Shown one piece after another: positions 1 through 64,000 of a DNA stretch of 64,000 bases (position 1 is its first letter; every line of letters starts with the position of its first letter). A program made the translations under genes and the position numbers. Source of the stretch: Desulfarculus baarsii DSM 2075 (GTDB lineage: Bacteria > Desulfobacterota > Desulfarculia > Desulfarculales > Desulfarculaceae); assembly GCF_000143965.1 (NCBI RefSeq), contig NC_014365.1, positions 1,391,501 to 1,455,500 of the forward strand, in the 5' to 3' direction. A model generated the notes under the pieces. The model was not told where the DNA came from, did no database searches, and was given only the letters and a program-made list of their open reading frames with translations.

Positions 1-664
1 CCTTGTTGCCGGCGTGGTCCGCGGCCCACAGGCTCACGCGGGATTCACGAGGCTCGTCAAAGGGGAAGGCGAACAGGCACATGGCCGCCCGCGGCTGGTC
101 GGGCCAGGGATTGTGACCCTTGAAACGGCGCTGGCCCACCATCACGCCGTGTTCGGTGGTCCCATCGTCGATCTCGTAGACGGCCACGGCGCTGCCGCCC
201 CGGTTGACGTAGGTGATGCCCGAACGCTGCATGATGCGCGGCGGGGTGGTGTCGATGGCCAGGGGCAGAACGATCTGGCTCAGGTTGCCCGAGCCCCAGT
301 TGCGCAACGAATTGTCGCTGGCCTCGATCACGAGCTCTGCCGGGCCCTGGCTGAAACCCATGGCCAAAGGCGCGGCCGTGGCCTTCAGGGCCACCGACGC
401 CGTGGGGCCTTCGGGCTTGTGCTCCAGCAGCATTGCCGTTTTCTGGCCCTGGCGCAGGTAGACCCGCACCCAGCGCAGGCCCTTGCCCTGGTCCGTGACC
501 TGGAAGTCGATTTCATTTTTCAGGCCCAGGCCCTTGGGCGCTTTCTCCAGGGTGATGCGGGGAACATTGCCCTCGTAGTGGGGCCAAAGGAACACGGCCA
601 GGCCGGCCAGCAAGACGATGATAATGATCGGCGCCAACAACCAGGGACGCAATTTCATGGCCAT
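1..664 (-). CDS. N-terminal part of a membrane-anchored protein, probable M23-type metallopeptidase (3' end outside window)
   Basis: This leftward reading frame runs off the left edge, so only about 221 N-terminal residues are visible. It opens with MAMKLRPWLLAPIIIIVLLA, a short basic stretch followed by one hydrophobic segment, so the protein is probably inner-membrane anchored with the rest in the periplasm. The visible part is a beta-rich region (VTDQGKGLRWVRVYLRQG, then a stretch ending AADHAGNK). It resembles the N-terminal region of deltaproteobacterial M23 peptidases, but the catalytic domain is not in the window, so the family call is inference. The ATG at 664 is chosen because AGGAG lies at 675-679; the ATG at 658 is also in frame. 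Confidence 0.55.
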   Translation of the reverse strand, partial: MAMKLRPWLLAPIIIIVLLAGLAVFLWPHYEGNVPRITLEKAPKGLGLKNEIDFQVTDQGKGLRWVRVYLRQGQKTAMLLEHKPEGPTASVALKATAAPLAMGFSQGPAELVIEASDNSLRNWGSGNLSQIVLPLAIDTTPPRIMQRSGITYVNRGGSAVAVYEIDDGTTEHGVMVGQRRFKGHNPWPDQPRAAMCLFAFPFDEPRESRVSLWAADHAGNK

Positions 665-769
665 CGGATCGTAACTCCTCATATTCACAAATATATGACA
701 ACTCGCTACAGGTTATGGCACCGTGGCCCGCCTGTCAAGGAGAGTGGATAAGCTTGTGCGGGCGGGGCG

Positions 770-1330
770 ATGGTGGTAGTTTTTTTGATTATGATTGCCG
801 CGATTGCAGATAAAAAGCCCAGGCTCGGCGAAGGCGTCTTCGTGGCCCCGAGCGCCCTGGTGGCCGGCGAGGTGGATCTGGCCGACGAGGTCAGCGTGTG
901 GTACGGCTGCGTCATCCGCGGCGACGTGGGGGCCATCGCCGTGGGCGCGCGCTCCAACATCCAAGACATGAGCGTGCTGCACGTCTCGCGCGGCGGGCCG
1001 CCGTGCCTGGTGGGGCGTGACGTGCTGGTGGGCCATCGGGCGGTGTTGCACGGCTGCTCCATCGAGGACGAGGCCTTCATCGGCATCGGGGCCATCATCC
1101 TCGACGGCGCGCGGGTGGGGGCCGGGGCCATGATCGCCGCCGGCGGTTTGGTCCCGCCGGGCGCGCTGATCCCGCCGGGCGCGCTGGCCATGGGCTCGCC
1201 GGCCAAGGTCAAACGCCAGCTTTCGTCCGAGGAGATGGCGCGCAACCAGGCCCAGACGCGGGAATACCTGCAAACCGCCCGCCAACATCGGCGTCTGTGG
1301 CCCTTGCCCCAAGACGATCGCCGCCGATGA
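770..1330 (+). CDS. Gamma-carbonic anhydrase family protein (left-handed beta-helix)
   Basis: This is a 186-aa hexapeptide-repeat protein of the gamma-class carbonic anhydrase/YrdA family. Members are trimeric left-handed beta-helices that bind a metal between subunits; some hydrate CO2, others have unknown activity. Visible motifs are VIRGDVGAIAVGARSNIQD, VLHVS, and VGHRAVLHGC, which supply the three metal-ligand histidines. The C-terminal helix (SSEEMARNQAQTREYLQ) is typical. The start is uncertain: ATG at 770 gives an extra hydrophobic lead, while ATG at 791 (MIAAIADKKP) matches the usual family start better. Its stop overlaps the next gene in an ATGA, suggesting translational coupling. 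Confidence 0.85.
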   Translation: MVVVFLIMIAAIADKKPRLGEGVFVAPSALVAGEVDLADEVSVWYGCVIRGDVGAIAVGARSNIQDMSVLHVSRGGPPCLVGRDVLVGHRAVLHGCSIEDEAFIGIGAIILDGARVGAGAMIAAGGLVPPGALIPPGALAMGSPAKVKRQLSSEEMARNQAQTREYLQTARQHRRLWPLPQDDRRR

Positions 1331-2433
1331 GCGCCGCCGGCCCCGAGCGCCTGCTGGAGGAATTGCTGCCCCAGGTGCGGGCCAATTGCCTGATGGCCGA
1401 CGCCGCCGTAGCCGGGCGTTTCGCCTTGTGTGGCCTGCTGCTGCGCCTGCGCAATCTCCACAAGTGGGAGCGCGACCTGCCGCCCTGGCAGGAGGGCGCG
1501 CCCGACGAGGTGCTGGCCTGGGTCAGCGAGCGCGAGGAGGTCTGGGACGCCCTGGGCGAGTTGACGCCCCGGCCCATTCGGCTGGCCGGCCGCGACCACG
1601 ACCCCTTTGACGCCGATGGGCTCAACGCCCATCTGGAGCCCCTGGGCCTGCACTACGGCGCGGGGCTGGTGGGGGCGTCGCTGCCGGTGTTTTTTCTGGC
1701 CAAACAGGAACGTCGCTGGCGCTGCAACGGGCTGGAGATTATCAGCCTGGGCCATGAGTTCACCCGCGACATCTTTTTTTTGCCGGGCCTGCGCCAGGAT
1801 GGCCGCATTTTTCTGCGGCGGGGGCCCTTGCCCTACCTGCTGTGGGACTTGGCCGCCGACCCCCGGCGCAGCCAGCGGCGTTTTGTCGGCTTCGGCCTGG
1901 CCGGCTACGGCCTGGATCACCAACAACTGCTGCGTCGGCCGACCTGGGAGGCCCTGGTCCCGGTCATGGAGGGCGAACTGCAAAGCGTGCTGTGGCACGA
2001 ACTGGGCGAGGCCGGCGACGGCGAGTTGGCCGCCGGGCTGCTGCGCCGGGTCTGGCTGGAGCATCCGGGCAGCGAGCTGGAGCATTTCGTGCGTGGGGTC
2101 AAGGACTTGCTGGCCGACGCCGGGCCCGATGGACGCTTGAAGCGCATCATCGAGGGCCGTCTACGGGGCCAGATCGGCTTTTACCCAGCTTGGCTGCACG
2201 GTTATCCGCGCCTTTTGTTTCCCGAGATCGACGCGGCGGTCATGGAACTGATGGCCAACGACGATTGGGCGGCCGTCGAGCAGGCGCGCCAATTGGCCTG
2301 GCGACGGGCCGTCGCGGCGGTGGAGGGCCTGGAAGATGTGTTGGGCCGCCAGACCGGCCAGGCGGCCAGGGCCGAGGCCCAGGCCAAGGTGATCGGCCCG
2401 CTGACCGGCTTCCGACGGCTGCCCGGCGAGTAG
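1327..2433 (+). CDS. Conserved hypothetical protein, 368 aa
   Basis: No enzymatic motif is recognised. The protein is soluble, has no signal peptide or membrane segment, and is rich in Arg, Leu and Glu. The first half contains ALCGLLLRLRNLHKWERDLPPW and the second half has long helices. It looks like a family confined to Deltaproteobacteria (possibly the Sfum_1244 family), but this is from memory and weak. The ATG at 1327 overlaps the stop of the carbonic-anhydrase-like gene (ATGA), which fixes the start and indicates co-translation with it. Confidence 0.7.
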   Translation: MSAAGPERLLEELLPQVRANCLMADAAVAGRFALCGLLLRLRNLHKWERDLPPWQEGAPDEVLAWVSEREEVWDALGELTPRPIRLAGRDHDPFDADGLNAHLEPLGLHYGAGLVGASLPVFFLAKQERRWRCNGLEIISLGHEFTRDIFFLPGLRQDGRIFLRRGPLPYLLWDLAADPRRSQRRFVGFGLAGYGLDHQQLLRRPTWEALVPVMEGELQSVLWHELGEAGDGELAAGLLRRVWLEHPGSELEHFVRGVKDLLADAGPDGRLKRIIEGRLRGQIGFYPAWLHGYPRLLFPEIDAAVMELMANDDWAAVEQARQLAWRRAVAAVEGLEDVLGRQTGQAARAEAQAKVIGPLTGFRRLPGE

Positions 2434-2467
2434 GGGCGGGCGGCGCTGGGCCGTCGCCGACGGTGGT

Positions 2468-2686
2468 TTACTTGAGCCTGTAGGTGATCAAGCCGTGGGA
2501 AAGATCGTAGGGCGAGACGCTGACGCGGACTTTGTCTCCCACCAACACCTTGATTTTAAAGCGTTTCATGCGGCCCGACAGCACGGCCCGCAAGGTGTGG
2601 CCCTGCTCGGTTTCAACCTCCATCTGGCCGCCGCCCAGCGTGCGGGTGACGGCGCCTTCGAGATGGATCAGATCGTCGCGGCTCAA
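2468..2686 (-). CDS. infA: Translation initiation factor IF-1
   Basis: A 72-aa S1/OB-fold protein that binds the ribosomal A site during initiation. MSRDDLIHLEGAVTRTLGGG, the central SGRMKRFKIKVLVGDKV and the C-terminal SPYDLSHGLITYRLK align end to end with IF-1, and the length is exactly usual. The start codon is TTG (2684-2686) preceded by an AAGGGAGAG ribosome site. Several bacteria encode IF-1 away from the ribosomal protein operons, and here it sits divergently from rpmB. A promoter is seen about 170 bp upstream. Confidence 0.97.
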   Translation of the reverse strand: MSRDDLIHLEGAVTRTLGGGQMEVETEQGHTLRAVLSGRMKRFKIKVLVGDKVRVSVSPYDLSHGLITYRLK

Positions 2687-2854
2687 ACTCTCTCCCTTTC
2701 CAACGGTTGACGAGGGGCCATGGTACGGGCCCCGTTGCGGACTATGGCAAGCGCCGCGCCGGCGGCGCTTGCCACAAACACCACCACCCCGGCGACGGCA
2801 ATGAAAAAACGCCGCCCAGGCGATCGCGACAAGTGCGCGTTCACGGCGGTCATA

Positions 2855-2882
2855 ATATTACACGGCCACCGGCGTCAGTCAA
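2855..2882 (-). promoter_or_regulatory. Promoter, leftward, for infA
   Basis: On the minus strand, TTGACT (2877-2882) and TAATAT (2855-2860) are separated by 16 bp. The predicted start near 2848 gives an untranslated leader of about 160 nt before the TTG of infA. Between 2687 and 2854 no supported gene is seen. Confidence 0.55.
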
Positions 2883-2925
2883 GTTCCGGCCAGTCGGCGA
2901 CGGCCGGCGAAGGCGGGAAAAACTC

Positions 2926-2954
2926 TTGCCAAGGCCGGCGGGCGGCTGTATATT
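2926..2954 (+). promoter_or_regulatory. Promoter for rpmB
   Basis: TTGCCA (2926-2931) and TATATT (2949-2954) lie 17 bp apart, a good sigma-70 match, about 55 bp upstream of the rpmB start. It is divergent from the infA promoter. Confidence 0.65.
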
Positions 2955-3016
2955 TCCCCAGTTTGATAGCTAACTCCCGCCCGGTTTGGGCGTTTTTGGT
3001 TTGCGGAGGATATCTC

Positions 3017-3208
3017 ATGAGCCAGGTTTGCGCCTTCTGCGGCAAGAAACCCCAGGTCGGCTACAACATCAGCCACGCCCACAATAAAACCAAACGGCGC
3101 TTCAACCCCAACCTGCAGTCGGTGCGTCACGTCGAGGGCGGCACGGTCAAACGCATCCGCGTCTGCACCCGTTGCCTGCGCTCGGGCAAGGTGGTCAAGC
3201 CCGCCTGA
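3017..3208 (+). CDS. rpmB: 50S ribosomal protein L28
   Basis: A 63-aa basic ribosomal protein of the large subunit. [25 protein letters not shown] and the C-terminal [10 protein letters not shown] are characteristic. The two CxxC pairs (CAFC near residue 5 and CTRC near 52) show the zinc-binding form of L28, as opposed to the cysteine-free form. The ATG at 3017 has a GGAGGA ribosome site at 3005-3010. It is monocistronic, with its own promoter and a downstream hairpin. Confidence 0.97.
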
Positions 3209-3263
3209 TCCGCCCCGGCGGCCGTGGTCATCGCGCCATGGCCGCCCGAATCTTGGGTTTGCC

Positions 3264-3298
3264 GACGAAGGGAACGCCCCGCGCGTTCCCTTTTCGTC
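3264..3298. terminator. Bidirectional terminator between rpmB and relA/spoT
   Basis: GGGAACGC (3270-3277) pairs with GCGTTCCC (3283-3290) around a 5-nt loop. Flanking ACGAA and TTCGT extend the stem past a two-base bulge. It lies between two convergent genes, so it can serve both. Confidence 0.7.
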
Positions 3299-3311
3299 GT
3301 TGGCGGTCTTT

Positions 3312-5498
3312 TCAGCGCCGGGCCTTTTCCGCCAAGCCCAGGCCCACCCGCCGCACGGCGTTTACGCCCTTGATCTTTTTTATTTCGGCGAAGATTCGGT
3401 TGAGCTGTTTGGTGTCGTGCACCTGGATCAGCAGGTTGACCAGGCCGCGCTGTTCGGGCAGCGATTTCACCTCGCCCTCGAGGATGTTGATGTTGTGCTG
3501 CTTGAGCACCTGGGCCACGTCGGCGAACAGGCCCTGGCGGTCGGCGCTTTCAACCGTGATGCGCACCGGCCGCACGTGTTCGTCGCCGGCGTCCCACTCC
3601 ACCTCCACGCGGCGTTCCGGCTCGACTTGGTCCAGGTATGGGCAGTCGGCGCGGTGGACGGTCACTCCGCGGCCGCGGGTGATGAAGCCCACCACCGGGT
3701 CGCCGTGCAGGGGGTTGCAACAGCCGGCGAAGCGCACCAAAACATCCTCGACGCCCTTGACGGTGATGCCGGTGGGCGATTTTTTCCGCAGCCGGCCGAT
3801 GGAGCGCTCGATGAAGCCGGGCTTTTTGACTTCGGCCTCGGGCCGGGGCGCGATGCGGTTGGCCACCTGGCGCGGCGAGAGCTTGCCATAGGCCACCGCC
3901 GCCAGCATGGATTCCAACTCGGTGAAGGAAAGCTCCTCGGCCACCTTTTGCGCCCGCTGGTCCTTGATGGCGGCGTTGAGGGTGACGCCGGATTTGCGCA
4001 GCTCGCGCTCCAGCAGGTCGCGGCCCAGGGCCACGGCGCGTTCGCTCTCTTGCTTGCGGACATAGGCCCGGATCTTGGAGCGGGCGCGGTTGGTTTTGAC
4101 AAAGGCCAGCCAGTCCTTGCTGGGCGTGTGTTTGGCGTTGGTGATGATCTCCACCTGGTCGCCGGTTTTTAGCTCGGTGCGCAGCGGCGCCATGCGGCCG
4201 TCGATCTTGGCCCCCACGCAGCGGTCGCCCACCTGGGTGTGGATGGCGTAGGCGAAATCCACCGGCGTGGCCCCCTTGGGCAACTCCTTGACCTCGCCGG
4301 TGGGTGTGAAGACGAAGATCTCCTCGGGATAGAGGTCCATGCGTAGCGAGTTCATGAACTCGCCGGGCTCGTCCAGTTCCTGCTGCCACTCCAGCAGGCG
4401 GCGCAGCCAGGCGAAACGGCGCTGTTCGCCGTCGTCGCCGGCCTCCTGCTCTTTGTAGCGCCAGTGGGCGGCGATGCCTTCCTCGGCGATGCGGTGCATC
4501 TCCTCGGTGCGGATCTGCACCTCCATGCGCTGGCCCATGGGCCCGACCACCGCCGTGTGCAGCGATTGATACATGTTGGCCTTGGGCATGCCAATGTAGT
4601 CGCGAAAGCGGCCGGGCACCGGCTTCCAGATGGTGTGGACCACGCCCAGGGCCTCGTAGCAGTCTTTGATCGAGCCCACCAGCACGCGAAAGGCCAAGAG
4701 GTCGTAGAGCTCGGAGATATCGACGTTGCGGCGCTGCATCTTGCCGTAGATGCTGGCGAAATGCTTGGGCCGACCATACACGGAACAGCTTATGCCCGCC
4801 TCCTGCATCTTTTTTTGCAAAATGGCGATCACTTCGTTGATGAAGCTGTTGCGTTCGGCCTGGCTCTGGGCCACTTCCTCCTTGATGCGCTGATAAATTT
4901 CGGGGTCCAGGTAATAAAAGGCCAGGTCTTCCAACTCGATTTGCCAGCGGCGGATGCCCAGGCGGTGGGCCATGGGCGCGTAGATGTCGCGGGTTTCCTG
5001 GGCGATGCGCCGTTGCTTTTCGGGCTTGAGATAGCCCAGCGTGCGCATGTTGTGCAGGCGGTCGGCCAGTTTGATCAACAGCACGCGGATGTCGTTGGCC
5101 ATGGCCAGGATCATCTTGCGCAGGTTTTGCGCCTGCATGGCGCTGGCGTCGGGTTGGGCCTGGGCCGGGGCGGCCAGCAGGGTGATCTTGGTCACGCCGT
5201 CGACCAGCGAGGCCACCTCCGCGCCCAGCAGGGCGGTGATGTCGGCCAGGGTGGCCTCGGTGTCCTCGACGGTGTCGTGCAACAGCCCCGCGCAGATGCT
5301 GGCCACGTCCAGTTGCATCTCCGAGAGCAGGGCGGCCACGGCCAGGGGGTGGCTGAGGTATGGCTCGCCCGAGCTGCGCCGCTGGCCGGCGTGGACCTTG
5401 GCCGAGTAGACATAGGCCTTCATGATGGCCTTGACGTCGGCCCCGGGGTGGTAGCCCAGCACGGTGTCGATTATCTCGTTGATGCGCTTCATGCCCAT
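3312..5498 (-). CDS. Bifunctional (p)ppGpp synthetase/hydrolase, Rel family
   Basis: A 728-aa Rel/SpoT protein controlling the stringent-response alarmone. Order of domains: HD hydrolase (about 45-150, with LSHPLAVA and LLHDTVED), RelA/SpoT synthetase (about 240-350, with YGRPKHFASIYGKM and QSLHTAVVGP), TGS (about 385-450, FVFTPTGEVKELPKGATPVD), and a C-terminal ACT domain (about 650-725). The intact HD motif argues for hydrolase activity. In the synthetase, GRFRDYIGMPK carries the basic RxRD form of the loop seen in bifunctional enzymes, not the acidic ExDD of RelA. The start at 5498 or MKRI at 5492 cannot be separated. It is last in the purM-to-rel run. Confidence 0.95.
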   Translation of the reverse strand: MGMKRINEIIDTVLGYHPGADVKAIMKAYVYSAKVHAGQRRSSGEPYLSHPLAVAALLSEMQLDVASICAGLLHDTVEDTEATLADITALLGAEVASLVDGVTKITLLAAPAQAQPDASAMQAQNLRKMILAMANDIRVLLIKLADRLHNMRTLGYLKPEKQRRIAQETRDIYAPMAHRLGIRRWQIELEDLAFYYLDPEIYQRIKEEVAQSQAERNSFINEVIAILQKKMQEAGISCSVYGRPKHFASIYGKMQRRNVDISELYDLLAFRVLVGSIKDCYEALGVVHTIWKPVPGRFRDYIGMPKANMYQSLHTAVVGPMGQRMEVQIRTEEMHRIAEEGIAAHWRYKEQEAGDDGEQRRFAWLRRLLEWQQELDEPGEFMNSLRMDLYPEEIFVFTPTGEVKELPKGATPVDFAYAIHTQVGDRCVGAKIDGRMAPLRTELKTGDQVEIITNAKHTPSKDWLAFVKTNRARSKIRAYVRKQESERAVALGRDLLERELRKSGVTLNAAIKDQRAQKVAEELSFTELESMLAAVAYGKLSPRQVANRIAPRPEAEVKKPGFIERSIGRLRKKSPTGITVKGVEDVLVRFAGCCNPLHGDPVVGFITRGRGVTVHRADCPYLDQVEPERRVEVEWDAGDEHVRPVRITVESADRQGLFADVAQVLKQHNINILEGEVKSLPEQRGLVNLLIQVHDTKQLNRIFAEIKKIKGVNAVRRVGLGLAEKARR

Positions 5499-5656
5499 TC
5501 CCGAGCCGGCCGGCTGGCCTGTGCGATCTTCAGCGGATGTTCGGCGCCCAACGCCTCTTCATTACATGATACGCAAACCGCGCCGCCGCCGCCAGCGGGG
5601 CAATCAAACGCGCCCAACGTTCGTCGCCGGGGTGGCGGCGCGGTCGCCCTGTCGGT

Positions 5657-7372
5657 TCAGAGGCTCTGCCCGCCGCCGTCGACCACCAGCTTGGCGATGA
5701 TCGTGGCGGCCTGGGCCATGGGGATCATCTCGGGCTGGGGCGCGGTGCGTTTTTTCAGCTCCACCTCGCCGGTCTCCAGGCCCTTGGGCCCGACGACCAC
5801 CCGTAGTGGGACGCCCAGCAGGTCGGAATCCTTGAACTTGACGCCCGGCCTGATGTCGCGGTCGTCGAGCAGGCAATCCACGCCCAGGGCCCACAGTTCA
5901 TCGTGCAGGCGCTGGGCGGCCTCCATGGCCGGGCCCTCGGCGCGCATGGGCAGAACAGCCACCGAGACCGGCGCGATGGCCAGCGGAAAGACGATGCCCG
6001 CCTCGTCGTTGCCCTGCTCGATGGCCGCGGCCACGATGCGGCTGACGCCGATGCCGTAGCAACCCATGACGATGGTCTTGGCCTGGCCGTCCACGTCCAG
6101 GTAGGTCGCGCCCAGGGCCTTGGAGTATTTCGTGCCCAGGCGGAAGATGTGGCCCACCTCGATGCCCCGGGCCAGGGTCGGCGGGGCTCCGCAGGAGGGA
6201 CAGGGGTCGCCGGCGGCCAGGTTGCGCAGATCGGCGATGGTGGCCCCTGCCGCGTCGCGGCCCAGGTTGAAGCCCGTGTAATGGGCGTCGGCCTTGTTGG
6301 CCCCCACCACCAGCCAGGGGATCTGGGCCAGCTCGGCGTCGGCGTAGACGGGAATCGTCAGACCCACCGGCCCCGAGAAGCCCACCGGCCCGCCGGTGAC
6401 CTCGACGATGGCCGACGGCCCGGCCAACTCCAGGACATCGGCCCCCAGGATGTTTTTCAGCTTGACCTCGTTGACCTCGCGGTCGCCGCGCACCATGGCC
6501 GCCACGGCCTTGCCGTCGGCGATGTAGATCATGGTTTTGGCGATGCTCTTGGGCTTGGTTTTGAGGAACTTGGCCACCTGCAAGGCGGTGTGGGCCGCCG
6601 GCGTGGCCACCTCTTGCAGCTCGGCCTTGGGCGCGGCGGCCGGGGCGTCCGCCAGGCGCACGGGGGCTTTTTCCAGGTTGGCCGAATAGCCGCAGGCCGG
6701 GCAACTGACGATGGCGTCTTCGCCGGTGTCGGCCAGGACCATGAACTCATGGGAGAACGAGCCGCCGATGGAGCCGCTGTCGGCCTCGACCACGCCGTAG
6801 CGCAGGCCCAGGCGGTCGAAGATGCGCATGTAGGCCTGGCGCATGATCTGATAGCTCTGGGCGGCGGCATCTTCGCTGGCGTCGAAGGAGTAGGCGTCCT
6901 TCATCAGAAACTCGCGGGCGCGCATCACGCCAAAGCGCGGCCTGATCTCGTCGCGGAATTTCGTTTGGATCTGATATAGATTCAGCGGCATGTCGCGGTA
7001 GGACTGGATCTCGCGGCGGGCCAGGTCGGTGATCACTTCCTCGTGGGTGGGGGCCAGGCAATATTCGTTGTCGTGGCGATCGACAAAGCGCAGCAACTCG
7101 CGGCCGTAAAAATCCCAACGTCCCGATTCGCGCCACAATTCGGCCGGTTGGACGCCGGGCATCAACAGCTCCTGGGCCCCGGCGGCGTTCATCTCCTGGC
7201 GGACGATGGCCTCGACCTTGCGCAGCACGCGCAGGCCCATGGGCAACCACGTGTAGATGCCGCCGGCCAGTTTGCGGATCAGGCCCGCCCGCAGCATCAG
7301 TTGATGGCTGACGACCTCGGCGTCGCTGGGGTTTTCCTTGAGGGTGGGGATGAGATATCGGCTGAAGTTCAT
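5657..7372 (-). CDS. proS: Prolyl-tRNA synthetase, bacterial type with editing domain
   Basis: A 571-aa class II aminoacyl-tRNA synthetase charging tRNA-Pro. It begins MNFSRYLIPTLKENPSDAEV, the normal N-terminus. Motif 2 (FRDEIRPRFGVMRAREFLMKDAYSF) follows. A long insertion of about 230-400 includes a YbaK-type editing domain that removes mischarged alanine (KFLKTKPKSIAKTMIYIADG). The anticodon-binding domain closes the protein (VAVLPM...LDDRDIRPGVKFKDSDLLGVP). The frame is open further upstream, but the ATG at 7372 has an AAAGGTG ribosome site and matches the family start. It lies 17 bp downstream of ispG on the same strand. Confidence 0.96.
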   Translation of the reverse strand: MNFSRYLIPTLKENPSDAEVVSHQLMLRAGLIRKLAGGIYTWLPMGLRVLRKVEAIVRQEMNAAGAQELLMPGVQPAELWRESGRWDFYGRELLRFVDRHDNEYCLAPTHEEVITDLARREIQSYRDMPLNLYQIQTKFRDEIRPRFGVMRAREFLMKDAYSFDASEDAAAQSYQIMRQAYMRIFDRLGLRYGVVEADSGSIGGSFSHEFMVLADTGEDAIVSCPACGYSANLEKAPVRLADAPAAAPKAELQEVATPAAHTALQVAKFLKTKPKSIAKTMIYIADGKAVAAMVRGDREVNEVKLKNILGADVLELAGPSAIVEVTGGPVGFSGPVGLTIPVYADAELAQIPWLVVGANKADAHYTGFNLGRDAAGATIADLRNLAAGDPCPSCGAPPTLARGIEVGHIFRLGTKYSKALGATYLDVDGQAKTIVMGCYGIGVSRIVAAAIEQGNDEAGIVFPLAIAPVSVAVLPMRAEGPAMEAAQRLHDELWALGVDCLLDDRDIRPGVKFKDSDLLGVPLRVVVGPKGLETGEVELKKRTAPQPEMIPMAQAATIIAKLVVDGGGQSL

Positions 7373-7389
7373 GTGACGCACCTTTGGCG

Positions 7390-8484
7390 TTAGCTGTTGT
7401 TTTGACGATATTCGGCCTGGGCCACGGCCACGGCCTTGATGAACTCGGCCAGCAGGTCGGCTTCGGCGACTTTTTTCAGCACGCGGCCCTTGGCGAAGAT
7501 TACGCCCACGCCCCGGCCGCCGGCAATGCCCACGTCGGCGTGGGCGGCCTCGCCGGGGCCGTTGACCACGCAGCCCATGATGGCCACGCGCAGCGGCTCG
7601 CTCACCCCGGCCAGGGCCTCCTCGGCGGCGGCCAGCAACGAAAACAGGTCGATCTCGGTGCGGCCGCAGGTGGGGCACGAGATGATCTCCACGCCCCGAC
7701 GGCCCAGGCCACAGGCGGCCAGCATGTGCCAGGCGGCCTCGACCTCGCGCGCGGGGTCGGCGGTCAAGGATACGCGCAGCGTGTCGCCCAGCCCATCCAG
7801 CAGCAGCGCGCCCATGCCCACCGCCGACTTGACCGCTCCGGCCAGAAGCCCGCCGGCCTCGGTGACCCCCAGGTGCAGCGGCCGGTCGCTCTGGGCGGCG
7901 AAAAGCCGATAGGCGGCGATGGTGTCGAGCACGTTGGACGATTTCAGGCTGACCTTGATGGCCTCGAAACCCCTGGCCTCCAGCATGGCCACGTGGCCCA
8001 GCACGGCCTCGACCAGGGCCGCCGGGGTGGGCCCGCCGTGCTTTTGCAGCAGATCCTTGGGCAAAGACCCGCCGTTGGCCCCCACGCGGATGCTCACGCC
8101 GTGGGCCTTGGCCGCGTCGACCACGCGGTCCACGGCCCGTTGATCACCGATGTTGCCGGGATTGATGCGTAGCCCCGCCGCGCCGTTTTCCACCGCCGCC
8201 ACGGCCAGGCGACCGTCAAAGTGGATATCGGCGATCACCGGCAGGGGGCTGGCCGCGCAGATCGGGCCAAAGGCCAGGGCCGCGGTCATGTCGGGCGCGG
8301 CGCAACGCACGATGTGGCAGCCGGCCTGGGCCAGGCGGTTGATCTGGGCCAGGGTGGCGGCGACGTCGCGGGTGTCGGTGTTGGTCATCGACTGCACGGC
8401 CAGGGGCGCGCCGCCGCCCACGGCGACACGGCCGACCATGATCCGGCGGGTCTTGTCGCGGGTGACGAGGTGGGGCGTGGTCAT
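7390..8484 (-). CDS. ispG: 4-hydroxy-3-methylbut-2-enyl diphosphate synthase (GcpE)
   Basis: A 364-aa [4Fe-4S] enzyme of the MEP isoprenoid pathway that converts MEcPP to HMBPP. The TIM-barrel half has VQSMTNTDTRDV and PVIADIHFDGRLA, with substrate-binding RINPGNIG. The iron-sulfur ligands are in SCPTCGRTEID and in MGCVVNGPGEA near the C-terminus. It is the short bacterial form without the extra inserted domain. It starts 11 bp after the unknown 188-aa gene and is followed by proS. Confidence 0.96.
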   Translation of the reverse strand: MTTPHLVTRDKTRRIMVGRVAVGGGAPLAVQSMTNTDTRDVAATLAQINRLAQAGCHIVRCAAPDMTAALAFGPICAASPLPVIADIHFDGRLAVAAVENGAAGLRINPGNIGDQRAVDRVVDAAKAHGVSIRVGANGGSLPKDLLQKHGGPTPAALVEAVLGHVAMLEARGFEAIKVSLKSSNVLDTIAAYRLFAAQSDRPLHLGVTEAGGLLAGAVKSAVGMGALLLDGLGDTLRVSLTADPAREVEAAWHMLAACGLGRRGVEIISCPTCGRTEIDLFSLLAAAEEALAGVSEPLRVAIMGCVVNGPGEAAHADVGIAGGRGVGVIFAKGRVLKKVAEADLLAEFIKAVAVAQAEYRQNNS

Positions 8485-8495
8485 TGCTCGGGGCC

Positions 8496-9062
8496 TCAGA
8501 CCAGGCCGCCGTCGGTGAACAGCACCTTGACGGCCTCGAAGGTGATCTGGATGATTTTGTCGGCCACGGCGCTGTGGTCGGCCTTGGCGTAGAAAAGCGG
8601 CGTGATTTGTTTGATCAGCACGCCAACGGGCGTCTTGTCCGGGCCCTCGGCGATATTTTGCAGGCTCGCGCCGGCGTAATCGCGCCAGGGGTCGTCGGTG
8701 CGGGCGGCGATGGCGTCAAGTTCCTCGGCCGGGGCCAGCGCGCGCAGCGGCGCCAGGATGGCTTGCGCGGCGCTTTGCGCGCCCTTGCGGGCCATGAACT
8801 CCAGGGCCTGGCCCACGGCGGCCCAATAACGCGCGTCGGCCTGGCGGTTGATGGCGCATTTTTCCAGGGCGCAGAACACCAGGCCGTATTGAAACAACCC
8901 GGCCATGGCGCTACGGGCCAGCTTGGGGTCGTTGAGCGGCGCGCCGGTCATGGCCACGCTGCCGTCGAGGGCGTTGGCCAGGGTTTCGCCCAGGCGGGCG
9001 GCCAAGTCGTAGACCGCCGTGGCGTGCTCGGCGGCCTTGGTCTGCTCTTGCGCGATGTTCAT
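8496..9062 (-). CDS. Hypothetical protein, 188 aa
   Basis: Not recognised. The sequence is alanine-rich and almost entirely helical by appearance, with no signal peptide, membrane segment or metal motif. Two cysteines lie close together (FCALEKCAINRQ, about residues 63-68). The C-terminal part has DKTPVGVLIKQITPLFYAKADHSAVADKIIQITFEAVKVLF. The position in a tight run (DUF523 13 bp before, ispG 11 bp after) and GC3-rich codon use like its neighbours argue for a real gene. There is no basis for a function. Confidence 0.7.
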   Translation of the reverse strand: MNIAQEQTKAAEHATAVYDLAARLGETLANALDGSVAMTGAPLNDPKLARSAMAGLFQYGLVFCALEKCAINRQADARYWAAVGQALEFMARKGAQSAAQAILAPLRALAPAEELDAIAARTDDPWRDYAGASLQNIAEGPDKTPVGVLIKQITPLFYAKADHSAVADKIIQITFEAVKVLFTDGGLV

Positions 9063-9074
9063 GCCAAATCCGTT

Positions 9075-9533
9075 TCAGTCGTCGCCGGCCGCCGCGCGCA
9101 CTTCCACCACTTCAAAACCGCCAGCCAGCAAGAGGGCGGTCAGCACGCCTTGGCCTGGGCCGCCCTGGGGATTTTGGCCCAGCGGGTCGTGGCCGCACGA
9201 GGGCGAACGGTCCTTGAGATAGGCCCGCCGCGCGCCAGCCGCCTGGGCTCGGGCCAAGACGGCCCGCGCGCCGGCGATGAACTGGCGGCTTACGTCGCGG
9301 CCGTGGGCGTCGATCAACTTGGCCCGGCCGGCCAAGACGTCGTCGCCCTCGCGGCCGGCCCGCGCGCCGACGATGCGGGCCGGCGGCCGGGGCGTGGGCA
9401 AGCCGCCCAGTTGCTCGGGGCATAGGGCCAAGACATCCCGGCCGGCCAACGCCTCACGCAGCCAAAGGGCCTGGCTGTGGCGGCCGTCGTAGCGGGAGCG
9501 CTCGCCCCAGAGGCAGGCCGAAACCAGGATCAA
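9075..9533 (-). CDS. DUF523 family protein
   Basis: A 152-aa member of the DUF523 (YbbK-like) family, whose biochemical role is not established. The family signatures are all visible: VSACLWGERSRYDG at the N-terminus, ALCPEQLGGLPTPRPPARI in the middle, and LKDRSPSCG in the C-terminal half. The conserved Cys residues (SAC, LCPE, PSCG) suggest metal or thiol chemistry. Its start overlaps the purM stop by 4 bases, so the two are co-translated. Confidence 0.9.
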   Translation of the reverse strand: MILVSACLWGERSRYDGRHSQALWLREALAGRDVLALCPEQLGGLPTPRPPARIVGARAGREGDDVLAGRAKLIDAHGRDVSRQFIAGARAVLARAQAAGARRAYLKDRSPSCGHDPLGQNPQGGPGQGVLTALLLAGGFEVVEVRAAAGDD

Positions 9534-10579
9534 TCGACGATCTCCACCGCGTCCTGACCCTTGGCCCTCGGCTTGGTTTCGCCGATGATGGACGCTTTTT
9601 GGTCCATGGCCGCCAAGCGGGCGACGACCTCGTCGGCCTGGTCACCGGGGGTGAGCAGGATCATGCCCAGGCCCGAGTTGAAGGTGCGCAGCATCTCGTG
9701 CTCATCGAGCTTGCCGGCCCGGCGCAGGAACTCGAACACCGGCGGAATGTTCCACGAACCGCGCCGCACCACCGCGCCCACCGATTCCGGCAGCACCCGG
9801 GGCAGGTTTTCCAACAGGCCGCCGCCGGTGATGTTGGCCATGCCTTGCAGGGCGAAATTGCGCATGACGTTGAGCACCGGCTCGACGTAAATCTTGGTGG
9901 GCGTGAGCAACACCTCGCCCACCGAGCCGCCAGGCAGATCGTCGACCACGCTGTCGACGCCCAGGCCCAGCTCGTCGAAGACGATGCGCCGGGCCAGCGA
10001 ATAGCCGTTGCTGTGCAGGCCGCTGCTGGCCAGGCCGATCAGGGCCGAGTTTTTGTTGATCGACGAGCCGTCGATGATGGCCGAACGATCGGCCACGCCC
10101 ACGCCAAAGCCGGCCAGGTCGTATTCGCCATCGGCGTAGAAACCGGGCATCTCGGCGGTCTCACCGCCGATGAGCGCGCAGCCGGCCTGTTTGCAGCCGT
10201 CGACGATGCCGGCGATGATTTGTTCGGCCACGCCGATCTCCAGTTTGCCCGTGGCCAAATAGTCAAGCAAGAATAACGGCTTGGCCCCGGTGACAACGAT
10301 ATCGTTGAGCACCATGCCCACCATGTCGACGCCGATGGTGTCGTGCTTGTTCATCATGAAGGCGATCTTGAGCTTGGTGCCGACGCCGTCGGTGGAGCTG
10401 ACGAGCACTGGGTCTTGATATTTGTCGGTGTTGAGCGAGTACAGGCCCGAAAAACCGCCGATGCCAGTCATCACCGCGGCGGTGTGGGTGGACTTGACCA
10501 TGTCGCTGATGCGACGCACGAACTCGTTGCCTTTTTCTATGTCCACGCCTGCTTCGCGGTAGCGATCGTGTGCGCTCAT
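9530..10579 (-). CDS. purM: Phosphoribosylformylglycinamidine cyclo-ligase
   Basis: A 349-aa AIR synthetase, step five of de novo purine synthesis (ATP-dependent ring closure of FGAM). DRYREAGVDIEKGNEFV is the classic N-terminus. STDGVGTKLKIA, GVDMVGMVLNDIVVTGAKPLF and IGGETAEMPGFY line the active and ATP sites, and SSGLHSNGYSLAR is typical of the second domain. Ribosome site GGAG lies 7 bases before the ATG at 10579. It heads the leftward run DUF523, unknown, ispG, proS, rel. Confidence 0.97.
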   Translation of the reverse strand: MSAHDRYREAGVDIEKGNEFVRRISDMVKSTHTAAVMTGIGGFSGLYSLNTDKYQDPVLVSSTDGVGTKLKIAFMMNKHDTIGVDMVGMVLNDIVVTGAKPLFLLDYLATGKLEIGVAEQIIAGIVDGCKQAGCALIGGETAEMPGFYADGEYDLAGFGVGVADRSAIIDGSSINKNSALIGLASSGLHSNGYSLARRIVFDELGLGVDSVVDDLPGGSVGEVLLTPTKIYVEPVLNVMRNFALQGMANITGGGLLENLPRVLPESVGAVVRRGSWNIPPVFEFLRRAGKLDEHEMLRTFNSGLGMILLTPGDQADEVVARLAAMDQKASIIGETKPRAKGQDAVEIVD

Positions 10580-10730
10580 CTGGATACTCCGAAATGGTGG
10601 CGTTGGTGCCAGATGAGTCTATCAGAAAACCACGGGCAGAGAAAGCCAAGCCCCCCGCCGCCACGAAAAGCGTAGCCAGTGGCCCCGGCCCAGGCTGGCG
10701 GCCGCGAGATGAAACACCCGGCATGCGGCG

Positions 10731-10777
10731 AAAAGCGCGGGGGCCGGCCACCGGTGGGCGGCCCGGAACCCCCGCGC
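10731..10777 (-). terminator. Terminator after rubrerythrin gene
   Basis: On the minus strand a GC-rich hairpin pairs GCGCGGGGG with CCCCCGCGC (10769-10777 and 10735-10743) and is followed by TTTT. It lies directly downstream of the rubrerythrin stop. Confidence 0.7.
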
Positions 10778-10785
10778 CGCGGGAA

Positions 10786-11283
10786 TCAGTCGACTTTCAT
10801 GAAACGATCGCCCTTGGCGTTGCAGACCGGGCAGCGCTCGGGGGCCTCGCCCTCGGCGGTGTGGCCACAAACCGGGCAGACATAATAAGGATAGTCGCCC
10901 ATGTCCTTGCCCAGGGCGTCCAGCAGCTTCTGATAAAGCTCGGCGTGGGTTTTTTCCACGGTGTTGGCGTACTCGAAGCTGCGCAGGGCCTCCTTTTCGC
11001 CCTCGGCCTTGGCGTCCTCGATCATGCCCGGATACATGTTTTTGAATTCGTGGGTCTCGCCCTCGACGGCTTCGCGCAGGTTGGCGGCGGTGTCGCCGAT
11101 GCCCTTCATGGCCCGCAGATGGTTGTGGGCGTGGATCGTTTCGGCCTCGGCGGCGGCGCGGAACATCCGCGCGACCTGGGCGTAACCCTCATCGTCGGCC
11201 TTTTTGGCGAAGGCCAGGTAACGGCGGTTGGCTTGGGATTCGCCGGCAAAGGCTTCTTGCAGATTGGCTTTGGTCTTGGACAT
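10786..11283 (-). CDS. Rubrerythrin
   Basis: A 165-aa non-haem diiron peroxidase that reduces H2O2 in the cytoplasm of anaerobes. An N-terminal ferritin-like four-helix domain carries the ExxH-type ligands (FAGESQANRRY, AAEAETIHAHNHL, VEGETHEFKNMYP, EKTHAELY). A C-terminal rubredoxin-like domain has CPVCGHT and CPVCNAKGDRF for the single Fe(Cys)4 site. It is transcribed divergently from tpx, another peroxide-reducing enzyme, with a terminator behind it, so it is a single-gene unit. Confidence 0.95.
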   Translation of the reverse strand: MSKTKANLQEAFAGESQANRRYLAFAKKADDEGYAQVARMFRAAAEAETIHAHNHLRAMKGIGDTAANLREAVEGETHEFKNMYPGMIEDAKAEGEKEALRSFEYANTVEKTHAELYQKLLDALGKDMGDYPYYVCPVCGHTAEGEAPERCPVCNAKGDRFMKVD

Positions 11284-11307
11284 GGTATTTTCTCCCGTTA
11301 GAGTTGT

Positions 11308-11339
11308 TGATAACAGTTCCTATTACTGATAACATTCAA
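11308..11339 (-). promoter_or_regulatory. Promoter of rubrerythrin gene with direct-repeat operator candidate
   Basis: On the minus strand TTGAAT (11334-11339) and TGTTAT (11310-11315) are 18 bp apart. The octamer TGTTATCA occurs twice (11308-11315 and 11327-11334) with a 19-bp period, one copy over the -10 box and one touching the -35 box. The regulator is unknown. Confidence 0.5.
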
Positions 11340-11393
11340 AGCGCGTGGCGTCAAGCAATAAAATTCGCTTTTCCGCGCTTGGTCGGATAGGCC

Positions 11394-11422
11394 TTTGGCC
11401 CAGCAAGCTGCTGGCCTATAAT
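11394..11422 (+). promoter_or_regulatory. Promoter of tpx
   Basis: TTTGGC (11394-11399) and a perfect TATAAT (11417-11422) are separated by 17 bp. This gives a leader of about 90 nt before tpx. Confidence 0.6.
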
Positions 11423-11516
11423 CATAAAAGATACGCTATCGCCCAAGCCGAAGGAAGGACGATCCGACGCCGACGCGCGTTGGAGGCCTTTGACTGTCAA
11501 ACAGGGAGAATGGACC

Positions 11517-12032
<516 letters not shown>

Positions 12033-12038
12033 AACAGC

Positions 12039-12074
12039 GCCCGGCCCCATGACGGGGCCGGGGCTATTTGTTTT
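12039..12074 (+). terminator. Terminator after tpx
   Basis: GCCCGGCCCC (12039-12048) pairs with GGGGCCGGGGC (12054-12064), followed by TATTTGTTTT. Confidence 0.8.
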
Positions 12075-12608
12075 CTAGCCTTGGCTGATGATCCAGCGGC
12101 ACCACAAATCGCCCTCCTGGCAGCGATCGGGCGGGCAACAGACGGTCTCCAGCCTGAGCTTGGGGTTGCAGGCGCTCACGAAGGCCTGCAGATAGCCCTC
12201 GCGCACCTGGCGGCAGGGGTGGGCGTCCAGGCCTTTGCCCAAGCGGATGAGCTGGGTGCGGCAGTTGAAGACCTCGAAGACGGCCGAGCCGTCGTCGCGC
12301 AGGTGAAAGGCCTTTTGCTCGTGGCTGACGGCCCAGGAAGAATGGCGTAGCAGCAGCAGGGCCTCGGCCGGGCCGGGTTCGTCGAGGCCCAGGAAGGCCT
12401 TGAGCTCCTTGGCCTCGACCTTGCCCATGTAGCGCCAGCATTCGGCGTCGACGTCGGTGGCTTCCTGGATGTCGTGGCGCTTTTCGATGCCCAGGAAGTA
12501 CATGCCGTCGACCCGCCAGATGTTTTTGACCTGCATGAAGATGTAGTCCAGCAACTGCTGGCGGTCCATGGTTGCGAACATTTCCTGATCGGCCGCTGGG
12601 ATGCCCAT
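12075..12608 (-). CDS. Conserved cytosolic protein, DUF6125-like, 177 aa
   Basis: A soluble protein with FATMDRQQLLDYIFMQVKNIWRVDGMYFLGIEKRH in its N-terminal part, which I associate with a deltaproteobacterial family (DUF6125, related to ATC-hydrolase-like proteins); the name is from memory. A cysteine-rich C-terminal half (CRTQ, CNPK, CCPPDRC, WCRW) could bind a metal. The frame is open further upstream, but the ATG at 12608 has AGGAGG at 12613-12618. It is divergent from the TetR gene, so it is a plausible target of that regulator. Confidence 0.7.
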   Translation of the reverse strand: MGIPAADQEMFATMDRQQLLDYIFMQVKNIWRVDGMYFLGIEKRHDIQEATDVDAECWRYMGKVEAKELKAFLGLDEPGPAEALLLLRHSSWAVSHEQKAFHLRDDGSAVFEVFNCRTQLIRLGKGLDAHPCRQVREGYLQAFVSACNPKLRLETVCCPPDRCQEGDLWCRWIISQG

Positions 12609-12656
12609 GATTCCTCCTTTGGCTGAGCGTGGGGCGAAACAAAGCCGCATGGCTCT

Positions 12657-12686
12657 ACGTTATTCGCCAGGCCTTGCCCGCGTCAA
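12657..12686 (-). promoter_or_regulatory. Possible promoter of the 177-aa gene
   Basis: On the minus strand TTGACG (12681-12686) and TAACGT (12657-12662) are 18 bp apart, about 45 bp upstream of the start. Confidence 0.4.
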
Positions 12687-12697
12687 GCGGCCCGTGG

Positions 12698-12740
12698 TTG
12701 ACACCGGCCGCGCCAGCGTTCATATTCGCACCTAAGCGAA
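12698..12740 (+). promoter_or_regulatory. Promoter of the TetR gene with palindromic operator candidate
   Basis: TTGACA (12698-12703) and CATATT (12721-12726) lie 17 bp apart. A perfect inverted repeat TTCGC-N6-GCGAA (12725-12740) overlaps the -10 end and predicted start site, just before the ribosome site. This is a good place for autoregulation by the TetR protein. Confidence 0.55.
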
Positions 12741-12756
12741 GGGAGGCTTGGCTATC

Positions 12757-13389
12757 ATGACTGAAGACGGGCCAACGACGCCGGGCAAGGCTCAGCGCCG
12801 CCGGCAGGAGGCCGCGCGGCGGCTGCGTGACGAGGGGCTCAAGCTGATCGCCCGCCAGGGCCTGCACGCCTGCAAGGTCGAGGAGATCACCAGGGCCGCC
12901 GGCGTGGGCAAGGGCACGTTTTTTACTCATTTCGCCAGCAAGGGTCATTTCGTGGCCGCGCTGGTCGATCACATCCTGGGCGACGTGGCCCGGCGCGTGC
13001 GGCCCCTGGCCCTGGCCCCCGAGGACGCCAACGCCCTGTTGGCCGGGGTGGGGGCGGTGCATCTGCGCTATTTTCAGTTGCGGCCCGACGCGGCCTCGCT
13101 TTTGGTGCAGGCCGGCGGCCTGGCCGAGGACAGCGATCAGGGCCAGGTAGTGCGCCAGCGCCTGCGCCAGCATGTGGACATGGTCGCCGAGATGCTGCGG
13201 CCGGCGGCGGCGGCGGTGGGTTGGCCGGTGGAGCGGGCGGCCGAACTGGCCCTGATGGTGGTGGCCACCTCCTGCGGATTTTTCTGGTTCGCCCGGCCCC
13301 TGGGCCTGGGCCATGACACGCCCATGGCCCTGCTGGAGCGCCTGGGCCGGGCCATGGCCGGCGGGCTGGCCGGCGGCGCTCAGCCCTGA
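12757..13389 (+). CDS. TetR/AcrR family transcriptional regulator
   Basis: A 210-aa repressor-type protein. The N-terminal DNA-binding domain is clear: GLKLIARQGLHACKVEEITRAAGVGKGTFFTHFASKGH, with the helix-turn-helix at about residues 35-60. The C-terminal ligand domain is poorly conserved, as usual, so the ligand cannot be predicted. The ATG at 12757 is preferred over a TTG at 12748 because GGGAGG would sit only one base before the latter. Its 3' end overlaps the convergent DUF2867 gene by 10 bp. Likely targets are itself and the divergent 177-aa gene. Confidence 0.9.
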   Translation: MTEDGPTTPGKAQRRRQEAARRLRDEGLKLIARQGLHACKVEEITRAAGVGKGTFFTHFASKGHFVAALVDHILGDVARRVRPLALAPEDANALLAGVGAVHLRYFQLRPDAASLLVQAGGLAEDSDQGQVVRQRLRQHVDMVAEMLRPAAAAVGWPVERAAELALMVVATSCGFFWFARPLGLGHDTPMALLERLGRAMAGGLAGGAQP

Positions 13390-14918
13390 GCGCCGGGCCG
13401 CAAGCGGCAGGACAGGGCCTCGGTGGGGTCGAAGGGCGCGGGGCCCGAGAGTAGCGGCGCGCCGCTGGCCTTGGCCAGGGCGCTGGCCATGCCCTTGAAC
13501 ACATAGCCGTGCAACGGCAGCGCCGCCCACCAATAGGCCAGGCCGGCCAGGCCCCGTGGCAAAAAGCGGGCGATGACCCGCAGCTCGCACATGTCGGGGC
13601 CCAGGGGCTCCAGTTGAATCTCCAGCACCGCCTGTCCGGGCAGCTTCATTTCGGCAAGCAGCAGCAGACGCCGGTCTTTTTCCACCTCCAGCACCCGCCA
13701 GAAGTCCAGGGCGTCGCCCACGCCAAGCTCGCGGGGGTGGCGACGTCCGCGGCGCAGGCCCACGCCGCCGACCAACTCGTCCAGCCAGCCGCGCAGCGCC
13801 CACAAAAACTGGGCGTGCCGCCAGCCGATCTCGCCGCCCAGGCTGGTCACCGCCGGCCAGACCGCGTGGGCCGGCGCGGCCAGGCGCGAACGCAACGCCG
13901 CCTGGAGGATCGTCCCGCCGGCAAAGCTGGCGTCGGCGCAATAAACCCACTCCGGCGGCAGGACATGGCCGGCGTCGTGCCAGCAGGTCTCGACCTTTTG
14001 CTGCTCGATGCGCTGCAAGGCGCGGCGGATGGCCTGACGGCAGTCGATGAGCTCTTGCGGCGCGACCTGGCGGATGCGCTGGTCGTGCATGACCACCTCG
14101 TTGCTCAGGCCCTCGGCCAGGGGTTGGGCCAGGGCGGCCGGCACGGGGGTGATCAGGTGGATCCAATACGAGCTGAGCCTGACGTTCAGAAACGGCAGGG
14201 GGATGATCCAGCGCCGCCGCAAGCCGGCCTCCTCGGCGTAGATGCGGAAAAGATCTTCGTAGGTCAGCACCTCCGGCCCGCCGATGTCAAAGGCCTGGCC
14301 GATGGTGTCCGGATTGTCCAGACAGGCCTCCAGGTAGCCCAGGGCGTTGGCGATGGCGATGGGCTGAACCTTGGTGCGCACCCATTTGGGGGTCAGCATC
14401 ACCGGTAGGCGATCGACCAGATAGCGCATCAGCTCGAACGAGGCGCTGCCCGAGCCCAGGAGCATGGCCGCCCGCAACCAGGTCACCGGCGTGGCCCCGG
14501 CTTGCAGGGCGCGGGCCACCTGGGCCCGCGAGGCCAGATGATGGCTGATGCCCGGGCCCTCGGGCACGAGCCCGCCCAGGTAGATGATCCGCGATAGCCC
14601 CGCGTGTTCGGCGGCGGCGGCCATGTTCAGGGCGGCTTGCAGGTCGGCCTTGGCGAAATCGGCCGTGGCCGGGTTCATCGAGTGCACCAGATAATAGGCC
14701 GCGCCGCAGCCTTTCATGGCCCGGGCCATGGAGGCCACGTCCATGGCGTCGGCCTTGACCAACTCGACCAGCGGATGGCCGGCCCAGGGGCGGCAAGCCA
14801 GTTTTTCCAGCGAGCGGCCCACCGCCCGCACCCGCCGGCCGCTGGCCAACAGCCGGGGAACCAAGCGCCCGCCCACGTAACCCGTCGCTCCGGTGACGAA
14901 AACTGGCCGATCATCCAT
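13380..14918 (-). CDS. NAD(P)-binding oxidoreductase with C-terminal DUF2867 domain
   Basis: A 512-aa two-part protein. Residues 1 to about 290 form an extended-SDR/NmrA-like Rossmann domain with VFVTGATGYVGGRLVPRLL at the start, then YYLVHSMNP and RIIYLGGL. The C-terminal part (about 330-500) is DUF2867, found in YwnB/YbjT-like proteins, with LWALRGWLDELVGGVGLRRGRR and DALDFWRVLEVE. The substrate is unknown. The ATG at 14918 is chosen since GGAGG lies at 14924-14928; the frame stays open to 14984. It is convergent with the TetR gene and overlaps it by 10 bp. Confidence 0.88.
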   Translation of the reverse strand: MDDRPVFVTGATGYVGGRLVPRLLASGRRVRAVGRSLEKLACRPWAGHPLVELVKADAMDVASMARAMKGCGAAYYLVHSMNPATADFAKADLQAALNMAAAAEHAGLSRIIYLGGLVPEGPGISHHLASRAQVARALQAGATPVTWLRAAMLLGSGSASFELMRYLVDRLPVMLTPKWVRTKVQPIAIANALGYLEACLDNPDTIGQAFDIGGPEVLTYEDLFRIYAEEAGLRRRWIIPLPFLNVRLSSYWIHLITPVPAALAQPLAEGLSNEVVMHDQRIRQVAPQELIDCRQAIRRALQRIEQQKVETCWHDAGHVLPPEWVYCADASFAGGTILQAALRSRLAAPAHAVWPAVTSLGGEIGWRHAQFLWALRGWLDELVGGVGLRRGRRHPRELGVGDALDFWRVLEVEKDRRLLLLAEMKLPGQAVLEIQLEPLGPDMCELRVIARFLPRGLAGLAYWWAALPLHGYVFKGMASALAKASGAPLLSGPAPFDPTEALSCRLRPGAQG

Positions 14919-15044
14919 GTTTGCCTCCGTTGGCTTGTCGATGGTCCGCGCCGAACCAGCCAATTTTTCATGATAGCACGCCACTGGCGGCTAGCGGCCG
15001 TGGGCGCGGCAAATGTTTTTCGTCGCCAAAGCGACATTTGACCA

Positions 15045-15071
15045 TTGCGCGCCGACAGGTTAGATTATAAT
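15045..15071 (+). promoter_or_regulatory. Possible promoter of cheY
   Basis: A perfect TATAAT (15066-15071) follows a TTGCGC (15045-15050) at a short 15-bp spacing. Just upstream (15010-15040) a bulged hairpin pairs CAAAT with ATTTG and GTCGC with GCGAC. The -10 is strong and the -35 assignment weak. Confidence 0.45.
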
Positions 15072-15141
15072 GCCTCGCCGGTTCAGATGACCGTGGCCGG
15101 ACGGGTTTTTTGCGTGGGCTTGTTAGGATTGGGGCGGCGTC

Positions 15142-15528
15142 ATGCCTGTGGACAAAAAAATGAAAATCCTGGTGGTGGACGATTTCGCCACCATGCGCCG
15201 AATCATCAAAAACACCTTGCGCCAGATCGGCTACGAAAACGTCGTCGAGGCCGAGGACGGCGAGGCCGCCGTGGCCAAGCTGGAAACCGAGCGCATCGAT
15301 TTTATCGTCAGCGACTGGAACATGCCCAAGATGACCGGCCTGGAATTGCTGCGTTGGGTTCGCAATCACGACGAATTCAAGGATTTGCCCTTCTTGATGG
15401 TCACCGCCGAGGCCCAGAAGGAAAACATCCTCGAGGCGGCCAAGGCCAGGGTCAACAACTACGTGGTCAAGCCCTTCACCGCCGAGACCATGGAAGAAAA
15501 AATCGAAGCCATCATGGCCAAGCTATAA
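15142..15528 (+). CDS. cheY: CheY-type single-domain response regulator
   Basis: A 128-aa receiver domain and nothing else. Acidic pocket residues are in VVDDFATMRRI, the phospho-acceptor Asp in FIVSDWNMPKMTG, the Thr in FLMVTAEAQKEN, and the Lys in YVVKPFTAETM. These match chemotaxis CheY, which binds the flagellar switch FliM, more closely than other receivers (WNMPKMTGLELL, KENILEAAKA). No other chemotaxis or flagellar gene is in the window, so this is an orphan copy here. Confidence 0.9.
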   Translation: MPVDKKMKILVVDDFATMRRIIKNTLRQIGYENVVEAEDGEAAVAKLETERIDFIVSDWNMPKMTGLELLRWVRNHDEFKDLPFLMVTAEAQKENILEAAKARVNNYVVKPFTAETMEEKIEAIMAKL

Positions 15529-15546
15529 GAGGCAAAAAATAATCTA

Positions 15547-15570
15547 ACGCCTGAAAACGGCGTCATTTTT
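15547..15570 (+). terminator. Weak terminator after cheY
   Basis: ACGCC (15547-15551) pairs with GGCGT (15559-15563) and is followed by CATTTTT. The stem is short. It falls just before the next gene. Confidence 0.5.
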
Positions 15571-15574
15571 ATGT

Positions 15575-17170
15575 TTGAAGGCTATTGTATTGAGCAACAT
15601 CATTCAGATCTTCAAAAAAGAGGAGTTTTCTCTCGGCCAATTCGCTATATTTTTTGCCACCGCCATTGCCTTCAACTTGTATTTTCTGTCGAACTTCACC
15701 TTGTCAATCGACGACGAAATAGCGGCTTTTCGTACTGATCCCAGCGCATGGATCGGGCAAGGCCGGTGGTTGTTGTATTTGGTGGAGAAGCAATTATTCC
15801 CCCAGCCGGTTTTGCCATATGTTCCCAACGTAGTGTTTTGCGCAACAATGGCGGCGGCGTATGCTTTGCTCGTCAGAGCGCACGATTTACGCGACGATTG
15901 GCGAATTTATTTTTCCTTTCCCGTTTTTTGCGCGTTTCCTATCTGGCCATTCATTGCGGCTTTTTATCCTAATCTACCGGCTCTGAGCTTTGGCGTGCTG
16001 TTTGTGTGCGCCGCCGCGTTTTTACACAGCCACTCGCCCGTGTTGGCGGTGCTTTTACGGCGGGAAGCCATTGGTTCGTCATTGGCCAACATGACCATGC
16101 AGGCCGTGTTGCTGGCGATGGCTCTCGGTGCGTATCAGTCATTGTTCATGTTGTACTTGGCCATGGGGCTTGGCGTTATCGCGCGGGCGGCTCTGTCCGG
16201 CGTGGAGGATGATCGGTTTTCGGCAGCGAACGCTTGGCGCGCCGTTTGGCATGTTTGCCTGGTTGGTTGTTGCGCGTTGGCCATTTATTTGCTCATCAGC
16301 CGCATCGCGTTATGGCTGATGCCTTTCGGCACGGCCTATATCGGAAACTTCTTCAACTTACAAGAACTAGTGCGCAACCCGCAAGGTTTGGCTTATCTGT
16401 TTTTGTCCGAGATGCGGTCATACTATCTTGTCGCCTCTCAAAAATATGGCGGTTCGCTTTCAGCCGTTCCATGGTTGATTGCCATTGCGCTGGTCGCCGT
16501 TGCCATGAATGTTCGCGCTAAGCAAAAATCGGTAATATTATTTGTGACGTTGTCGTTTTTCGCCGTGCTTGTATCGCCGTTCTTGCTCACGCTGATAACC
16601 GCCATAGAAATGCCAGTCAGGGCTTTTGTTTCCGTACCCTATGTGATTTGGTTTTTGGCGATTTGCGCCCTTGGTTCAAAGAAGCTTGTTATTACGGTTG
16701 CTAGCGTGTTGGTGCTGATAGCTTTGCAGTTCCAAGCGGTGAGGGCTACCGGAAATCACGCCGCGGCGGTAACGATTGCCTTGGAACAAGACAAGCTGCT
16801 GGCGGCGGATTTGTATCGGCGCATGGCCGGCCTCGGTTTTGACGAAAGCAAACCGATAATGATCGACATCTTTGGGAGGCGTTTTTGTAAAACAGCCTAT
16901 CCGGCGCCGTGGTCTTCCACTTTTGGGGCGTCTTTCTTTGGCTGGGATGAAGGCAACATCAACCGCATGGTCAGATTCATGCGATTGCTTGGGTATCCAA
17001 AGATCACGCCGCTGGCCGAGAAAAAACGATTGCTGAACACAAGAAAATTCCTGACGATGCCTTCCTGGCCCGCGCCCGGCTCGGTGGTTAAGCAAGGCGA
17101 TGTGTTCTTGATAAAACTGAGCGACAAGTCTGATTTTATCCACGCGCGATCCTTGCCTGCCGCAAGATAG
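15575..17170 (+). CDS. GtrII-like membrane glucosyltransferase (Glucos_trans_II family)
   Basis: A 531-aa polytopic membrane protein with about ten hydrophobic segments. The N-terminal FNLYFLSNFTLSIDDEIAAF followed by WIGQGRWLLYLVEK is the signature of GtrII-type transferases, which add sugars from polyprenyl carriers to lipopolysaccharide O-antigen on the periplasmic side. No gtrA flippase or gtrB polyprenol glucosyltransferase lies next to it. The gene is visibly AT-richer than everything around it, with codon use unlike its neighbours, suggesting transfer. There is no ATG start: TTG at 15575 or TTG at 15590 are possible, and the latter has GAAGG eight bases upstream. Confidence 0.75.
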   Translation: MKAIVLSNIIQIFKKEEFSLGQFAIFFATAIAFNLYFLSNFTLSIDDEIAAFRTDPSAWIGQGRWLLYLVEKQLFPQPVLPYVPNVVFCATMAAAYALLVRAHDLRDDWRIYFSFPVFCAFPIWPFIAAFYPNLPALSFGVLFVCAAAFLHSHSPVLAVLLRREAIGSSLANMTMQAVLLAMALGAYQSLFMLYLAMGLGVIARAALSGVEDDRFSAANAWRAVWHVCLVGCCALAIYLLISRIALWLMPFGTAYIGNFFNLQELVRNPQGLAYLFLSEMRSYYLVASQKYGGSLSAVPWLIAIALVAVAMNVRAKQKSVILFVTLSFFAVLVSPFLLTLITAIEMPVRAFVSVPYVIWFLAICALGSKKLVITVASVLVLIALQFQAVRATGNHAAAVTIALEQDKLLAADLYRRMAGLGFDESKPIMIDIFGRRFCKTAYPAPWSSTFGASFFGWDEGNINRMVRFMRLLGYPKITPLAEKKRLLNTRKFLTMPSWPAPGSVVKQGDVFLIKLSDKSDFIHARSLPAAR

Positions 17171-17193
17171 CTTATGCTTTTCGCCCCGTCCGT

Positions 17194-17904
17194 CTACGCC
17201 GCGGCCAAGGCGCGCTCGGCCATCTCCGCCAGCCAGAAATGCAACGGCAGCATGCCGCTCCAGCGCTCCAGGCAATAATCCACCAACGCCGCCGACCGGG
17301 CCGCGTCGGGCAATGGCTCATCCACGCCCACCCACAGGCCGGTGTAGCGCGCCAGCGCCGCGCGGGGGTGATCCGGGTCGACGCCACGCGGAACACGCTT
17401 GAGCTTTTGCCCGTCGACCACGCCGCCCCGCGCGCCGACCTGGGCCAAGGCCCGCTCCAGGGCCGGCCCACGTTGGGGGTGCAGCACATCGCTGCGGTAT
17501 TGTTCGATCTGGGCCCTGGAAAAACCGTAAATCCCCGCGCCCAGCATCAGCCGGCCCGGCTCGAAATGCAGATAAAACCCCGAGCACTCCATGCGCGGCC
17601 CCTGGCCCTCCCACAGCCACAGGCCCAGATGATCCTTGAACGGGCTTTTGTCACGGGCAAAGCGCGTATCGCGAAAAATTTTGAAAATCGACTTGTTGAC
17701 CATGGGCTCGGCGTGGATGCCCGGGACCATCTGGGCCATGGGCGGGCTCAGTTCGGCCACCAGGGCCTTGGCCGGCCGCAGGATCAGCTCGTCGTATTGT
17801 TTGCGGTGCTCCTCGAACCAGGGCTTGTTGTTGTTCTGGGCCAAGGCGCGGAAAAAGTCCTCGGCCTGGAGGCTGAAGCCGTTGAAGCGATCGGTTGGGC
17901 TCAT
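17194..17904 (-). CDS. DUF2461 family protein
   Basis: A 236-aa protein of the DUF2461 (TIGR02453) family; function unknown. Characteristic stretches are FFRALAQNNNKPWFEEHRKQY, IFRDTRFARDKSPFKDHLGLW, and GFYLHFEPGRLMLGAGIY. The ATG at 17904 is preferred to the longer frame from 17967, since AAGGA lies nine bases upstream and the family normally starts close to this point. It is convergent with the GtrII-like gene, 23 bp apart. Confidence 0.88.
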   Translation of the reverse strand: MSPTDRFNGFSLQAEDFFRALAQNNNKPWFEEHRKQYDELILRPAKALVAELSPPMAQMVPGIHAEPMVNKSIFKIFRDTRFARDKSPFKDHLGLWLWEGQGPRMECSGFYLHFEPGRLMLGAGIYGFSRAQIEQYRSDVLHPQRGPALERALAQVGARGGVVDGQKLKRVPRGVDPDHPRAALARYTGLWVGVDEPLPDAARSAALVDYCLERWSGMLPLHFWLAEMAERALAAA

Positions 17905-18036
17905 GGGCTGGCGTCCTTTGCGAGGGTGGTTTGCGGGCCACGACGCCTTGAAGTATGAGCCCGACATTGGATATCGGTCAAGGGCCGGCCGCCGCGAACG
18001 GCTCCTGGGCGCGGTCGCGGCGGCCGGTGAGGGCGC

Positions 18037-20697
18037 TTAGAACGCCTGTTGGTAAACCTCCAGCACGGCCATGGGGTCGGCCACGGGCCGGGGATTGGTC
18101 AGGTTGGAGGGATCGACCAGGGCGTGCATGGCGCACTCGGCCAGGGCCTCCTCGGGCACGCCCATGGCCTTGAGGCTCATGGGAGCCTCGACGGCGCGCA
18201 TGAGCTGCTCCAGGGCGTCGGCCCCGGCCAGGGCGGCGTCACGCGGGGCGATGTCCAGCACGTTGACGCCTAGGGCGGCGGCGATCTCGACCAGGGCCTC
18301 GGTGGCGTGATCGACGTTGAAGCGCATGACCTTGGGCAGCAAAATGCCGCAGGCCGCGCCGTGGGGCACGCCGTATAGGGCGCCCACGGTGTGGGCCATG
18401 GCGTGGGCCAGGCCGATGCCGGCCACGGCGAAGGCCTTGCCGGCCACGGTGGCGGCCACCTGGAGGTTGCTCATGACGCGCAGGTCGCGGTCACCGCTGG
18501 CGGCCTTGGGCAGGTTGCGGGCGATGAGCCGGATGGCCTGCAAGGCGTGACCGTCGCTGATGGGGTTGGCGGTCTTGCTCATCATGGCCTCGCAGGCGTG
18601 GGTCATGGCGTCCATGGCCGTGGCCACCATCAGCCCGGCGGGCAGGTCGGCCACCAGGCAGGGGTCGAGCACGGCCACCTGGGGGTAGATGTAGGGGTCG
18701 GCGATGAAGACCTTGCGGCTGAGACCCTCGTGGCGCACCACCGAAACGGCCGTGGCCTCGCTGCCGGTGCCCACGGTTGTGGGCACCACGATGTGCGGCG
18801 TGACCGGCTTGGTCAGGCGGAAAAAGGCGTAGTGATCGACGGCCTTGCCGCCCTGATCGAGAATCACCGTCACCCACTTGGCCGTGTCGATGACGCTGCC
18901 GCCGCCGACGCTGACGATCAGGTCGGCCTTGGCCGCGCGGGCGGCGTCGGCGGCCGCGTCGACGGTGGCCAGGCTGGTGTCCTGGGGGATGTCGCTGAAG
19001 ACGCCCACGCAATAGCCGCCCAGGGCGGCGATGACCTTGGCGGCCAGGCCGACGGCGAGCACGCCGGCGTCGGTGAGCACGAAGGCCCGCTGGCAGCCCA
19101 TGCGCGCGATGTCGGCGCAGATGGAGGCCACCGCGCCGGGGCCGCAGTTGACCTTGGTCGGGGTGATGTATTGGAACGAGGCGGCCTTGGGCTGGTCGAG
19201 CAGCAACTGGAAGCCCATGTGGGCCGAGGGTTCGGCCGTGGCCGCCACGTGCACGCGCTTGACCTCGGTGTATTCGGCCAGGCCGTGGTGGCCCAGCTCG
19301 CGGCCGACGCCCGATTGCTTGTAACCGCCAAAGGGGCAGAAATCGCCAAAGGCGTGGTAGTTGTTGACCCACATCGTGCCGGTGCGCACGCCGGCGGCGA
19401 TGCGTTCGGCCCGGCCGGTGTCGGTGGTCCAGACGCCGCCGGCCAAGCCGTAGATGCTGTCGTTGGCGATGGCGATGGCCTCGTCGTCGTCGTCGAACTT
19501 GATCACGCTGACCACCGGCCCGAAGATCTCCTCCTGGGCGATGCGCATTTTGTTGTCGACGCCGCCGAAGATGGTCGGCTCGTAAAAGAAGCCGCCCTCC
19601 AGGCCGGGCACCACGGCCCGCTTGCCGCCGCAGAGCAGCTCGGCGCCTTCGTCCTTGCCGATCTGCACATAGCTTTCGACGGTGTTGAGCTGGGTCTGGC
19701 TGACCAGGGGGCCCATCTGGGTGGCGTAATCGAGCTGGTAGCCGATGCGGATATCCTTGACCCGCGCCAGATAACGCTCCATGAACTGGTCGTAGATCTT
19801 GGCGTGCACCAGCAGCCGCGTGCCCGATTCGCAGACCTGGCCGCCGTGGAAGAACGTGCCGTAGAGCCCGCCGTCGACGGCCATGTCCAGGCGGGCGTCA
19901 TCGAGGATGATGTTGGCCGACTTGCCGCCCAATTCCAGGGTCACTTTTTTGACCGTATCGGAGGCCAGCTTCATGATCTGGCGGCCCACCTCGGTGGAGC
20001 CGGTGAAGGCGATCTTGTCGACCTCGGGGTGGGTGCAGAGCACGCGGCCCAGCGCGCCGCCCGGCCCGGCGATGACGTTGACCACGCCGTCGGGGATGGG
20101 GCTTTCCTTGACCACCTCGGCCAGGATCAGCGCCGAAAGGGGCGTGTTGCTGGCGGGCTTGAGCACGATGGTGTTGCCCATGATGATGGCCTGGGCCACC
20201 TTCCACAGGGCCATGGTCAGGGGGAAGTTCCAGGGGATGATGCCCACGCACACGCCCATGGCCTCGCGGCGCACGTAGTCACGGCCGGGGAAAAACGGAT
20301 TGCCGCTGGGCTGGAGCTCCTCGGTCCAGGGGAAGCTCTTGGCCGCGTAGTAGGCGAGGTTGCGCATCATCGATGCGCCCAGCAGCACGTCGGTGGCGGT
20401 GCGGGCGACAACGCCGCCGGAGTTCATCGACTCGGTCATGGCCAGGCGCACGCCGTGGTTGGTCATACGGTCGGCCAGCTCCATCACCAGCCGTGAGCGC
20501 TCCATGGGCGGCATTTGGGGCCAGCCCGAGCGCTCGAAGGCCCGGCGGGCGGCCATGATCGCCGCCTCGGCCTCGGCCGCGCCCGCCTGGGCCACGGTGG
20601 CCATGGGCAGGCCCGTGCCGGGGTCGATGGTCTCGAAGGTCGCGCCGTCGGCGGCTTCGACGAACTGGCCGTCGATAAATAGCTTGTAATGTTCCAA
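18037..20697 (-). CDS. Fusion of NAD-dependent aldehyde dehydrogenase and iron-type alcohol dehydrogenase
   Basis: An 886-aa two-enzyme protein. The first roughly 490 residues are a classical aldehyde dehydrogenase, with NAD site IIPWNFPLTMALWK and FTGSTEVG, general-base Glu in VTLELGGKSAN, and nucleophile Cys in GGQVCESGTRL. After a short linker, the remaining 370 residues are a group III alcohol dehydrogenase with GGGSVIDTAK, PTTVGTGSEAT, and metal ligands in MDAMTHACEA and GLAHAMAHTVGALYGVPHGA. The Cys-Glu pair marks a hydrolytic (acid-forming) aldehyde dehydrogenase, so this is not AdhE, whose aldehyde half is CoA-acylating. The likely role is alcohol to carboxylate via a channelled aldehyde. 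Start TTG at 20697 has GGGAGG six bases upstream; ATG at 20721 has no ribosome site. A LysR gene is divergent. Confidence 0.9.
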   Translation of the reverse strand: MEHYKLFIDGQFVEAADGATFETIDPGTGLPMATVAQAGAAEAEAAIMAARRAFERSGWPQMPPMERSRLVMELADRMTNHGVRLAMTESMNSGGVVARTATDVLLGASMMRNLAYYAAKSFPWTEELQPSGNPFFPGRDYVRREAMGVCVGIIPWNFPLTMALWKVAQAIIMGNTIVLKPASNTPLSALILAEVVKESPIPDGVVNVIAGPGGALGRVLCTHPEVDKIAFTGSTEVGRQIMKLASDTVKKVTLELGGKSANIILDDARLDMAVDGGLYGTFFHGGQVCESGTRLLVHAKIYDQFMERYLARVKDIRIGYQLDYATQMGPLVSQTQLNTVESYVQIGKDEGAELLCGGKRAVVPGLEGGFFYEPTIFGGVDNKMRIAQEEIFGPVVSVIKFDDDDEAIAIANDSIYGLAGGVWTTDTGRAERIAAGVRTGTMWVNNYHAFGDFCPFGGYKQSGVGRELGHHGLAEYTEVKRVHVAATAEPSAHMGFQLLLDQPKAASFQYITPTKVNCGPGAVASICADIARMGCQRAFVLTDAGVLAVGLAAKVIAALGGYCVGVFSDIPQDTSLATVDAAADAARAAKADLIVSVGGGSVIDTAKWVTVILDQGGKAVDHYAFFRLTKPVTPHIVVPTTVGTGSEATAVSVVRHEGLSRKVFIADPYIYPQVAVLDPCLVADLPAGLMVATAMDAMTHACEAMMSKTANPISDGHALQAIRLIARNLPKAASGDRDLRVMSNLQVAATVAGKAFAVAGIGLAHAMAHTVGALYGVPHGAACGILLPKVMRFNVDHATEALVEIAAALGVNVLDIAPRDAALAGADALEQLMRAVEAPMSLKAMGVPEEALAECAMHALVDPSNLTNPRPVADPMAVLEVYQQAF

Positions 20698-20858
20698 ACT
20701 GGCCCTCCCATCAATGGACATAAGAATTTATTTGACCGATCGACCGGCCAATCGGCCCGGCGGGGGCGGCGTCGCCCATGGGCCGTGGCGCGCCCGAAGC
20801 TGGCTGGTTGCGGGTTTTCACGAGGCGCACAAATACTATGCAAAAGGAGGGAGCTATA

Positions 20859-20902
20859 ATTCAAATGAATAATTTTCCGGCTTATGATAACCAAAAGTTA
20901 TC
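20859..20902. promoter_or_regulatory. Two palindromes in the divergent promoter region, LysR operator candidates
   Basis: GATAAC-CAAAA-GTTATC (20886-20902) is a perfect inverted repeat that fits the LysR-family T-N11-A box. A second palindrome, ATTCA-AA-TGAAT (20859-20870), lies 27 bp (2.6 helical turns) to the left, towards the fusion gene. The pair resembles the recognition and activation sites of LysR regulators. Confidence 0.6.
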
Positions 20903-20922
20903 GCAAGCATGGGAGCGCGCCG

Positions 20923-21870
20923 ATGATCGACGTCCGTCAACTGAGCCACGCGGCGGCCCTGGCCAAGTTTGGCAACTATCGCCGGGCGGCCCAGGCCCTG
21001 TTCATCACCCAGCCGGCCCTGACCAAGAGCATCCAGAACCTGGAGCGCGAACTGGACGTGCGCCTGTTCGAGCGCCGCGCCGACGGCGTGACGCCCACCG
21101 AGTTTGGCGCGGCCATCGTGGCGGCGGCGGCGCGCATCCTGCCCCAGATCGACGACATCGAAAACGAGATGGAGCTGCTCAAGGGCCTGGGCAAGGGCCG
21201 GCTGAACGTGGGTTGCGATCCGTTCTTCGCCGAGGTCTACATGGCCCCGGCCCTGGGTTCGCTTTTGGCCCGGCACCCCAGCTTGCGCATCCGCGCCGAG
21301 GTCATCGCCTGGGACGTGATCCTGGAGCTTTTGCTGGAGCGCAAGCTGGACGTGGTCATCGGCGTGCCCACCGAAAATCTCGATCCAAGCCTGAGTTTCA
21401 TCAAGATCGACGGCTTTCCCGAGATAACCTATTTCTGCCGGCCGGGGCACCCCTTGCTGGGCCGCGGGCCCATCGCGCCGCGGGAGCTAGCGCCTTTTCC
21501 TACCGTGGGCATCAAAACACACCCATGGTGGCTGAAATGGTTTGCCGAATCCATCGATGAAGCCGTCGAAAGCGAGGCCGTCACCCACCGTCACTTCGTG
21601 CAGTGCGACAATTTGAGCGTGATCATGACCATCGTCAAATCCAGCGACGCCATCAGCGGCGCGGCCAGCGGCGTGGTCGAAAAAGACATCGTTGCCGGCC
21701 GCTTGCGCCGCCTGCCGCTGATCCTGCCGCCCTATCCGCCGCTGTCGTTTGGCCTGGCCTACCTCCGCGAGCGCATCATGGCCCCGGCGGCCCGGGCGCT
21801 CATCGACGAACTGGTGGCCCTGGCCCAGAGCCTGGGCTGGGCGGTCGACGCCCCGGGCTCCCGGCCCTGA
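20923..21870 (+). CDS. LysR family transcriptional regulator
   Basis: A 315-aa regulator. The winged helix-turn-helix is at residues 1-60 (MIDVRQLSHAAALAKFGNYRRAAQALFITQPALTKSIQNLERELDVRLFERR). The periplasmic-binding-like effector domain spans about 90-300 (GRLNVGCDPFFAEVYM, VVIGVPTENLDP). The ATG at 20923 has GGGAG seven bases upstream. It is divergent from the aldehyde/alcohol dehydrogenase fusion and most likely controls it in response to an alcohol, aldehyde or acid; the effector cannot be read from sequence. Confidence 0.93.
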   Translation: MIDVRQLSHAAALAKFGNYRRAAQALFITQPALTKSIQNLERELDVRLFERRADGVTPTEFGAAIVAAAARILPQIDDIENEMELLKGLGKGRLNVGCDPFFAEVYMAPALGSLLARHPSLRIRAEVIAWDVILELLLERKLDVVIGVPTENLDPSLSFIKIDGFPEITYFCRPGHPLLGRGPIAPRELAPFPTVGIKTHPWWLKWFAESIDEAVESEAVTHRHFVQCDNLSVIMTIVKSSDAISGAASGVVEKDIVAGRLRRLPLILPPYPPLSFGLAYLRERIMAPAARALIDELVALAQSLGWAVDAPGSRP

Positions 21871-21884
21871 TGACCGCGCTACGC

Positions 21885-21917
21885 AAAAAGGCCGGAGCGG
21901 ATCGCTCCGCTCCGGCC
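21885..21917 (-). terminator. Terminator at the end of the feo-porin operon
   Basis: A perfect 12-bp stem (21890-21901 with 21906-21917) closes a TCGC loop. On the minus strand it is followed by TTTTT. It lies 20 bp beyond the porin stop. Confidence 0.9.
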
Positions 21918-21936
21918 ACTGGGGAGAAAAGGCCGT

Positions 21937-23184
21937 TTAGAATCCGATGGCCAACTGCGTGGTGAAGAGGTCTCTTTCGTCCTCGGTGTCTTGGAACTCG
22001 CCGTGGAGGTACTCGACGCTGAGGGTGGTGTCGGGCAGGAACATCCAGGAAGCGCCGACGCCGAACTGGTGTTCGGGCTCCTTGTCGCCCAGGTTGTCGC
22101 TGCCCTCGTAACGGGCGGCGAAGGTCCATTCCTCGAAGGGCATGTAGGCCAGTTCGATGTTGTAGGCGTAGGGCTTGCCGTCGCTGTCGGTCATGTAGTC
22201 CAACTCGCCGGCCTTGAAGTCGTCGATGGCCGAGATGTACTCGGCGGTGAAGGCCACGCACATGTACTGGGCGCTCAACATGGCCGACCAGCCGGCGACC
22301 AGGTCTTGCAGGCTCTGATCGACGACGTACTCGCTGAGGTTGCCGCTGGCGATGTTGTTGGTGTAGGCCAGGCCGAAGTTGAGGTCGACGTCCTCGCCGA
22401 GGGCGCCTTCGGGGGCGTCGAACTGGGCGCGGGCGTAGAAGGTGTTGATGTTGTTGTCGGGGGCGTCGCTGGATTCATGGACGTCGGAGTTGAAAATGCC
22501 CACGCCCACGTTGAACCAGTCCTGGGCCCAGCCGACCTCGGCCGCGGTGGCCTGGGTCTCGAAGACATTCTGGGTGATGGGGTCGCTGATCAGGTTGCTT
22601 TCGAACAGGCCGATGGCCGGGTACATGCGACCGCCCAGGAAATAGGCCGGGATGTCGTCGGTCTGGCCCAGCAGGATGTAGGCCTCGTCGATGTTCATGG
22701 GGTCGGTGTCGCCCTCTTCATAGAGCATGTGCACCAGGCCCTTGACGTATTTGTTGATGTCGGCCTCGATGAACACCTCGGCGGTGGCCAGGGTGAAGTC
22801 GCTCTCGGAGGCGCTCTTGCCGTGCTTGGGCTTGAAGTTGGAGTAGGCGCCCTCCAGCTCGACGGCGCCGTAGATCTTCAGGCGCTTGCCCGCGTCGCTG
22901 AGCAGCCCGCCCGCCACTTGCTCGCCCTTGGCCAGTTGGGCCTGCTCGGACATCTTCAGCGAATGCGCGCTGGTCGCCTGAGCCTCCTGGGCCGCCTTTT
23001 GGGCGTCGGCCGCCGAGGTGTTGGCCTTTTCCAGGGCCTGCTCCAGGGTCGAGACGCGCTCCTTGAGGGCGCGCAACTCATTCAGCAGGGCCTGGGTGTC
23101 GGCGTCGGCGGCGAAAGCGGCCGCCGGGGTCACCAACATCGCGGCCGCCGCCAGCCAAGCCGCGACTTTGAGTTTTACCTTCAT
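21937..23184 (-). CDS. LbtU-family outer-membrane siderophore porin
   Basis: A 415-aa secreted protein. Signal peptide MKVKLKVAAWLAAAAMLVTP ends near residue 25 (AFAAD). A coiled-coil stretch follows (about 30-90, LLNELRALKERVSTLEQALEK). The rest is an acidic, aromatic-rich beta-barrel ending in the C-terminal Phe usual for outer-membrane proteins (LFTTQLAIGF). The barrel pattern (VEVFIEAD-type strands, YILLGQTDDIPAYFLGGRMYPAIGLFESNLI) is that of LbtU, the legiobactin receptor of Legionella; family members in Deltaproteobacteria are uncharacterised. It is the last gene of the feo run, 39 bp after the 42-aa protein, with GGAGAAG as ribosome site. Confidence 0.82.
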   Translation of the reverse strand: MKVKLKVAAWLAAAAMLVTPAAAFAADADTQALLNELRALKERVSTLEQALEKANTSAADAQKAAQEAQATSAHSLKMSEQAQLAKGEQVAGGLLSDAGKRLKIYGAVELEGAYSNFKPKHGKSASESDFTLATAEVFIEADINKYVKGLVHMLYEEGDTDPMNIDEAYILLGQTDDIPAYFLGGRMYPAIGLFESNLISDPITQNVFETQATAAEVGWAQDWFNVGVGIFNSDVHESSDAPDNNINTFYARAQFDAPEGALGEDVDLNFGLAYTNNIASGNLSEYVVDQSLQDLVAGWSAMLSAQYMCVAFTAEYISAIDDFKAGELDYMTDSDGKPYAYNIELAYMPFEEWTFAARYEGSDNLGDKEPEHQFGVGASWMFLPDTTLSVEYLHGEFQDTEDERDLFTTQLAIGF

Positions 23185-23223
23185 CCTAACTTCTCCTTTC
23201 CGGTTTGCATGATCGACCGCCGG

Positions 23224-23352
23224 CTAGTCGCGGGCGGTCTTTTCGCCCTTGTCCTCCTTGCAGCGGCAGTTGCGGCAATCGCCGTTGCAGCCGCAGCCCT
23301 TGCCAGCTTCCAGACCAGGTTTCTGCGGCGCGCCGCCGTTGTTTTCAGACAT
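23224..23352 (-). CDS. Small Cys-rich protein, 42 aa
   Basis: MSENNGGAPQKPGLEAGKGC begins a 42-residue hydrophilic protein with five cysteines in GCGCNGDCRNCRC, so it probably binds a metal. AGGAG stands just before the ATG at 23352. It lies between the FeoB-associated membrane protein and the porin in the same direction. No family is recognised with certainty, and it could be a cytoplasmic iron-handling partner of FeoB. The size makes the call tentative, but the ribosome site and position are good. Confidence 0.6.
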   Translation of the reverse strand: MSENNGGAPQKPGLEAGKGCGCNGDCRNCRCKEDKGEKTARD

Positions 23353-23420
23353 GGACTTCTCCTCTCCCGGCCCCATGCCGGGTGTTTGCAGCCTTTTAAT
23401 CCGGCCGGTGGGGGCCCGGT

Positions 23421-23594
23421 TCAGTGGCCCTGGCAATCGCAGCCGTCGCGCTTGGCCGACTTTTGCTCGCAAGACCCGCCGCAGCCGCAGCCGCAGTCAC
23501 CGCCGGTCTTGCCCGACATCTGCCGCCAATAGCGCCAACCCAACCAGCCAACCGCCCCGGCCACCACCACGATGGCCACCACCAGATCCAACAT
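23421..23594 (-). CDS. FeoB-associated Cys-rich membrane protein
   Basis: A 57-aa protein with one N-terminal membrane helix (LDLVVAIVVVAGAVGWLGW) and a cytoplasmic Cys-rich tail (GDCGCGCGGSC, DGCDC). This is the architecture of the FeoB-associated family, which in other bacteria is encoded next to feoB and may receive or gate Fe(II). The ATG at 23594 begins 5 bases after the feoB stop, implying coupled translation. Confidence 0.8.
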   Translation of the reverse strand: MLDLVVAIVVVAGAVGWLGWRYWRQMSGKTGGDCGCGCGGSCEQKSAKRDGCDCQGH

Positions 23595-23599
23595 CGCTT

Positions 23600-25741
23600 T
23601 CAGCCCAATCCCAGGGCCATGCCGCCCCGATAGACCGCCAAGGCCAGCACGTAGGCCAAGGCGGTGGTGTAGGCCACCGAGAACAAGGCCCACTTCCACG
23701 AGCCCGCCTCTTTTTTGATCACCGCCACCGTGACAAAGCACGGCGCGTAAATCATCACGAAGATCATCAAGGCCATGGCCTTGAGCGGGCCCCAACCAGG
23801 CTCGCGGGCCAGGCGCTGAGCCAGGCCTTCGGTCTCCTCGGGATCGACCTCGCCCATGCTGTAGGCCGTGCCCAGGGTGGCCACCACCACCTCCTTGGCC
23901 GCGAAACCGCCCACCAGGGCCACGTTGGTGCGCCAGTCAAAGCCCAGCGGCGACATCAGGCCGTCCAGGCCCTGGCCGATGCGCCCGGCCAGCGAGTGGG
24001 CCAGTTGGGCCTGGGCCATGTCCTGCTCTACGGTGGCCTTGGCCTCGTCACTGGCGGCGGCCGCGACCTTTTGCTCCCACTGGGCGGCTTGCTCCTCGGG
24101 CAGGCCGGGGAAGCTCATCATGGCCCACATCACGATGCTGATGCCCAGAATCACCGTGCCGGCCTTTTTGATGTATTGCCAGGTGCGCTCCCAGGTGTGG
24201 ATCGCAAGCCCGCGCCAGGTGGGCAGACGATAGGGCGGCAGTTCCATGACAAAGGGCGCGGCCTCGCCACGCAGCACCGTCCAGCGCAGCAAACGCGCCG
24301 CCAGCAGGGCGATCGACCACGAAACCAGCGTCAGGGCGAACATCATCTGGGCCTGGTGCGCGGCGAAAAAGGCCGAGATCAAAAGGGCGTAGACCGGCAG
24401 CTTGGCCCCGCAGTTCATCATCGGCACGGTGAGGATGGTGGCCAGACGGGCCTTGGGATCCTTGAGCGTGCGGGTGGCCATCACGCCGGGCACGGCGCAG
24501 CCGCCGCTGATGCCGCCGCTGACGATCATGGCCATGACCGAGTTGCCGTGCAGGCCAAAGCCGCGCAAAACGCGGTCGACCAAAAAGGCCACCCGGGCCA
24601 GATAGCCGGTGTCTTCCATGAAAGCGATGGCCAAAAACATGAACATGATCAGCGGCACGAAGCCCAACACGCCGCCCACGCCGTCGATGACCCCGCTGAC
24701 CACCAGCGATCGCACGAATCCGTCGGGCAAGGTCGCCTCGGCCGCGCCGCCCAACCAGCCGATCAGGCCCTCCAGCCAGGCCACCGGGGCCTCGCTGGCC
24801 CAGAAAACGAACTCATAGACGCCGTAGAGCACCGCCAGCAAAAACAGCGGGCCGATCAAGCGGTTGGTCAGCACCTTGTCGATCTTGTCGCTGAGCTCCA
24901 GGCGGCGGGCCCTGGTCTCGCGCACGGCCTGGCGATAGACGCCGCCGATGTAGCCGTAGCGGCCGTCGGAGATGACGCCGGCCGGGTCGTCGTCGGCGGT
25001 CTTGGCGATGTGATCGGCCAATTTCTGGCGTAGCGGCTCCAGCTTGTCCGCCAGGCCGGGATCGCCGCCCACCTGGCGGATCACCTCTTCGTCGCCCTCC
25101 AGCAGCTTGACGCCCACCCAGCGCGGCGACAGCGGGCCCCAGGCCAGGCTCTGACCACTGAAGTTCTCCACCAGCTTGGCCAGGGCCTGATCGACGTCGT
25201 GGCCATAGGAAAGCTCCAGCGGTTTCCATTCCTTGCGCTCGGCGGCCACCTGGGCGGCGGCGTCGAGGAGCTCTTTCATGCCCTTACCGCCACGGGCCAC
25301 GGTGGGCACCACCGGCACACCCAGCAGTTGGCTCAGCTTGGCCACGTCGATCTGTAGGCCGCGGGCCTCGGCCACGTCGATCATGTTCAGGGCGATGACC
25401 AGCGGCGCGCCCAGCTCCATGAACTGCACGGCCAGGTAGAGGTTGCGCTCCAGGTTGGCGGCGTCGACCACGTCGATGATCACATCGGGCCGCTGTTGGA
25501 TGATGAAATTGCGCGCGACGACTTCCTCGAGCGAGTAGGCGGTCAGGCTGTATGTTCCGGGCAGGTCGACCACCTCGATGGTCTGCTGGCCGTGGCGGAC
25601 CTGGCCCCATTTTTTTTCGACCGTCACGCCGGGGTAGTTGCCCACGTGCTGGCGCGCGCCGGTGAGGGCGTTGAACATCGAGGTCTTGCCGGAATTGGGG
25701 TTGCCGGCCAGGGCCACGGTGAAGCCGCGTTTTTCCGTCAT
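23600..25741 (-). CDS. feoB: Ferrous iron transporter B
   Basis: A 713-aa inner-membrane Fe(II) transporter. The cytoplasmic G domain has VALAGNPNSGKTSMFNAL (G1), VDLPGTYSL (G3) and LNMIDVAEARG (G4, NMID form). The membrane half has the two gate motifs, GFVPLIMFMF and the conserved GGCAVPGVMATRT and VPMMNCGAKLPVY, followed by GGFAAKEVVVATLGT. The ATG at 25741 overlaps the feoA stop as ATGA; the frame is open further upstream, but that part lies within feoA. Length is normal for the family. Confidence 0.97.
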   Translation of the reverse strand: MTEKRGFTVALAGNPNSGKTSMFNALTGARQHVGNYPGVTVEKKWGQVRHGQQTIEVVDLPGTYSLTAYSLEEVVARNFIIQQRPDVIIDVVDAANLERNLYLAVQFMELGAPLVIALNMIDVAEARGLQIDVAKLSQLLGVPVVPTVARGGKGMKELLDAAAQVAAERKEWKPLELSYGHDVDQALAKLVENFSGQSLAWGPLSPRWVGVKLLEGDEEVIRQVGGDPGLADKLEPLRQKLADHIAKTADDDPAGVISDGRYGYIGGVYRQAVRETRARRLELSDKIDKVLTNRLIGPLFLLAVLYGVYEFVFWASEAPVAWLEGLIGWLGGAAEATLPDGFVRSLVVSGVIDGVGGVLGFVPLIMFMFLAIAFMEDTGYLARVAFLVDRVLRGFGLHGNSVMAMIVSGGISGGCAVPGVMATRTLKDPKARLATILTVPMMNCGAKLPVYALLISAFFAAHQAQMMFALTLVSWSIALLAARLLRWTVLRGEAAPFVMELPPYRLPTWRGLAIHTWERTWQYIKKAGTVILGISIVMWAMMSFPGLPEEQAAQWEQKVAAAASDEAKATVEQDMAQAQLAHSLAGRIGQGLDGLMSPLGFDWRTNVALVGGFAAKEVVVATLGTAYSMGEVDPEETEGLAQRLAREPGWGPLKAMALMIFVMIYAPCFVTVAVIKKEAGSWKWALFSVAYTTALAYVLALAVYRGGMALGLG

Positions 25742-25983
25742 GGCCGACCCTCCAGGCGCACCATGATGTGATCGGCCTCGTTGTTGCGCAGGGCCAGGCA
25801 ATAACCTTTGACCTTCAGCTCCACCGGGTCGTTGAGCGGGGCGCGGCCCATGACCATGACCTCAACGCCGGGGGCCAGGCCCATGTCCCGGATGTGACGA
25901 CCCAATTCGCCACCGGCCGCGACCTTCACGATCACGGCCACATCGCCGACTTTCAAGCGGCGCAGTGACTCAACAGCGTTCAA
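25738..25983 (-). CDS. feoA: FeoA, SH3-like accessory protein of the Feo system
   Basis: An 81-aa cytoplasmic protein that binds and modulates FeoB. VAAGGELGRHIRDMGLAPGVEVMVM and DPVELKVKGYCLALRNNEADHIMV show the FeoA fold. The start codon is TTG (25981-25983) with AGAGG seven bases upstream; no ATG is available at the family start. It heads the operon feoA-feoB-small Cys-rich proteins-porin. Confidence 0.95.
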   Translation of the reverse strand: MNAVESLRRLKVGDVAVIVKVAAGGELGRHIRDMGLAPGVEVMVMGRAPLNDPVELKVKGYCLALRNNEADHIMVRLEGRP

Positions 25984-26159
25984 TGTTTTTCCTCTTTGCC
26001 AACATATTGTTATCGTGGGTAAATGTCTGGAGCAACGCCCCGCCGGCCGCCGCCTTTCCGGCGGTGGCCCTTGCGCCGACTTTCCAGCGGCGTGGCGGCT
26101 TGGCGTTGTTCACAGGCGCTCCATTTTTTAGCTCCGCCTAACCAGCGGCTTAAAAAAAA
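25984..26159. other. Intergenic leader upstream of feoA
   Basis: Upstream of feoA the sequence 25998-26012 contains CAACATATTGTTA, an imperfect palindrome with AACA and TGTT arms, the only AT-rich stretch close to the start. It is a candidate operator for the nearby DtxR-type regulator, but the match is weak. A T-hairpin-A structure lies at 26123-26159. Confidence 0.3.
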
Positions 26160-27077
26160 TTAGGCCGCGAACTCCAGGAGCATCTCCTCCAAGGAGCCCA
26201 CGCCGGTGCGGCCCAGGGCGATGAAGGGCTTGCCGGCTTTTTTGCATTCGGCCTTGACCGTGGCCAGGGCCCCGTGGCTGTTGACCGAGGTGATGAAGAC
26301 CACCACGTCGGACTTGATGACGATCTGGCGCAGGCGACGGCTGCCGCCCCGCACGTGACCGGGGTGGAAGCTGCACTGGCCGCCCAGCTTGTCGATGGCT
26401 TGGCAATAACTGCCCTCCATGCGCTCCAACCCGCCGATGACCGCCACCTTCAGCCCCTGCAACGGGCAGCAGGCGCATTGGGCGCTGACCGCGCAAGCGC
26501 CGCGACCACCGGACCGCCGCCGGCCGCCCCGACCAAGGCTGGTGCGCTGGCCAGCGTCCAGGCCCATCTGCCGGGCGTGATCGTCGGAGACCAACCACGG
26601 CCGCAGGCAGGCCATGCCCTGGCCCAGCATTTCGGCGGCCAGAGGGCCGGCCATGCCGCGCACGGCTTCGTTTTGGTGTCGCAGACAAGCCCACAAAGCG
26701 CCCACGCGGTAGCCGCCACCGATCAGCCGCGCCTGGGCCGCTTCGGGGTTCAGGCGGCGCAACTTGTTTATTTCGCGCCTAAAACGACGATCGAGATGCG
26801 CGGCCACCGCCCCGGCCACCGCCGGAACCTCGCGGCAGGCCAGGTGCAGGCGGGGCAGCAGGTCGTGGACCGTCATGCCCTGCGCGGCGCTGCCGGGCTC
26901 GGTCGCGGCCAGCATTTCGGCCATGGCCTTGGGGCCCAGCGCCCCATTTAGAAGCACGGTCAAAGTGAGCTGATCACAATGCCAATCCGGGTGCGTTTCC
27001 GGCTGTTTTGCCGCATTTGTATTGATAAGACTGGGCATAACTAGTTTGACCTTTCTTAACAATGTGGCAAAATCCAT
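26160..27077 (-). CDS. DUF2325 domain-containing protein
   Basis: A 305-aa soluble protein. The C-terminal 90 residues are a DUF2325 domain (VAVIGGLERMEGSYCQAIDKLG, HPGHVRGGSRRLRQIVIKSDVVVFITSVNSHGALATVKAECKKAGKPF), a small Rossmann-like fold of unknown function. The rest is helical, with a central Cys cluster (GACAVSAQCACCPL, about residues 194-206). The ATG at 27077 is used; MPSLINTN at 27038 is an alternative. It lies between the feo operon and a divergent DtxR regulator, which suggests a role in metal or redox sensing; this is inference from position. Confidence 0.8.
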   Translation of the reverse strand: MDFATLLRKVKLVMPSLINTNAAKQPETHPDWHCDQLTLTVLLNGALGPKAMAEMLAATEPGSAAQGMTVHDLLPRLHLACREVPAVAGAVAAHLDRRFRREINKLRRLNPEAAQARLIGGGYRVGALWACLRHQNEAVRGMAGPLAAEMLGQGMACLRPWLVSDDHARQMGLDAGQRTSLGRGGRRRSGGRGACAVSAQCACCPLQGLKVAVIGGLERMEGSYCQAIDKLGGQCSFHPGHVRGGSRRLRQIVIKSDVVVFITSVNSHGALATVKAECKKAGKPFIALGRTGVGSLEEMLLEFAA

Positions 27078-27128
27078 TCACGGCGCCCTGAAAGACGCCA
27101 CTATTGGCGCTCACGACGATTTTTTTGT

Positions 27129-27157
27129 TTGATACATCTAAATTAGTTGGGTGTCAA
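27129..27157 (-). promoter_or_regulatory. Promoter of the DUF2325 gene
   Basis: On the minus strand a consensus TTGACA (27152-27157) and TATCAA (27129-27134) are 17 bp apart, giving a leader of about 45 nt. Its -35 box overlaps the -35 box of the opposite dtxR-type promoter. Confidence 0.6.
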
Positions 27158-27175
27158 CATAAAACGTGCTATCTT
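27147..27175 (+). promoter_or_regulatory. Possible promoter of the DtxR-type regulator gene
   Basis: TTGGGT (27147-27152) and TATCTT (27170-27175) are 17 bp apart, back to back with the opposing promoter. GTTG-N5-CAAC (27146-27158) spans both -35 boxes and could be an operator serving both genes. Confidence 0.45.
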
Positions 27176-27219
27176 TTTCGCATACACGAGACTTTTTAAA
27201 GAAAAGGGGCGGCAAACTC

Positions 27220-27750
27220 ATGAGCACCACCAAACATTCGGGCGATCACCAAGAGCTGACCCCCCAACTGGAAGACTACCTGGAGACCATCGCCCTCCTG
27301 CAGGAGCAAAGCCCCGTGGCCCGGGCCAAGGACATCGCCGACCGTTTGGGCGTGACCCCGGCCACGGTCACCTCGGCCCTGCGCAGCTTGGCCGAAAAGG
27401 GCCTGATCAACTATCAGCCCTACAGCCACATCACCCTCACCGACCAGGGCCGCCAGCGAGCCCAGGATGTTTTGCGCCGCCACGAGGTGCTGTCCGAGTT
27501 TTTCGGCGTGGTGCTGCGCGCTCCGTCCCGGCAGGCCGAGGACAACGCCTGCCGCGCCGAGCACGTGCTCGACCCCGACATCATCGAACGGATGGTGCGG
27601 TTTTTGAGTTTTCTCAAGAACTGCCCGCGCACGGGCCAGGTCTGGCGTGAGGCTTTCGAGCGTTTTTGCCACGAAAAGCCCGATCACGCCGATTGCAAGG
27701 AGTGCGTCGGCCGCTGTCTGGCCGAGCTCTACGCCCCGCCCGCCGAGTGA
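27220..27750 (+). CDS. DtxR/MntR family metal-dependent regulator
   Basis: A 176-aa regulator. An N-terminal winged helix-turn-helix (LEDYLETIALLQEQSPVARAKDIADRLGVTPATVTSALRSLAEKGLI, about 15-65) is followed by the dimerisation and metal domain (RRHEVLSEFFGVVL, AEDNACRAEHVLDPDIIERM), where the Cys, Glu and His ligands of DtxR fall (RAEHVLD). A Cys-rich tail (DCKECVGRC) follows, and there is no SH3-like third domain. Given neighbours feoAB and the DUF2325 gene, an Fe(II)-responsive repressor is likely. The start at 27220 has GGGGCGG upstream. Its last 22 bp overlap convergent modC. Confidence 0.9.
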   Translation: MSTTKHSGDHQELTPQLEDYLETIALLQEQSPVARAKDIADRLGVTPATVTSALRSLAEKGLINYQPYSHITLTDQGRQRAQDVLRRHEVLSEFFGVVLRAPSRQAEDNACRAEHVLDPDIIERMVRFLSFLKNCPRTGQVWREAFERFCHEKPDHADCKECVGRCLAELYAPPAE

Positions 27751-28436
27751 GCCTCTCCGGCGGCCAAGCGTCGCCTGAACAGCTCCAACGAGTCCCGGGC
27801 CGTCACCCGGCCGGCCTGGATGTGCACCACCGCGTCGGCCAGGGCCACGATCTCCTCGGGTTGATGGCTGACGTAGATCACCGGGATGGCCATGCGCCCG
27901 CGCAACCGGCCGAGGTAATGCAAAACCTCGTCCTTGCGCTGGGCGTCCAGCGAGGCCAGGGGCTCGTCCAACAAAAGCAGCCGAGGGCTGGCCAGCAAGG
28001 CCCGGCCGATGGCCACGCGTTGCTTTTCGCCGCCCGAAAGCCGCCCCGGGCGTCGCCGCAGCAACGGCTCCAGGCCAAGCATCTCCACCACCTGCTCGAA
28101 ATCGGCCCAGGCCTGGCCCGGTGGGGTCAGACGCTGGCCATAACGCAGATTGGCCCGCACCGATAGATGCGGGAACAATCGCCCCTCCTGAAATACATAG
28201 CCTACCCGCCGCTTTTCTGGCGGCAGGTTCACGCCCGTGGCCGAGTCGTAAAGCGCCCGGCCGTCCAACTCCACGCGCCCGGCGTCGGGCCGCGTGAGCC
28301 CGGCCAGCATGCCCACCACCGACGTCTTGCCCGCCCCCGATGGCCCGAACAAGGCCGTTACGCCAGGCGCGTCACGGCAAAACTCCACCTCCAGGTCCAG
28401 CTCTCCCAACCGCTTGCGCAGCTTGGCCAAAAACAT
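27729..28436 (-). CDS. modC: Molybdate ABC transporter ATP-binding protein (short form)
   Basis: A 235-aa ABC ATPase. Walker A is FGPSGAGKTSVVGML, the signature LSGGEKQRVAIGRAL, and Walker B LLLLDEPLASLD, followed by the switch His in YVSHQPEE. It powers molybdate or tungstate import through ModB. Typical ModC proteins are about 350 aa with a C-terminal TOBE domain that binds oxyanion, which is absent here. It begins 4 bases after the modB stop and ends inside the convergent regulator gene. Confidence 0.9.
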   Translation of the reverse strand: MFLAKLRKRLGELDLEVEFCRDAPGVTALFGPSGAGKTSVVGMLAGLTRPDAGRVELDGRALYDSATGVNLPPEKRRVGYVFQEGRLFPHLSVRANLRYGQRLTPPGQAWADFEQVVEMLGLEPLLRRRPGRLSGGEKQRVAIGRALLASPRLLLLDEPLASLDAQRKDEVLHYLGRLRGRMAIPVIYVSHQPEEIVALADAVVHIQAGRVTARDSLELFRRRLAAGEAHSAGGA

Positions 28437-28440
28437 CGCC

Positions 28441-29139
28441 CTAACCCCCCAGCCTGGCCGCCAGCCGGCGCGAAAGCAACTCCGAGGCCAACAGCGCCCC
28501 CAGGGCCAGAACCATGGCCACCACGCACAGCCGCGCGGCCACTTCCTCGCCGCCAGGAGCCTGCAAGGCGCTGTAAAGCGCCAGGGGCAGGGTGCGCGTC
28601 TGGCCGGGAATGTTGGAGACAAAGGTGATCGTGGCCCCGAACTCGCCTAGGCCACGGGCAAAGGCCAGCACCAGCCCGGCCAACACGCCGGGCAAGGCCA
28701 GGGGAAGGATGATCGTCAAAAACACCCGCCAGCGCCCCGCGCCCAACGTGCGCGCCGCCTGCTCCAAACCCACGTCCACCGCCTCCACTGACTGCCTGAT
28801 GGCCCGCACCATCAACGGAAAGGCCACCACCGCCGAGGCCACGGCCGCCCCTTTCCAATCGAACATGAAATTCAACCCGAAGACGTCATGAAGCCATGAC
28901 CCCACAACGCCACGCCGTCCCAGGATCACCAACAGCAAATAACCCGTCACCACCGGCGGCACCACCAGCGGCAAATGCACCAGCCCGTCCAAAAGCGTCT
29001 TGCCCGGAAAACGCAGCCGAGCCAATATCCAGGCCACGGCGATGGCCGGCCCCAGGCTGCCCGCCACCGCCCAGAGCGCTACCCACAAGCTCAAGCGGAT
29101 GGCCTGCCACTCCGCCGGGCCCAGCGCAAAGATGTCCAA
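28441..29139 (-). CDS. modB: Molybdate ABC transporter permease
   Basis: A 232-aa inner-membrane permease with about five to six helices. The EAA loop that docks the ATPase is in EQAARTLGAGRWRVFLTIILPLALPGVLAG. LVHLPLVVPPVVTGYLLL and ARGLGEFGATITFVSNIPGQTRTLPLALYSAL are strongly ModB/CysW-like. It sits between modA and modC in one operon. Confidence 0.95.
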   Translation of the reverse strand: MDIFALGPAEWQAIRLSLWVALWAVAGSLGPAIAVAWILARLRFPGKTLLDGLVHLPLVVPPVVTGYLLLVILGRRGVVGSWLHDVFGLNFMFDWKGAAVASAVVAFPLMVRAIRQSVEAVDVGLEQAARTLGAGRWRVFLTIILPLALPGVLAGLVLAFARGLGEFGATITFVSNIPGQTRTLPLALYSALQAPGGEEVAARLCVVAMVLALGALLASELLSRRLAARLGG

Positions 29140-29171
29140 ACCAGCAACCTCCGGCCACCGAAAATCAGCGA

Positions 29172-29196
29172 GGCCGCGCCAAATACAGGCGCGGCC
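29172..29196 (-). other. Stem-loop between modA and modB
   Basis: A perfect 9-bp stem, GGCCGCGCC with GGCGCGGCC around a 7-nt loop, sits in the 82-bp gap after the modA stop. No T-run follows in the direction of transcription, so it is more likely an mRNA stabiliser or processing site favouring modA than a full terminator. Confidence 0.5.
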
Positions 29197-29221
29197 CCGG
29201 CGCTTCGGCCCGCTCCGCGCG

Positions 29222-29998
29222 CTACTTCACCACGAAACCATATTTCTTGAAAACCTCCGCCGCCGCCTCGGAACGCAAAAATTCGGCAAACCCCTTGGCC
29301 GCCACCGTGTCGCGGCCGGCGATCAAGGCCACGGGATAAACCACTGGCTTGTGGCTGTCGGCCGGGAAGGCGGCCACCACTCGCACCTTGTCGCTGATGG
29401 CCGCGTCGGTGGCGTAGACCACGCCCAACGGGGCCTCGTCGCGCTCGACCAAAGCCAGGGCCGCCCGCACATTGGCCGCCAAGGCCAAATTGTCGGGGCC
29501 AAGCTGTGGCCATACGCCAAGGTTGGTCAAGGCTTCCCTGGCGTAGATGCCCACCGGCACGTGGTCCGGGTCGCCCATGGCCAGGCGGCCGCCGGCCAGC
29601 CACTCCGTCAGCGGAAAACCTGGCTTGACTTCGCCCTGAATCGTGCTCGCGACGGGCGCGATCAACACAAGCTGATTGCCCAGCAAGTCAATGCGCGAAC
29701 CCTCGGCCAACAACTTTTTTTGGGCCAGATAGTTCATCCACGCGGGATTGGCCGACAAAAACACATGCACCGGCGCGCCGTTGGCGATCTGCTTGGCCAA
29801 AGTCGAACTGGAAGCGAACGAACATACCACCTTGGCCTTGCCCGCCGCCTCATAGGCGTTGGCGATGTCGGTCATGGCGTTGGTGGTGGAGGCCGCGGCA
29901 AACACCGTCACCGTTTCCAACTGTTGAGCCGCGCCCGGGCCCGCCGCCAACAATAGCGTCAAACCCGCGATCAACGCGGCCACCTTTGCGCGCAACAT
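29222..29998 (-). CDS. modA: Molybdate ABC transporter substrate-binding protein
   Basis: A 258-aa periplasmic protein. Signal peptide MLRAKVAALIAGLTLLLAAG with cleavage near AAQQ, then VTVFAAASTTNAMTDIANAY, the typical ModA start with the anion-binding Ser/Thr. FASSSTLAKQIANGAPVHVFLSANPAWM and GDPDHVPVGIYAREAL are diagnostic. The ATG at 29998 has GGAGG six bases upstream; an in-frame upstream ATG at 30091 lacks one and would bury the signal peptide. Confidence 0.95.
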   Translation of the reverse strand: MLRAKVAALIAGLTLLLAAGPGAAQQLETVTVFAAASTTNAMTDIANAYEAAGKAKVVCSFASSSTLAKQIANGAPVHVFLSANPAWMNYLAQKKLLAEGSRIDLLGNQLVLIAPVASTIQGEVKPGFPLTEWLAGGRLAMGDPDHVPVGIYAREALTNLGVWPQLGPDNLALAANVRAALALVERDEAPLGVVYATDAAISDKVRVVAAFPADSHKPVVYPVALIAGRDTVAAKGFAEFLRSEAAAEVFKKYGFVVK

Positions 29999-30135
29999 CG
30001 AACACCTCCAGGCGAAGCGCCGTGTTTGGATGAATCTTGAGCCGGCGGGCGGCCCAGCATGGCCCCCCGCCACAATCACTTTTTTAAGCATAGTTCACAA
30101 TCGCCGAATCGTCGACGAGGGTATGAAAATGATAT

Positions 30136-30165
30136 GGTTATATCATTAAAGATATAGCGAGGCAA
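30136..30165 (-). promoter_or_regulatory. modABC promoter overlapped by a ModE-like operator
   Basis: On the minus strand TTGCCT (30160-30165) and TATAAC (30137-30142) are 17 bp apart. The spacer and -10 box coincide with CGCTATAT-N8-ATATAACC (30136-30159), which matches the known ModE half-site pattern (CGxTATAT...ATATAxCG). GATAT-AACC-ATATC (30131-30144) adds a second palindrome. Binding of molybdate-loaded ModE here would block the promoter. No modE gene is in the window. Confidence 0.65.
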
Positions 30166-30233
30166 GCTTTGACGACCCCACGCGCGATGCGGTCAACGTG
30201 GTCCGAAACGGGCAGGGGGTTCGTTTTAGCCAT

Positions 30234-30263
30234 GGGTGGTGGGTGTTGTTGGGTTGGGTTGGG
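30234..30263 (+). repeat. G-quadruplex-forming GGGTT tract
   Basis: Five GGG runs (30234, 30241, 30251, 30256, 30261) are separated by loops of 4, 7, 2 and 2 bases, ending in telomere-like GGGTT units. It lies in the 492-bp gap between modA and the insertion element, where no gene is seen. Confidence 0.7.
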
Positions 30264-30330
30264 TTGGTTGAGTCGGTGTGGCCGGCTGAAATGGTGGAAG
30301 ATCAATTTGAGATAAAACCAAGAAGGCGGC

Positions 30331-30448
30331 GAAGGTCAAGGTCAAGGTTAAGGTTAAGAAGTTAGAATGAGAGTTGAGAAGAAGAATAAGAATGAAGAAT
30401 AAGAATGAAGAGTAAGAATCAAGAATAAGAAAAAGAATAAGAAAAAGC
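30331..30448 (+). repeat. Polypurine simple-sequence repeat
   Basis: A nearly pure A/G stretch. It starts as AAGGTC and AAGGTT units (30332-30358) and continues as degenerate GAATAA/GAATGA hexamers to 30448. Base composition is unlike the rest of the window. The open frame on the other strand encodes only Leu/Phe/Ser repeats and is not credible as a protein. Confidence 0.75.
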
Positions 30449-30483
30449 CATTGCGGGGCGGGGAGGGGGCTCTTTTGCGGCGA

Positions 30484-30490
30484 CAAAACC
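30484..30490 (+). repeat. Target-site duplication of the IS481 element, left copy
   Basis: CAAAACC directly abuts the left inverted repeat and is repeated at the right end. Confidence 0.85.
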
Positions 30491-31708
30491 TGTACAGATA
30501 TAGTATTTACCTGACACTGCCGCCCCTGGCGGGGTGATTTTTAGGCGGCCTTTTGGGACGCCTTTTCCTTGGGCTTCTTACGCCCGGGCAGGCCCTCCAG
30601 GAAAGCCTGACTCGGCGTCCTGCCGTTCATGTTCCGGCCCTGGTGCGCCCGCTCATGGTTGTAATGGCGCAGATACTCATCCAAGTCGGCCTGCATCTCA
30701 TCCAAGGTTTCATACCATTTCTGACGGCCCTTGATCCGGAAATGCTCGTCCAAGAGCGTCCGGTGAAGCCGTTCCACGAAGCCATTGCTCTGAGGCCGAC
30801 GCACCCTGGTGGTGCGGTGTTCGATCCCCTCAAGCTGCAGAAACAGCTCATACGGATGCTGGTCTGGCCGGCCGCAAAACTCTCGCCCATTGTCCGAAAG
30901 CACCGTCTCAATCACCGCGTCGTGGGCCTCAAAGCACGGCAGCACTTCCTCGTTGAGCACATGCACCGCCGTGACCGGAAGCTTGCTGGTGTACAGGCGA
31001 CCCCAGGCGTGGCGGCTGTGGCAGTCGATGACCGATTGTAGATACACCTTGCCCACGCCCTTGAGCGCGCCAACGAAAAACGTGTCCACCGCCACCAGGG
31101 CCCCGGTGTGCCGGGCCTCGATGTGGCGGTCGCGAAACTCCGGGCTGAAGCGCTCCAAAGCCCGAATCTGCTCGTCGCTGAGTTGAATGTCCTGGGCGCG
31201 AACCGATTGCTCGAGACGCAAAAGACGCTCGTGCCGCGTGAGCATCTCGTGGCGACTCCACACGCCTCGCACGCCGCCGGAACTCACTTGCACGCCGCGA
31301 AGGGCCAATTGCTGCGACACGCGAAGCGCTCCGTGGGTCGGATACTCCAGGCTGTAAGCCATGATCGCCGCCTCAACCTCCGCTTCCACACGATTGGGAT
31401 GCGGCCCCTTGGGGCCGGGCAAACGGTCCACAAGGCCCTGTGCGCCGTAGGTCTGGAAATTGCGCCGAATCTCGTAAAACTGCTGCCGCGAGTAGCCCAT
31501 CAGTTTGCAGGCCCGGCTGACGTTGCTCAATTCCCCAGCAAGCTCTAGCAGACTCAGCTTCCTTCGTGCTACCTTCTTCTCCGTGGTCATGTTGCCCTCC
31601 TGTGTTGAGGTTTGTTCGAGTTTCGCAACTACAAACCTACCCCAACCAAGGGCGGCATGACCACTTCCTCTACGTGGTCGACTGTCAGGTCATTACTAGA
31701 TCAGCACA
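30491..31708 (-). mobile_element. IS481-family insertion sequence, 1218 bp, complete
   Basis: The element is bounded by 26-bp imperfect inverted repeats, both beginning TGT (30491-30516 and 31683-31708, 21 of 26 positions identical, sharing an inner ACCTGACA). Identical CAAAACC heptamers flank it outside both ends. It carries one transposase gene that fills it. Intact ends, target duplication and an unbroken reading frame point to a recent, possibly active insertion. Confidence 0.9.
30541..31590 (-). CDS. IS481 family transposase
   Basis: A 349-aa DDE transposase. The N-terminal helix-turn-helix (LSNVSRACKLMGYSRQQFYEIRRNF) recognises the ends. The rve core carries the first Asp in GALVAVDTFFVG, the second in TVLSDNGREFCG, and the Glu in QSNGFVERLHRTLLDEHF. 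A basic tail (GRKKPKEKASQKAA) ends it. GGAGG lies just before the ATG at 31590. No frameshift or stop interrupts it. Confidence 0.93.
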   Translation of the reverse strand: MTTEKKVARRKLSLLELAGELSNVSRACKLMGYSRQQFYEIRRNFQTYGAQGLVDRLPGPKGPHPNRVEAEVEAAIMAYSLEYPTHGALRVSQQLALRGVQVSSGGVRGVWSRHEMLTRHERLLRLEQSVRAQDIQLSDEQIRALERFSPEFRDRHIEARHTGALVAVDTFFVGALKGVGKVYLQSVIDCHSRHAWGRLYTSKLPVTAVHVLNEEVLPCFEAHDAVIETVLSDNGREFCGRPDQHPYELFLQLEGIEHRTTRVRRPQSNGFVERLHRTLLDEHFRIKGRQKWYETLDEMQADLDEYLRHYNHERAHQGRNMNGRTPSQAFLEGLPGRKKPKEKASQKAA

Positions 31709-31715
31709 CAAAACC
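31709..31715 (+). repeat. Target-site duplication of the IS481 element, right copy
   Basis: CAAAACC immediately follows the right inverted repeat, matching the left copy base for base. Confidence 0.85.
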
Positions 31716-31752
31716 GCCCCCTCGCCCGCCCCGCGCCCCACCCCTCCCCCGC
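31715..31752 (-). repeat. C-rich tract (G-quadruplex potential on minus strand)
   Basis: Six or more runs of three to five C occur within 38 bases. The minus strand therefore has consecutive GGG/GGGG runs with 1-4 base loops, a strong quadruplex candidate. The following 168 bases to 31920 contain no gene or repeat that I can support. Confidence 0.6.
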
Positions 31753-31920
31753 AAAATAGCCTTCCGACCGCTGGAGCGCGTTTGTGGCTCCGAGGTGTCC
31801 GTGGCCACGCCGCCCGTTCGCGGCGCTGGTGCATGGGCTCTTAGAAGTCGGGCGCGGCTGCTTTGATAGCGGCGCTACAAAGAATCGCGGAATCGCGTTG
31901 GCTGGATTTAGCGGCCTATC

Positions 31921-32296
31921 ACCGGGAGCTACGGAGGGTAGGTGATAACCTCCCCTACTCGACCCGCTCTGCCTGGCCGGGCGCCGGCCCACCGGGAGCT
32001 ACGGACGGTAGGTGTTAGCCCGGCCTACTCGACCCGCTCTGGAAGGCCGGGCACCGGCCCACCGGGAGCCACTGACGGTAGGTGTTAGCCTGGCCTACTC
32101 GACCCGCTCTGGGAGGCCGGGCGCCGGCCCACCGGGAGCTACGGACGGTAGGTGTTAGCCTGGCCTACTCGACCCGCCTTGCCTGGCCGGGCGCCGGCCC
32201 ACCGGGAGCCATGGAGGGTAGGTGATAACCTCCCCTACTCGACCCGCTCTGCCTGGCCGGGCGCCGGCCCCGCTCTGCCTGGCCGGGCGCCGGCCC
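31921..32296. repeat. Tandem array of five 70-bp repeats plus a 26-bp partial copy
   Basis: Units start at 31921, 31991, 32061, 32131 and 32201, with an exact 70-bp period; 32271-32296 duplicates the last 26 bases of unit five. Each unit begins ACCGGGAGC, contains GGTAGGTG and CCTACTCGACCCGC, and ends in the hairpin GGCCGG-GCG-CCGGCC (A for G in the loop of unit two). GTAGG and CCTAC in each unit can form a second stem. Units one and five share a GAGGGTAGGTGATAACCTCC core, while units two to four carry a GACGGTAGGTGTTAGCC core. There are no unique spacers, so it is not a CRISPR array. Confidence 0.9.
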
Positions 32297-32311
32297 GGCC
32301 TTGCGAGTTTT

Positions 32312-32512
32312 TTAATAAGGCAGCAGGTCTTTTTCTTTTGGGACGAACCAGAAGCATGGCGGTTCGGTGGGTGCGGGGAATTCGAGGTAGCCCAGTTGGG
32401 CGTAGGTGTTGACCCAGTCGACTTCGTAGGCGACGTCGGCGTTGGAGCAGCGGACGACGTCGTTGGAGAGTTCTTCGCAGAAGAGGCAGGCGGGGCAGCG
32501 GCATTCGGTCAT
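32312..32512 (-). CDS. Small Cys-containing protein, 66 aa
   Basis: A short soluble protein beginning MTECRCPACLFCEELSNDVV, with five cysteines in the first 25 residues (CRCPACLFC and VRCSN), suggesting a zinc ribbon-like or metal site. The C-terminus is acidic and aromatic (EPPCFWFVPKEKDLLPY). No family is recognised. The ATG at 32512 has AAGGA seven bases upstream; a TTG at 32530 is in frame but overlaps the preceding gene. It is the last gene of the leftward operon from the hydrolase at 37.6 kb and faces the 70-bp repeat array. Confidence 0.6.
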   Translation of the reverse strand: MTECRCPACLFCEELSNDVVRCSNADVAYEVDWVNTYAQLGYLEFPAPTEPPCFWFVPKEKDLLPY

Positions 32513-32526
32513 GGTGTGGTCCTTGG

Positions 32527-33591
32527 TCAATCGCGCATGGTGTCGGCGAAGCTGCGCAGTTTTTGGCGGGCGTCCTGCAGGGTGGCCATGAGGGTGAGGC
32601 TATGGTTGGCGAACATGGAGTCGCGGGAGCCGTTAAGGACGAAGCACGGTTCGAACTGGGCCAGGCGCAGGTCTTCGATGACGCTATCGATCATATCGGT
32701 GGAGCGTTTGGCTTTGATGACTTCGCGGAATTCGTAGCGCGAGGCCATGAGGATTTGGCGCATGGCGTAGGCGACGCCGCGGGCGTGATAGAAATTGTCG
32801 TCGATTTGTGACCAGGGCACTTTGACGTAGGTTTGTTTGGTGTCTTCGGTGTTGGGGTCGCCGGCGGCTTCCTGGCTGGCGACGAGGATGCGGTCGCGTG
32901 GCGCGTTGGCCAGGCGGGTGCTTTCGCCGCCGAGGAGGCTGGCGAACTGGTACATGAGCACGACGAGGTTGTCGGTGCGGGGATAAAAGGTGCTTGAGCC
33001 GTTTTGGAGGCCTTGTTCGTATTCGCGCAGGGCCTTGACGCCGCTGGAGAATTTGGCTTCGGCGGCGGGGAAGAGCCAGAGGTTGGGGTTGTTGCTGAAA
33101 GCGGTGAAGGCCTGGTCGGCGTTGGGGTCGATTTTGTCGGTGGTGCGCTGGCGCGAGAGGTCGTCGCGCAGGACGCGGGTGGCGTAGCGCATTGTTTCGA
33201 GGACGCCGAGCTGGTAGTTCTGGGGGTTGTCGAGCAGGATGGTGGGGTAGAGTTTGTCGTTGGGCAGCCAGGCTTCCAGCAATTGATCACCCATGGTGAC
33301 CAACGTGTTGGTGAAGACCACGCCGGGGGCTGGCGGTTTTTTGGCGGCGTCGGCGGGCACGGGGTCGAAGGGGTCTTTGAAGGCGCGGGCGTAATCGTAC
33401 CAGCAGATGAAGGGCGCGGCCAGGCAGTAGAGCAACACCAGCAGGGCCAGGCCTCTGGCGGCGCGGCCGGCCAGGGATGTTTCGGCGGCCAGGGGGTTGA
33501 ACCAGCCGAGCAGTCGGCCGCCTTTGGATTTTTCTTCTTGCGCGGCGTGCATTTCATACCATCCGTCGTGGGTTTTGGCGGATCGGGCCAC
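32527..33591 (-). CDS. DUF2333 family membrane-anchored protein
   Basis: A 354-aa protein with one N-terminal membrane helix (AARGLALLVLLYCLAAPFICWYDY) and a large presumably periplasmic domain: VVFTNTLVTMGDQLLEAWLPNDKLYPTILLDNPQNYQLGVLETMRYATRVLRDDLSRQR is typical of DUF2333. Function unknown. Two starts are possible: GTG at 33591 has AAAAGGG upstream at good spacing, whereas ATG at 33552 (MHAAQEEKS) has none clear. It begins 16 bp after rfaE2. Confidence 0.82.
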   Translation of the reverse strand: MARSAKTHDGWYEMHAAQEEKSKGGRLLGWFNPLAAETSLAGRAARGLALLVLLYCLAAPFICWYDYARAFKDPFDPVPADAAKKPPAPGVVFTNTLVTMGDQLLEAWLPNDKLYPTILLDNPQNYQLGVLETMRYATRVLRDDLSRQRTTDKIDPNADQAFTAFSNNPNLWLFPAAEAKFSSGVKALREYEQGLQNGSSTFYPRTDNLVVLMYQFASLLGGESTRLANAPRDRILVASQEAAGDPNTEDTKQTYVKVPWSQIDDNFYHARGVAYAMRQILMASRYEFREVIKAKRSTDMIDSVIEDLRLAQFEPCFVLNGSRDSMFANHSLTLMATLQDARQKLRSFADTMRD

Positions 33592-33607
33592 GATGACCCT
33601 TTTGATA

Positions 33608-34138
33608 CTACATGCTCCTGGAAGCGCCCGATTTGTCAAGGGCCAAGCGGGCGATCTTTTGGGCGATGGCGGTGGTGGAGAGCCCTTGCACCAGGGGGAT
33701 CGACAGGACAACCCCGCCTTGGGCCAAGACAAATTCCGCGCCGACGATCTTGTCCACCGGCCAGTCGCCGCCCTTGACCAAAATATCCGGGGCGATAATT
33801 TCGATCAGCGCGGCCGGGGTGGGATCGTCAAAGACGACCACGGCGTCGACGGCTTGCAGGGCGGCCACGACCTCGGCGCGTTGCGCCTGGGGCACCAGGG
33901 GGCGCTCGTCGCCCTTGCCCAGGGTGCGCACGCTCTCGTCTGAATTGAGGCCCAGCACCAGCATCTGGCCCAGGGCGCGGGCCTGATTCAGGTAACGCAC
34001 GTGTCCGGCGTGCAGCAGGTCGAAGCAGCCGTTGGTGAAGACGACCTTGCCGCCGGTGGCGCGCACGGCTTGGGCGGCTTGGGCGACCTGTTGGGCGCTT
34101 TGGATTTTGCGTCTGGTGTCCGGCTCAGGGGTTGTCAT
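33608..34138 (-). CDS. rfaE2: D-glycero-beta-D-manno-heptose 1-phosphate adenylyltransferase
   Basis: A 176-aa cytidylyltransferase-fold enzyme that makes ADP-heptose for the lipopolysaccharide inner core. The nucleotide-binding signature [16 protein letters not shown] (HxGH), then [15 protein letters not shown] and the C-terminal [11 protein letters not shown] are diagnostic. It corresponds to the adenylyltransferase half of HldE; the kinase half is not adjacent here. Its first 14 bases overlap comF. Confidence 0.93.
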
Positions 34139-34802
34139 GGATCTCTCCCATGGCGCGCGAGACGGTCAGGGCGCGCACCTGGACCGCGCCGGCGGCCAGC
34201 AGGGCCATGGTGCATTCGTGGAGCGTGGCCCCGGTGGTTTGCACGTCGTCGATGAGCAGCACGCGGCGGCCGTCGACCTGGGCGGCCAGGCGCGGGTTGA
34301 CGGCAAAGGCCCCGCTGACGTTGGCCAGGCGTTCTTGGCCGTTTAGCCGAGCCTGGGGCCTGGTGTGGCGCAGGCGCAGCAACAGTCGGGCGCGCAGGCG
34401 GCCCTGGCCCTGGTCCAATCGCCGGGCCAGCCAGGCCGCCTGGTTGAAGCCCCGGCCCAGCAGGCGCAAACGGTGCAGCGGCACCGGGCAGATGATCTCG
34501 GCCCAGCCAAGCATTTCGGCCGGCGCGCGTTCGCACAGCAGCAGGGCCAAGGCGCGGCCGGCGGCCCAGTCGCGGCGATATTTGAAGGCGCGCACGCACT
34601 GGGCGGCCGGGCCGGCGTGTTTGGCCACGGCGAAGCTAAGGCTGTCGATGGGCTCCAGCGAGGGCTCCACCGTGGGCTCGACCTGGGCCAGGCAGGCCGC
34701 GCAGAGCCCGCCGCCGTGGGCCGGCCGGCCGCAGGCCGGGCAGCGGGCCGGAAAGGCCAGCTCCAGCAGGCCCCGACCCAAGGCGGCCAGCGAAGGCGGC
34801 AC
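34125..34802 (-). CDS. comF: ComF family phosphoribosyltransferase-like protein
   Basis: A 225-aa protein with an N-terminal double zinc ribbon ([17 protein letters not shown]) and a C-terminal phosphoribosyltransferase domain whose PRPP loop is [14 protein letters not shown]. ComF is needed for DNA uptake in naturally competent bacteria, but homologues are widespread and not proof of competence. The GTG at 34802 lies 4 bases after the icd stop and is used in preference to the longer frame that would overlap icd. Confidence 0.88.
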
Positions 34803-34806
34803 GATT

Positions 34807-36027
<1,221 letters not shown>

Positions 36028-36031
36028 GGCT

Positions 36032-36445
36032 CTATTTCTCCTTTTGCTTTTCGGCCTCGTATTGGGCCAGGAACTCCGCGTGGCTGGCCTGGGGGTTGAT
36101 GCCGGGGCAGACCAGCTTGGCCTCCTCGAAGGCCGAGGCGTTTTTGAGCATGGCCCCCAGCCAGGGCCAGGCCCGGCAGATGCGCGGCTTGGCCTGGTGG
36201 ATGCGGCAGCCGTCGGGCCCCAGCAGGATGCACACGCCGTTTTCGTCGCAGATTATCTCGTATTTTTCGCCGCGCCGGCGGCAATAGAGTTCGACGAAAG
36301 CCTCGGGCGCAAGATCCAGCAGGGCCGCGGCGGCCGGCAACTCCTCGCGCAACAGCCAGGCCGCGCCCTCGCCGGTGCAGCACTGGCTGCAACGCAGACA
36401 CTCGAAGGCGAGGGGGCGGCTGTTTTTTTGCTCGTGGTTCGTCAT
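36032..36445 (-). CDS. YkgJ family cysteine-cluster protein
   Basis: A 137-aa protein with the CxxC...CC signature: [15 protein letters not shown] near residue 20-32, then [28 protein letters not shown]. The family (UPF0153) is thought to bind zinc or an Fe-S cluster through eight cysteines; function is unknown. The ATG at 36445 is used. It sits just before icd. Confidence 0.87.
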
Positions 36446-36490
36446 GGCAGTCAGCAGATTACACCGCCCGGCCCGGCCTGGCAAGGGCGC

Positions 36491-37630
36491 TCAGCCCTTG
36501 GCGCCCAGCAGGGGAAAGACCTTTTCGCGCACGAATTTGATCGAGGACTTGGCCTCCTCGGCGGCCCGTGGCCAATAGCGGCCGCGCAGCGCGCCGGGCG
36601 GGTCCAGCAGCATGCGCCGATCGCGCCCCAGCTTGTGGGCCTGGACGAAATTCTTGGGCATCTCCTCGGGCAGCTTGTCTTCCTGGCCGCTGATGATGGC
36701 CCAGGCCAGGGCCCAGCCTCGGGCCACGTTGGCCAGGTCGTAGCCGCCGCCGCCCAGGGCCAACCAGCGGCCTTGAGCCATCTGGCGCAGATCCAGCAGG
36801 CAGCGGCCCAGGCCCTGGGTGGTCAGGTTGAGATTGGCCAGGGGATCGCCCATGAGGCTGTCCACGCCGGTCTGGCTGACTACGCAGTCGGGCCGGAAGG
36901 CCTCCACCAGCGGCGGCACCAGCTCCTCGAAGGCGCGCACGTAGAGGTCGTCGTCGGTGTGGGGCCACAGGGGGATGTTGACGTTGAAGCCCACGCCCTG
37001 GCCGCGGCCGATCTCCTCCAAGACGCCCGAACCGGGGAAAAGGGTCTCGGGATTTTGGTGCAGGCTGATGCACAAGACTTTGTCGGAGCCGTAGAAGGCC
37101 CACTGCACGCCGTCGCCGTGGTGGGCGTCCAGATCGATGTAGACCACGCGGCGGCCCTGGGCCAGCAGGCGCATGATGGCCAGGTTGATGTCGTTGACGT
37201 AACAGAAGCCCGAGGCCCTGGCGGCCATGGCGTGATGCATGCCGCCGGCCATGGAAAAGACCGCCGGCCGGCCGGCCAGCAACAGCTCGGCGGCGGCCAG
37301 GCTGGCCCCGGCCGAAAGGGCGGCCCACTCGTAGACGCCGGGAAAGACGGGGTTGTCCTTGCCGCCCAGGCCGAACATGGCGAACGGCGGCGGCACGGGG
37401 CTTTCGCTCAGCTCGCGCAGGGTGTCGAGGTAGCGGCGGTCGTGGAACGTGGCCATCTGATCGTCGCTGGCGGGGAAAGCGGGCAGGGCCGGGGCGTCCA
37501 GGCCGCAGTCGGTGATGAGCTGATGGGCCAGGGCCAGGCGCTGGACGCGCAAAGGGTGGCCGGGGCCGAAGTCGAACCGCGCGAACTCGTCGGAATAAAC
37601 GTAAGCCGCTCCCAGATTTGGCCCGATCAT
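36491..37630 (-). CDS. Histone deacetylase superfamily hydrolase (AcuC-like)
   Basis: A 379-aa zinc hydrolase of the arginase/deacetylase fold, related to AcuC and class I HDACs. Active-site elements: the His pair in SMAGGMHHAMAARASGFCYVND, the Asp-x-His zinc ligands in YIDLDAHHGDGVQWAF, the third Asp in SQTGVDSLMGDPLANLN, and GGGGYDLANVARGW near the end. The likely substrate is an acetyl-lysine protein (possibly acetyl-CoA synthetase) or an acetylpolyamine. The ATG at 37630 fits the family start; the ribosome site is weak. Confidence 0.9.
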   Translation of the reverse strand: MIGPNLGAAYVYSDEFARFDFGPGHPLRVQRLALAHQLITDCGLDAPALPAFPASDDQMATFHDRRYLDTLRELSESPVPPPFAMFGLGGKDNPVFPGVYEWAALSAGASLAAAELLLAGRPAVFSMAGGMHHAMAARASGFCYVNDINLAIMRLLAQGRRVVYIDLDAHHGDGVQWAFYGSDKVLCISLHQNPETLFPGSGVLEEIGRGQGVGFNVNIPLWPHTDDDLYVRAFEELVPPLVEAFRPDCVVSQTGVDSLMGDPLANLNLTTQGLGRCLLDLRQMAQGRWLALGGGGYDLANVARGWALAWAIISGQEDKLPEEMPKNFVQAHKLGRDRRMLLDPPGALRGRYWPRAAEEAKSSIKFVREKVFPLLGAKG

Positions 37631-37713
37631 GCGTAGTCGTCCCCGTTGGTCGTGAGCGGCCGGCCCAGGCGAGAAAAGTCCTCGCGCCGGGGCCGGCCGC
37701 GCGATAAAAGCTG

Positions 37714-37742
37714 AAAATATACCATCGGGTAGGTTTTGTCCA
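37714..37742 (-). promoter_or_regulatory. Possible promoter of the hydrolase-icd-comF operon
   Basis: On the minus strand TGGACA (37737-37742) and TATTTT (37714-37719) are 17 bp apart, upstream of the gene at 37630. Confidence 0.45.
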
Positions 37743-37764
37743 CCCCAAGGCGGCCAATAGCGGT

Positions 37765-37793
37765 TTGACAGGCCTTGGGGCCGCTGGTACATT
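37765..37793 (+). promoter_or_regulatory. Promoter of the yqeY-mutS2-dnaG-rpoD operon
   Basis: A consensus TTGACA (37765-37770) and TACATT (37788-37793) lie 17 bp apart, about 60 bp before the first gene. Confidence 0.65.
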
Positions 37794-37851
37794 CTGACCA
37801 GACTAGCAAAGCCAGCCCGGATTCACGTCTTTTGATCGGTGGGGAGGAACC

Positions 37852-38301
37852 ATGGCGCGGGGCTCCCAAATCGAGGCCGATTTGAAAGCCGCCCTCAAGC
37901 GGCGCGACGATCTGACCGTATCCTGTCTGCGGATGGCGCGGGCCGCCCTGGCCGGCAAGGCCAAGGATCTGCGTCGACCGCTGGAAGAACAAGAAGAAAT
38001 TCAGGTGCTCAAGGGCTTGGCCAAGCAGCGCAAGGAAGCGGCCGAGCAGTTCCAGGCCGGCGGGCGGCCCGAGTTGGCCCAGCGCGAACTGAGCGAACTG
38101 GCCATCATCGAGGGCTATCTGCCGGCCCAGATGGGCCAGGCCGAGCTGGAGTCCGTGCTGGACCAGGTGTTTGCCGAGCTGCGGCCGCAGGGGCCCAAGG
38201 ACATGGGCAATGTCATGAAGGCGGTCATGGCCAGGCTGGCCGGGGCCGCCGACGGCAAGCTGGTCAACCAGCTTGTCCGCCAGCGCATGCAGGCTTCCTG
38301 A
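37852..38301 (+). CDS. yqeY: GatB/YqeY domain-containing protein
   Basis: A 149-aa helical protein of the YqeY family, related to the tail domain of amidotransferase GatB. IEADLKAALKRRDDLTVSCLRMARAAL, RKEAAEQFQAGGRPELAQRELSELAIIEGYLPAQM and DMGNVMKAVMARLAG are characteristic. Its exact role is unsettled. GGGGAGGAACC precedes the ATG. In many bacteria it stands beside dnaG and rpoD, as here. Confidence 0.93.
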   Translation: MARGSQIEADLKAALKRRDDLTVSCLRMARAALAGKAKDLRRPLEEQEEIQVLKGLAKQRKEAAEQFQAGGRPELAQRELSELAIIEGYLPAQMGQAELESVLDQVFAELRPQGPKDMGNVMKAVMARLAGAADGKLVNQLVRQRMQAS

Positions 38302-38413
38302 TCATTATAAGAAGAGGCTGGTCATCATCGACGCCACGGCTGATTCCCATCTAGACAATGGGCCGGGTTGGACCGGCCAAGCGGACTTGCGCGCCGACGA
38401 GGCCGCGCGGGGC

Positions 38414-40822
38414 TTGTGCTGCGACGAGCAAACCATGGCCGCCCTGGAGCTGCCCGAGTTGCTGGCTATCGTCGCCGGCCTGACCCAGAGCCCCTTGGGC
38501 GCGACGCGCGCGCGGCGTTTGCGGCCGTGCAATGATTTGCCCACGGTGGCGCGGCGTCTGCGCCGCCTAAGCCAACTGTGTGATCTGCTTGATCAATCAG
38601 GCCCGCCAAGCCTCGATGGCCTGGCCGACGTGGGGCCGCTCTTGGCCCGGCTGGGGGCCGAGGGCGCTTTCCTCACCTGCCCCGAATTGGAGCGTGTGGC
38701 CCAGTTTCTTAGCTCGGTCTCCAGCGCCGCCGCCTTTCTCGACCCCAGCGAGAGCCTTTTCGACGAGCTATTTCGCCTGCGCAACTCCTTCATGCCCATG
38801 CCCGACCTGGCCAAGCGCATCCGCTCGGTGATCGGGCCGGGCGGTTCGGTGGCCTCCAGCGCCTCGCCGGAGCTGGCCCGCGTCCGCCGCGAGATGGGCC
38901 GGGCCCGCGACAGCCTGCGCGGCCAGCTCAACGCCCTGTTCAGCCAGAGCGGCCTCGGCGGCGTGTTTTCCGACCAGATCGTCACCCAGCGGGCCGACCG
39001 CTTCGTGGTGCCGGTCAAGGTCGAGATGAAATCGCGCCTGAGCGGCATCATCCACGACGCCTCGGGCACGGGGGCCACCTGTTTCGTCGAGCCGCTGGAG
39101 GCGGTGGAGGGCAACAATCGCCTGGCCCTGCTGCGCCGCCAGGAGCACGAGGAAGAGCTGCGCGTGCTGCGCGAGACGGCCCTGGAGATATCCTTCAACC
39201 TGGGCGCCCTGCACGAGGCCCAGGACGCCTTGGCCAAGCTGGACTGCCTGCTGGCCCAGGCCGTGTTCTGCCGGCGGTTGGACTGCGCCGAACCCCGCCT
39301 GCACGCCGGCGACGAACTGGAGCTGCTCAAGGCCCGGCATCCGCTGCTGGCCTGGCGGCAGGCCCAGGGCCGAGGGCGGGTCGCGCCGGTGGGCCTGAGC
39401 CTGGGCGGCGCTTGCCGCACGCTGATCATCAGCGGGGCCAACGCCGGCGGCAAGACCGTGGCCCTCAAGACGGCTGGGCTGATCACGCTGATGGTCATGT
39501 GCGGCCTGCGCGCGCCCGTGGAGGCCGGCAGCCGGCTGCCGATTTTTCGCCAGGTGATGGCCGAGATCGGCGACGACCAGGATATCGACCGCGAGCTTTC
39601 GACCTTCAGCGCCCACGCCACGCGCCTGGCCTGGATGACCAGGCTGGCCGGCCGCGGTTCGCTGTGCCTGATCGACGAACTGGGCGCGGCCACCGACCCC
39701 GGCGAGGGCGCGGCCCTGGGCATGGCCGTGCTGGACTGGCTGCGCCAAAAGGGCGCGCTGGCCATGGTCACCACCCATTTTCATCGGCTCAAGGCCTACG
39801 CCGCCGCCGCCGAATGGACCGAAAACGCTTCGGTTTCGTTCAACCAAGCCACCGGCGTGCCGACTTATCAACTGCATTATGGCGCGCCGGGCTTCAGCGA
39901 CGCCCTGGCCGTCAGCCGGCGTTTGGGCTTTCCGCCCGAGGTGCTGGCCCGGGCCGAGGCCAATCTGGATTCCGGCGAGCGCCAGACCGTGGCCTTGCTG
40001 CAAGAGGCCGAGAGCATCCGCCAGCAGGCCGCCGAGGAGCGCGCCAAGGCCGGCCGGGAGCGCCTGGCCGCCGAGGAGGAGCGCCAAAAGGCCCGCCTTT
40101 TGTTGCGCCAGGCCCGCGAGCAAAAGGCCGGGGCCCTGGCCGAAGGCAAACGCCGCGTGCGCGAGGTGGCCGCCAGGCTGGAAAAACGCCTGGAAGAGCT
40201 GCTGGGCCAGGCCGAGCAGGCCAAGGCCGCCGATCAGCCGGTCAAGCCGGGCAAGCTCAAACAAGAGGTTTATCAGGCGCGGCGCGAGGCGTTGGAAGAG
40301 GTGGAGCGGGTGACGGCCCCACCCAAGGCCGATGCGCCTCAAGCGCCCGTCGACGCCTTTGCCGCCCTCAAGGCCGGCGCGGCGGTGCGGGCCATCGCCC
40401 TCGATCAAAAGGGCGTGCTGCTGGAGGACGCGCGGCCCGGCGCCGAAACGGTGGCTGTCTCGGTGGGCGTCAGCGGCGTGCGGGTGATGATCCCGGTCAA
40501 CCAACTCGAACCACTGGGCGGCGCGCGCGAGGACAATCGCCCCAAGCCTGGCGTGAGCGTGCAGGTGCAGGCGGCCAGCGGGCTGGATCTGAACCTGGTG
40601 GGCCTGCGGGTCGAGGAGGCCCTCGACAAGGTGGACAAAGCCGTGGACCAGGCCGTGGTGGCTGGCCGAAGCAGGCTGTGCGTGGTGCATGGGGTGGGCA
40701 CTGGCCGGCTGCGCGCGGCGGTGCGCGAGTTTTTGCGGGGGCATCCCTTCGTGGCCGGGGTGCGCCAGGCCGAACCGCGTCAGGGCGGGGCCGGCGTCAC
40801 CGTGGCCGAGCTGCGGGAGTAG
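38414..40822 (+). CDS. MutS2 family endonuclease with Smr domain
   Basis: An 802-aa MutS2 protein. The core/clamp helices (FVVPVKVEMKSRLSGIIHDASGTGATCFVEPLEAV) lead to the ABC-type ATPase with Walker A ISGANAGGKTVALKTAG and Walker B CLIDELGAATDPGEGAAL. A coiled coil of about 100 residues follows (ERAKAGRERLAAEEERQKARLLL), and a C-terminal Smr nuclease domain (LNLVGLRVEEALDKVDKAVDQAV, VVHGVGTGRLRAAVREFL). MutS2 acts in recombination control and ribosome rescue rather than mismatch repair. The TTG at 38414 (LCCDEQTMAALELPELL) fits the family start; ATG at 38435 is the alternative. Confidence 0.92.
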   Translation: MCCDEQTMAALELPELLAIVAGLTQSPLGATRARRLRPCNDLPTVARRLRRLSQLCDLLDQSGPPSLDGLADVGPLLARLGAEGAFLTCPELERVAQFLSSVSSAAAFLDPSESLFDELFRLRNSFMPMPDLAKRIRSVIGPGGSVASSASPELARVRREMGRARDSLRGQLNALFSQSGLGGVFSDQIVTQRADRFVVPVKVEMKSRLSGIIHDASGTGATCFVEPLEAVEGNNRLALLRRQEHEEELRVLRETALEISFNLGALHEAQDALAKLDCLLAQAVFCRRLDCAEPRLHAGDELELLKARHPLLAWRQAQGRGRVAPVGLSLGGACRTLIISGANAGGKTVALKTAGLITLMVMCGLRAPVEAGSRLPIFRQVMAEIGDDQDIDRELSTFSAHATRLAWMTRLAGRGSLCLIDELGAATDPGEGAALGMAVLDWLRQKGALAMVTTHFHRLKAYAAAAEWTENASVSFNQATGVPTYQLHYGAPGFSDALAVSRRLGFPPEVLARAEANLDSGERQTVALLQEAESIRQQAAEERAKAGRERLAAEEERQKARLLLRQAREQKAGALAEGKRRVREVAARLEKRLEELLGQAEQAKAADQPVKPGKLKQEVYQARREALEEVERVTAPPKADAPQAPVDAFAALKAGAAVRAIALDQKGVLLEDARPGAETVAVSVGVSGVRVMIPVNQLEPLGGAREDNRPKPGVSVQVQAASGLDLNLVGLRVEEALDKVDKAVDQAVVAGRSRLCVVHGVGTGRLRAAVREFLRGHPFVAGVRQAEPRQGGAGVTVAELRE

Positions 40823-40828
40823 GCCGCC

Positions 40829-42589
40829 GTGGCGCGCATCCCCGACGACGTCATCGATCAGGTGCGGCAGATGGCCGATATCGTCGAGGTGGTCGGCCGG
40901 CGGGTGATGCTGCGCCAGGCCGGGCGGACGTTCAAGGGCGTCTGCCCCTTTCACGGCGACAAGGATCCCAGCCTGGTGGTCAACCGCGAGCGGGGCACCT
41001 GGCACTGCTTCGGCTGCGGCGAGGGCGGCAACGTTTTTGGCTTTGTGATGAAAGATCAGGGCCTTAGCTTCCCGGAGGCCGTGCGCGAGTTGGCCCAGGG
41101 CCTGGGGATAATCATCCCCGAGCCGGACATGGACGAAAGCGCTCGCCGGGCCAGCGACGAAAAAGAGAAGTTGTTGCGGGTGCTGGAAGTTGCCGGTAAG
41201 TTTTTCGTGGAGCAACTGCACGGGCCGGCCGGCGCGGAGGCGCGGCGCTATCTGCGGGAAAAACGAGGCCTCGACCGTCGGACCATCGACGAATTCGGCC
41301 TGGGCTACGCCCTTGATTCGTGGGACGGCCTGCGGAGGCATCTGTTGGGCCGAGGCGTGAGCGAGGACTTGGCCCTGCGGGCGGGGCTGCTGGCCCCCCG
41401 CGAAAGCGGCGGCTCCTACGACCGCTTCAGGGGCCGGGTGGTTTTCCCGATCAGGGACGACAGGGGCCGGGTGGTCAGCTTCGGCGGCCGGGTGCTGGGC
41501 CAGGGCGAGCCCAAATACCTCAACGGCCCGGAGTCGCCGCTGTTTTTCAAGTCGGGCGCGCTCTACAACTTCGACCGCGCCCGCCAGCACATGCACAGGA
41601 AGGGCCGCGCCGTGGTCGTCGAGGGCTACTTCGACGTGATCACCATGGCAGCTTTCGGCTTCGAGGAGACCGTGGCCCCCATGGGCACGGCCCTGACCGC
41701 CCAGCAGGCCCGCCTGCTGGCCCGGGCGGCCCCGAGGGTGATTTTGGTCTTCGACGGCGACGAGGCCGGCCGCAAGGCCGCTCGCCGCTCGCTGGATGTC
41801 TTTCTGGGCGAGGGCGTCCATCCGCTGGTGCATCTGTTGCCCGGTGGCGAGGATCCCGACTCGTTTTTGCGGGCCCAGGGCGCGGGGCCCCTGGATGAGG
41901 CCCTGGAGCGGGCCAGGCCCCTGGCCGAGGCGACGATCGAACAGATCGTGCGGGCCGGCGACGCCAAGAGCCCAGAGGGCAAAAGCGCCATCGTGGCCCA
42001 GGCCGGCGAGCTGATCAAGGCCATGGGCGATCCCGTGGCGGCCTGGGGTTATCTGGAAGACCTGGCCCGGCGCCTGGCTTTGCCGCCACGGGTGGTGGCC
42101 GCCAGCTTGGGCCTGCCCGTGCCGGGTGGTCCGCCTTCCAGGCCGGCGCCGGCGCGTTGCGCCCCCGCGCCAGAGGGCCAACGCGACGAGCGAGCCATCC
42201 TGGAGATGGCCCTGTGTTCGGCGGAGGCCGCCCGTCACTTGGTGGGTTGCGGCATCCTGGAGTCGCTGCGCGACCCGCTCTTGGCCAAGATCGGCCGGGC
42301 CGTGGCCAACGTTTTGGACCGCACCGGAAGCCCCGATCCGGCGGCGGTGATCCAGCAACTGGAAGACCCGCGTTTGCAGGCCATGGTCAGCGGCCTGGCC
42401 AGCCGTGGCTTGTGCCTGGACGGCGTCGACGCCGGACGACAGGCCCAACTCATGGCCCAGGGCCTGCGCCGCCGCCGCCTGCGTCAGGAGCGCGCGTTGC
42501 TGGCCCAGGCCATCGCCGAGGCCGAAAGGGCCGGCGACGCCCAGCGGGTCGACCACCTGCTGGCCCAGCGACAGAGGCTAGTGGATTGA
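40829..42589 (+). CDS. dnaG: DNA primase
   Basis: A 586-aa primase. The N-terminal CHC2 zinc finger is CPFHGDKDPSL...WHCFGCGEGGNVF. The TOPRIM catalytic core has VVEGYFDVIT and VFDGDEAGRKAARRSL, preceded by RFRGRVVFPIRD and GEPKYLNGPESPLF. The C-terminal helical domain that binds DnaB is weakly conserved. The start is GTG at 40829, 6 bp after the mutS2 stop. It is central to the macromolecular synthesis operon. Confidence 0.96.
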   Translation: MARIPDDVIDQVRQMADIVEVVGRRVMLRQAGRTFKGVCPFHGDKDPSLVVNRERGTWHCFGCGEGGNVFGFVMKDQGLSFPEAVRELAQGLGIIIPEPDMDESARRASDEKEKLLRVLEVAGKFFVEQLHGPAGAEARRYLREKRGLDRRTIDEFGLGYALDSWDGLRRHLLGRGVSEDLALRAGLLAPRESGGSYDRFRGRVVFPIRDDRGRVVSFGGRVLGQGEPKYLNGPESPLFFKSGALYNFDRARQHMHRKGRAVVVEGYFDVITMAAFGFEETVAPMGTALTAQQARLLARAAPRVILVFDGDEAGRKAARRSLDVFLGEGVHPLVHLLPGGEDPDSFLRAQGAGPLDEALERARPLAEATIEQIVRAGDAKSPEGKSAIVAQAGELIKAMGDPVAAWGYLEDLARRLALPPRVVAASLGLPVPGGPPSRPAPARCAPAPEGQRDERAILEMALCSAEAARHLVGCGILESLRDPLLAKIGRAVANVLDRTGSPDPAAVIQQLEDPRLQAMVSGLASRGLCLDGVDAGRQAQLMAQGLRRRRLRQERALLAQAIAEAERAGDAQRVDHLLAQRQRLVD

Positions 42590-42622
42590 CACCTTCCCCT
42601 CTCGACTGAAAAGGGCTAAGGC

Positions 42623-44395
<1,773 letters not shown>

Positions 44396-44408
44396 GGCGC
44401 GGACGGCC

Positions 44409-45446
44409 CTACATCACCGCCCAGGGCCGGGGCAAAAATATCTTTTCGTAGATGCGCAGGGCGTAGTGGTCGCTCATGCCGGCCACGTAATCGGCCGTGC
44501 GCCTGGCCCGCTGATCGGCCGGGGGCAGCGCCCCCACGTGGCGCTGGTACTGCTCGTCGTCCTCGCTCAGGCGCTCCCACAATTCGCGGATGATCTTCGA
44601 GGCCTTGATGAAGTCGTGATGCACTTCCATGTTGTCGTAGACCCTGGCGTAGAGGAACTCGCGCAGGCGCCAGATGGCCTCTTCCACCGCCGGGCTCATG
44701 CATGGATTGGCCCCGCCGGCGGCCCTGGTCTGGCCGACAAGGTCGCGGACCATGGTGTCGATCTGGTCGCCCAACTTGCGGCCCAATGTCCGCACCACCG
44801 CGGGCGGCAGCTCCTGGGCGTCGATGACGCCGCCGCGGATGGCGTCGTCGGTGTCGTGGGCCACGTAGGCCATCACGTCGGCGCAGCGCACCAGCCTGGC
44901 CTCCAGGGTCAGTTCGTCGTCGCCCTGGCAGCATAAAAAGCCGCCCTTGCCCTTGGAGTGATGCAAAATGCCCATGCGCACTTCATGGGTCAGGTTGAGG
45001 CCACGGCCGTCTTTTTCCAGCAGGTCCACCACGCGTAGCGACTGCTCGTAGTGGCGAAAGCCGCCGGGCAGGAGCTGGTTGAGTTGGGCCTCGCCGGCGT
45101 GGCCAAAGGGCGTGTGGCCCAGGTCGTGGCCCAGGGCCACGGCCTCGGTGAGGTCTTCGTTGAGGGCCAGGGCGCGGGCCATGGTCCGGGCGATCTGGGC
45201 CACCTCCAGGGTGTGGGTCAGGCGGGTGCGATAGTGATCGCCGGTGGGGGCCAGGAAGACCTGGGTCTTGTGCTTGAGGCGGCGGAAGGCCTTTGAATAC
45301 AGGATGCGATCGCGGTCGTGCTGAAAAGCCGGCCGCATGGCGCACGGCGGCTCGGGCCGCGCGCGGCCCTTGCTGGCCGCCGATCGGGCCGCGAAAGGCG
45401 AGAGGATCGCCTCCTCCCGCCGCTCCAGTTCCTCGCGCAGGGTCAT
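44409..45446 (-). CDS. dgt: Deoxyguanosinetriphosphate triphosphohydrolase-like protein
   Basis: A 345-aa HD-domain dNTPase. FQHDRDRILYSKAFRRLKHKTQVF is the family N-terminal signature, followed by the metal site THTLEVAQI and GHDLGHTPFGHAGE. Later ligands lie in HHSKGKGG and DVMAYVAHDTDDAIRGG. Enzymes of this group hydrolyse dNTPs to nucleoside and triphosphate, balancing DNA precursors. It converges on rpoD and is divergent from lptF. Confidence 0.93.
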   Translation of the reverse strand: MTLREELERREEAILSPFAARSAASKGRARPEPPCAMRPAFQHDRDRILYSKAFRRLKHKTQVFLAPTGDHYRTRLTHTLEVAQIARTMARALALNEDLTEAVALGHDLGHTPFGHAGEAQLNQLLPGGFRHYEQSLRVVDLLEKDGRGLNLTHEVRMGILHHSKGKGGFLCCQGDDELTLEARLVRCADVMAYVAHDTDDAIRGGVIDAQELPPAVVRTLGRKLGDQIDTMVRDLVGQTRAAGGANPCMSPAVEEAIWRLREFLYARVYDNMEVHHDFIKASKIIRELWERLSEDDEQYQRHVGALPPADQRARRTADYVAGMSDHYALRIYEKIFLPRPWAVM

Positions 45447-45491
45447 GGGGTTAGTCCTTTACAAAATCGGCCGAACGCTCTAGACTTCGGC

Positions 45492-46685
45492 ATGTTCCGG
45501 CCAAGGATAATACATCGCTACCTGCTGCGCGAGATGATAGGCCCCTTTTTTATCAGCCTCGGGGTCTTCACTTTCATGCTCCTGATAGCCAAGATCATGG
45601 AACTGACCGATTTGGTGGTCTCCCGCGGGGTTGGTCTAGACGTGGTCGGGCGGCTATTGCTCTACACTTTGCCGTATTTTTTTGTCTTCACCATCCCCAT
45701 GGCCACGCTGTTGGGCGTGCTGCTGGCGTTTCTGCGCATGTCGGGCGACATGGAGGTGGTGGCCCTCAAGGCCGCCGGCGTCAGTCCCTACGCTTTTTTG
45801 CCGCCGGTGGCCGTCTTGGCCATCTGCGCCTGGCTGGTCACCTCGGCCCTGGCCTTTTGGGGCCTGCCCTGGGGCAATCACAGGTTCGAAAATCTGGTTT
45901 TTCAGGTAGCCAAGGCCCAGACCGACCTGGCCCTGAAGGAACGGGTGTTCATGGACACCTTTCCGGGCATGGTCATATATATCAGCCGCTTGCCCGGTCA
46001 GGGCCAGATGACCGACCTGTTCATCGTCGATGAGCGCGAAAAAGGCCGGCATCACACCATCGTGGCCAAGAGGGGCAAGATCTTTCCGGCGAACAACGAT
46101 CGGCTGATCCTGCGCCTCTACGACGGCACGATCCATTCGGTGGGCCAAAACCTGCGTTCGGCCCAGACCGCCGCCTTTGTCACCTACGACATCGCCGTCG
46201 ACGCCAGCACTCTGTCCGCCGCCCATCAGCGCACGACCAAACACGAAAAGGAAATGTACTTCGGCGAACTGCTCGCCGAAATGGACAAACTGCCCGCCGA
46301 CAGCATGCAGCATTATCTGATCGAAATGGAAATGCACAAAAAGTTTTCGGTGCCCTTTGCCTGCCTGGTCATGGCCCTGATCGGCCTGCCGCTGGGCATG
46401 CATTCGCGGGGCGGGCGTTCGTGGGGCGTGGCCATCGCCTTGGTCGTGTTTCTGGGGTATTACCTGATGCTTTCGGCGGCGTGGTCCTTTGGCAAAACCG
46501 GCGATTACCCGCCGATCGTGGGCATGTGGGCGCCCAACCTGTTGCTGGGCGCCTTGGCCGTCGAACTGTTCCGCCGCGAGGTCAAGGAAAAGCCGCTGGC
46601 CATCCTCGACGTGTTGGGCGGCTTGCCGGTGATCATCCAACGCCTGCTTGGCGCCAAGCTGGCCGACCGAGGGGCGGAGCGATAA
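45492..46685 (+). CDS. lptF: LPS export ABC transporter permease LptF
   Basis: A 397-aa inner-membrane protein. Three N-terminal helices include the coupling segment (IIHRYLLREMIGPFFISLGVFTFMLL; YFFVFTIPMATLLGVLLAFLRMSGDMEVVALKAAGVS), a periplasmic jellyroll spans about 130-290, and three C-terminal helices follow (FSVPFACLVMALIGLPLGMHSRGGRSWGVAIAL). With LptG it forms the LptB2FG extractor that lifts lipopolysaccharide from the inner membrane. The ATG at 45492 matches the family start, though no clear ribosome site precedes it. lptG begins at the next base after its stop. Confidence 0.95.
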   Translation: MFRPRIIHRYLLREMIGPFFISLGVFTFMLLIAKIMELTDLVVSRGVGLDVVGRLLLYTLPYFFVFTIPMATLLGVLLAFLRMSGDMEVVALKAAGVSPYAFLPPVAVLAICAWLVTSALAFWGLPWGNHRFENLVFQVAKAQTDLALKERVFMDTFPGMVIYISRLPGQGQMTDLFIVDEREKGRHHTIVAKRGKIFPANNDRLILRLYDGTIHSVGQNLRSAQTAAFVTYDIAVDASTLSAAHQRTTKHEKEMYFGELLAEMDKLPADSMQHYLIEMEMHKKFSVPFACLVMALIGLPLGMHSRGGRSWGVAIALVVFLGYYLMLSAAWSFGKTGDYPPIVGMWAPNLLLGALAVELFRREVKEKPLAILDVLGGLPVIIQRLLGAKLADRGAER

Positions 46686-47765
46686 ATGCGCATCCTCGGT
46701 TTATATGTCGCCGGAGAATTCCTCAAGGTTTTCGGCTTCTTGCTGGTGGCTTTCGTCTCGCTGTTCACCTTGTTCGACTTTATCGAAAAGGTGGATAACT
46801 TTCACGAGGCCTTGGTGCCGGCTTCGACGATGCTGATGTATTTTCTGCTGCAAGTTCCAGAAATCATTTCGCTATTATCGCCATTGGCCGTTCTTTTGGG
46901 CACGATCATCGCCTTGGGCCTGATGTCCAAGCGTGGCGAGACCATCGCCATCAAGTCCTCGGGCGTCAGCGTCATGCGCTTCACCCTGCCCATCGTGCTT
47001 TTGGCCCTGACCATCACCCTGTCCACGGCCCTGATCAACGAGATGGCCCTGCCCGGCACCAAGGCCCGCACCAACCACATCTGGAACGTCATGGTCGAAA
47101 AGCGGCCCAGCAGCGCCTATTCCCACGAAAAATTCTGGTTCAAGGGCAACGGCTCGATCTACCACATCGGCCTGTTCGATCCGCTGGGTCAGGTGCTTTC
47201 CAATGTCGTTTATTATCGTTTTGACGACCACTTCAATCTGGCCGAGCGCATCGACGCGCGCCGGGCGACCTATATCGGCGGAAAGTGGCTGTTTTTTCTG
47301 GGCCTGCACCAGCAGCGCCTGCCCCAGGGCGGCTATTCGGCGGTGGTCTTCGACGAACTGGAGAAAAATCTGCCCGAGCGGCCCGAGGACTTCAGTCGCC
47401 TTTCCAAACCCAGCGAGGAGATGGGCTTGGCCGAGCTGTCCGACCACGTGGGCAAGGTCGACGCCGAAGGCTACGACACCAGGCGCTATCAGGTCGACAT
47501 GCACTGCAAGATCAGCTATCCCTTCATCTGCGTGATCATGGCCCTGATCGGCATACCACTGGCGCTTTTTCGCGAGCGGGGGCGGGCCCTGGCCCCAGGC
47601 ATCGTGGTGGGCATGCTCGTCGCGCTGGTTTATTGGATCAGCTTTGGCTACGCCCGTTCGATCTTCGGTTATGGCGGCGTGTTGCCGCCGATGATGGCCG
47701 CCTGGTTGCCCAACGCCATGTTCGCCCTGGCCGGGGTGGGCATGATCACCAGCGTCCGCCAATAG
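46686..47765 (+). CDS. lptG: LPS export ABC transporter permease LptG
   Basis: A 359-aa partner of LptF with the same six-helix and jellyroll layout. MRILGLYVAGEFLKVFGFLLVAFVSLFTLFDFIEKVDNF opens it; the coupling loop is LGLMSKRGETIAIKSSGVSVMR. The C-terminal helices contain KISYPFICVIMALIGIPLALFRERG. Its ATG directly abuts the lptF stop (TAAATG). The ATPase lptB and the bridge genes lptA and lptC are not in the window. Confidence 0.95.
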   Translation: MRILGLYVAGEFLKVFGFLLVAFVSLFTLFDFIEKVDNFHEALVPASTMLMYFLLQVPEIISLLSPLAVLLGTIIALGLMSKRGETIAIKSSGVSVMRFTLPIVLLALTITLSTALINEMALPGTKARTNHIWNVMVEKRPSSAYSHEKFWFKGNGSIYHIGLFDPLGQVLSNVVYYRFDDHFNLAERIDARRATYIGGKWLFFLGLHQQRLPQGGYSAVVFDELEKNLPERPEDFSRLSKPSEEMGLAELSDHVGKVDAEGYDTRRYQVDMHCKISYPFICVIMALIGIPLALFRERGRALAPGIVVGMLVALVYWISFGYARSIFGYGGVLPPMMAAWLPNAMFALAGVGMITSVRQ

Positions 47766-47851
47766 CCGCCGCTAGCCCCACGCCCAACCAGCCGCGCCGG
47801 GCCTCGCGTTTCCGGCCACCCGGCCCCACGCCCAACCCGACTGGCCATTTG

Positions 47852-49009
47852 TCAGCGCACGCGCTGTGGGCCCAGCACGTGGTTGCTGATCACCACCCGC
47901 TGGATTTCGCTGGTCCCCTCGTAGATGGTGAAGACCCTGGCGTCGCGGAAGTGGCGCTCGATGTCGTATTCCTTGCAGAATCCGTAGCCGCCGTGCAACT
48001 GGAGGCACTGGGAGGTGATGCGATTGACCATCTCGCTGGCGAAGAGCTTGGCCATGGAGGCCTCGGCGGTGAAGCGTTGGCCCTGGGCCTTGAGCAGGGC
48101 GGCGTTGACGCACAAAAGCTCGGCCGCCTCGATCTCGGTGGCCATGTCGGCGATGCGCCAGCGCACGCCCTGAAACTGGCTGATGGCCCGGCCGAACTGT
48201 TCGCGGCTGTCGATGAAGGTCACGGCTTCATCCAGACAAGCCCGGGCCACGCCCAGCGACTGGGCGGCGATGCCGATGCGCCCGGCGTCCAGGCAGGTCA
48301 TGGCCACGCGGAAGCCCTCGCCCTCGCGGCCGAGCATGTTGGCCGCCGGCACGCGGCAGTCCTCGAGGATGAGTTGCACGGTGTCGGAGGCCTTGAGACC
48401 CAGCTTGTCCTCGGCCTTGCCCACGACGAGGCCCGGCGAGCCCTTGGGCACCAGGAAGGCGCTGACGCCGCGGTGCTTTTTGGATTTGTCGGTGTAGGCG
48501 GTGACGATGGTCAGCCCGGCGTTGGAGCCGGTGGTGATAAACTGCTTGACGCCGCTGAGCACCCAGTAATCGCCGTCGCGCACGGCGGTGGTGATCTGGC
48601 CGCTGGGGTCTGAGCCGGCGCCGGGCTCGGTCAGGCCGAAGGCGCCGATGACCCGTCCGTCGCACATCGGCGGCAACCACTGACGCTTTTGCTCCTCCGA
48701 GCCGAACTTGACCATGGCCTCGCAACAGATCGAATTATGCACGCTCATGACCACGGCCGTGGAGGCGCAGCCATAGGCGATCTCGGCCAGGGCCAGGACG
48801 TAGCTCACCGCGTCCACGCCGGCCCCGCCGTACTCCTCGGGAACCATCATGCCCAAAAAGCCCAGTTCGGCCATCCGGGCCAGCATGTCGGCCGGAAAGC
48901 GCCCCTCGCGGTCGCGTTGACCGGCGCCGGGCAGCAAGACCTCCCGGGCGAAATCCCGGGCCATGGTCTGGATCATGCGTTGTTCTTCGTTAATGAAAGC
49001 AAGCGCCAT
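47852..49009 (-). CDS. Acyl-CoA dehydrogenase
   Basis: A 385-aa FAD enzyme oxidising an acyl-CoA to the trans-2-enoyl-CoA, passing electrons to ETF. MVPEEYGGAGVDAVSYVLALAEI, FGLTEPGAGSDPSG, the FAD-binding stretch FITTGSNAGL, and the C-terminal YDIERHFRDARVFTIYEGTSEIQ, whose Glu is the catalytic base, are visible. It belongs to the butyryl/short-chain group by general likeness, but chain length cannot be fixed. It is the last gene of the leftward fatty-acid region, and GGGGGA precedes its ATG. Confidence 0.93.
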   Translation of the reverse strand: MALAFINEEQRMIQTMARDFAREVLLPGAGQRDREGRFPADMLARMAELGFLGMMVPEEYGGAGVDAVSYVLALAEIAYGCASTAVVMSVHNSICCEAMVKFGSEEQKRQWLPPMCDGRVIGAFGLTEPGAGSDPSGQITTAVRDGDYWVLSGVKQFITTGSNAGLTIVTAYTDKSKKHRGVSAFLVPKGSPGLVVGKAEDKLGLKASDTVQLILEDCRVPAANMLGREGEGFRVAMTCLDAGRIGIAAQSLGVARACLDEAVTFIDSREQFGRAISQFQGVRWRIADMATEIEAAELLCVNAALLKAQGQRFTAEASMAKLFASEMVNRITSQCLQLHGGYGFCKEYDIERHFRDARVFTIYEGTSEIQRVVISNHVLGPQRVR

Positions 49010-49080
49010 GGTTTTTCCCCCACTTGTTGTTTGGAACTGGGCCGCGTCGAAACGGCCCGCGCGGCGCGTCGTCCGGCCGG

Positions 49081-49632
49081 TTAGGGGGTGTAGAGCACCA
49101 CGATCAGCTCGCAGGTCTGGTCGCCGGTGTTGCGCAGGGTGTGGATGACCCCCGAGTTGAAATGCAGGCTGTCGCCGGGCTTCAAGTCGTTGACGTTGTT
49201 GCCCACGGTGATGCGCACCTCGCCCGCGAGCACGTAGACGAACTCCTCGCCTTCGTGCTGATAGCCGGGGCCGTCCAGGTCGGAGGCCGGCTCGATGACC
49301 ACGCGGAAGCCCTTGAGGTGCTTATGCAGGGCCTCGGGGGTCAGCACGCGGTAGGAATAGTGGTCGGTGCGGGTGCGCACGGCCTGGGCCCGGCGTTCGG
49401 CGGCCTCGGCGGTCTCGTCGTCCTTGAGCAGTTCGCCCGAGTCCACCTCCAGGGCGCGGCCCAGGGTCAAGAGCACGGCCACCGGCGGGATGGCCTCGTC
49501 CTTTTCGATTTTTTCCAGATAATCCCTGGCCTGGCCGGTCTCGTTGGCCAGGGTCTCCAGGCTCATGCCGCGCTCTTCGCGCAGGCGGCGCAGGCGTTGG
49601 CCCAGGGATTTGCGCTTGACGGTGCGGGCCAT
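49081..49632 (-). CDS. XRE-family regulator with C-terminal cupin domain
   Basis: A 183-aa regulator. Residues 10-65 are a helix-turn-helix (LGQRLRRLREERGMSLETLANETGQARDYLEKIEKDEAIPPVAVLLTLGRAL). Residues 100-180 form a cupin barrel (GYQHEGEEFVYVLAGEVRITVG, LKPGDSLHFNSGVIHTLRN) that probably senses a small molecule. Proteins of this type often lie next to acyl-CoA ligase and dehydrogenase genes, as here, and may control them. Confidence 0.92.
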   Translation of the reverse strand: MARTVKRKSLGQRLRRLREERGMSLETLANETGQARDYLEKIEKDEAIPPVAVLLTLGRALEVDSGELLKDDETAEAAERRAQAVRTRTDHYSYRVLTPEALHKHLKGFRVVIEPASDLDGPGYQHEGEEFVYVLAGEVRITVGNNVNDLKPGDSLHFNSGVIHTLRNTGDQTCELIVVLYTP

Positions 49633-49657
49633 GGTCTCTCCTCGCTTGGCGATAAGG

Positions 49658-50623
49658 TTACGATTCGGTTAAAAATCGGCTTATTATATCATCACAGGCC
49701 GAATATGGGTCGGCCTGGCCCTGGCTGATGCGCTCGACCAGATCGTCCAGGCCCCGACCCTGGTCCATGACCTTGGTCAGCCGGGACATGATCTGGGTCT
49801 GCACCAGGTCCAGAAGCTCCATGCGCGTCCGCTGGCGGCGACGGCTGGCCAATCGCCGGGGGTCGGCGTTTTGGTGGGCCCAGTGCTCGTCCAGGGCGGC
49901 GAGCATCTCTTCCAGGCCGCGGCCATCCACCGCGCAGACGCCCACCACCGGCACGGTCCAACCAAAGCGGTCTTCGCGGCCGCCGGCCAACTCCAGCATG
50001 CCTTGCAGCTCGGCGATGGCCCGCCGCGCGCCTTCGCGGTCGATCTTGTTGACCACGAAGACGTCGGCCGTCTCCAGGATGCCGGCCTTGATGGCCTGGA
50101 TGTCGTCGCCCAGGCCGGGTACGGTGACCACCAGCGTGGTGTCGGCCAGGCCGACCACGTCCACTTCGTCTTGGCCCACGCCCACGGTCTCGACGATGAC
50201 CACGTCCTTGCCCATGGCGTCCATGATCTTGACCACGCCCTGGGTCGAGGCGGTCAAACCGCCGAAGTGGCCGCGGGTGGCCAGCGAGCGGATGAAAACG
50301 CCCTCGTCGGTGGCGTGACGCTGCATGCGCACCCGGTCGCCCAAAATGGCCCCGCCGGAAAAGGGGCTGGTGGGGTCGACGGCCACCACGCCCACGCCCA
50401 GGCCCCGCTGGCGAAACTGGGCGATGAGCGCGTCGGTGAGGGTGGACTTGCCCACGCCGGGTGAGCCGGTCACGCCGATGACCCGAGCTCGGCCGGTGTG
50501 GCCGTGCAGGAGTTTGAGCGCTTCGAGGGCTTGCGGCTCGCCGTCGTCCAGCAGGCGCATCAAGCGGGCCGCCGGCCTGATCTGGCCGCTCAGGATGGCT
50601 TCAGCTAATTGCCTTGGGTCCAT
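49658..50623 (-). CDS. meaB: Methylmalonyl-CoA mutase-associated GTPase MeaB
   Basis: A 321-aa G3E-type P-loop GTPase that protects and loads B12-dependent methylmalonyl-CoA mutase. Walker A is VIGVTGSPGVGKSTLTDALI, then VVAVDPTSPFSGGAILGDRVRMQRH, VIVETVGVGQDEVDVVGLADTTLVV and VVNKIDREGA (base specificity). The ATG at 50623 (MDPRQLAEAILSG) is the family start; the frame is open further. The mutase itself is outside the window, but propionyl-CoA handling suits odd-chain fatty acid oxidation nearby. Confidence 0.94.
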   Translation of the reverse strand: MDPRQLAEAILSGQIRPAARLMRLLDDGEPQALEALKLLHGHTGRARVIGVTGSPGVGKSTLTDALIAQFRQRGLGVGVVAVDPTSPFSGGAILGDRVRMQRHATDEGVFIRSLATRGHFGGLTASTQGVVKIMDAMGKDVVIVETVGVGQDEVDVVGLADTTLVVTVPGLGDDIQAIKAGILETADVFVVNKIDREGARRAIAELQGMLELAGGREDRFGWTVPVVGVCAVDGRGLEEMLAALDEHWAHQNADPRRLASRRRQRTRMELLDLVQTQIMSRLTKVMDQGRGLDDLVERISQGQADPYSACDDIISRFLTES

Positions 50624-50747
50624 GATGGCTTTCCGCCCGAGGTTGAACGCGGCGCGGGCCTGGCCGAAGCCGCCTCGGCCCGGACGCGAGGGTATCCGAT
50701 TGTATATTTGCCGTCGGCAATGATCAAGGTTTTCCGCTGATCGGCGT

Positions 50748-51524
50748 TCACGGGGCCACCGCCTGGCCCACTTGGGCCTCGATTGGCCGTACGTGGGGAA
50801 AGCCTCGCCTGAGCCCGGCGACAAAGGGGCCGATGTCCACGGCCATGGACATGGGCGGGTGGAAGTCGTCGTGGTGGATGGCCATGACCGCCCTGGGACG
50901 CAGGGCCGCCACGTATTCCAGGCCGATCTGGCAGATGCGGCTGTGGCCCTGCAGGGGCATGAGCAGCAGGTCCACGGGCTGGCGGGCCAACTCGGCCAAC
51001 AGGCCCGGCCCCGCGCCGGCACTGCCAAACAGCACGACGCTTTTGCCCTCGACATCCAGGCGATAGCACAGCGCCTGGCCCTGGGGATAGGCCGCCATCA
51101 GTCGGCCCAGGGCCGTGAGCCCAGGCAGGATGCGCGGCAGCGTGCGCAGCACCAGGGCCGCGTCGAAACGCACGTGTCCGCTGTGGTGGCTGAGGACGCT
51201 CAATGGGCCGATGCTTTCGCGCCAGCCGTCGTGATCGATCGGGCGCAACAGCGCCGGGTCCAGGCCGTCGCGCATGAGCGTGCGTCCGGCCACGGCGTGG
51301 CAAAAGACCGGCGCGCGCCAGCGGTTGGCCAAGCCGGCCACGCCCAGGGCGTGGTCGAAATGGCCGTGGGTCAGGAAAATGGCCGTGGCGCGGTCTTGTT
51401 CGACGGGTAGGGGCCGTGGGCCGGGCTTGGCCCGGGGCGCGCGGGCCAGAAAAGGGTCGAACCAAAACACGTCATCGCCGCATTGCAGGCAAACGGCGGC
51501 CGCGCCCCACCAGGTAAGTTGCAT
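50748..51524 (-). CDS. MBL-fold metal-dependent hydrolase
   Basis: A 258-aa beta-lactamase-fold hydrolase of the UlaG/RomA-like group. MQLTWWGAAAVCLQCGDDVFWFDPF is the usual opening. The metal ligands are THGHFDHALG (HxHxDH), HHSGHVRFD, and the C-terminal AIHHDDFHPPM. The substrate cannot be predicted. It lies between the acyl-CoA ligase and meaB, same direction. Confidence 0.85.
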   Translation of the reverse strand: MQLTWWGAAAVCLQCGDDVFWFDPFLARAPRAKPGPRPLPVEQDRATAIFLTHGHFDHALGVAGLANRWRAPVFCHAVAGRTLMRDGLDPALLRPIDHDGWRESIGPLSVLSHHSGHVRFDAALVLRTLPRILPGLTALGRLMAAYPQGQALCYRLDVEGKSVVLFGSAGAGPGLLAELARQPVDLLLMPLQGHSRICQIGLEYVAALRPRAVMAIHHDDFHPPMSMAVDIGPFVAGLRRGFPHVRPIEAQVGQAVAP

Positions 51525-51540
51525 TTTCCCCCCACGCCGA

Positions 51541-51582
51541 TCAAAGAAAGACGCCGGGCCGCCCGGCGCAAGCGGCCCGGCG
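51541..51582 (-). terminator. Terminator after the acyl-CoA ligase gene
   Basis: On the minus strand CGCCGGGCCGC pairs perfectly with GCGGCCCGGCG (51572-51582 and 51552-51562) around a 9-nt loop and is followed by TCTTTCTTT. It separates the ligase gene from the MBL hydrolase. Confidence 0.8.
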
Positions 51583-51597
51583 CGGCGTTTCAGCCCG

Positions 51598-53256
51598 TCA
51601 TTTCATGTAAATGTCTTGGTACGCCTGGCGCAAGTCTTTTTTGCTGATCTTGCCCACGCTGGTTTTGGGGATCTGGTCGACAAAGAGCACCTGATCGGGC
51701 AACTGCCACTTGGCGAAGCTCTTGCTGAGGTGGGCGCGCACGTCGTCGGCGCTGACCTGGCCCTTGAACTCGGGCCGCAGGATGACCAGGGCCAGGGGGC
51801 GCTCCTCCCACTTGGGGTGCTTGACGCCGACCACGGCGGCCTCCAGCGCCGGCGCGAAGGACATGATGGCGTTTTCCATGTCCACCGAGGAGATCCACTC
51901 GCCGCCGGTTTTGATGACGTCCTTGAGCCGGTCGGTGACCTTGAGATAGCCCTCTTGATCGATGGTTCCCACGTCGCCGCTGCGCCAATAGCCGTCGGGG
52001 GTGAACTGGGCCTCGGAGCCGGGCGCGTCGTGATAGCGGCCGGTGATCCAGGGCCCGCGCAGGCAGATCTCGCCGGCGCTTTTGCCGTCGAAGGGCAGGG
52101 GCTCGCCGTTCATGCCCAGAAGTTTGACGTCCAGGCCGTTGATCACCAAACCCTGCTTGCGGCGCAGATCCCATTTTTCGTCGTCGCTCAGGGCGTCGGC
52201 CAGCCATGGTTTGAGGCGGTTGGCCGAGGCCAGGGGCGTGGTCTCCGTCGCGCCGTAGGCGTGCATGATGTCCAGGCCGCAGAGGTCGTGGAAGCCCTTC
52301 ATCATGGCCAGCGGCGGCTCGGAGGCCCCGCAGAAAAAGCGCGTGCGGCCAAGATCGGGTTTTTGCTCCAGGCCGCGGATGTATTCGAGCATGGGCATCA
52401 ACAGGGCCGGCGCGCCCGCGCCCATGGTCACGCCTTCGTCGATCATCAGCTTGGCCAAAAGATCCAGCCGCTCCAGGTTGTACATGCCGGGGAAGACGAT
52501 CTTGGCCCCGACCATCACGGCGTAATAGACGCCGCCCCAGCCCAGGGCGTGAAACATGGGCACCAACTGGAGAAAGCAGTCCTGATCGCTGGCCTGGCTG
52601 TTCATGGCCACGGCCATGGTGTGCAGATAGACGCAGCGGTGGGAATAGAACACACCCTTGGGCCGGCCGGTGGTGCCGGTGGTGTAACAGGCGGCCGCCG
52701 CCGAGCGCTCGTCCAGGTGGGGCCAATCGTATTCCGGCGCGGCGGCGGCCAGGAGCTCCTCGTAGCCGTGGGCCGGCGCGAGCTTGGTCCGCACGGCCGA
52801 AAATTCGCCGTCGCCGATGATGACGTAGCCTTCGACGGTCTCCAGCAGGGGCGCGGCGGCTTCGATGAACGGGGCCAGGGTCTGATCGACGATGATAACC
52901 TTGGCCTTGGCGTGGTTGATGACGTAGGCCAGGTCCGGCGTGGCCAGGCGCAGGTTGAGCAGCAAAAGCACCGCGCCCATGCCCGGCAGGGCAAAGTAGC
53001 ACTCGAAGTGGCGATAGCTGTTCCAATCCATCACGCCCACCCGGTCGCCGGGCTGGACGCCCAGGCTTTTGAGGGCGTTGGCCAGGCGGTTGACGCGCTC
53101 GAAAGACTGGGCGTAAGACTGCCTGAGCATGCCCGCCGGCGTTTGACTAGCGATCTCCTGCCGGGCGGAATTGCGTGCGCCATGACGGAAAATATTAATA
53201 ATATTAAGCTGATAATCATCTTGAGACGTGGCGGCGAACCCCTTGACAAGCTCCAT
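51598..53256 (-). CDS. Fatty acid--CoA ligase (AMP-forming)
   Basis: A 552-aa ANL-superfamily enzyme that activates a fatty acid through an acyl-AMP. Motifs: P-loop CYTTGTTGRPKGVFYSHR, HAYGATETTPLA, YWRSGDVGTIDQEGYLKVTDRLKDVIKTGGEWIS, and the C-terminal catalytic Lys in PKTSVGKISKKDLR. It resembles medium/long-chain ligases of beta-oxidation. The ATG at 53256 has GGAGGAGGG upstream; the frame remains open to 53343 but that part is not family-like. Confidence 0.93.
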   Translation of the reverse strand: MELVKGFAATSQDDYQLNIINIFRHGARNSARQEIASQTPAGMLRQSYAQSFERVNRLANALKSLGVQPGDRVGVMDWNSYRHFECYFALPGMGAVLLLLNLRLATPDLAYVINHAKAKVIIVDQTLAPFIEAAAPLLETVEGYVIIGDGEFSAVRTKLAPAHGYEELLAAAAPEYDWPHLDERSAAAACYTTGTTGRPKGVFYSHRCVYLHTMAVAMNSQASDQDCFLQLVPMFHALGWGGVYYAVMVGAKIVFPGMYNLERLDLLAKLMIDEGVTMGAGAPALLMPMLEYIRGLEQKPDLGRTRFFCGASEPPLAMMKGFHDLCGLDIMHAYGATETTPLASANRLKPWLADALSDDEKWDLRRKQGLVINGLDVKLLGMNGEPLPFDGKSAGEICLRGPWITGRYHDAPGSEAQFTPDGYWRSGDVGTIDQEGYLKVTDRLKDVIKTGGEWISSVDMENAIMSFAPALEAAVVGVKHPKWEERPLALVILRPEFKGQVSADDVRAHLSKSFAKWQLPDQVLFVDQIPKTSVGKISKKDLRQAYQDIYMK

Positions 53257-53418
53257 TGCGAAACCCTCCTCCAAACCTGGTTGGCGATCCTGGGCTGGGG
53301 CATGGTTGCTTGCGGCCGCCTGCGGTAACAGGCCGCGGATCACGTTGCGTGCCCGGCGAAACTGCGAAAGTGTAACTTATCGGCGGGGCGCGAAACAAGG
53401 TTCAGCTTAAATGAATGG

Positions 53419-57429
<4,011 letters not shown>

Positions 57430-57538
57430 GGCGCGTGGCCTTGTCTAACGACTGAATGGAAATTGCCCGAATGCGGTCAGTATAATCAATGTGTTGACTT
57501 GCTTCCAGCAATTTTCGTCGGCGCGGCGGGCGAGGGAA

Positions 57539-57560
57539 GGGGCCCCCTGGCGGGGGCCCC
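57539..57560 (-). terminator. Hairpin after the acyl-CoA dehydrogenase gene
   Basis: A perfect 9-bp GC stem (57539-57547 with 57552-57560) with a TGGC loop lies just past the stop. There is no clean T-run, so termination strength is uncertain. Confidence 0.5.
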
Positions 57561-57568
57561 GGCGTGGC

Positions 57569-58717
57569 TCAGCGTTGTTTGAGCAGGTTGCGGGCGATGA
57601 CCAGGCGCATGATCTCGTTGGTGCCCTCGTAGATCTGGGTGATTTTGGCGTCGCGCATGTGGCGCTCCATGGCGTATTCCTTGCAATAGCCATAGCCGCC
57701 CAGCACCTGCACGCCCTCGATGGCCGCGGCCATGGCCGCGTCGGAGGCGTACATCTTGCCCATGGCCGCCTGCATCTCGAAGTTGGCGTGCTGGTCTTCC
57801 AGCCAGGCCGCGCGCAGCAGCAGCAGTTCGGCCGCGTCCAGGTGGGTGGCGATGTCGGCCAGCTTCCACTGGATGGCCTGCATGGCCGCGATGGGCTTGC
57901 CAAACTGCTCGCGCTCCTTGGCGTAGGCCACGGCCTCCTCGAGCACGGCCCGACCGATGCCCAGCGCCTGGGAGCCGATGCCGATGCGCCCGGAGTTGAG
58001 GGTCATCAGCATCTGCTTGAGGCCGCCGCCCAACTGGCCCAGCAGGTTCTCCTTGGGGATGCGCGCGTCCTCGAAGACCAACTCGGAGGTGCCCGAGGCG
58101 CAGATGCCCATCTTTTCCTCGATGAAGCCCACCGAGAAGCCCTTGGTGTTTTCCAGATCGACCACGAAGGAGCTGATGCCCTTGGCCCCGGCCGCCTTGT
58201 CGGTGATGGCCGCCACCACGGCGTAGGAGGCCACGTTGCCGTTGGTGATGAATTTCTTTTCGCCGTTTAGCACCCACTCGTTGCCGTCGAGCACGGCGGT
58301 GGTGCGCATGGCCGCCGGGTCGGAGCCGGCGCCGGCCTCGGTCAGGCCGTAGCAGCCCAGCTTTTTGCCGCTGGCCACGGGGGTCAGGAAGGCCTTTTTC
58401 TGCTCGTCGGTGCCAAAGCTGTTGAGCGGGAAGCCATAGAGCGAGTTGCACACGCTCATGATCACGCCCACCGAGGCGTCGCCGCGGCTGATTTCGCTCA
58501 GGGCCAGCACGTAGCTGACATAGTCCATGCCCGCGCCGCCGTACTCCTCGGGGATGGCGATGCCCATGAAGCCAAGCTCGCCCAGGGCCTCGACGAACTC
58601 GGCGGGATGCTCGTGGGTTTTGTCGTAGTGGGCGGCCTTGGGCTTGAGTTCGTCGTCGGCGAAACGGGCCGCGGTCTCCTTGACCATGAGCTGTTCTTCG
58701 GTCAGTGCGAAATTCAT
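57569..58717 (-). CDS. Acyl-CoA dehydrogenase, butyryl-CoA dehydrogenase-like
   Basis: A 382-aa flavoprotein. MNFALTEEQLMVKETAARFADDELKP, IPEEYGGAGMDYVSYVLALSEISRGDASVGVIMSV and YGLTEAGAGSDPAAM are close to short-chain enzymes (Bcd/Acad). The catalytic Glu is in ITQIYEGTNEIMRLV. It follows enoyl-CoA hydratase by 52 bp in the same direction, so substrate and product of the two enzymes are linked. It is a paralogue of the dehydrogenase at 47.9 kb. Confidence 0.94.
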   Translation of the reverse strand: MNFALTEEQLMVKETAARFADDELKPKAAHYDKTHEHPAEFVEALGELGFMGIAIPEEYGGAGMDYVSYVLALSEISRGDASVGVIMSVCNSLYGFPLNSFGTDEQKKAFLTPVASGKKLGCYGLTEAGAGSDPAAMRTTAVLDGNEWVLNGEKKFITNGNVASYAVVAAITDKAAGAKGISSFVVDLENTKGFSVGFIEEKMGICASGTSELVFEDARIPKENLLGQLGGGLKQMLMTLNSGRIGIGSQALGIGRAVLEEAVAYAKEREQFGKPIAAMQAIQWKLADIATHLDAAELLLLRAAWLEDQHANFEMQAAMGKMYASDAAMAAAIEGVQVLGGYGYCKEYAMERHMRDAKITQIYEGTNEIMRLVIARNLLKQR

Positions 58718-58769
58718 TGTCCGTCCTCTGCTTGGCTGGCGCGGTTTTGCTCCGCGCGAAGGGGGTCGC

Positions 58770-59558
58770 TTACTTGTCCAGGCCGCCCTTGAAGTCGGCT
58801 TTGCGTTTTTCGAGGAAGGCGCTCATGCCCTCGCGCTGGTCGGGGCTGGTGAAGCAGGTGCAGAACACCTCGGCCTCCAGGTCCAGGGCCCGCTGCAAGG
58901 GCAAGTCAAAGCCCTGCTCGACCAACTGCTTGGCCGCCCGCAGGCTGACCATGCCCTTGCCGCACATCAAAAGCGCCGTTTTCTTGGCCGCCTCCAGCAC
59001 CTCGCCTTCGGGGAAGACGCGGGTGACCAGGCCGATGGCCGCCGCCTCCTGGGCGCCGATCATCTCGCCGGTCATGCACAGCAACTTGGCCCAGCCCTTG
59101 CCCACCAGGCGCGGCAGGCGCTGGGTGCCGCCAAAGCCGGGCACGATGCCCAGGTTGATCTCGGGCTGGCCGAACTTGGCGCCCTCGCTGGCGTAGATGA
59201 AGTCGCAGCACATGGCCAGCTCGCAACCGCCGCCCAGGCAGAAGCCGTTGACCGCCGCGATCACCGGTTTGGGGCAGTTTTCGATCTTTTCGCCCAGCTT
59301 GTGGCCTTTTTTGGCGAAGCCGCGCGCCTGGAGCGGGGTGTAGGTCTGCATGGCGCTGATGTCGGCCCCGGCCACGAAGGCCCGGCCCGCGCCGGTGATG
59401 ACCGCCGCCCGAATGTTTTCGTCGGTGGAGATTTTATCGAAGGCGTCGGTCAGTTCGTCCATGACCTGGGGGCTCAGGGCGTTGAGGGCCTTGGGCCGGT
59501 TGACGGTGACGACGGCCAGAGGGCCTTCCGTCTCGAAAATGATCACCTCGTAAGCCAT
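58770..59558 (-). CDS. Enoyl-CoA hydratase (crotonase)
   Basis: A 262-aa crotonase-fold enzyme that hydrates trans-2-enoyl-CoA. The oxyanion hole lies in AFVAGADISAMQ and NGFCLGGGCELAMCCD; the two catalytic Glu are in GGGCELAM and FGQPEINLGIVPGFGGTQRL. The ATG at 59558 (MAYEVIIFETEGPLAVVTVNRP) is the normal start with AGGAG ten bases upstream, although the frame is open to 59906. It stands between thiolase and acyl-CoA dehydrogenase. Confidence 0.94.
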   Translation of the reverse strand: MAYEVIIFETEGPLAVVTVNRPKALNALSPQVMDELTDAFDKISTDENIRAAVITGAGRAFVAGADISAMQTYTPLQARGFAKKGHKLGEKIENCPKPVIAAVNGFCLGGGCELAMCCDFIYASEGAKFGQPEINLGIVPGFGGTQRLPRLVGKGWAKLLCMTGEMIGAQEAAAIGLVTRVFPEGEVLEAAKKTALLMCGKGMVSLRAAKQLVEQGFDLPLQRALDLEAEVFCTCFTSPDQREGMSAFLEKRKADFKGGLDK

Positions 59559-59860
59559 TGCCTTTTGTCTCCTCATCGTCTTGCGGCAAAGGGGCCCGCC
59601 CTGGCGCGGCCGGGACGGAGCCTGGATTGTTCTCTCGCGCGGCCGGGGCCTCACCCGCCCCGCCGCCCTCGCCTTGCCCGACCACCAAAGTGGTCTGGCC
59701 AGAGCCTGGCCCCAAACTACCCGAATATCGGGGCCGTGGCAATCGTTTGTGACAAATAAAACGAGCGGTGGCTCAGTCGGCCCGGCCAAGGGACCGAGCC
59801 GAGGGGCGGCGGATCGTCGCCGACCGCCCCGGCCGGTCGCTTGACTTTTGGGGCTTGCGT
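59559..59860. promoter_or_regulatory. 302-bp gap before the hydratase gene, with a promoter candidate and a palindrome
   Basis: No gene is seen. On the minus strand TTGCCA and TAGTTT are 17 bp apart at about 59710-59740, a possible internal promoter for the hydratase and dehydrogenase genes. Downstream of it is a perfect inverted repeat GACCAC-CAAA-GTGGTC (59680-59695), directly followed by TCTGGCCAGA. This is a plausible operator for a local fatty-acid regulator. Confidence 0.4.
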
Positions 59861-61039
59861 TTAGCGTTCGAGGATCATGGCCGCGCCCTGGCCGCCGCCG
59901 ATGCACAGGGTGGCCAGGCCCAACTTGGCGTCGCGCCGGAGCATTTCGTAAATCAGGCTCACCAGGATGCGCGCGCCGGAAGCGCCGATGGGGTGGCCCA
60001 GGGCGATGGCCCCGCCGTTGACGTTGACGATGTCGGTGTTGAACTTAAGCTCGCCGATGACGGCCAGGGCCTGGGCGGCGAAGGCCTCGTTGGCCTCGAT
60101 CAGATCCAGGTCCTCGACGGTCAGGCCGGCCTTGGTCAGGGCCGATTTGCTGGCCTCGATGGGCCCCAGGCCCATCACCGACGGGTCCACGCCGCCCCAG
60201 CCGTAGCTCTTGATCTTGGCCAGGATCGGCAGGCCCAGGGCGTTGGCTTTTTCGCGGCTGGTGACCACCACCGCCGCCGCGCCGTCGTTGATGCCGCTGG
60301 CGTTGCCGGCGGTGACCGTGCCGTCTTTTTTAAAGGCCGGCTTGAGCTTGGCCAGGTCGTCGATGGTGGTGTCGAAGCGGGGGAACTCGTCGGTGTCGAG
60401 GGCCTTGGGCTCGCCTTTACGCTGGGGAGCCATGACCGGGACGATCTCGTCCTTGAAGCGGCCGGCGGTGATGGCCGCCTGGGCCCGGTTTTGGCTGGCG
60501 CAGGCCAGTTGATCCTGGGCCTGGCGAGTCAAGCCATATTTTTCAGCGACGTTTTCGGCGGTGATGCCCATGTGATAGCCGTTGAAAATGTCCCACAGGC
60601 CGTCGTTGATCATGCTGTCGATCAGCGAGCCGTTGCCCATGCGATAGCCAAAGCGGCCCTTGGGCATCAGGTAGGGGGCCTGGCTCATGTTTTCGGTTCC
60701 GCCGGCCACGACGATCTCGGCGTCGTCGCACATCACGGCCTGGGCCGCCAGCATCACGCTTTTCAGGCCCGAGGCGCAGACCTTGTTGACGGTGAAGGCG
60801 TTTTTGTCCACCGGCACGCCAGCGCCGATCTGCACCTGGCGGGCCACGTTCTGACCCAGGCCCGCGCCCAGCACGTTGCCAAAAATCAGCTCGTCGACCA
60901 TGGCCACGCCCACGCCGGCCCGGGCCAGGGCCTCCTTGGCCGCCGTCACGCCCAATTGCACGGCCGAGATGTCGCTGTACATGCCGCCAAACCGGCCCAC
61001 GGCCGTCCGCGCCGCTCCCGCGATGACTACTTCCTTCAT
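59861..61039 (-). CDS. Thiolase (acetyl-CoA acetyltransferase)
   Basis: A 392-aa thiolase. Nucleophile Cys is in [16 protein letters not shown], the His in [17 protein letters not shown], and the acid Cys in [36 protein letters not shown] is the usual start; ATG at 61039 has AAAGGA upstream. It cleaves 3-ketoacyl-CoA or condenses two acetyl-CoA. It is followed by the hydratase gene and preceded by a second thiolase 46 bp upstream. Confidence 0.94.
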
Positions 61040-61085
61040 GCTGTGATCCTTTCGCAAGTCGCCCGGCCGCGGCCGGGAAGATCGC

Positions 61086-62264
61086 CTAGATGTTTTCCAC
61101 CAGCAACGAAACCGCCTCGCCGCCGCCCAGGCACAGGCTGGCCATGCCCGTGGCGGCGTCTTGGTCTTTCATGGCGTAGATCAACGTCGTCAGCACCCTG
61201 GCTCCCGAGGCCCCGATGGGGTGGCCGATGGAGATGCCGCCGCCGTAGATATTGATGCGGGCCGGGTCCAGGCCCAGGGTGCGCTGCACGGCCAGCGACG
61301 AGCTGGCAAAGGCCTCGTTGAGTTCGTGCAGGTCGATGTCCTTGGGGTCGATGCCGGCCTTGGCGCAGGCCTTGGGGATGGAGAGCATCGGCGCGACCAG
61401 GACGTATTTGGGGTCGATGCCGGCGGCGGCCTGGGCCCCGACCCGCACCAGCGGCCGCGCGCCCAGGGCGGCGGCTTTTTCGGCGCTCATCAGCACCACC
61501 GCCGCCGCGCCGTCGTTTAGCGTGCTGGCGTTGCCGGCGGTGACCGTGCCGCCGTCTTTCTTGAAGGCCGGGCGCAGGGCGGCCAAGGCCTCGGGGCTGG
61601 AGAGTTTGAGGCCCTCGTCGTGCTCGACGACGGTGGGGCCCTTGCGGCCGGCCACGCTCACCGGCGCGATCTGGGCCTTGAAGCGGCCCTGGGCGTCGGC
61701 CTCGAAGGACTTGGCGTAGGATTCGACCGCGAACTGGTCTTGATCCTGTCGGCTGACGCCGTATTTTTCGGCGCAGAGCTCGGCGCTCATGCCCATGTGA
61801 AAGTCGTTGAGGTGATCCCACAGGCCGTCGTGGACCATGGAGTCGACGAGTTTGCCGTTGCCCATGCGCATGCCGCCCCTGGCCTGGGGCACGAGATATG
61901 GCGCGTTGGTCATCGACTCCATGCCGCCGGCCACGATGACCTCGGCGTCGCCGCAGGCGATGGCCTGGGCCGCCAGCATCACGGCCTTGAGCCCCGAGCC
62001 GCAGACCTTGTTGACGGTGATGCAGCCCACCTCCACCGGCAGCCCCGCCCGCAGGCAGGCCTGGCGGGCCGGATTCTGGCCCAGACCGGCCGGCAGCACG
62101 CAGCCCATGATCACCTCGTCGACCTGGTCCTTGGCCAGACCCGCGCGGGCGATGGCCTCATTGAGGACCACCACGCCCAGGTCCAGCGCCGAAAGGGAGG
62201 CGAAGGCCCCCCGGAACGCGCCCACCGGCGTGCGGCAGGCGCTGGTGATGACTACTTCGCGCAA
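61086..62264 (-). CDS. Thiolase (acetyl-CoA acetyltransferase), second copy
   Basis: A 392-aa paralogue of the adjacent thiolase, same length, with active-site [33 protein letters not shown] and [12 protein letters not shown]. Sequence differs throughout, so the pair is an old tandem duplication or two functionally distinct thiolases (for example different chain length). It is the first enzyme gene after the WYL-type regulator. Confidence 0.94.
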
Positions 62265-62323
62265 CGGAAAACGTCCTTTCCCCGGGCCCCCCGGCCCGGT
62301 CCATGCGAAACCAACGGCCCGGC

Positions 62324-62956
62324 CTATTGCCGGGGCGAAAAGAACGGCGTGGCGATGACCTTGCGCACCTCGGCCAGGGCGATGCGGCCGCCTTCCAGGC
62401 CGTCGGCCTCCAGACTCAACCGGCCGTCCTTGAGGGTCAGCAGCCTGGGGTCGACGCTCAGGCGCTGGGCTTGGCCGTCACGCTCGACGACCAAGACCAC
62501 CCGCCGGCCTTCGTTGATGGCCGGCTCCAACTCGCGCAACACCTCGGGCGGGCAGCCGAAGCCGTCGGCCACCACCACCTCGTCCACCGCATCCTGGAAC
62601 AGCTCGCGGGGGCCGGCCGGCAGTTGCTCCACCAGCCGGCGCAGGCCGGCCAGCGCGCCCATGGCCAGGCCAAAGTCCGAAAGCCCGGTCAACTCGCGCA
62701 CGGCCAGGATCAGGGCGAACAGGTCGGCCAGCGACAGGCCGCTGACGTTGAAGGTCAACTCCTTGTCCAGCAGGAAACCCTGCTTGCCCCTGGCGTAATG
62801 AAAACCAAAGCCCATGCGGGCCAAGGTGTCGCGGTCTTTGTAAAATTGACGCCTGGAGACGGAAAACCGCCGGCACATTTCGTCGGGGCTGCGGCGCGGG
62901 TTGGCCTTGATGTCGCAGATTATGCCCATGAGCCGTGCCAAACGGCGGCTGTTCAT
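62324..62956 (-). CDS. HTH/WYL-type transcriptional regulator, short form
   Basis: A 210-aa regulator. Residues 1-60 are a winged helix-turn-helix of the DeoR/HTH_11 type (RLARLMGIICDIKANPRRSPDEMCRRFSVSRRQFYKDRDTLARMGF). The C-terminal part (ELEPAINEGRRVVLVVERDG, VDPRLLTLKDGRLSLEADGL) looks like a WYL-type barrel, but no WYL tripeptide is seen and the usual WCX extension is missing (family length about 320). It precedes the thiolase genes and probably controls them. GGAGAGG precedes the ATG. Confidence 0.75.
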   Translation of the reverse strand: MNSRRLARLMGIICDIKANPRRSPDEMCRRFSVSRRQFYKDRDTLARMGFGFHYARGKQGFLLDKELTFNVSGLSLADLFALILAVRELTGLSDFGLAMGALAGLRRLVEQLPAGPRELFQDAVDEVVVADGFGCPPEVLRELEPAINEGRRVVLVVERDGQAQRLSVDPRLLTLKDGRLSLEADGLEGGRIALAEVRKVIATPFFSPRQ

Positions 62957-62985
62957 GGCCTCTCCAATATGAATGAATCGCTTTC

Positions 62986-63014
62986 TAATTAGCTTATCGC
63001 CGTTGGCAAGTCAA
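62986..63014 (-). promoter_or_regulatory. Promoter of the WYL-type regulator gene
   Basis: On the minus strand TTGACT (63009-63014) and TAATTA (62986-62991) are exactly 17 bp apart, about 30 bp before the start. It probably also serves the thiolase genes. Confidence 0.65.
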
Positions 63015-63038
63015 GAAATGGCTCGGCTCGCGGCGTGA

Positions 63039-63053
63039 TCTGGTCGGACCAGA
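63039..63053. promoter_or_regulatory. Perfect palindrome between divergent genes
   Basis: TCTGGTC-G-GACCAGA is a 15-bp perfect palindrome just upstream of the WYL gene promoter. It shares the TCTGG/CCAGA arms with the palindrome in front of the hydratase gene (59694-59703). It is a candidate operator. Confidence 0.45.
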
Positions 63054-63130
63054 GGCCCGGCAAGGGGCCACGGCGGTGGCCTTTGGCCGAAAGTTTAGGA
63101 CTTATAGGCAGTTTGCCGCGGTTGCCAGCG

Positions 63131-63159
63131 TTGACAGGCGTCAAAATTGTGGGTTATAA
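63131..63159 (+). promoter_or_regulatory. Near-consensus promoter of the UPF0280 gene
   Basis: TTGACA (63131-63136) and TTATAA (63154-63159) are exactly 17 bp apart. This gives a leader of about 95 nt. The rest of the 306-bp gap (62957-63262) holds the divergent regulator promoter and a palindrome; no gene is seen. Confidence 0.7.
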
Positions 63160-63262
63160 AAAGCAACCAGTCGGCGCGGGAGAGGCCGGGTCGAGCCGTG
63201 CGCGCGCCGGTCGGCTGGTCGGCCCCGATGGCTCAACCATTGGAAGGATCTGGCGAAAATCC

Positions 63263-63991
63263 GTGACCGCCTACCAAGAACGCAGCTATCGCATCTCCTG
63301 CCGGGCGGGCGGGCTGGCGGCCTTCACGGCGCGGGTCAAGGAGACCGACCTGTGGATCATGGCCGAACGCGACCTCCGCGCCCAGGCCGTGGAGATCATC
63401 ATGGCCCTGCGCCTGGGCCTGGAGGCCTATATCCGGGCCCGGCCCGAGTTTGTCGATGCGCTGACGCCGCTGGCCGACGACGACTTGGCCCCGCCCTTGG
63501 TCCGGCGCATGCTGACGGCCGGCCGGGCGGCCGGCGTGGGGCCCATGGCCGCCGTGGCCGGGGCCATGGCCCAGGCCACGGCCACGGCGCTGCAAGAGCA
63601 CAGCCAGGCCGTGGCCGTGGAAAACGGCGGCGATGTCTACCTTGACGCCGGGCGGGATCTGACCATTGGCCTGTTCGCCGGCGCTTCGCCGCTTTCCGGG
63701 CGGCTGGGCCTGCGCGTGGCCGCCACGGCCCAACCCCTGGCCGTGAGCACCAGCTCGGGCACGGTGGGGCACTCGCTTTCGTTGGGCCGGGCCGACGCGG
63801 CCACGATCATCGCCGCCGACGCCGCCTTGGCCGACGCCGCGGCCACGGCCCTGGGCAACCGCGTCCGCGCGGCCGCCGATCTGCGCCCGGCCCTGGAGTG
63901 GGCCGCCGGCGTCCACGGCGTGCTGGGCGCGCTGGCCATCATCGGCGGCGACATCGCCGCTTGGGGCCAAGTGGAGCTGGTGGAACTGTGA
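63263..63991 (+). CDS. UPF0280 family protein
   Basis: A 242-aa protein of the UPF0280 family (ApbE-like fold), function not established. YQERSYRISCRAGGLAAFTARVKETDLWIMAERDL is the family N-terminus; VENGGDVYLDAGRDLTIGLFAG and VSTSSGTVGHSLSLGRADAATIIA are the conserved core and resemble the flavin-transfer region of ApbE. The GTG at 63263 fits the family start; the frame is open upstream to 63035, across the promoter. Its stop overlaps a GTG (63988-63990) that may begin the next gene, cut by the window edge. Confidence 0.85.
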   Translation: MTAYQERSYRISCRAGGLAAFTARVKETDLWIMAERDLRAQAVEIIMALRLGLEAYIRARPEFVDALTPLADDDLAPPLVRRMLTAGRAAGVGPMAAVAGAMAQATATALQEHSQAVAVENGGDVYLDAGRDLTIGLFAGASPLSGRLGLRVAATAQPLAVSTSSGTVGHSLSLGRADAATIIAADAALADAAATALGNRVRAAADLRPALEWAAGVHGVLGALAIIGGDIAAWGQVELVEL

Positions 63992-64000
63992 GCCTGCCAT

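Follow-up and report, generated by a model that had tools for sequence, protein, structure and literature searches.

In a 64,000-nucleotide stretch of the genome of Desulfarculus baarsii DSM 2075 (hereafter the window; positions 1391501–1455500 of a one-contig genome of 3,655,731 bases), the bdhE gene encodes an aldehyde dehydrogenase (ALDH) half of hydrolytic ancestry fused to an iron alcohol dehydrogenase (ADH) half. The protein belongs to the BdhE family, retains the catalytic residues of both halves, and most likely acts as an NAD-dependent oxidase that would convert alcohols to free acids by way of a channelled aldehyde. Fusions of an ALDH with an iron ADH were already described as BdhE in 2025, hence the architecture is not new and the novelty of the observation is largely gone.

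Gene, domains and active-site residues

Read on the plus strand, 18037–20721 is broken by stops, and the open frame lies on the minus strand (Table 1). Homologues of BdhE open with M(D/E)HYKLF, and most have a length of about 886 aa. Because a TTG at 20697 would give a product of this usual length and has a GGGAGG upstream (GGGAGG-GCCAGT-TTG, with six bases between GGGAGG and TTG), it is probably the translation start, rather than the ATG at 20721.

Table 1. Features of the bdhE locus, in window coordinates
Feature	Position	Strand	Basis or remark
bdhE, fused ALDH and iron alcohol dehydrogenase	18037..20721	minus	894 codons from ATG, single stop-free frame
Candidate true start, TTG	20695..20697	minus	886 aa product; GGGAGG at 20704-20709
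ALDH half, residues 21-490	19252..20661	minus	Pfam PF00171 (Aldedh)
Nucleophile Cys297 codon	19831-19833	minus	alignment
General base Glu263 codon	19933-19935	minus	alignment
Linker, residues about 491-520	19162..19251	minus	alignable across all 27 BdhE sequences
Iron alcohol dehydrogenase half, residues 521-893	18043..19161	minus	Pfam PF00465 and PF25137, alignment with FucO
LysR-type regulator gene	20884..21870	plus	divergent from bdhE; Pfam HTH_1 and LysR_substrate; true start perhaps further in
DUF2461 gene	17194..17967	minus	downstream of bdhE, same strand as bdhE

Pfam places Aldedh at residues 21-490 (546 bits, whole model covered), Fe-ADH at 521-687 (140 bits) and ADH_Fe_C at 699-893 (169 bits). 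The initial annotation, which had proposed an ALDH joined to an iron ADH, was right in this respect, as both domains are complete in one minus-strand frame, and the 894 codons give the BdhE layout, in which a single chain longer than 700-800 aa carries an ALDH followed by an Fe-ADH. Its further claims, that the nucleophile Cys and general-base Glu are retained and that the ADH metal ligands are complete, also stand. Twenty-seven full-length BdhE sequences were aligned (the window protein, those from 25 other loci, and PDB entry 9LDL); Cys297, Glu263, Asn165, Glu398, Asp704, His708, His773, His777 and His787 are invariant (27/27). Cys297 lies within GQVCESGTR and Glu263 within VTLELGGKS, and with Asn165 and the second Glu, Glu398, they complete the hydrolytic-type residue set; the metal ligands, identified by alignment with FucO, are Asp704, His708, His773 and His787. 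Judged by these residues, both active sites of the window protein are intact. Loss of the general-base Glu marks CoA-acylating enzymes, and our alignment panel agrees: the residue is absent from E. coli AdhE, as the initial annotation had stated of the AdhE ALDH half, and from E. coli EutE and three CoA-acylating methylmalonate-semialdehyde dehydrogenases (MMSDH), and is present in E. coli AldA, AldB, BetB, FeaB and PuuC. In ALDHs this Glu activates water for hydrolysis of the thioester (PMC8160307).

The cofactor sites of the two halves differ in what they suggest. Asp551 of the ADH half, typical of NAD-dependent members, is kept. At position 191 in the NAD site of the ALDH half, the window protein has Ser, and BdhE as a whole Ser or Thr, where many NAD-specific ALDHs have Glu, so this half may accept NADP+. 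Cys791 (codon 18349-18351, minus strand) is a further mark of the family. It belongs to an HGxxCG motif that follows the last metal ligand throughout the 27 BdhE sequences, at a position where AdhE and all single-domain iron ADHs of the panel that align there have HGxxN. A short insertion with an FPW motif (residues ~131-147) is common to BdhE and absent from single-domain ALDHs. The family's description names interface loops specific to BdhE and missing from its single-domain sisters, but its text gives loops 3 and 4 no residue numbers (PMC12454647). A monomer model of the window protein reached a mean pLDDT of 78.7 but was of low confidence across residues 454-519 and near the active-site segments; as its whole-chain TM-score against 9LDL was 0.48 and its domain orientation is unreliable, we make no claim as to whether the active sites face each other.

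Relationship to BdhE, AdhE and unfused dehydrogenases

BdhE (bifunctional dehydrogenase E) was described as an ALDH-ADH fusion with an origin separate from that of AdhE, and 45,555 genomes yielded 47 members (Konno et al., Nat Commun 2025; PMC12454647). Its cryo-EM structure, 9LDL, is a ring-shaped tetramer in which a tunnel runs from the ALDH site of one subunit to the ADH site of another (PMC12454647). A sequence search of the PDB with the window protein returned one full-length match far above the rest, 9LDL from Halomonas eurihalina, with 1118 bits and an alignment that runs from residue 10 to the C-terminus; the ADH half alone matches it with 400 bits over 391 aa. The two proteins are about 57% identical end to end over 886 columns, against the at least 40% over both halves by which Konno et al. 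selected BdhE members (PMC12454647), and on this ground we assign the window protein to the described family. It shares with 9LDL the ALDH-ADH order, the length of 886 aa, the catalytic residues, the metal ligands and the clade in both half-trees. It differs in lying on the Desulfarculales-side branch, separate from the 9LDL subclade, and in adjoining a LysR gene found at no other bdhE locus compared.

A maximum-likelihood tree was built for each half separately. BdhE, 9LDL included, is monophyletic and apart from AdhE in both (100/100 each). In the ALDH tree, the BdhE clade lies inside the hydrolytic ALDHs, a 100/99 branch separates AdhE/EutE from it, and MMSDH is also apart from BdhE; long reference branches make the deep order uncertain, with the separation from AdhE unaffected. 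In the ADH tree, the BdhE half stands apart from AdhE, FucO and EutG. Profile scores point the same way. The best named ALDH models are hydrolytic (BADH at 545 bits, StyD, HpaE and ExaC), against 258-260 bits for the AdhE and MMSDH models; the betaine-aldehyde dehydrogenase equivalog (TIGR01804) gives 544.7 bits, below its cut-off of 668.6, and the AdhE equivalog (NF010378) 257.7 bits against a cut-off of 951. AdhE identity is thus ruled out by score, tree and active-site residues. The initial annotation had taken the ALDH half to be of hydrolytic rather than AdhE-like type, and had named grouping with AdhE-type acylating enzymes as the result that would count against this; no such grouping appears, and the tree position, the retained Glu and the AdhE score (258 vs 951 bits) bear the assignment out.

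The likeness to E. coli AdhE (NF010378/PRK13805) lies in domain order, size, two-step alcohol/aldehyde chemistry and Fe-ADH ligands; AdhE differs in its CoA-acylating, Glu-lacking ALDH half, in its separate branches in both trees and in forming helical spirosomes. Hydrolytic single-domain ALDHs (TIGR01804 BADH, StyD, ExaC, AldB) have the same Cys, Glu, Asn and second Glu, and supply the best ALDH model and the best single-domain PDB matches of the window protein. However, they are unfused and lack the FPW insertion, and the window protein misses every equivalog cut-off. Group III iron ADHs (FucO, NAD-methanol dehydrogenase, 1,3-propanediol dehydrogenase) share the fold, the metal ligands and the NAD-site Asp, and differ in having the Asn of HGxxN in place of Cys791. 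We considered reading the substrate from the nearest characterised ADHs, but these (NAD-methanol, 1,3-propanediol and lactaldehyde reductases) are all below equivalog cut-offs, and therefore no substrate is named. The nearest single-domain ALDH to BdhE keeps the Glu, and its gene adjoins one for an Fe-ADH, the two unfused genes standing in the order ADH-ALDH (L168:2566-5409, minus strand); this pair may resemble the state that preceded the fusion.

Distribution and genomic surroundings

A scan of genome contigs recovered 17 near-complete fusions, of which most come from sulfate-reducing deltaproteobacteria and MAGs. At E < 1e-200, the fusion was found in 9 of 63 whole genomes of the class and in 9 of 395 sampled across the phylum, a sparse distribution that agrees with the one reported by Konno et al. 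(PMC12454647). None of 12 BdhE genomes (the window genome and 11 others) contains an AdhE above the NF010378 cut-off, in a search that matches E. coli as a control. Only one other Aldedh match (65 bits) was found in the window genome. Its frame, beside a NadD-like gene, reads by eye as the gamma-glutamyl phosphate reductase ProA, which leaves bdhE as the sole catabolic ALDH gene found there.

No metabolic operon is common to the 28 non-redundant bdhE loci, so the substrate cannot be read from context, and the attempt to derive it from conserved neighbours was dropped. The LysR and DUF2461 genes of the window (Table 1) have no homologues beside bdhE in the 27 other loci; the LysR gene was accordingly dropped as a conserved bdhE regulator, and it is its position that may suggest a link to bdhE. 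Further along the window (21937-23184, minus strand) is a gene for a 415-aa protein with a signal peptide and a coiled-coil N-terminus, which has by eye the look of an outer-membrane porin and no Pfam match at 1e-5.

Elsewhere, bdhE adjoins varied regulators, a protein of 740-760 aa or an SCP2-domain protein. Its commonest partners are the first of these two proteins, 740-762 aa long and encoded divergently (8/28 loci), and the SCP2-domain protein, encoded downstream (7 loci); neither lies beside the window bdhE. The former is encoded 180-550 bases upstream of bdhE in L005, L006, L013, L154-L157 and L159 (e.g. L013:5363-7600, minus strand); it has no Pfam, NCBIfam or PDB sequence match and is possibly a regulator. 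The latter, a small protein of sterol-carrier type, directly follows bdhE at L152 (7064-7477, minus strand) and at six other Desulfarculales-side loci. At L160 (7170-11871, plus strand), the most divergent fusion (53% identity) has a citrate synthase-like gene before it and a galactarate-dehydratase-like (UxaA type) hydrolase gene after it.

Reaction and product of BdhE

In the oxidation that we propose for the window protein, the C-terminal Fe(II)-ADH would use NAD+ to oxidise a primary alcohol, and the resulting aldehyde would pass via the ALDH-ADH contact of a neighbouring subunit (the dimer unit of the ring tetramer) to the ALDH site. There, Cys297 would attack it, with hydride passing to NAD(P)+, and water activated by Glu263 would hydrolyse the thioester to a free carboxylic acid. 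The tetramer and channel are carried over from 9LDL, and a channelled aldehyde is plausible given the tunnel that joins the two sites in this relative. Hydrolysis in place of CoA transfer, the oxidative direction and the cofactor are predicted from residues only. A hydrolytic ALDH half is suggested by the conserved general base and the hydrolytic ancestry, that is, by Cys297, Glu263, Asn165 and Glu398 in all 27 sequences and a BdhE clade inside the hydrolytic ALDHs, and the proposed mechanism as a whole is also favoured by the alignment of the ADH half with FucO, with metal ligands and Asp551 kept.

The published biochemistry pulls the other way. Konno et al. treat BdhE as AdhE-like, with ethanol oxidation and acetyl-CoA reduction (PMC12454647), and the H. 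eurihalina enzyme, which keeps the same Glu as the window protein, oxidised NADH with acetyl-CoA at a rate below that of AdhE (PMC12454647). Taken at face value, this assay, the sole one published for BdhE, argues for a CoA-linked reaction, and the main rival to a free-acid product is accordingly a BdhE that interconverts alcohol and acyl-CoA as AdhE does, with Glu263 retained without preventing thiolysis. Across 25,877 species, BdhE and AdhE are also reported never to occur together, which was read there as redundant function (PMC12454647); the absence of AdhE from our 12 genomes would fit this, as would the acyl-CoA synthetase and acyl-CoA dehydrogenase genes near a few relatives. However, the synthetases are equally compatible with a free acid, and the ethanol oxidation was assayed with CoA present, as listed in the methods, with no CoA-free control named in the main text, which likewise makes no mention of the active-site Glu, the cysteine or hydrolysis (PMC12454647). 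As the Glu is absent from all acylating ALDHs compared and present in all hydrolytic ones and every BdhE, and the ALDH tree sets BdhE in the hydrolytic part, we consider a CoA-acylating BdhE unlikely.

More doubtful still is a role as an aldehyde dismutase or detoxifier, in which both sites would act on the same aldehyde in opposite directions, yielding acid and alcohol, recycling NAD(H) inside the complex and clearing a toxic aldehyde without net redox change. The joining of a hydrolytic ALDH to an NAD-linked Fe-ADH, together with the reported tunnel, would suit such a role, as would the reported reduction of aldehyde by the ADH half of BdhE (PMC12454647), the position of bdhE outside any conserved catabolic operon and its being the only ALDH gene found in the genome besides proA. 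Yet any pairing of an ALDH with an ADH could dismutate an aldehyde, and the sequence holds no feature that requires it. With Ser191 in its NAD site instead of the Glu found in many NAD-specific ALDHs, the ALDH half may also draw on a different cofactor pool from the ADH half. An assembly or frameshift artefact joining two genes, which the initial annotation had allowed for, or a fusion with one dead half, is scarcely credible and found no support: the gene is a single frame in a genome assembled as one contig, 25 other loci and 9LDL show this fusion with its linker, the active sites of both halves are invariant, and dN/dS of 0.07-0.32 in four pairs of relatives indicates purifying selection on both halves.

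Whether the free-acid reading extends from the window protein to BdhE as a whole is an evenly balanced matter: the family would then consist of CoA-independent, self-channelling alcohol-to-carboxylate oxidases that gain two NADH per alcohol and release the free acid, with their functional convergence with AdhE only structural. Konno et al. present BdhE as a convergence with AdhE in structure and function (PMC12454647). On the product of BdhE, acid or acyl-CoA, the published biochemistry and the sequence stand in a testable conflict within a young family. If the ALDH half is hydrolytic, the convergence would be one of architecture and channelling, not of chemistry, and the energy of the aldehyde, kept as acyl-CoA by AdhE, would be spent by BdhE with release of the acid. 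Alcohol metabolism would then be read differently in those sulfate-reducer genomes in which BdhE is the only catabolic ALDH.
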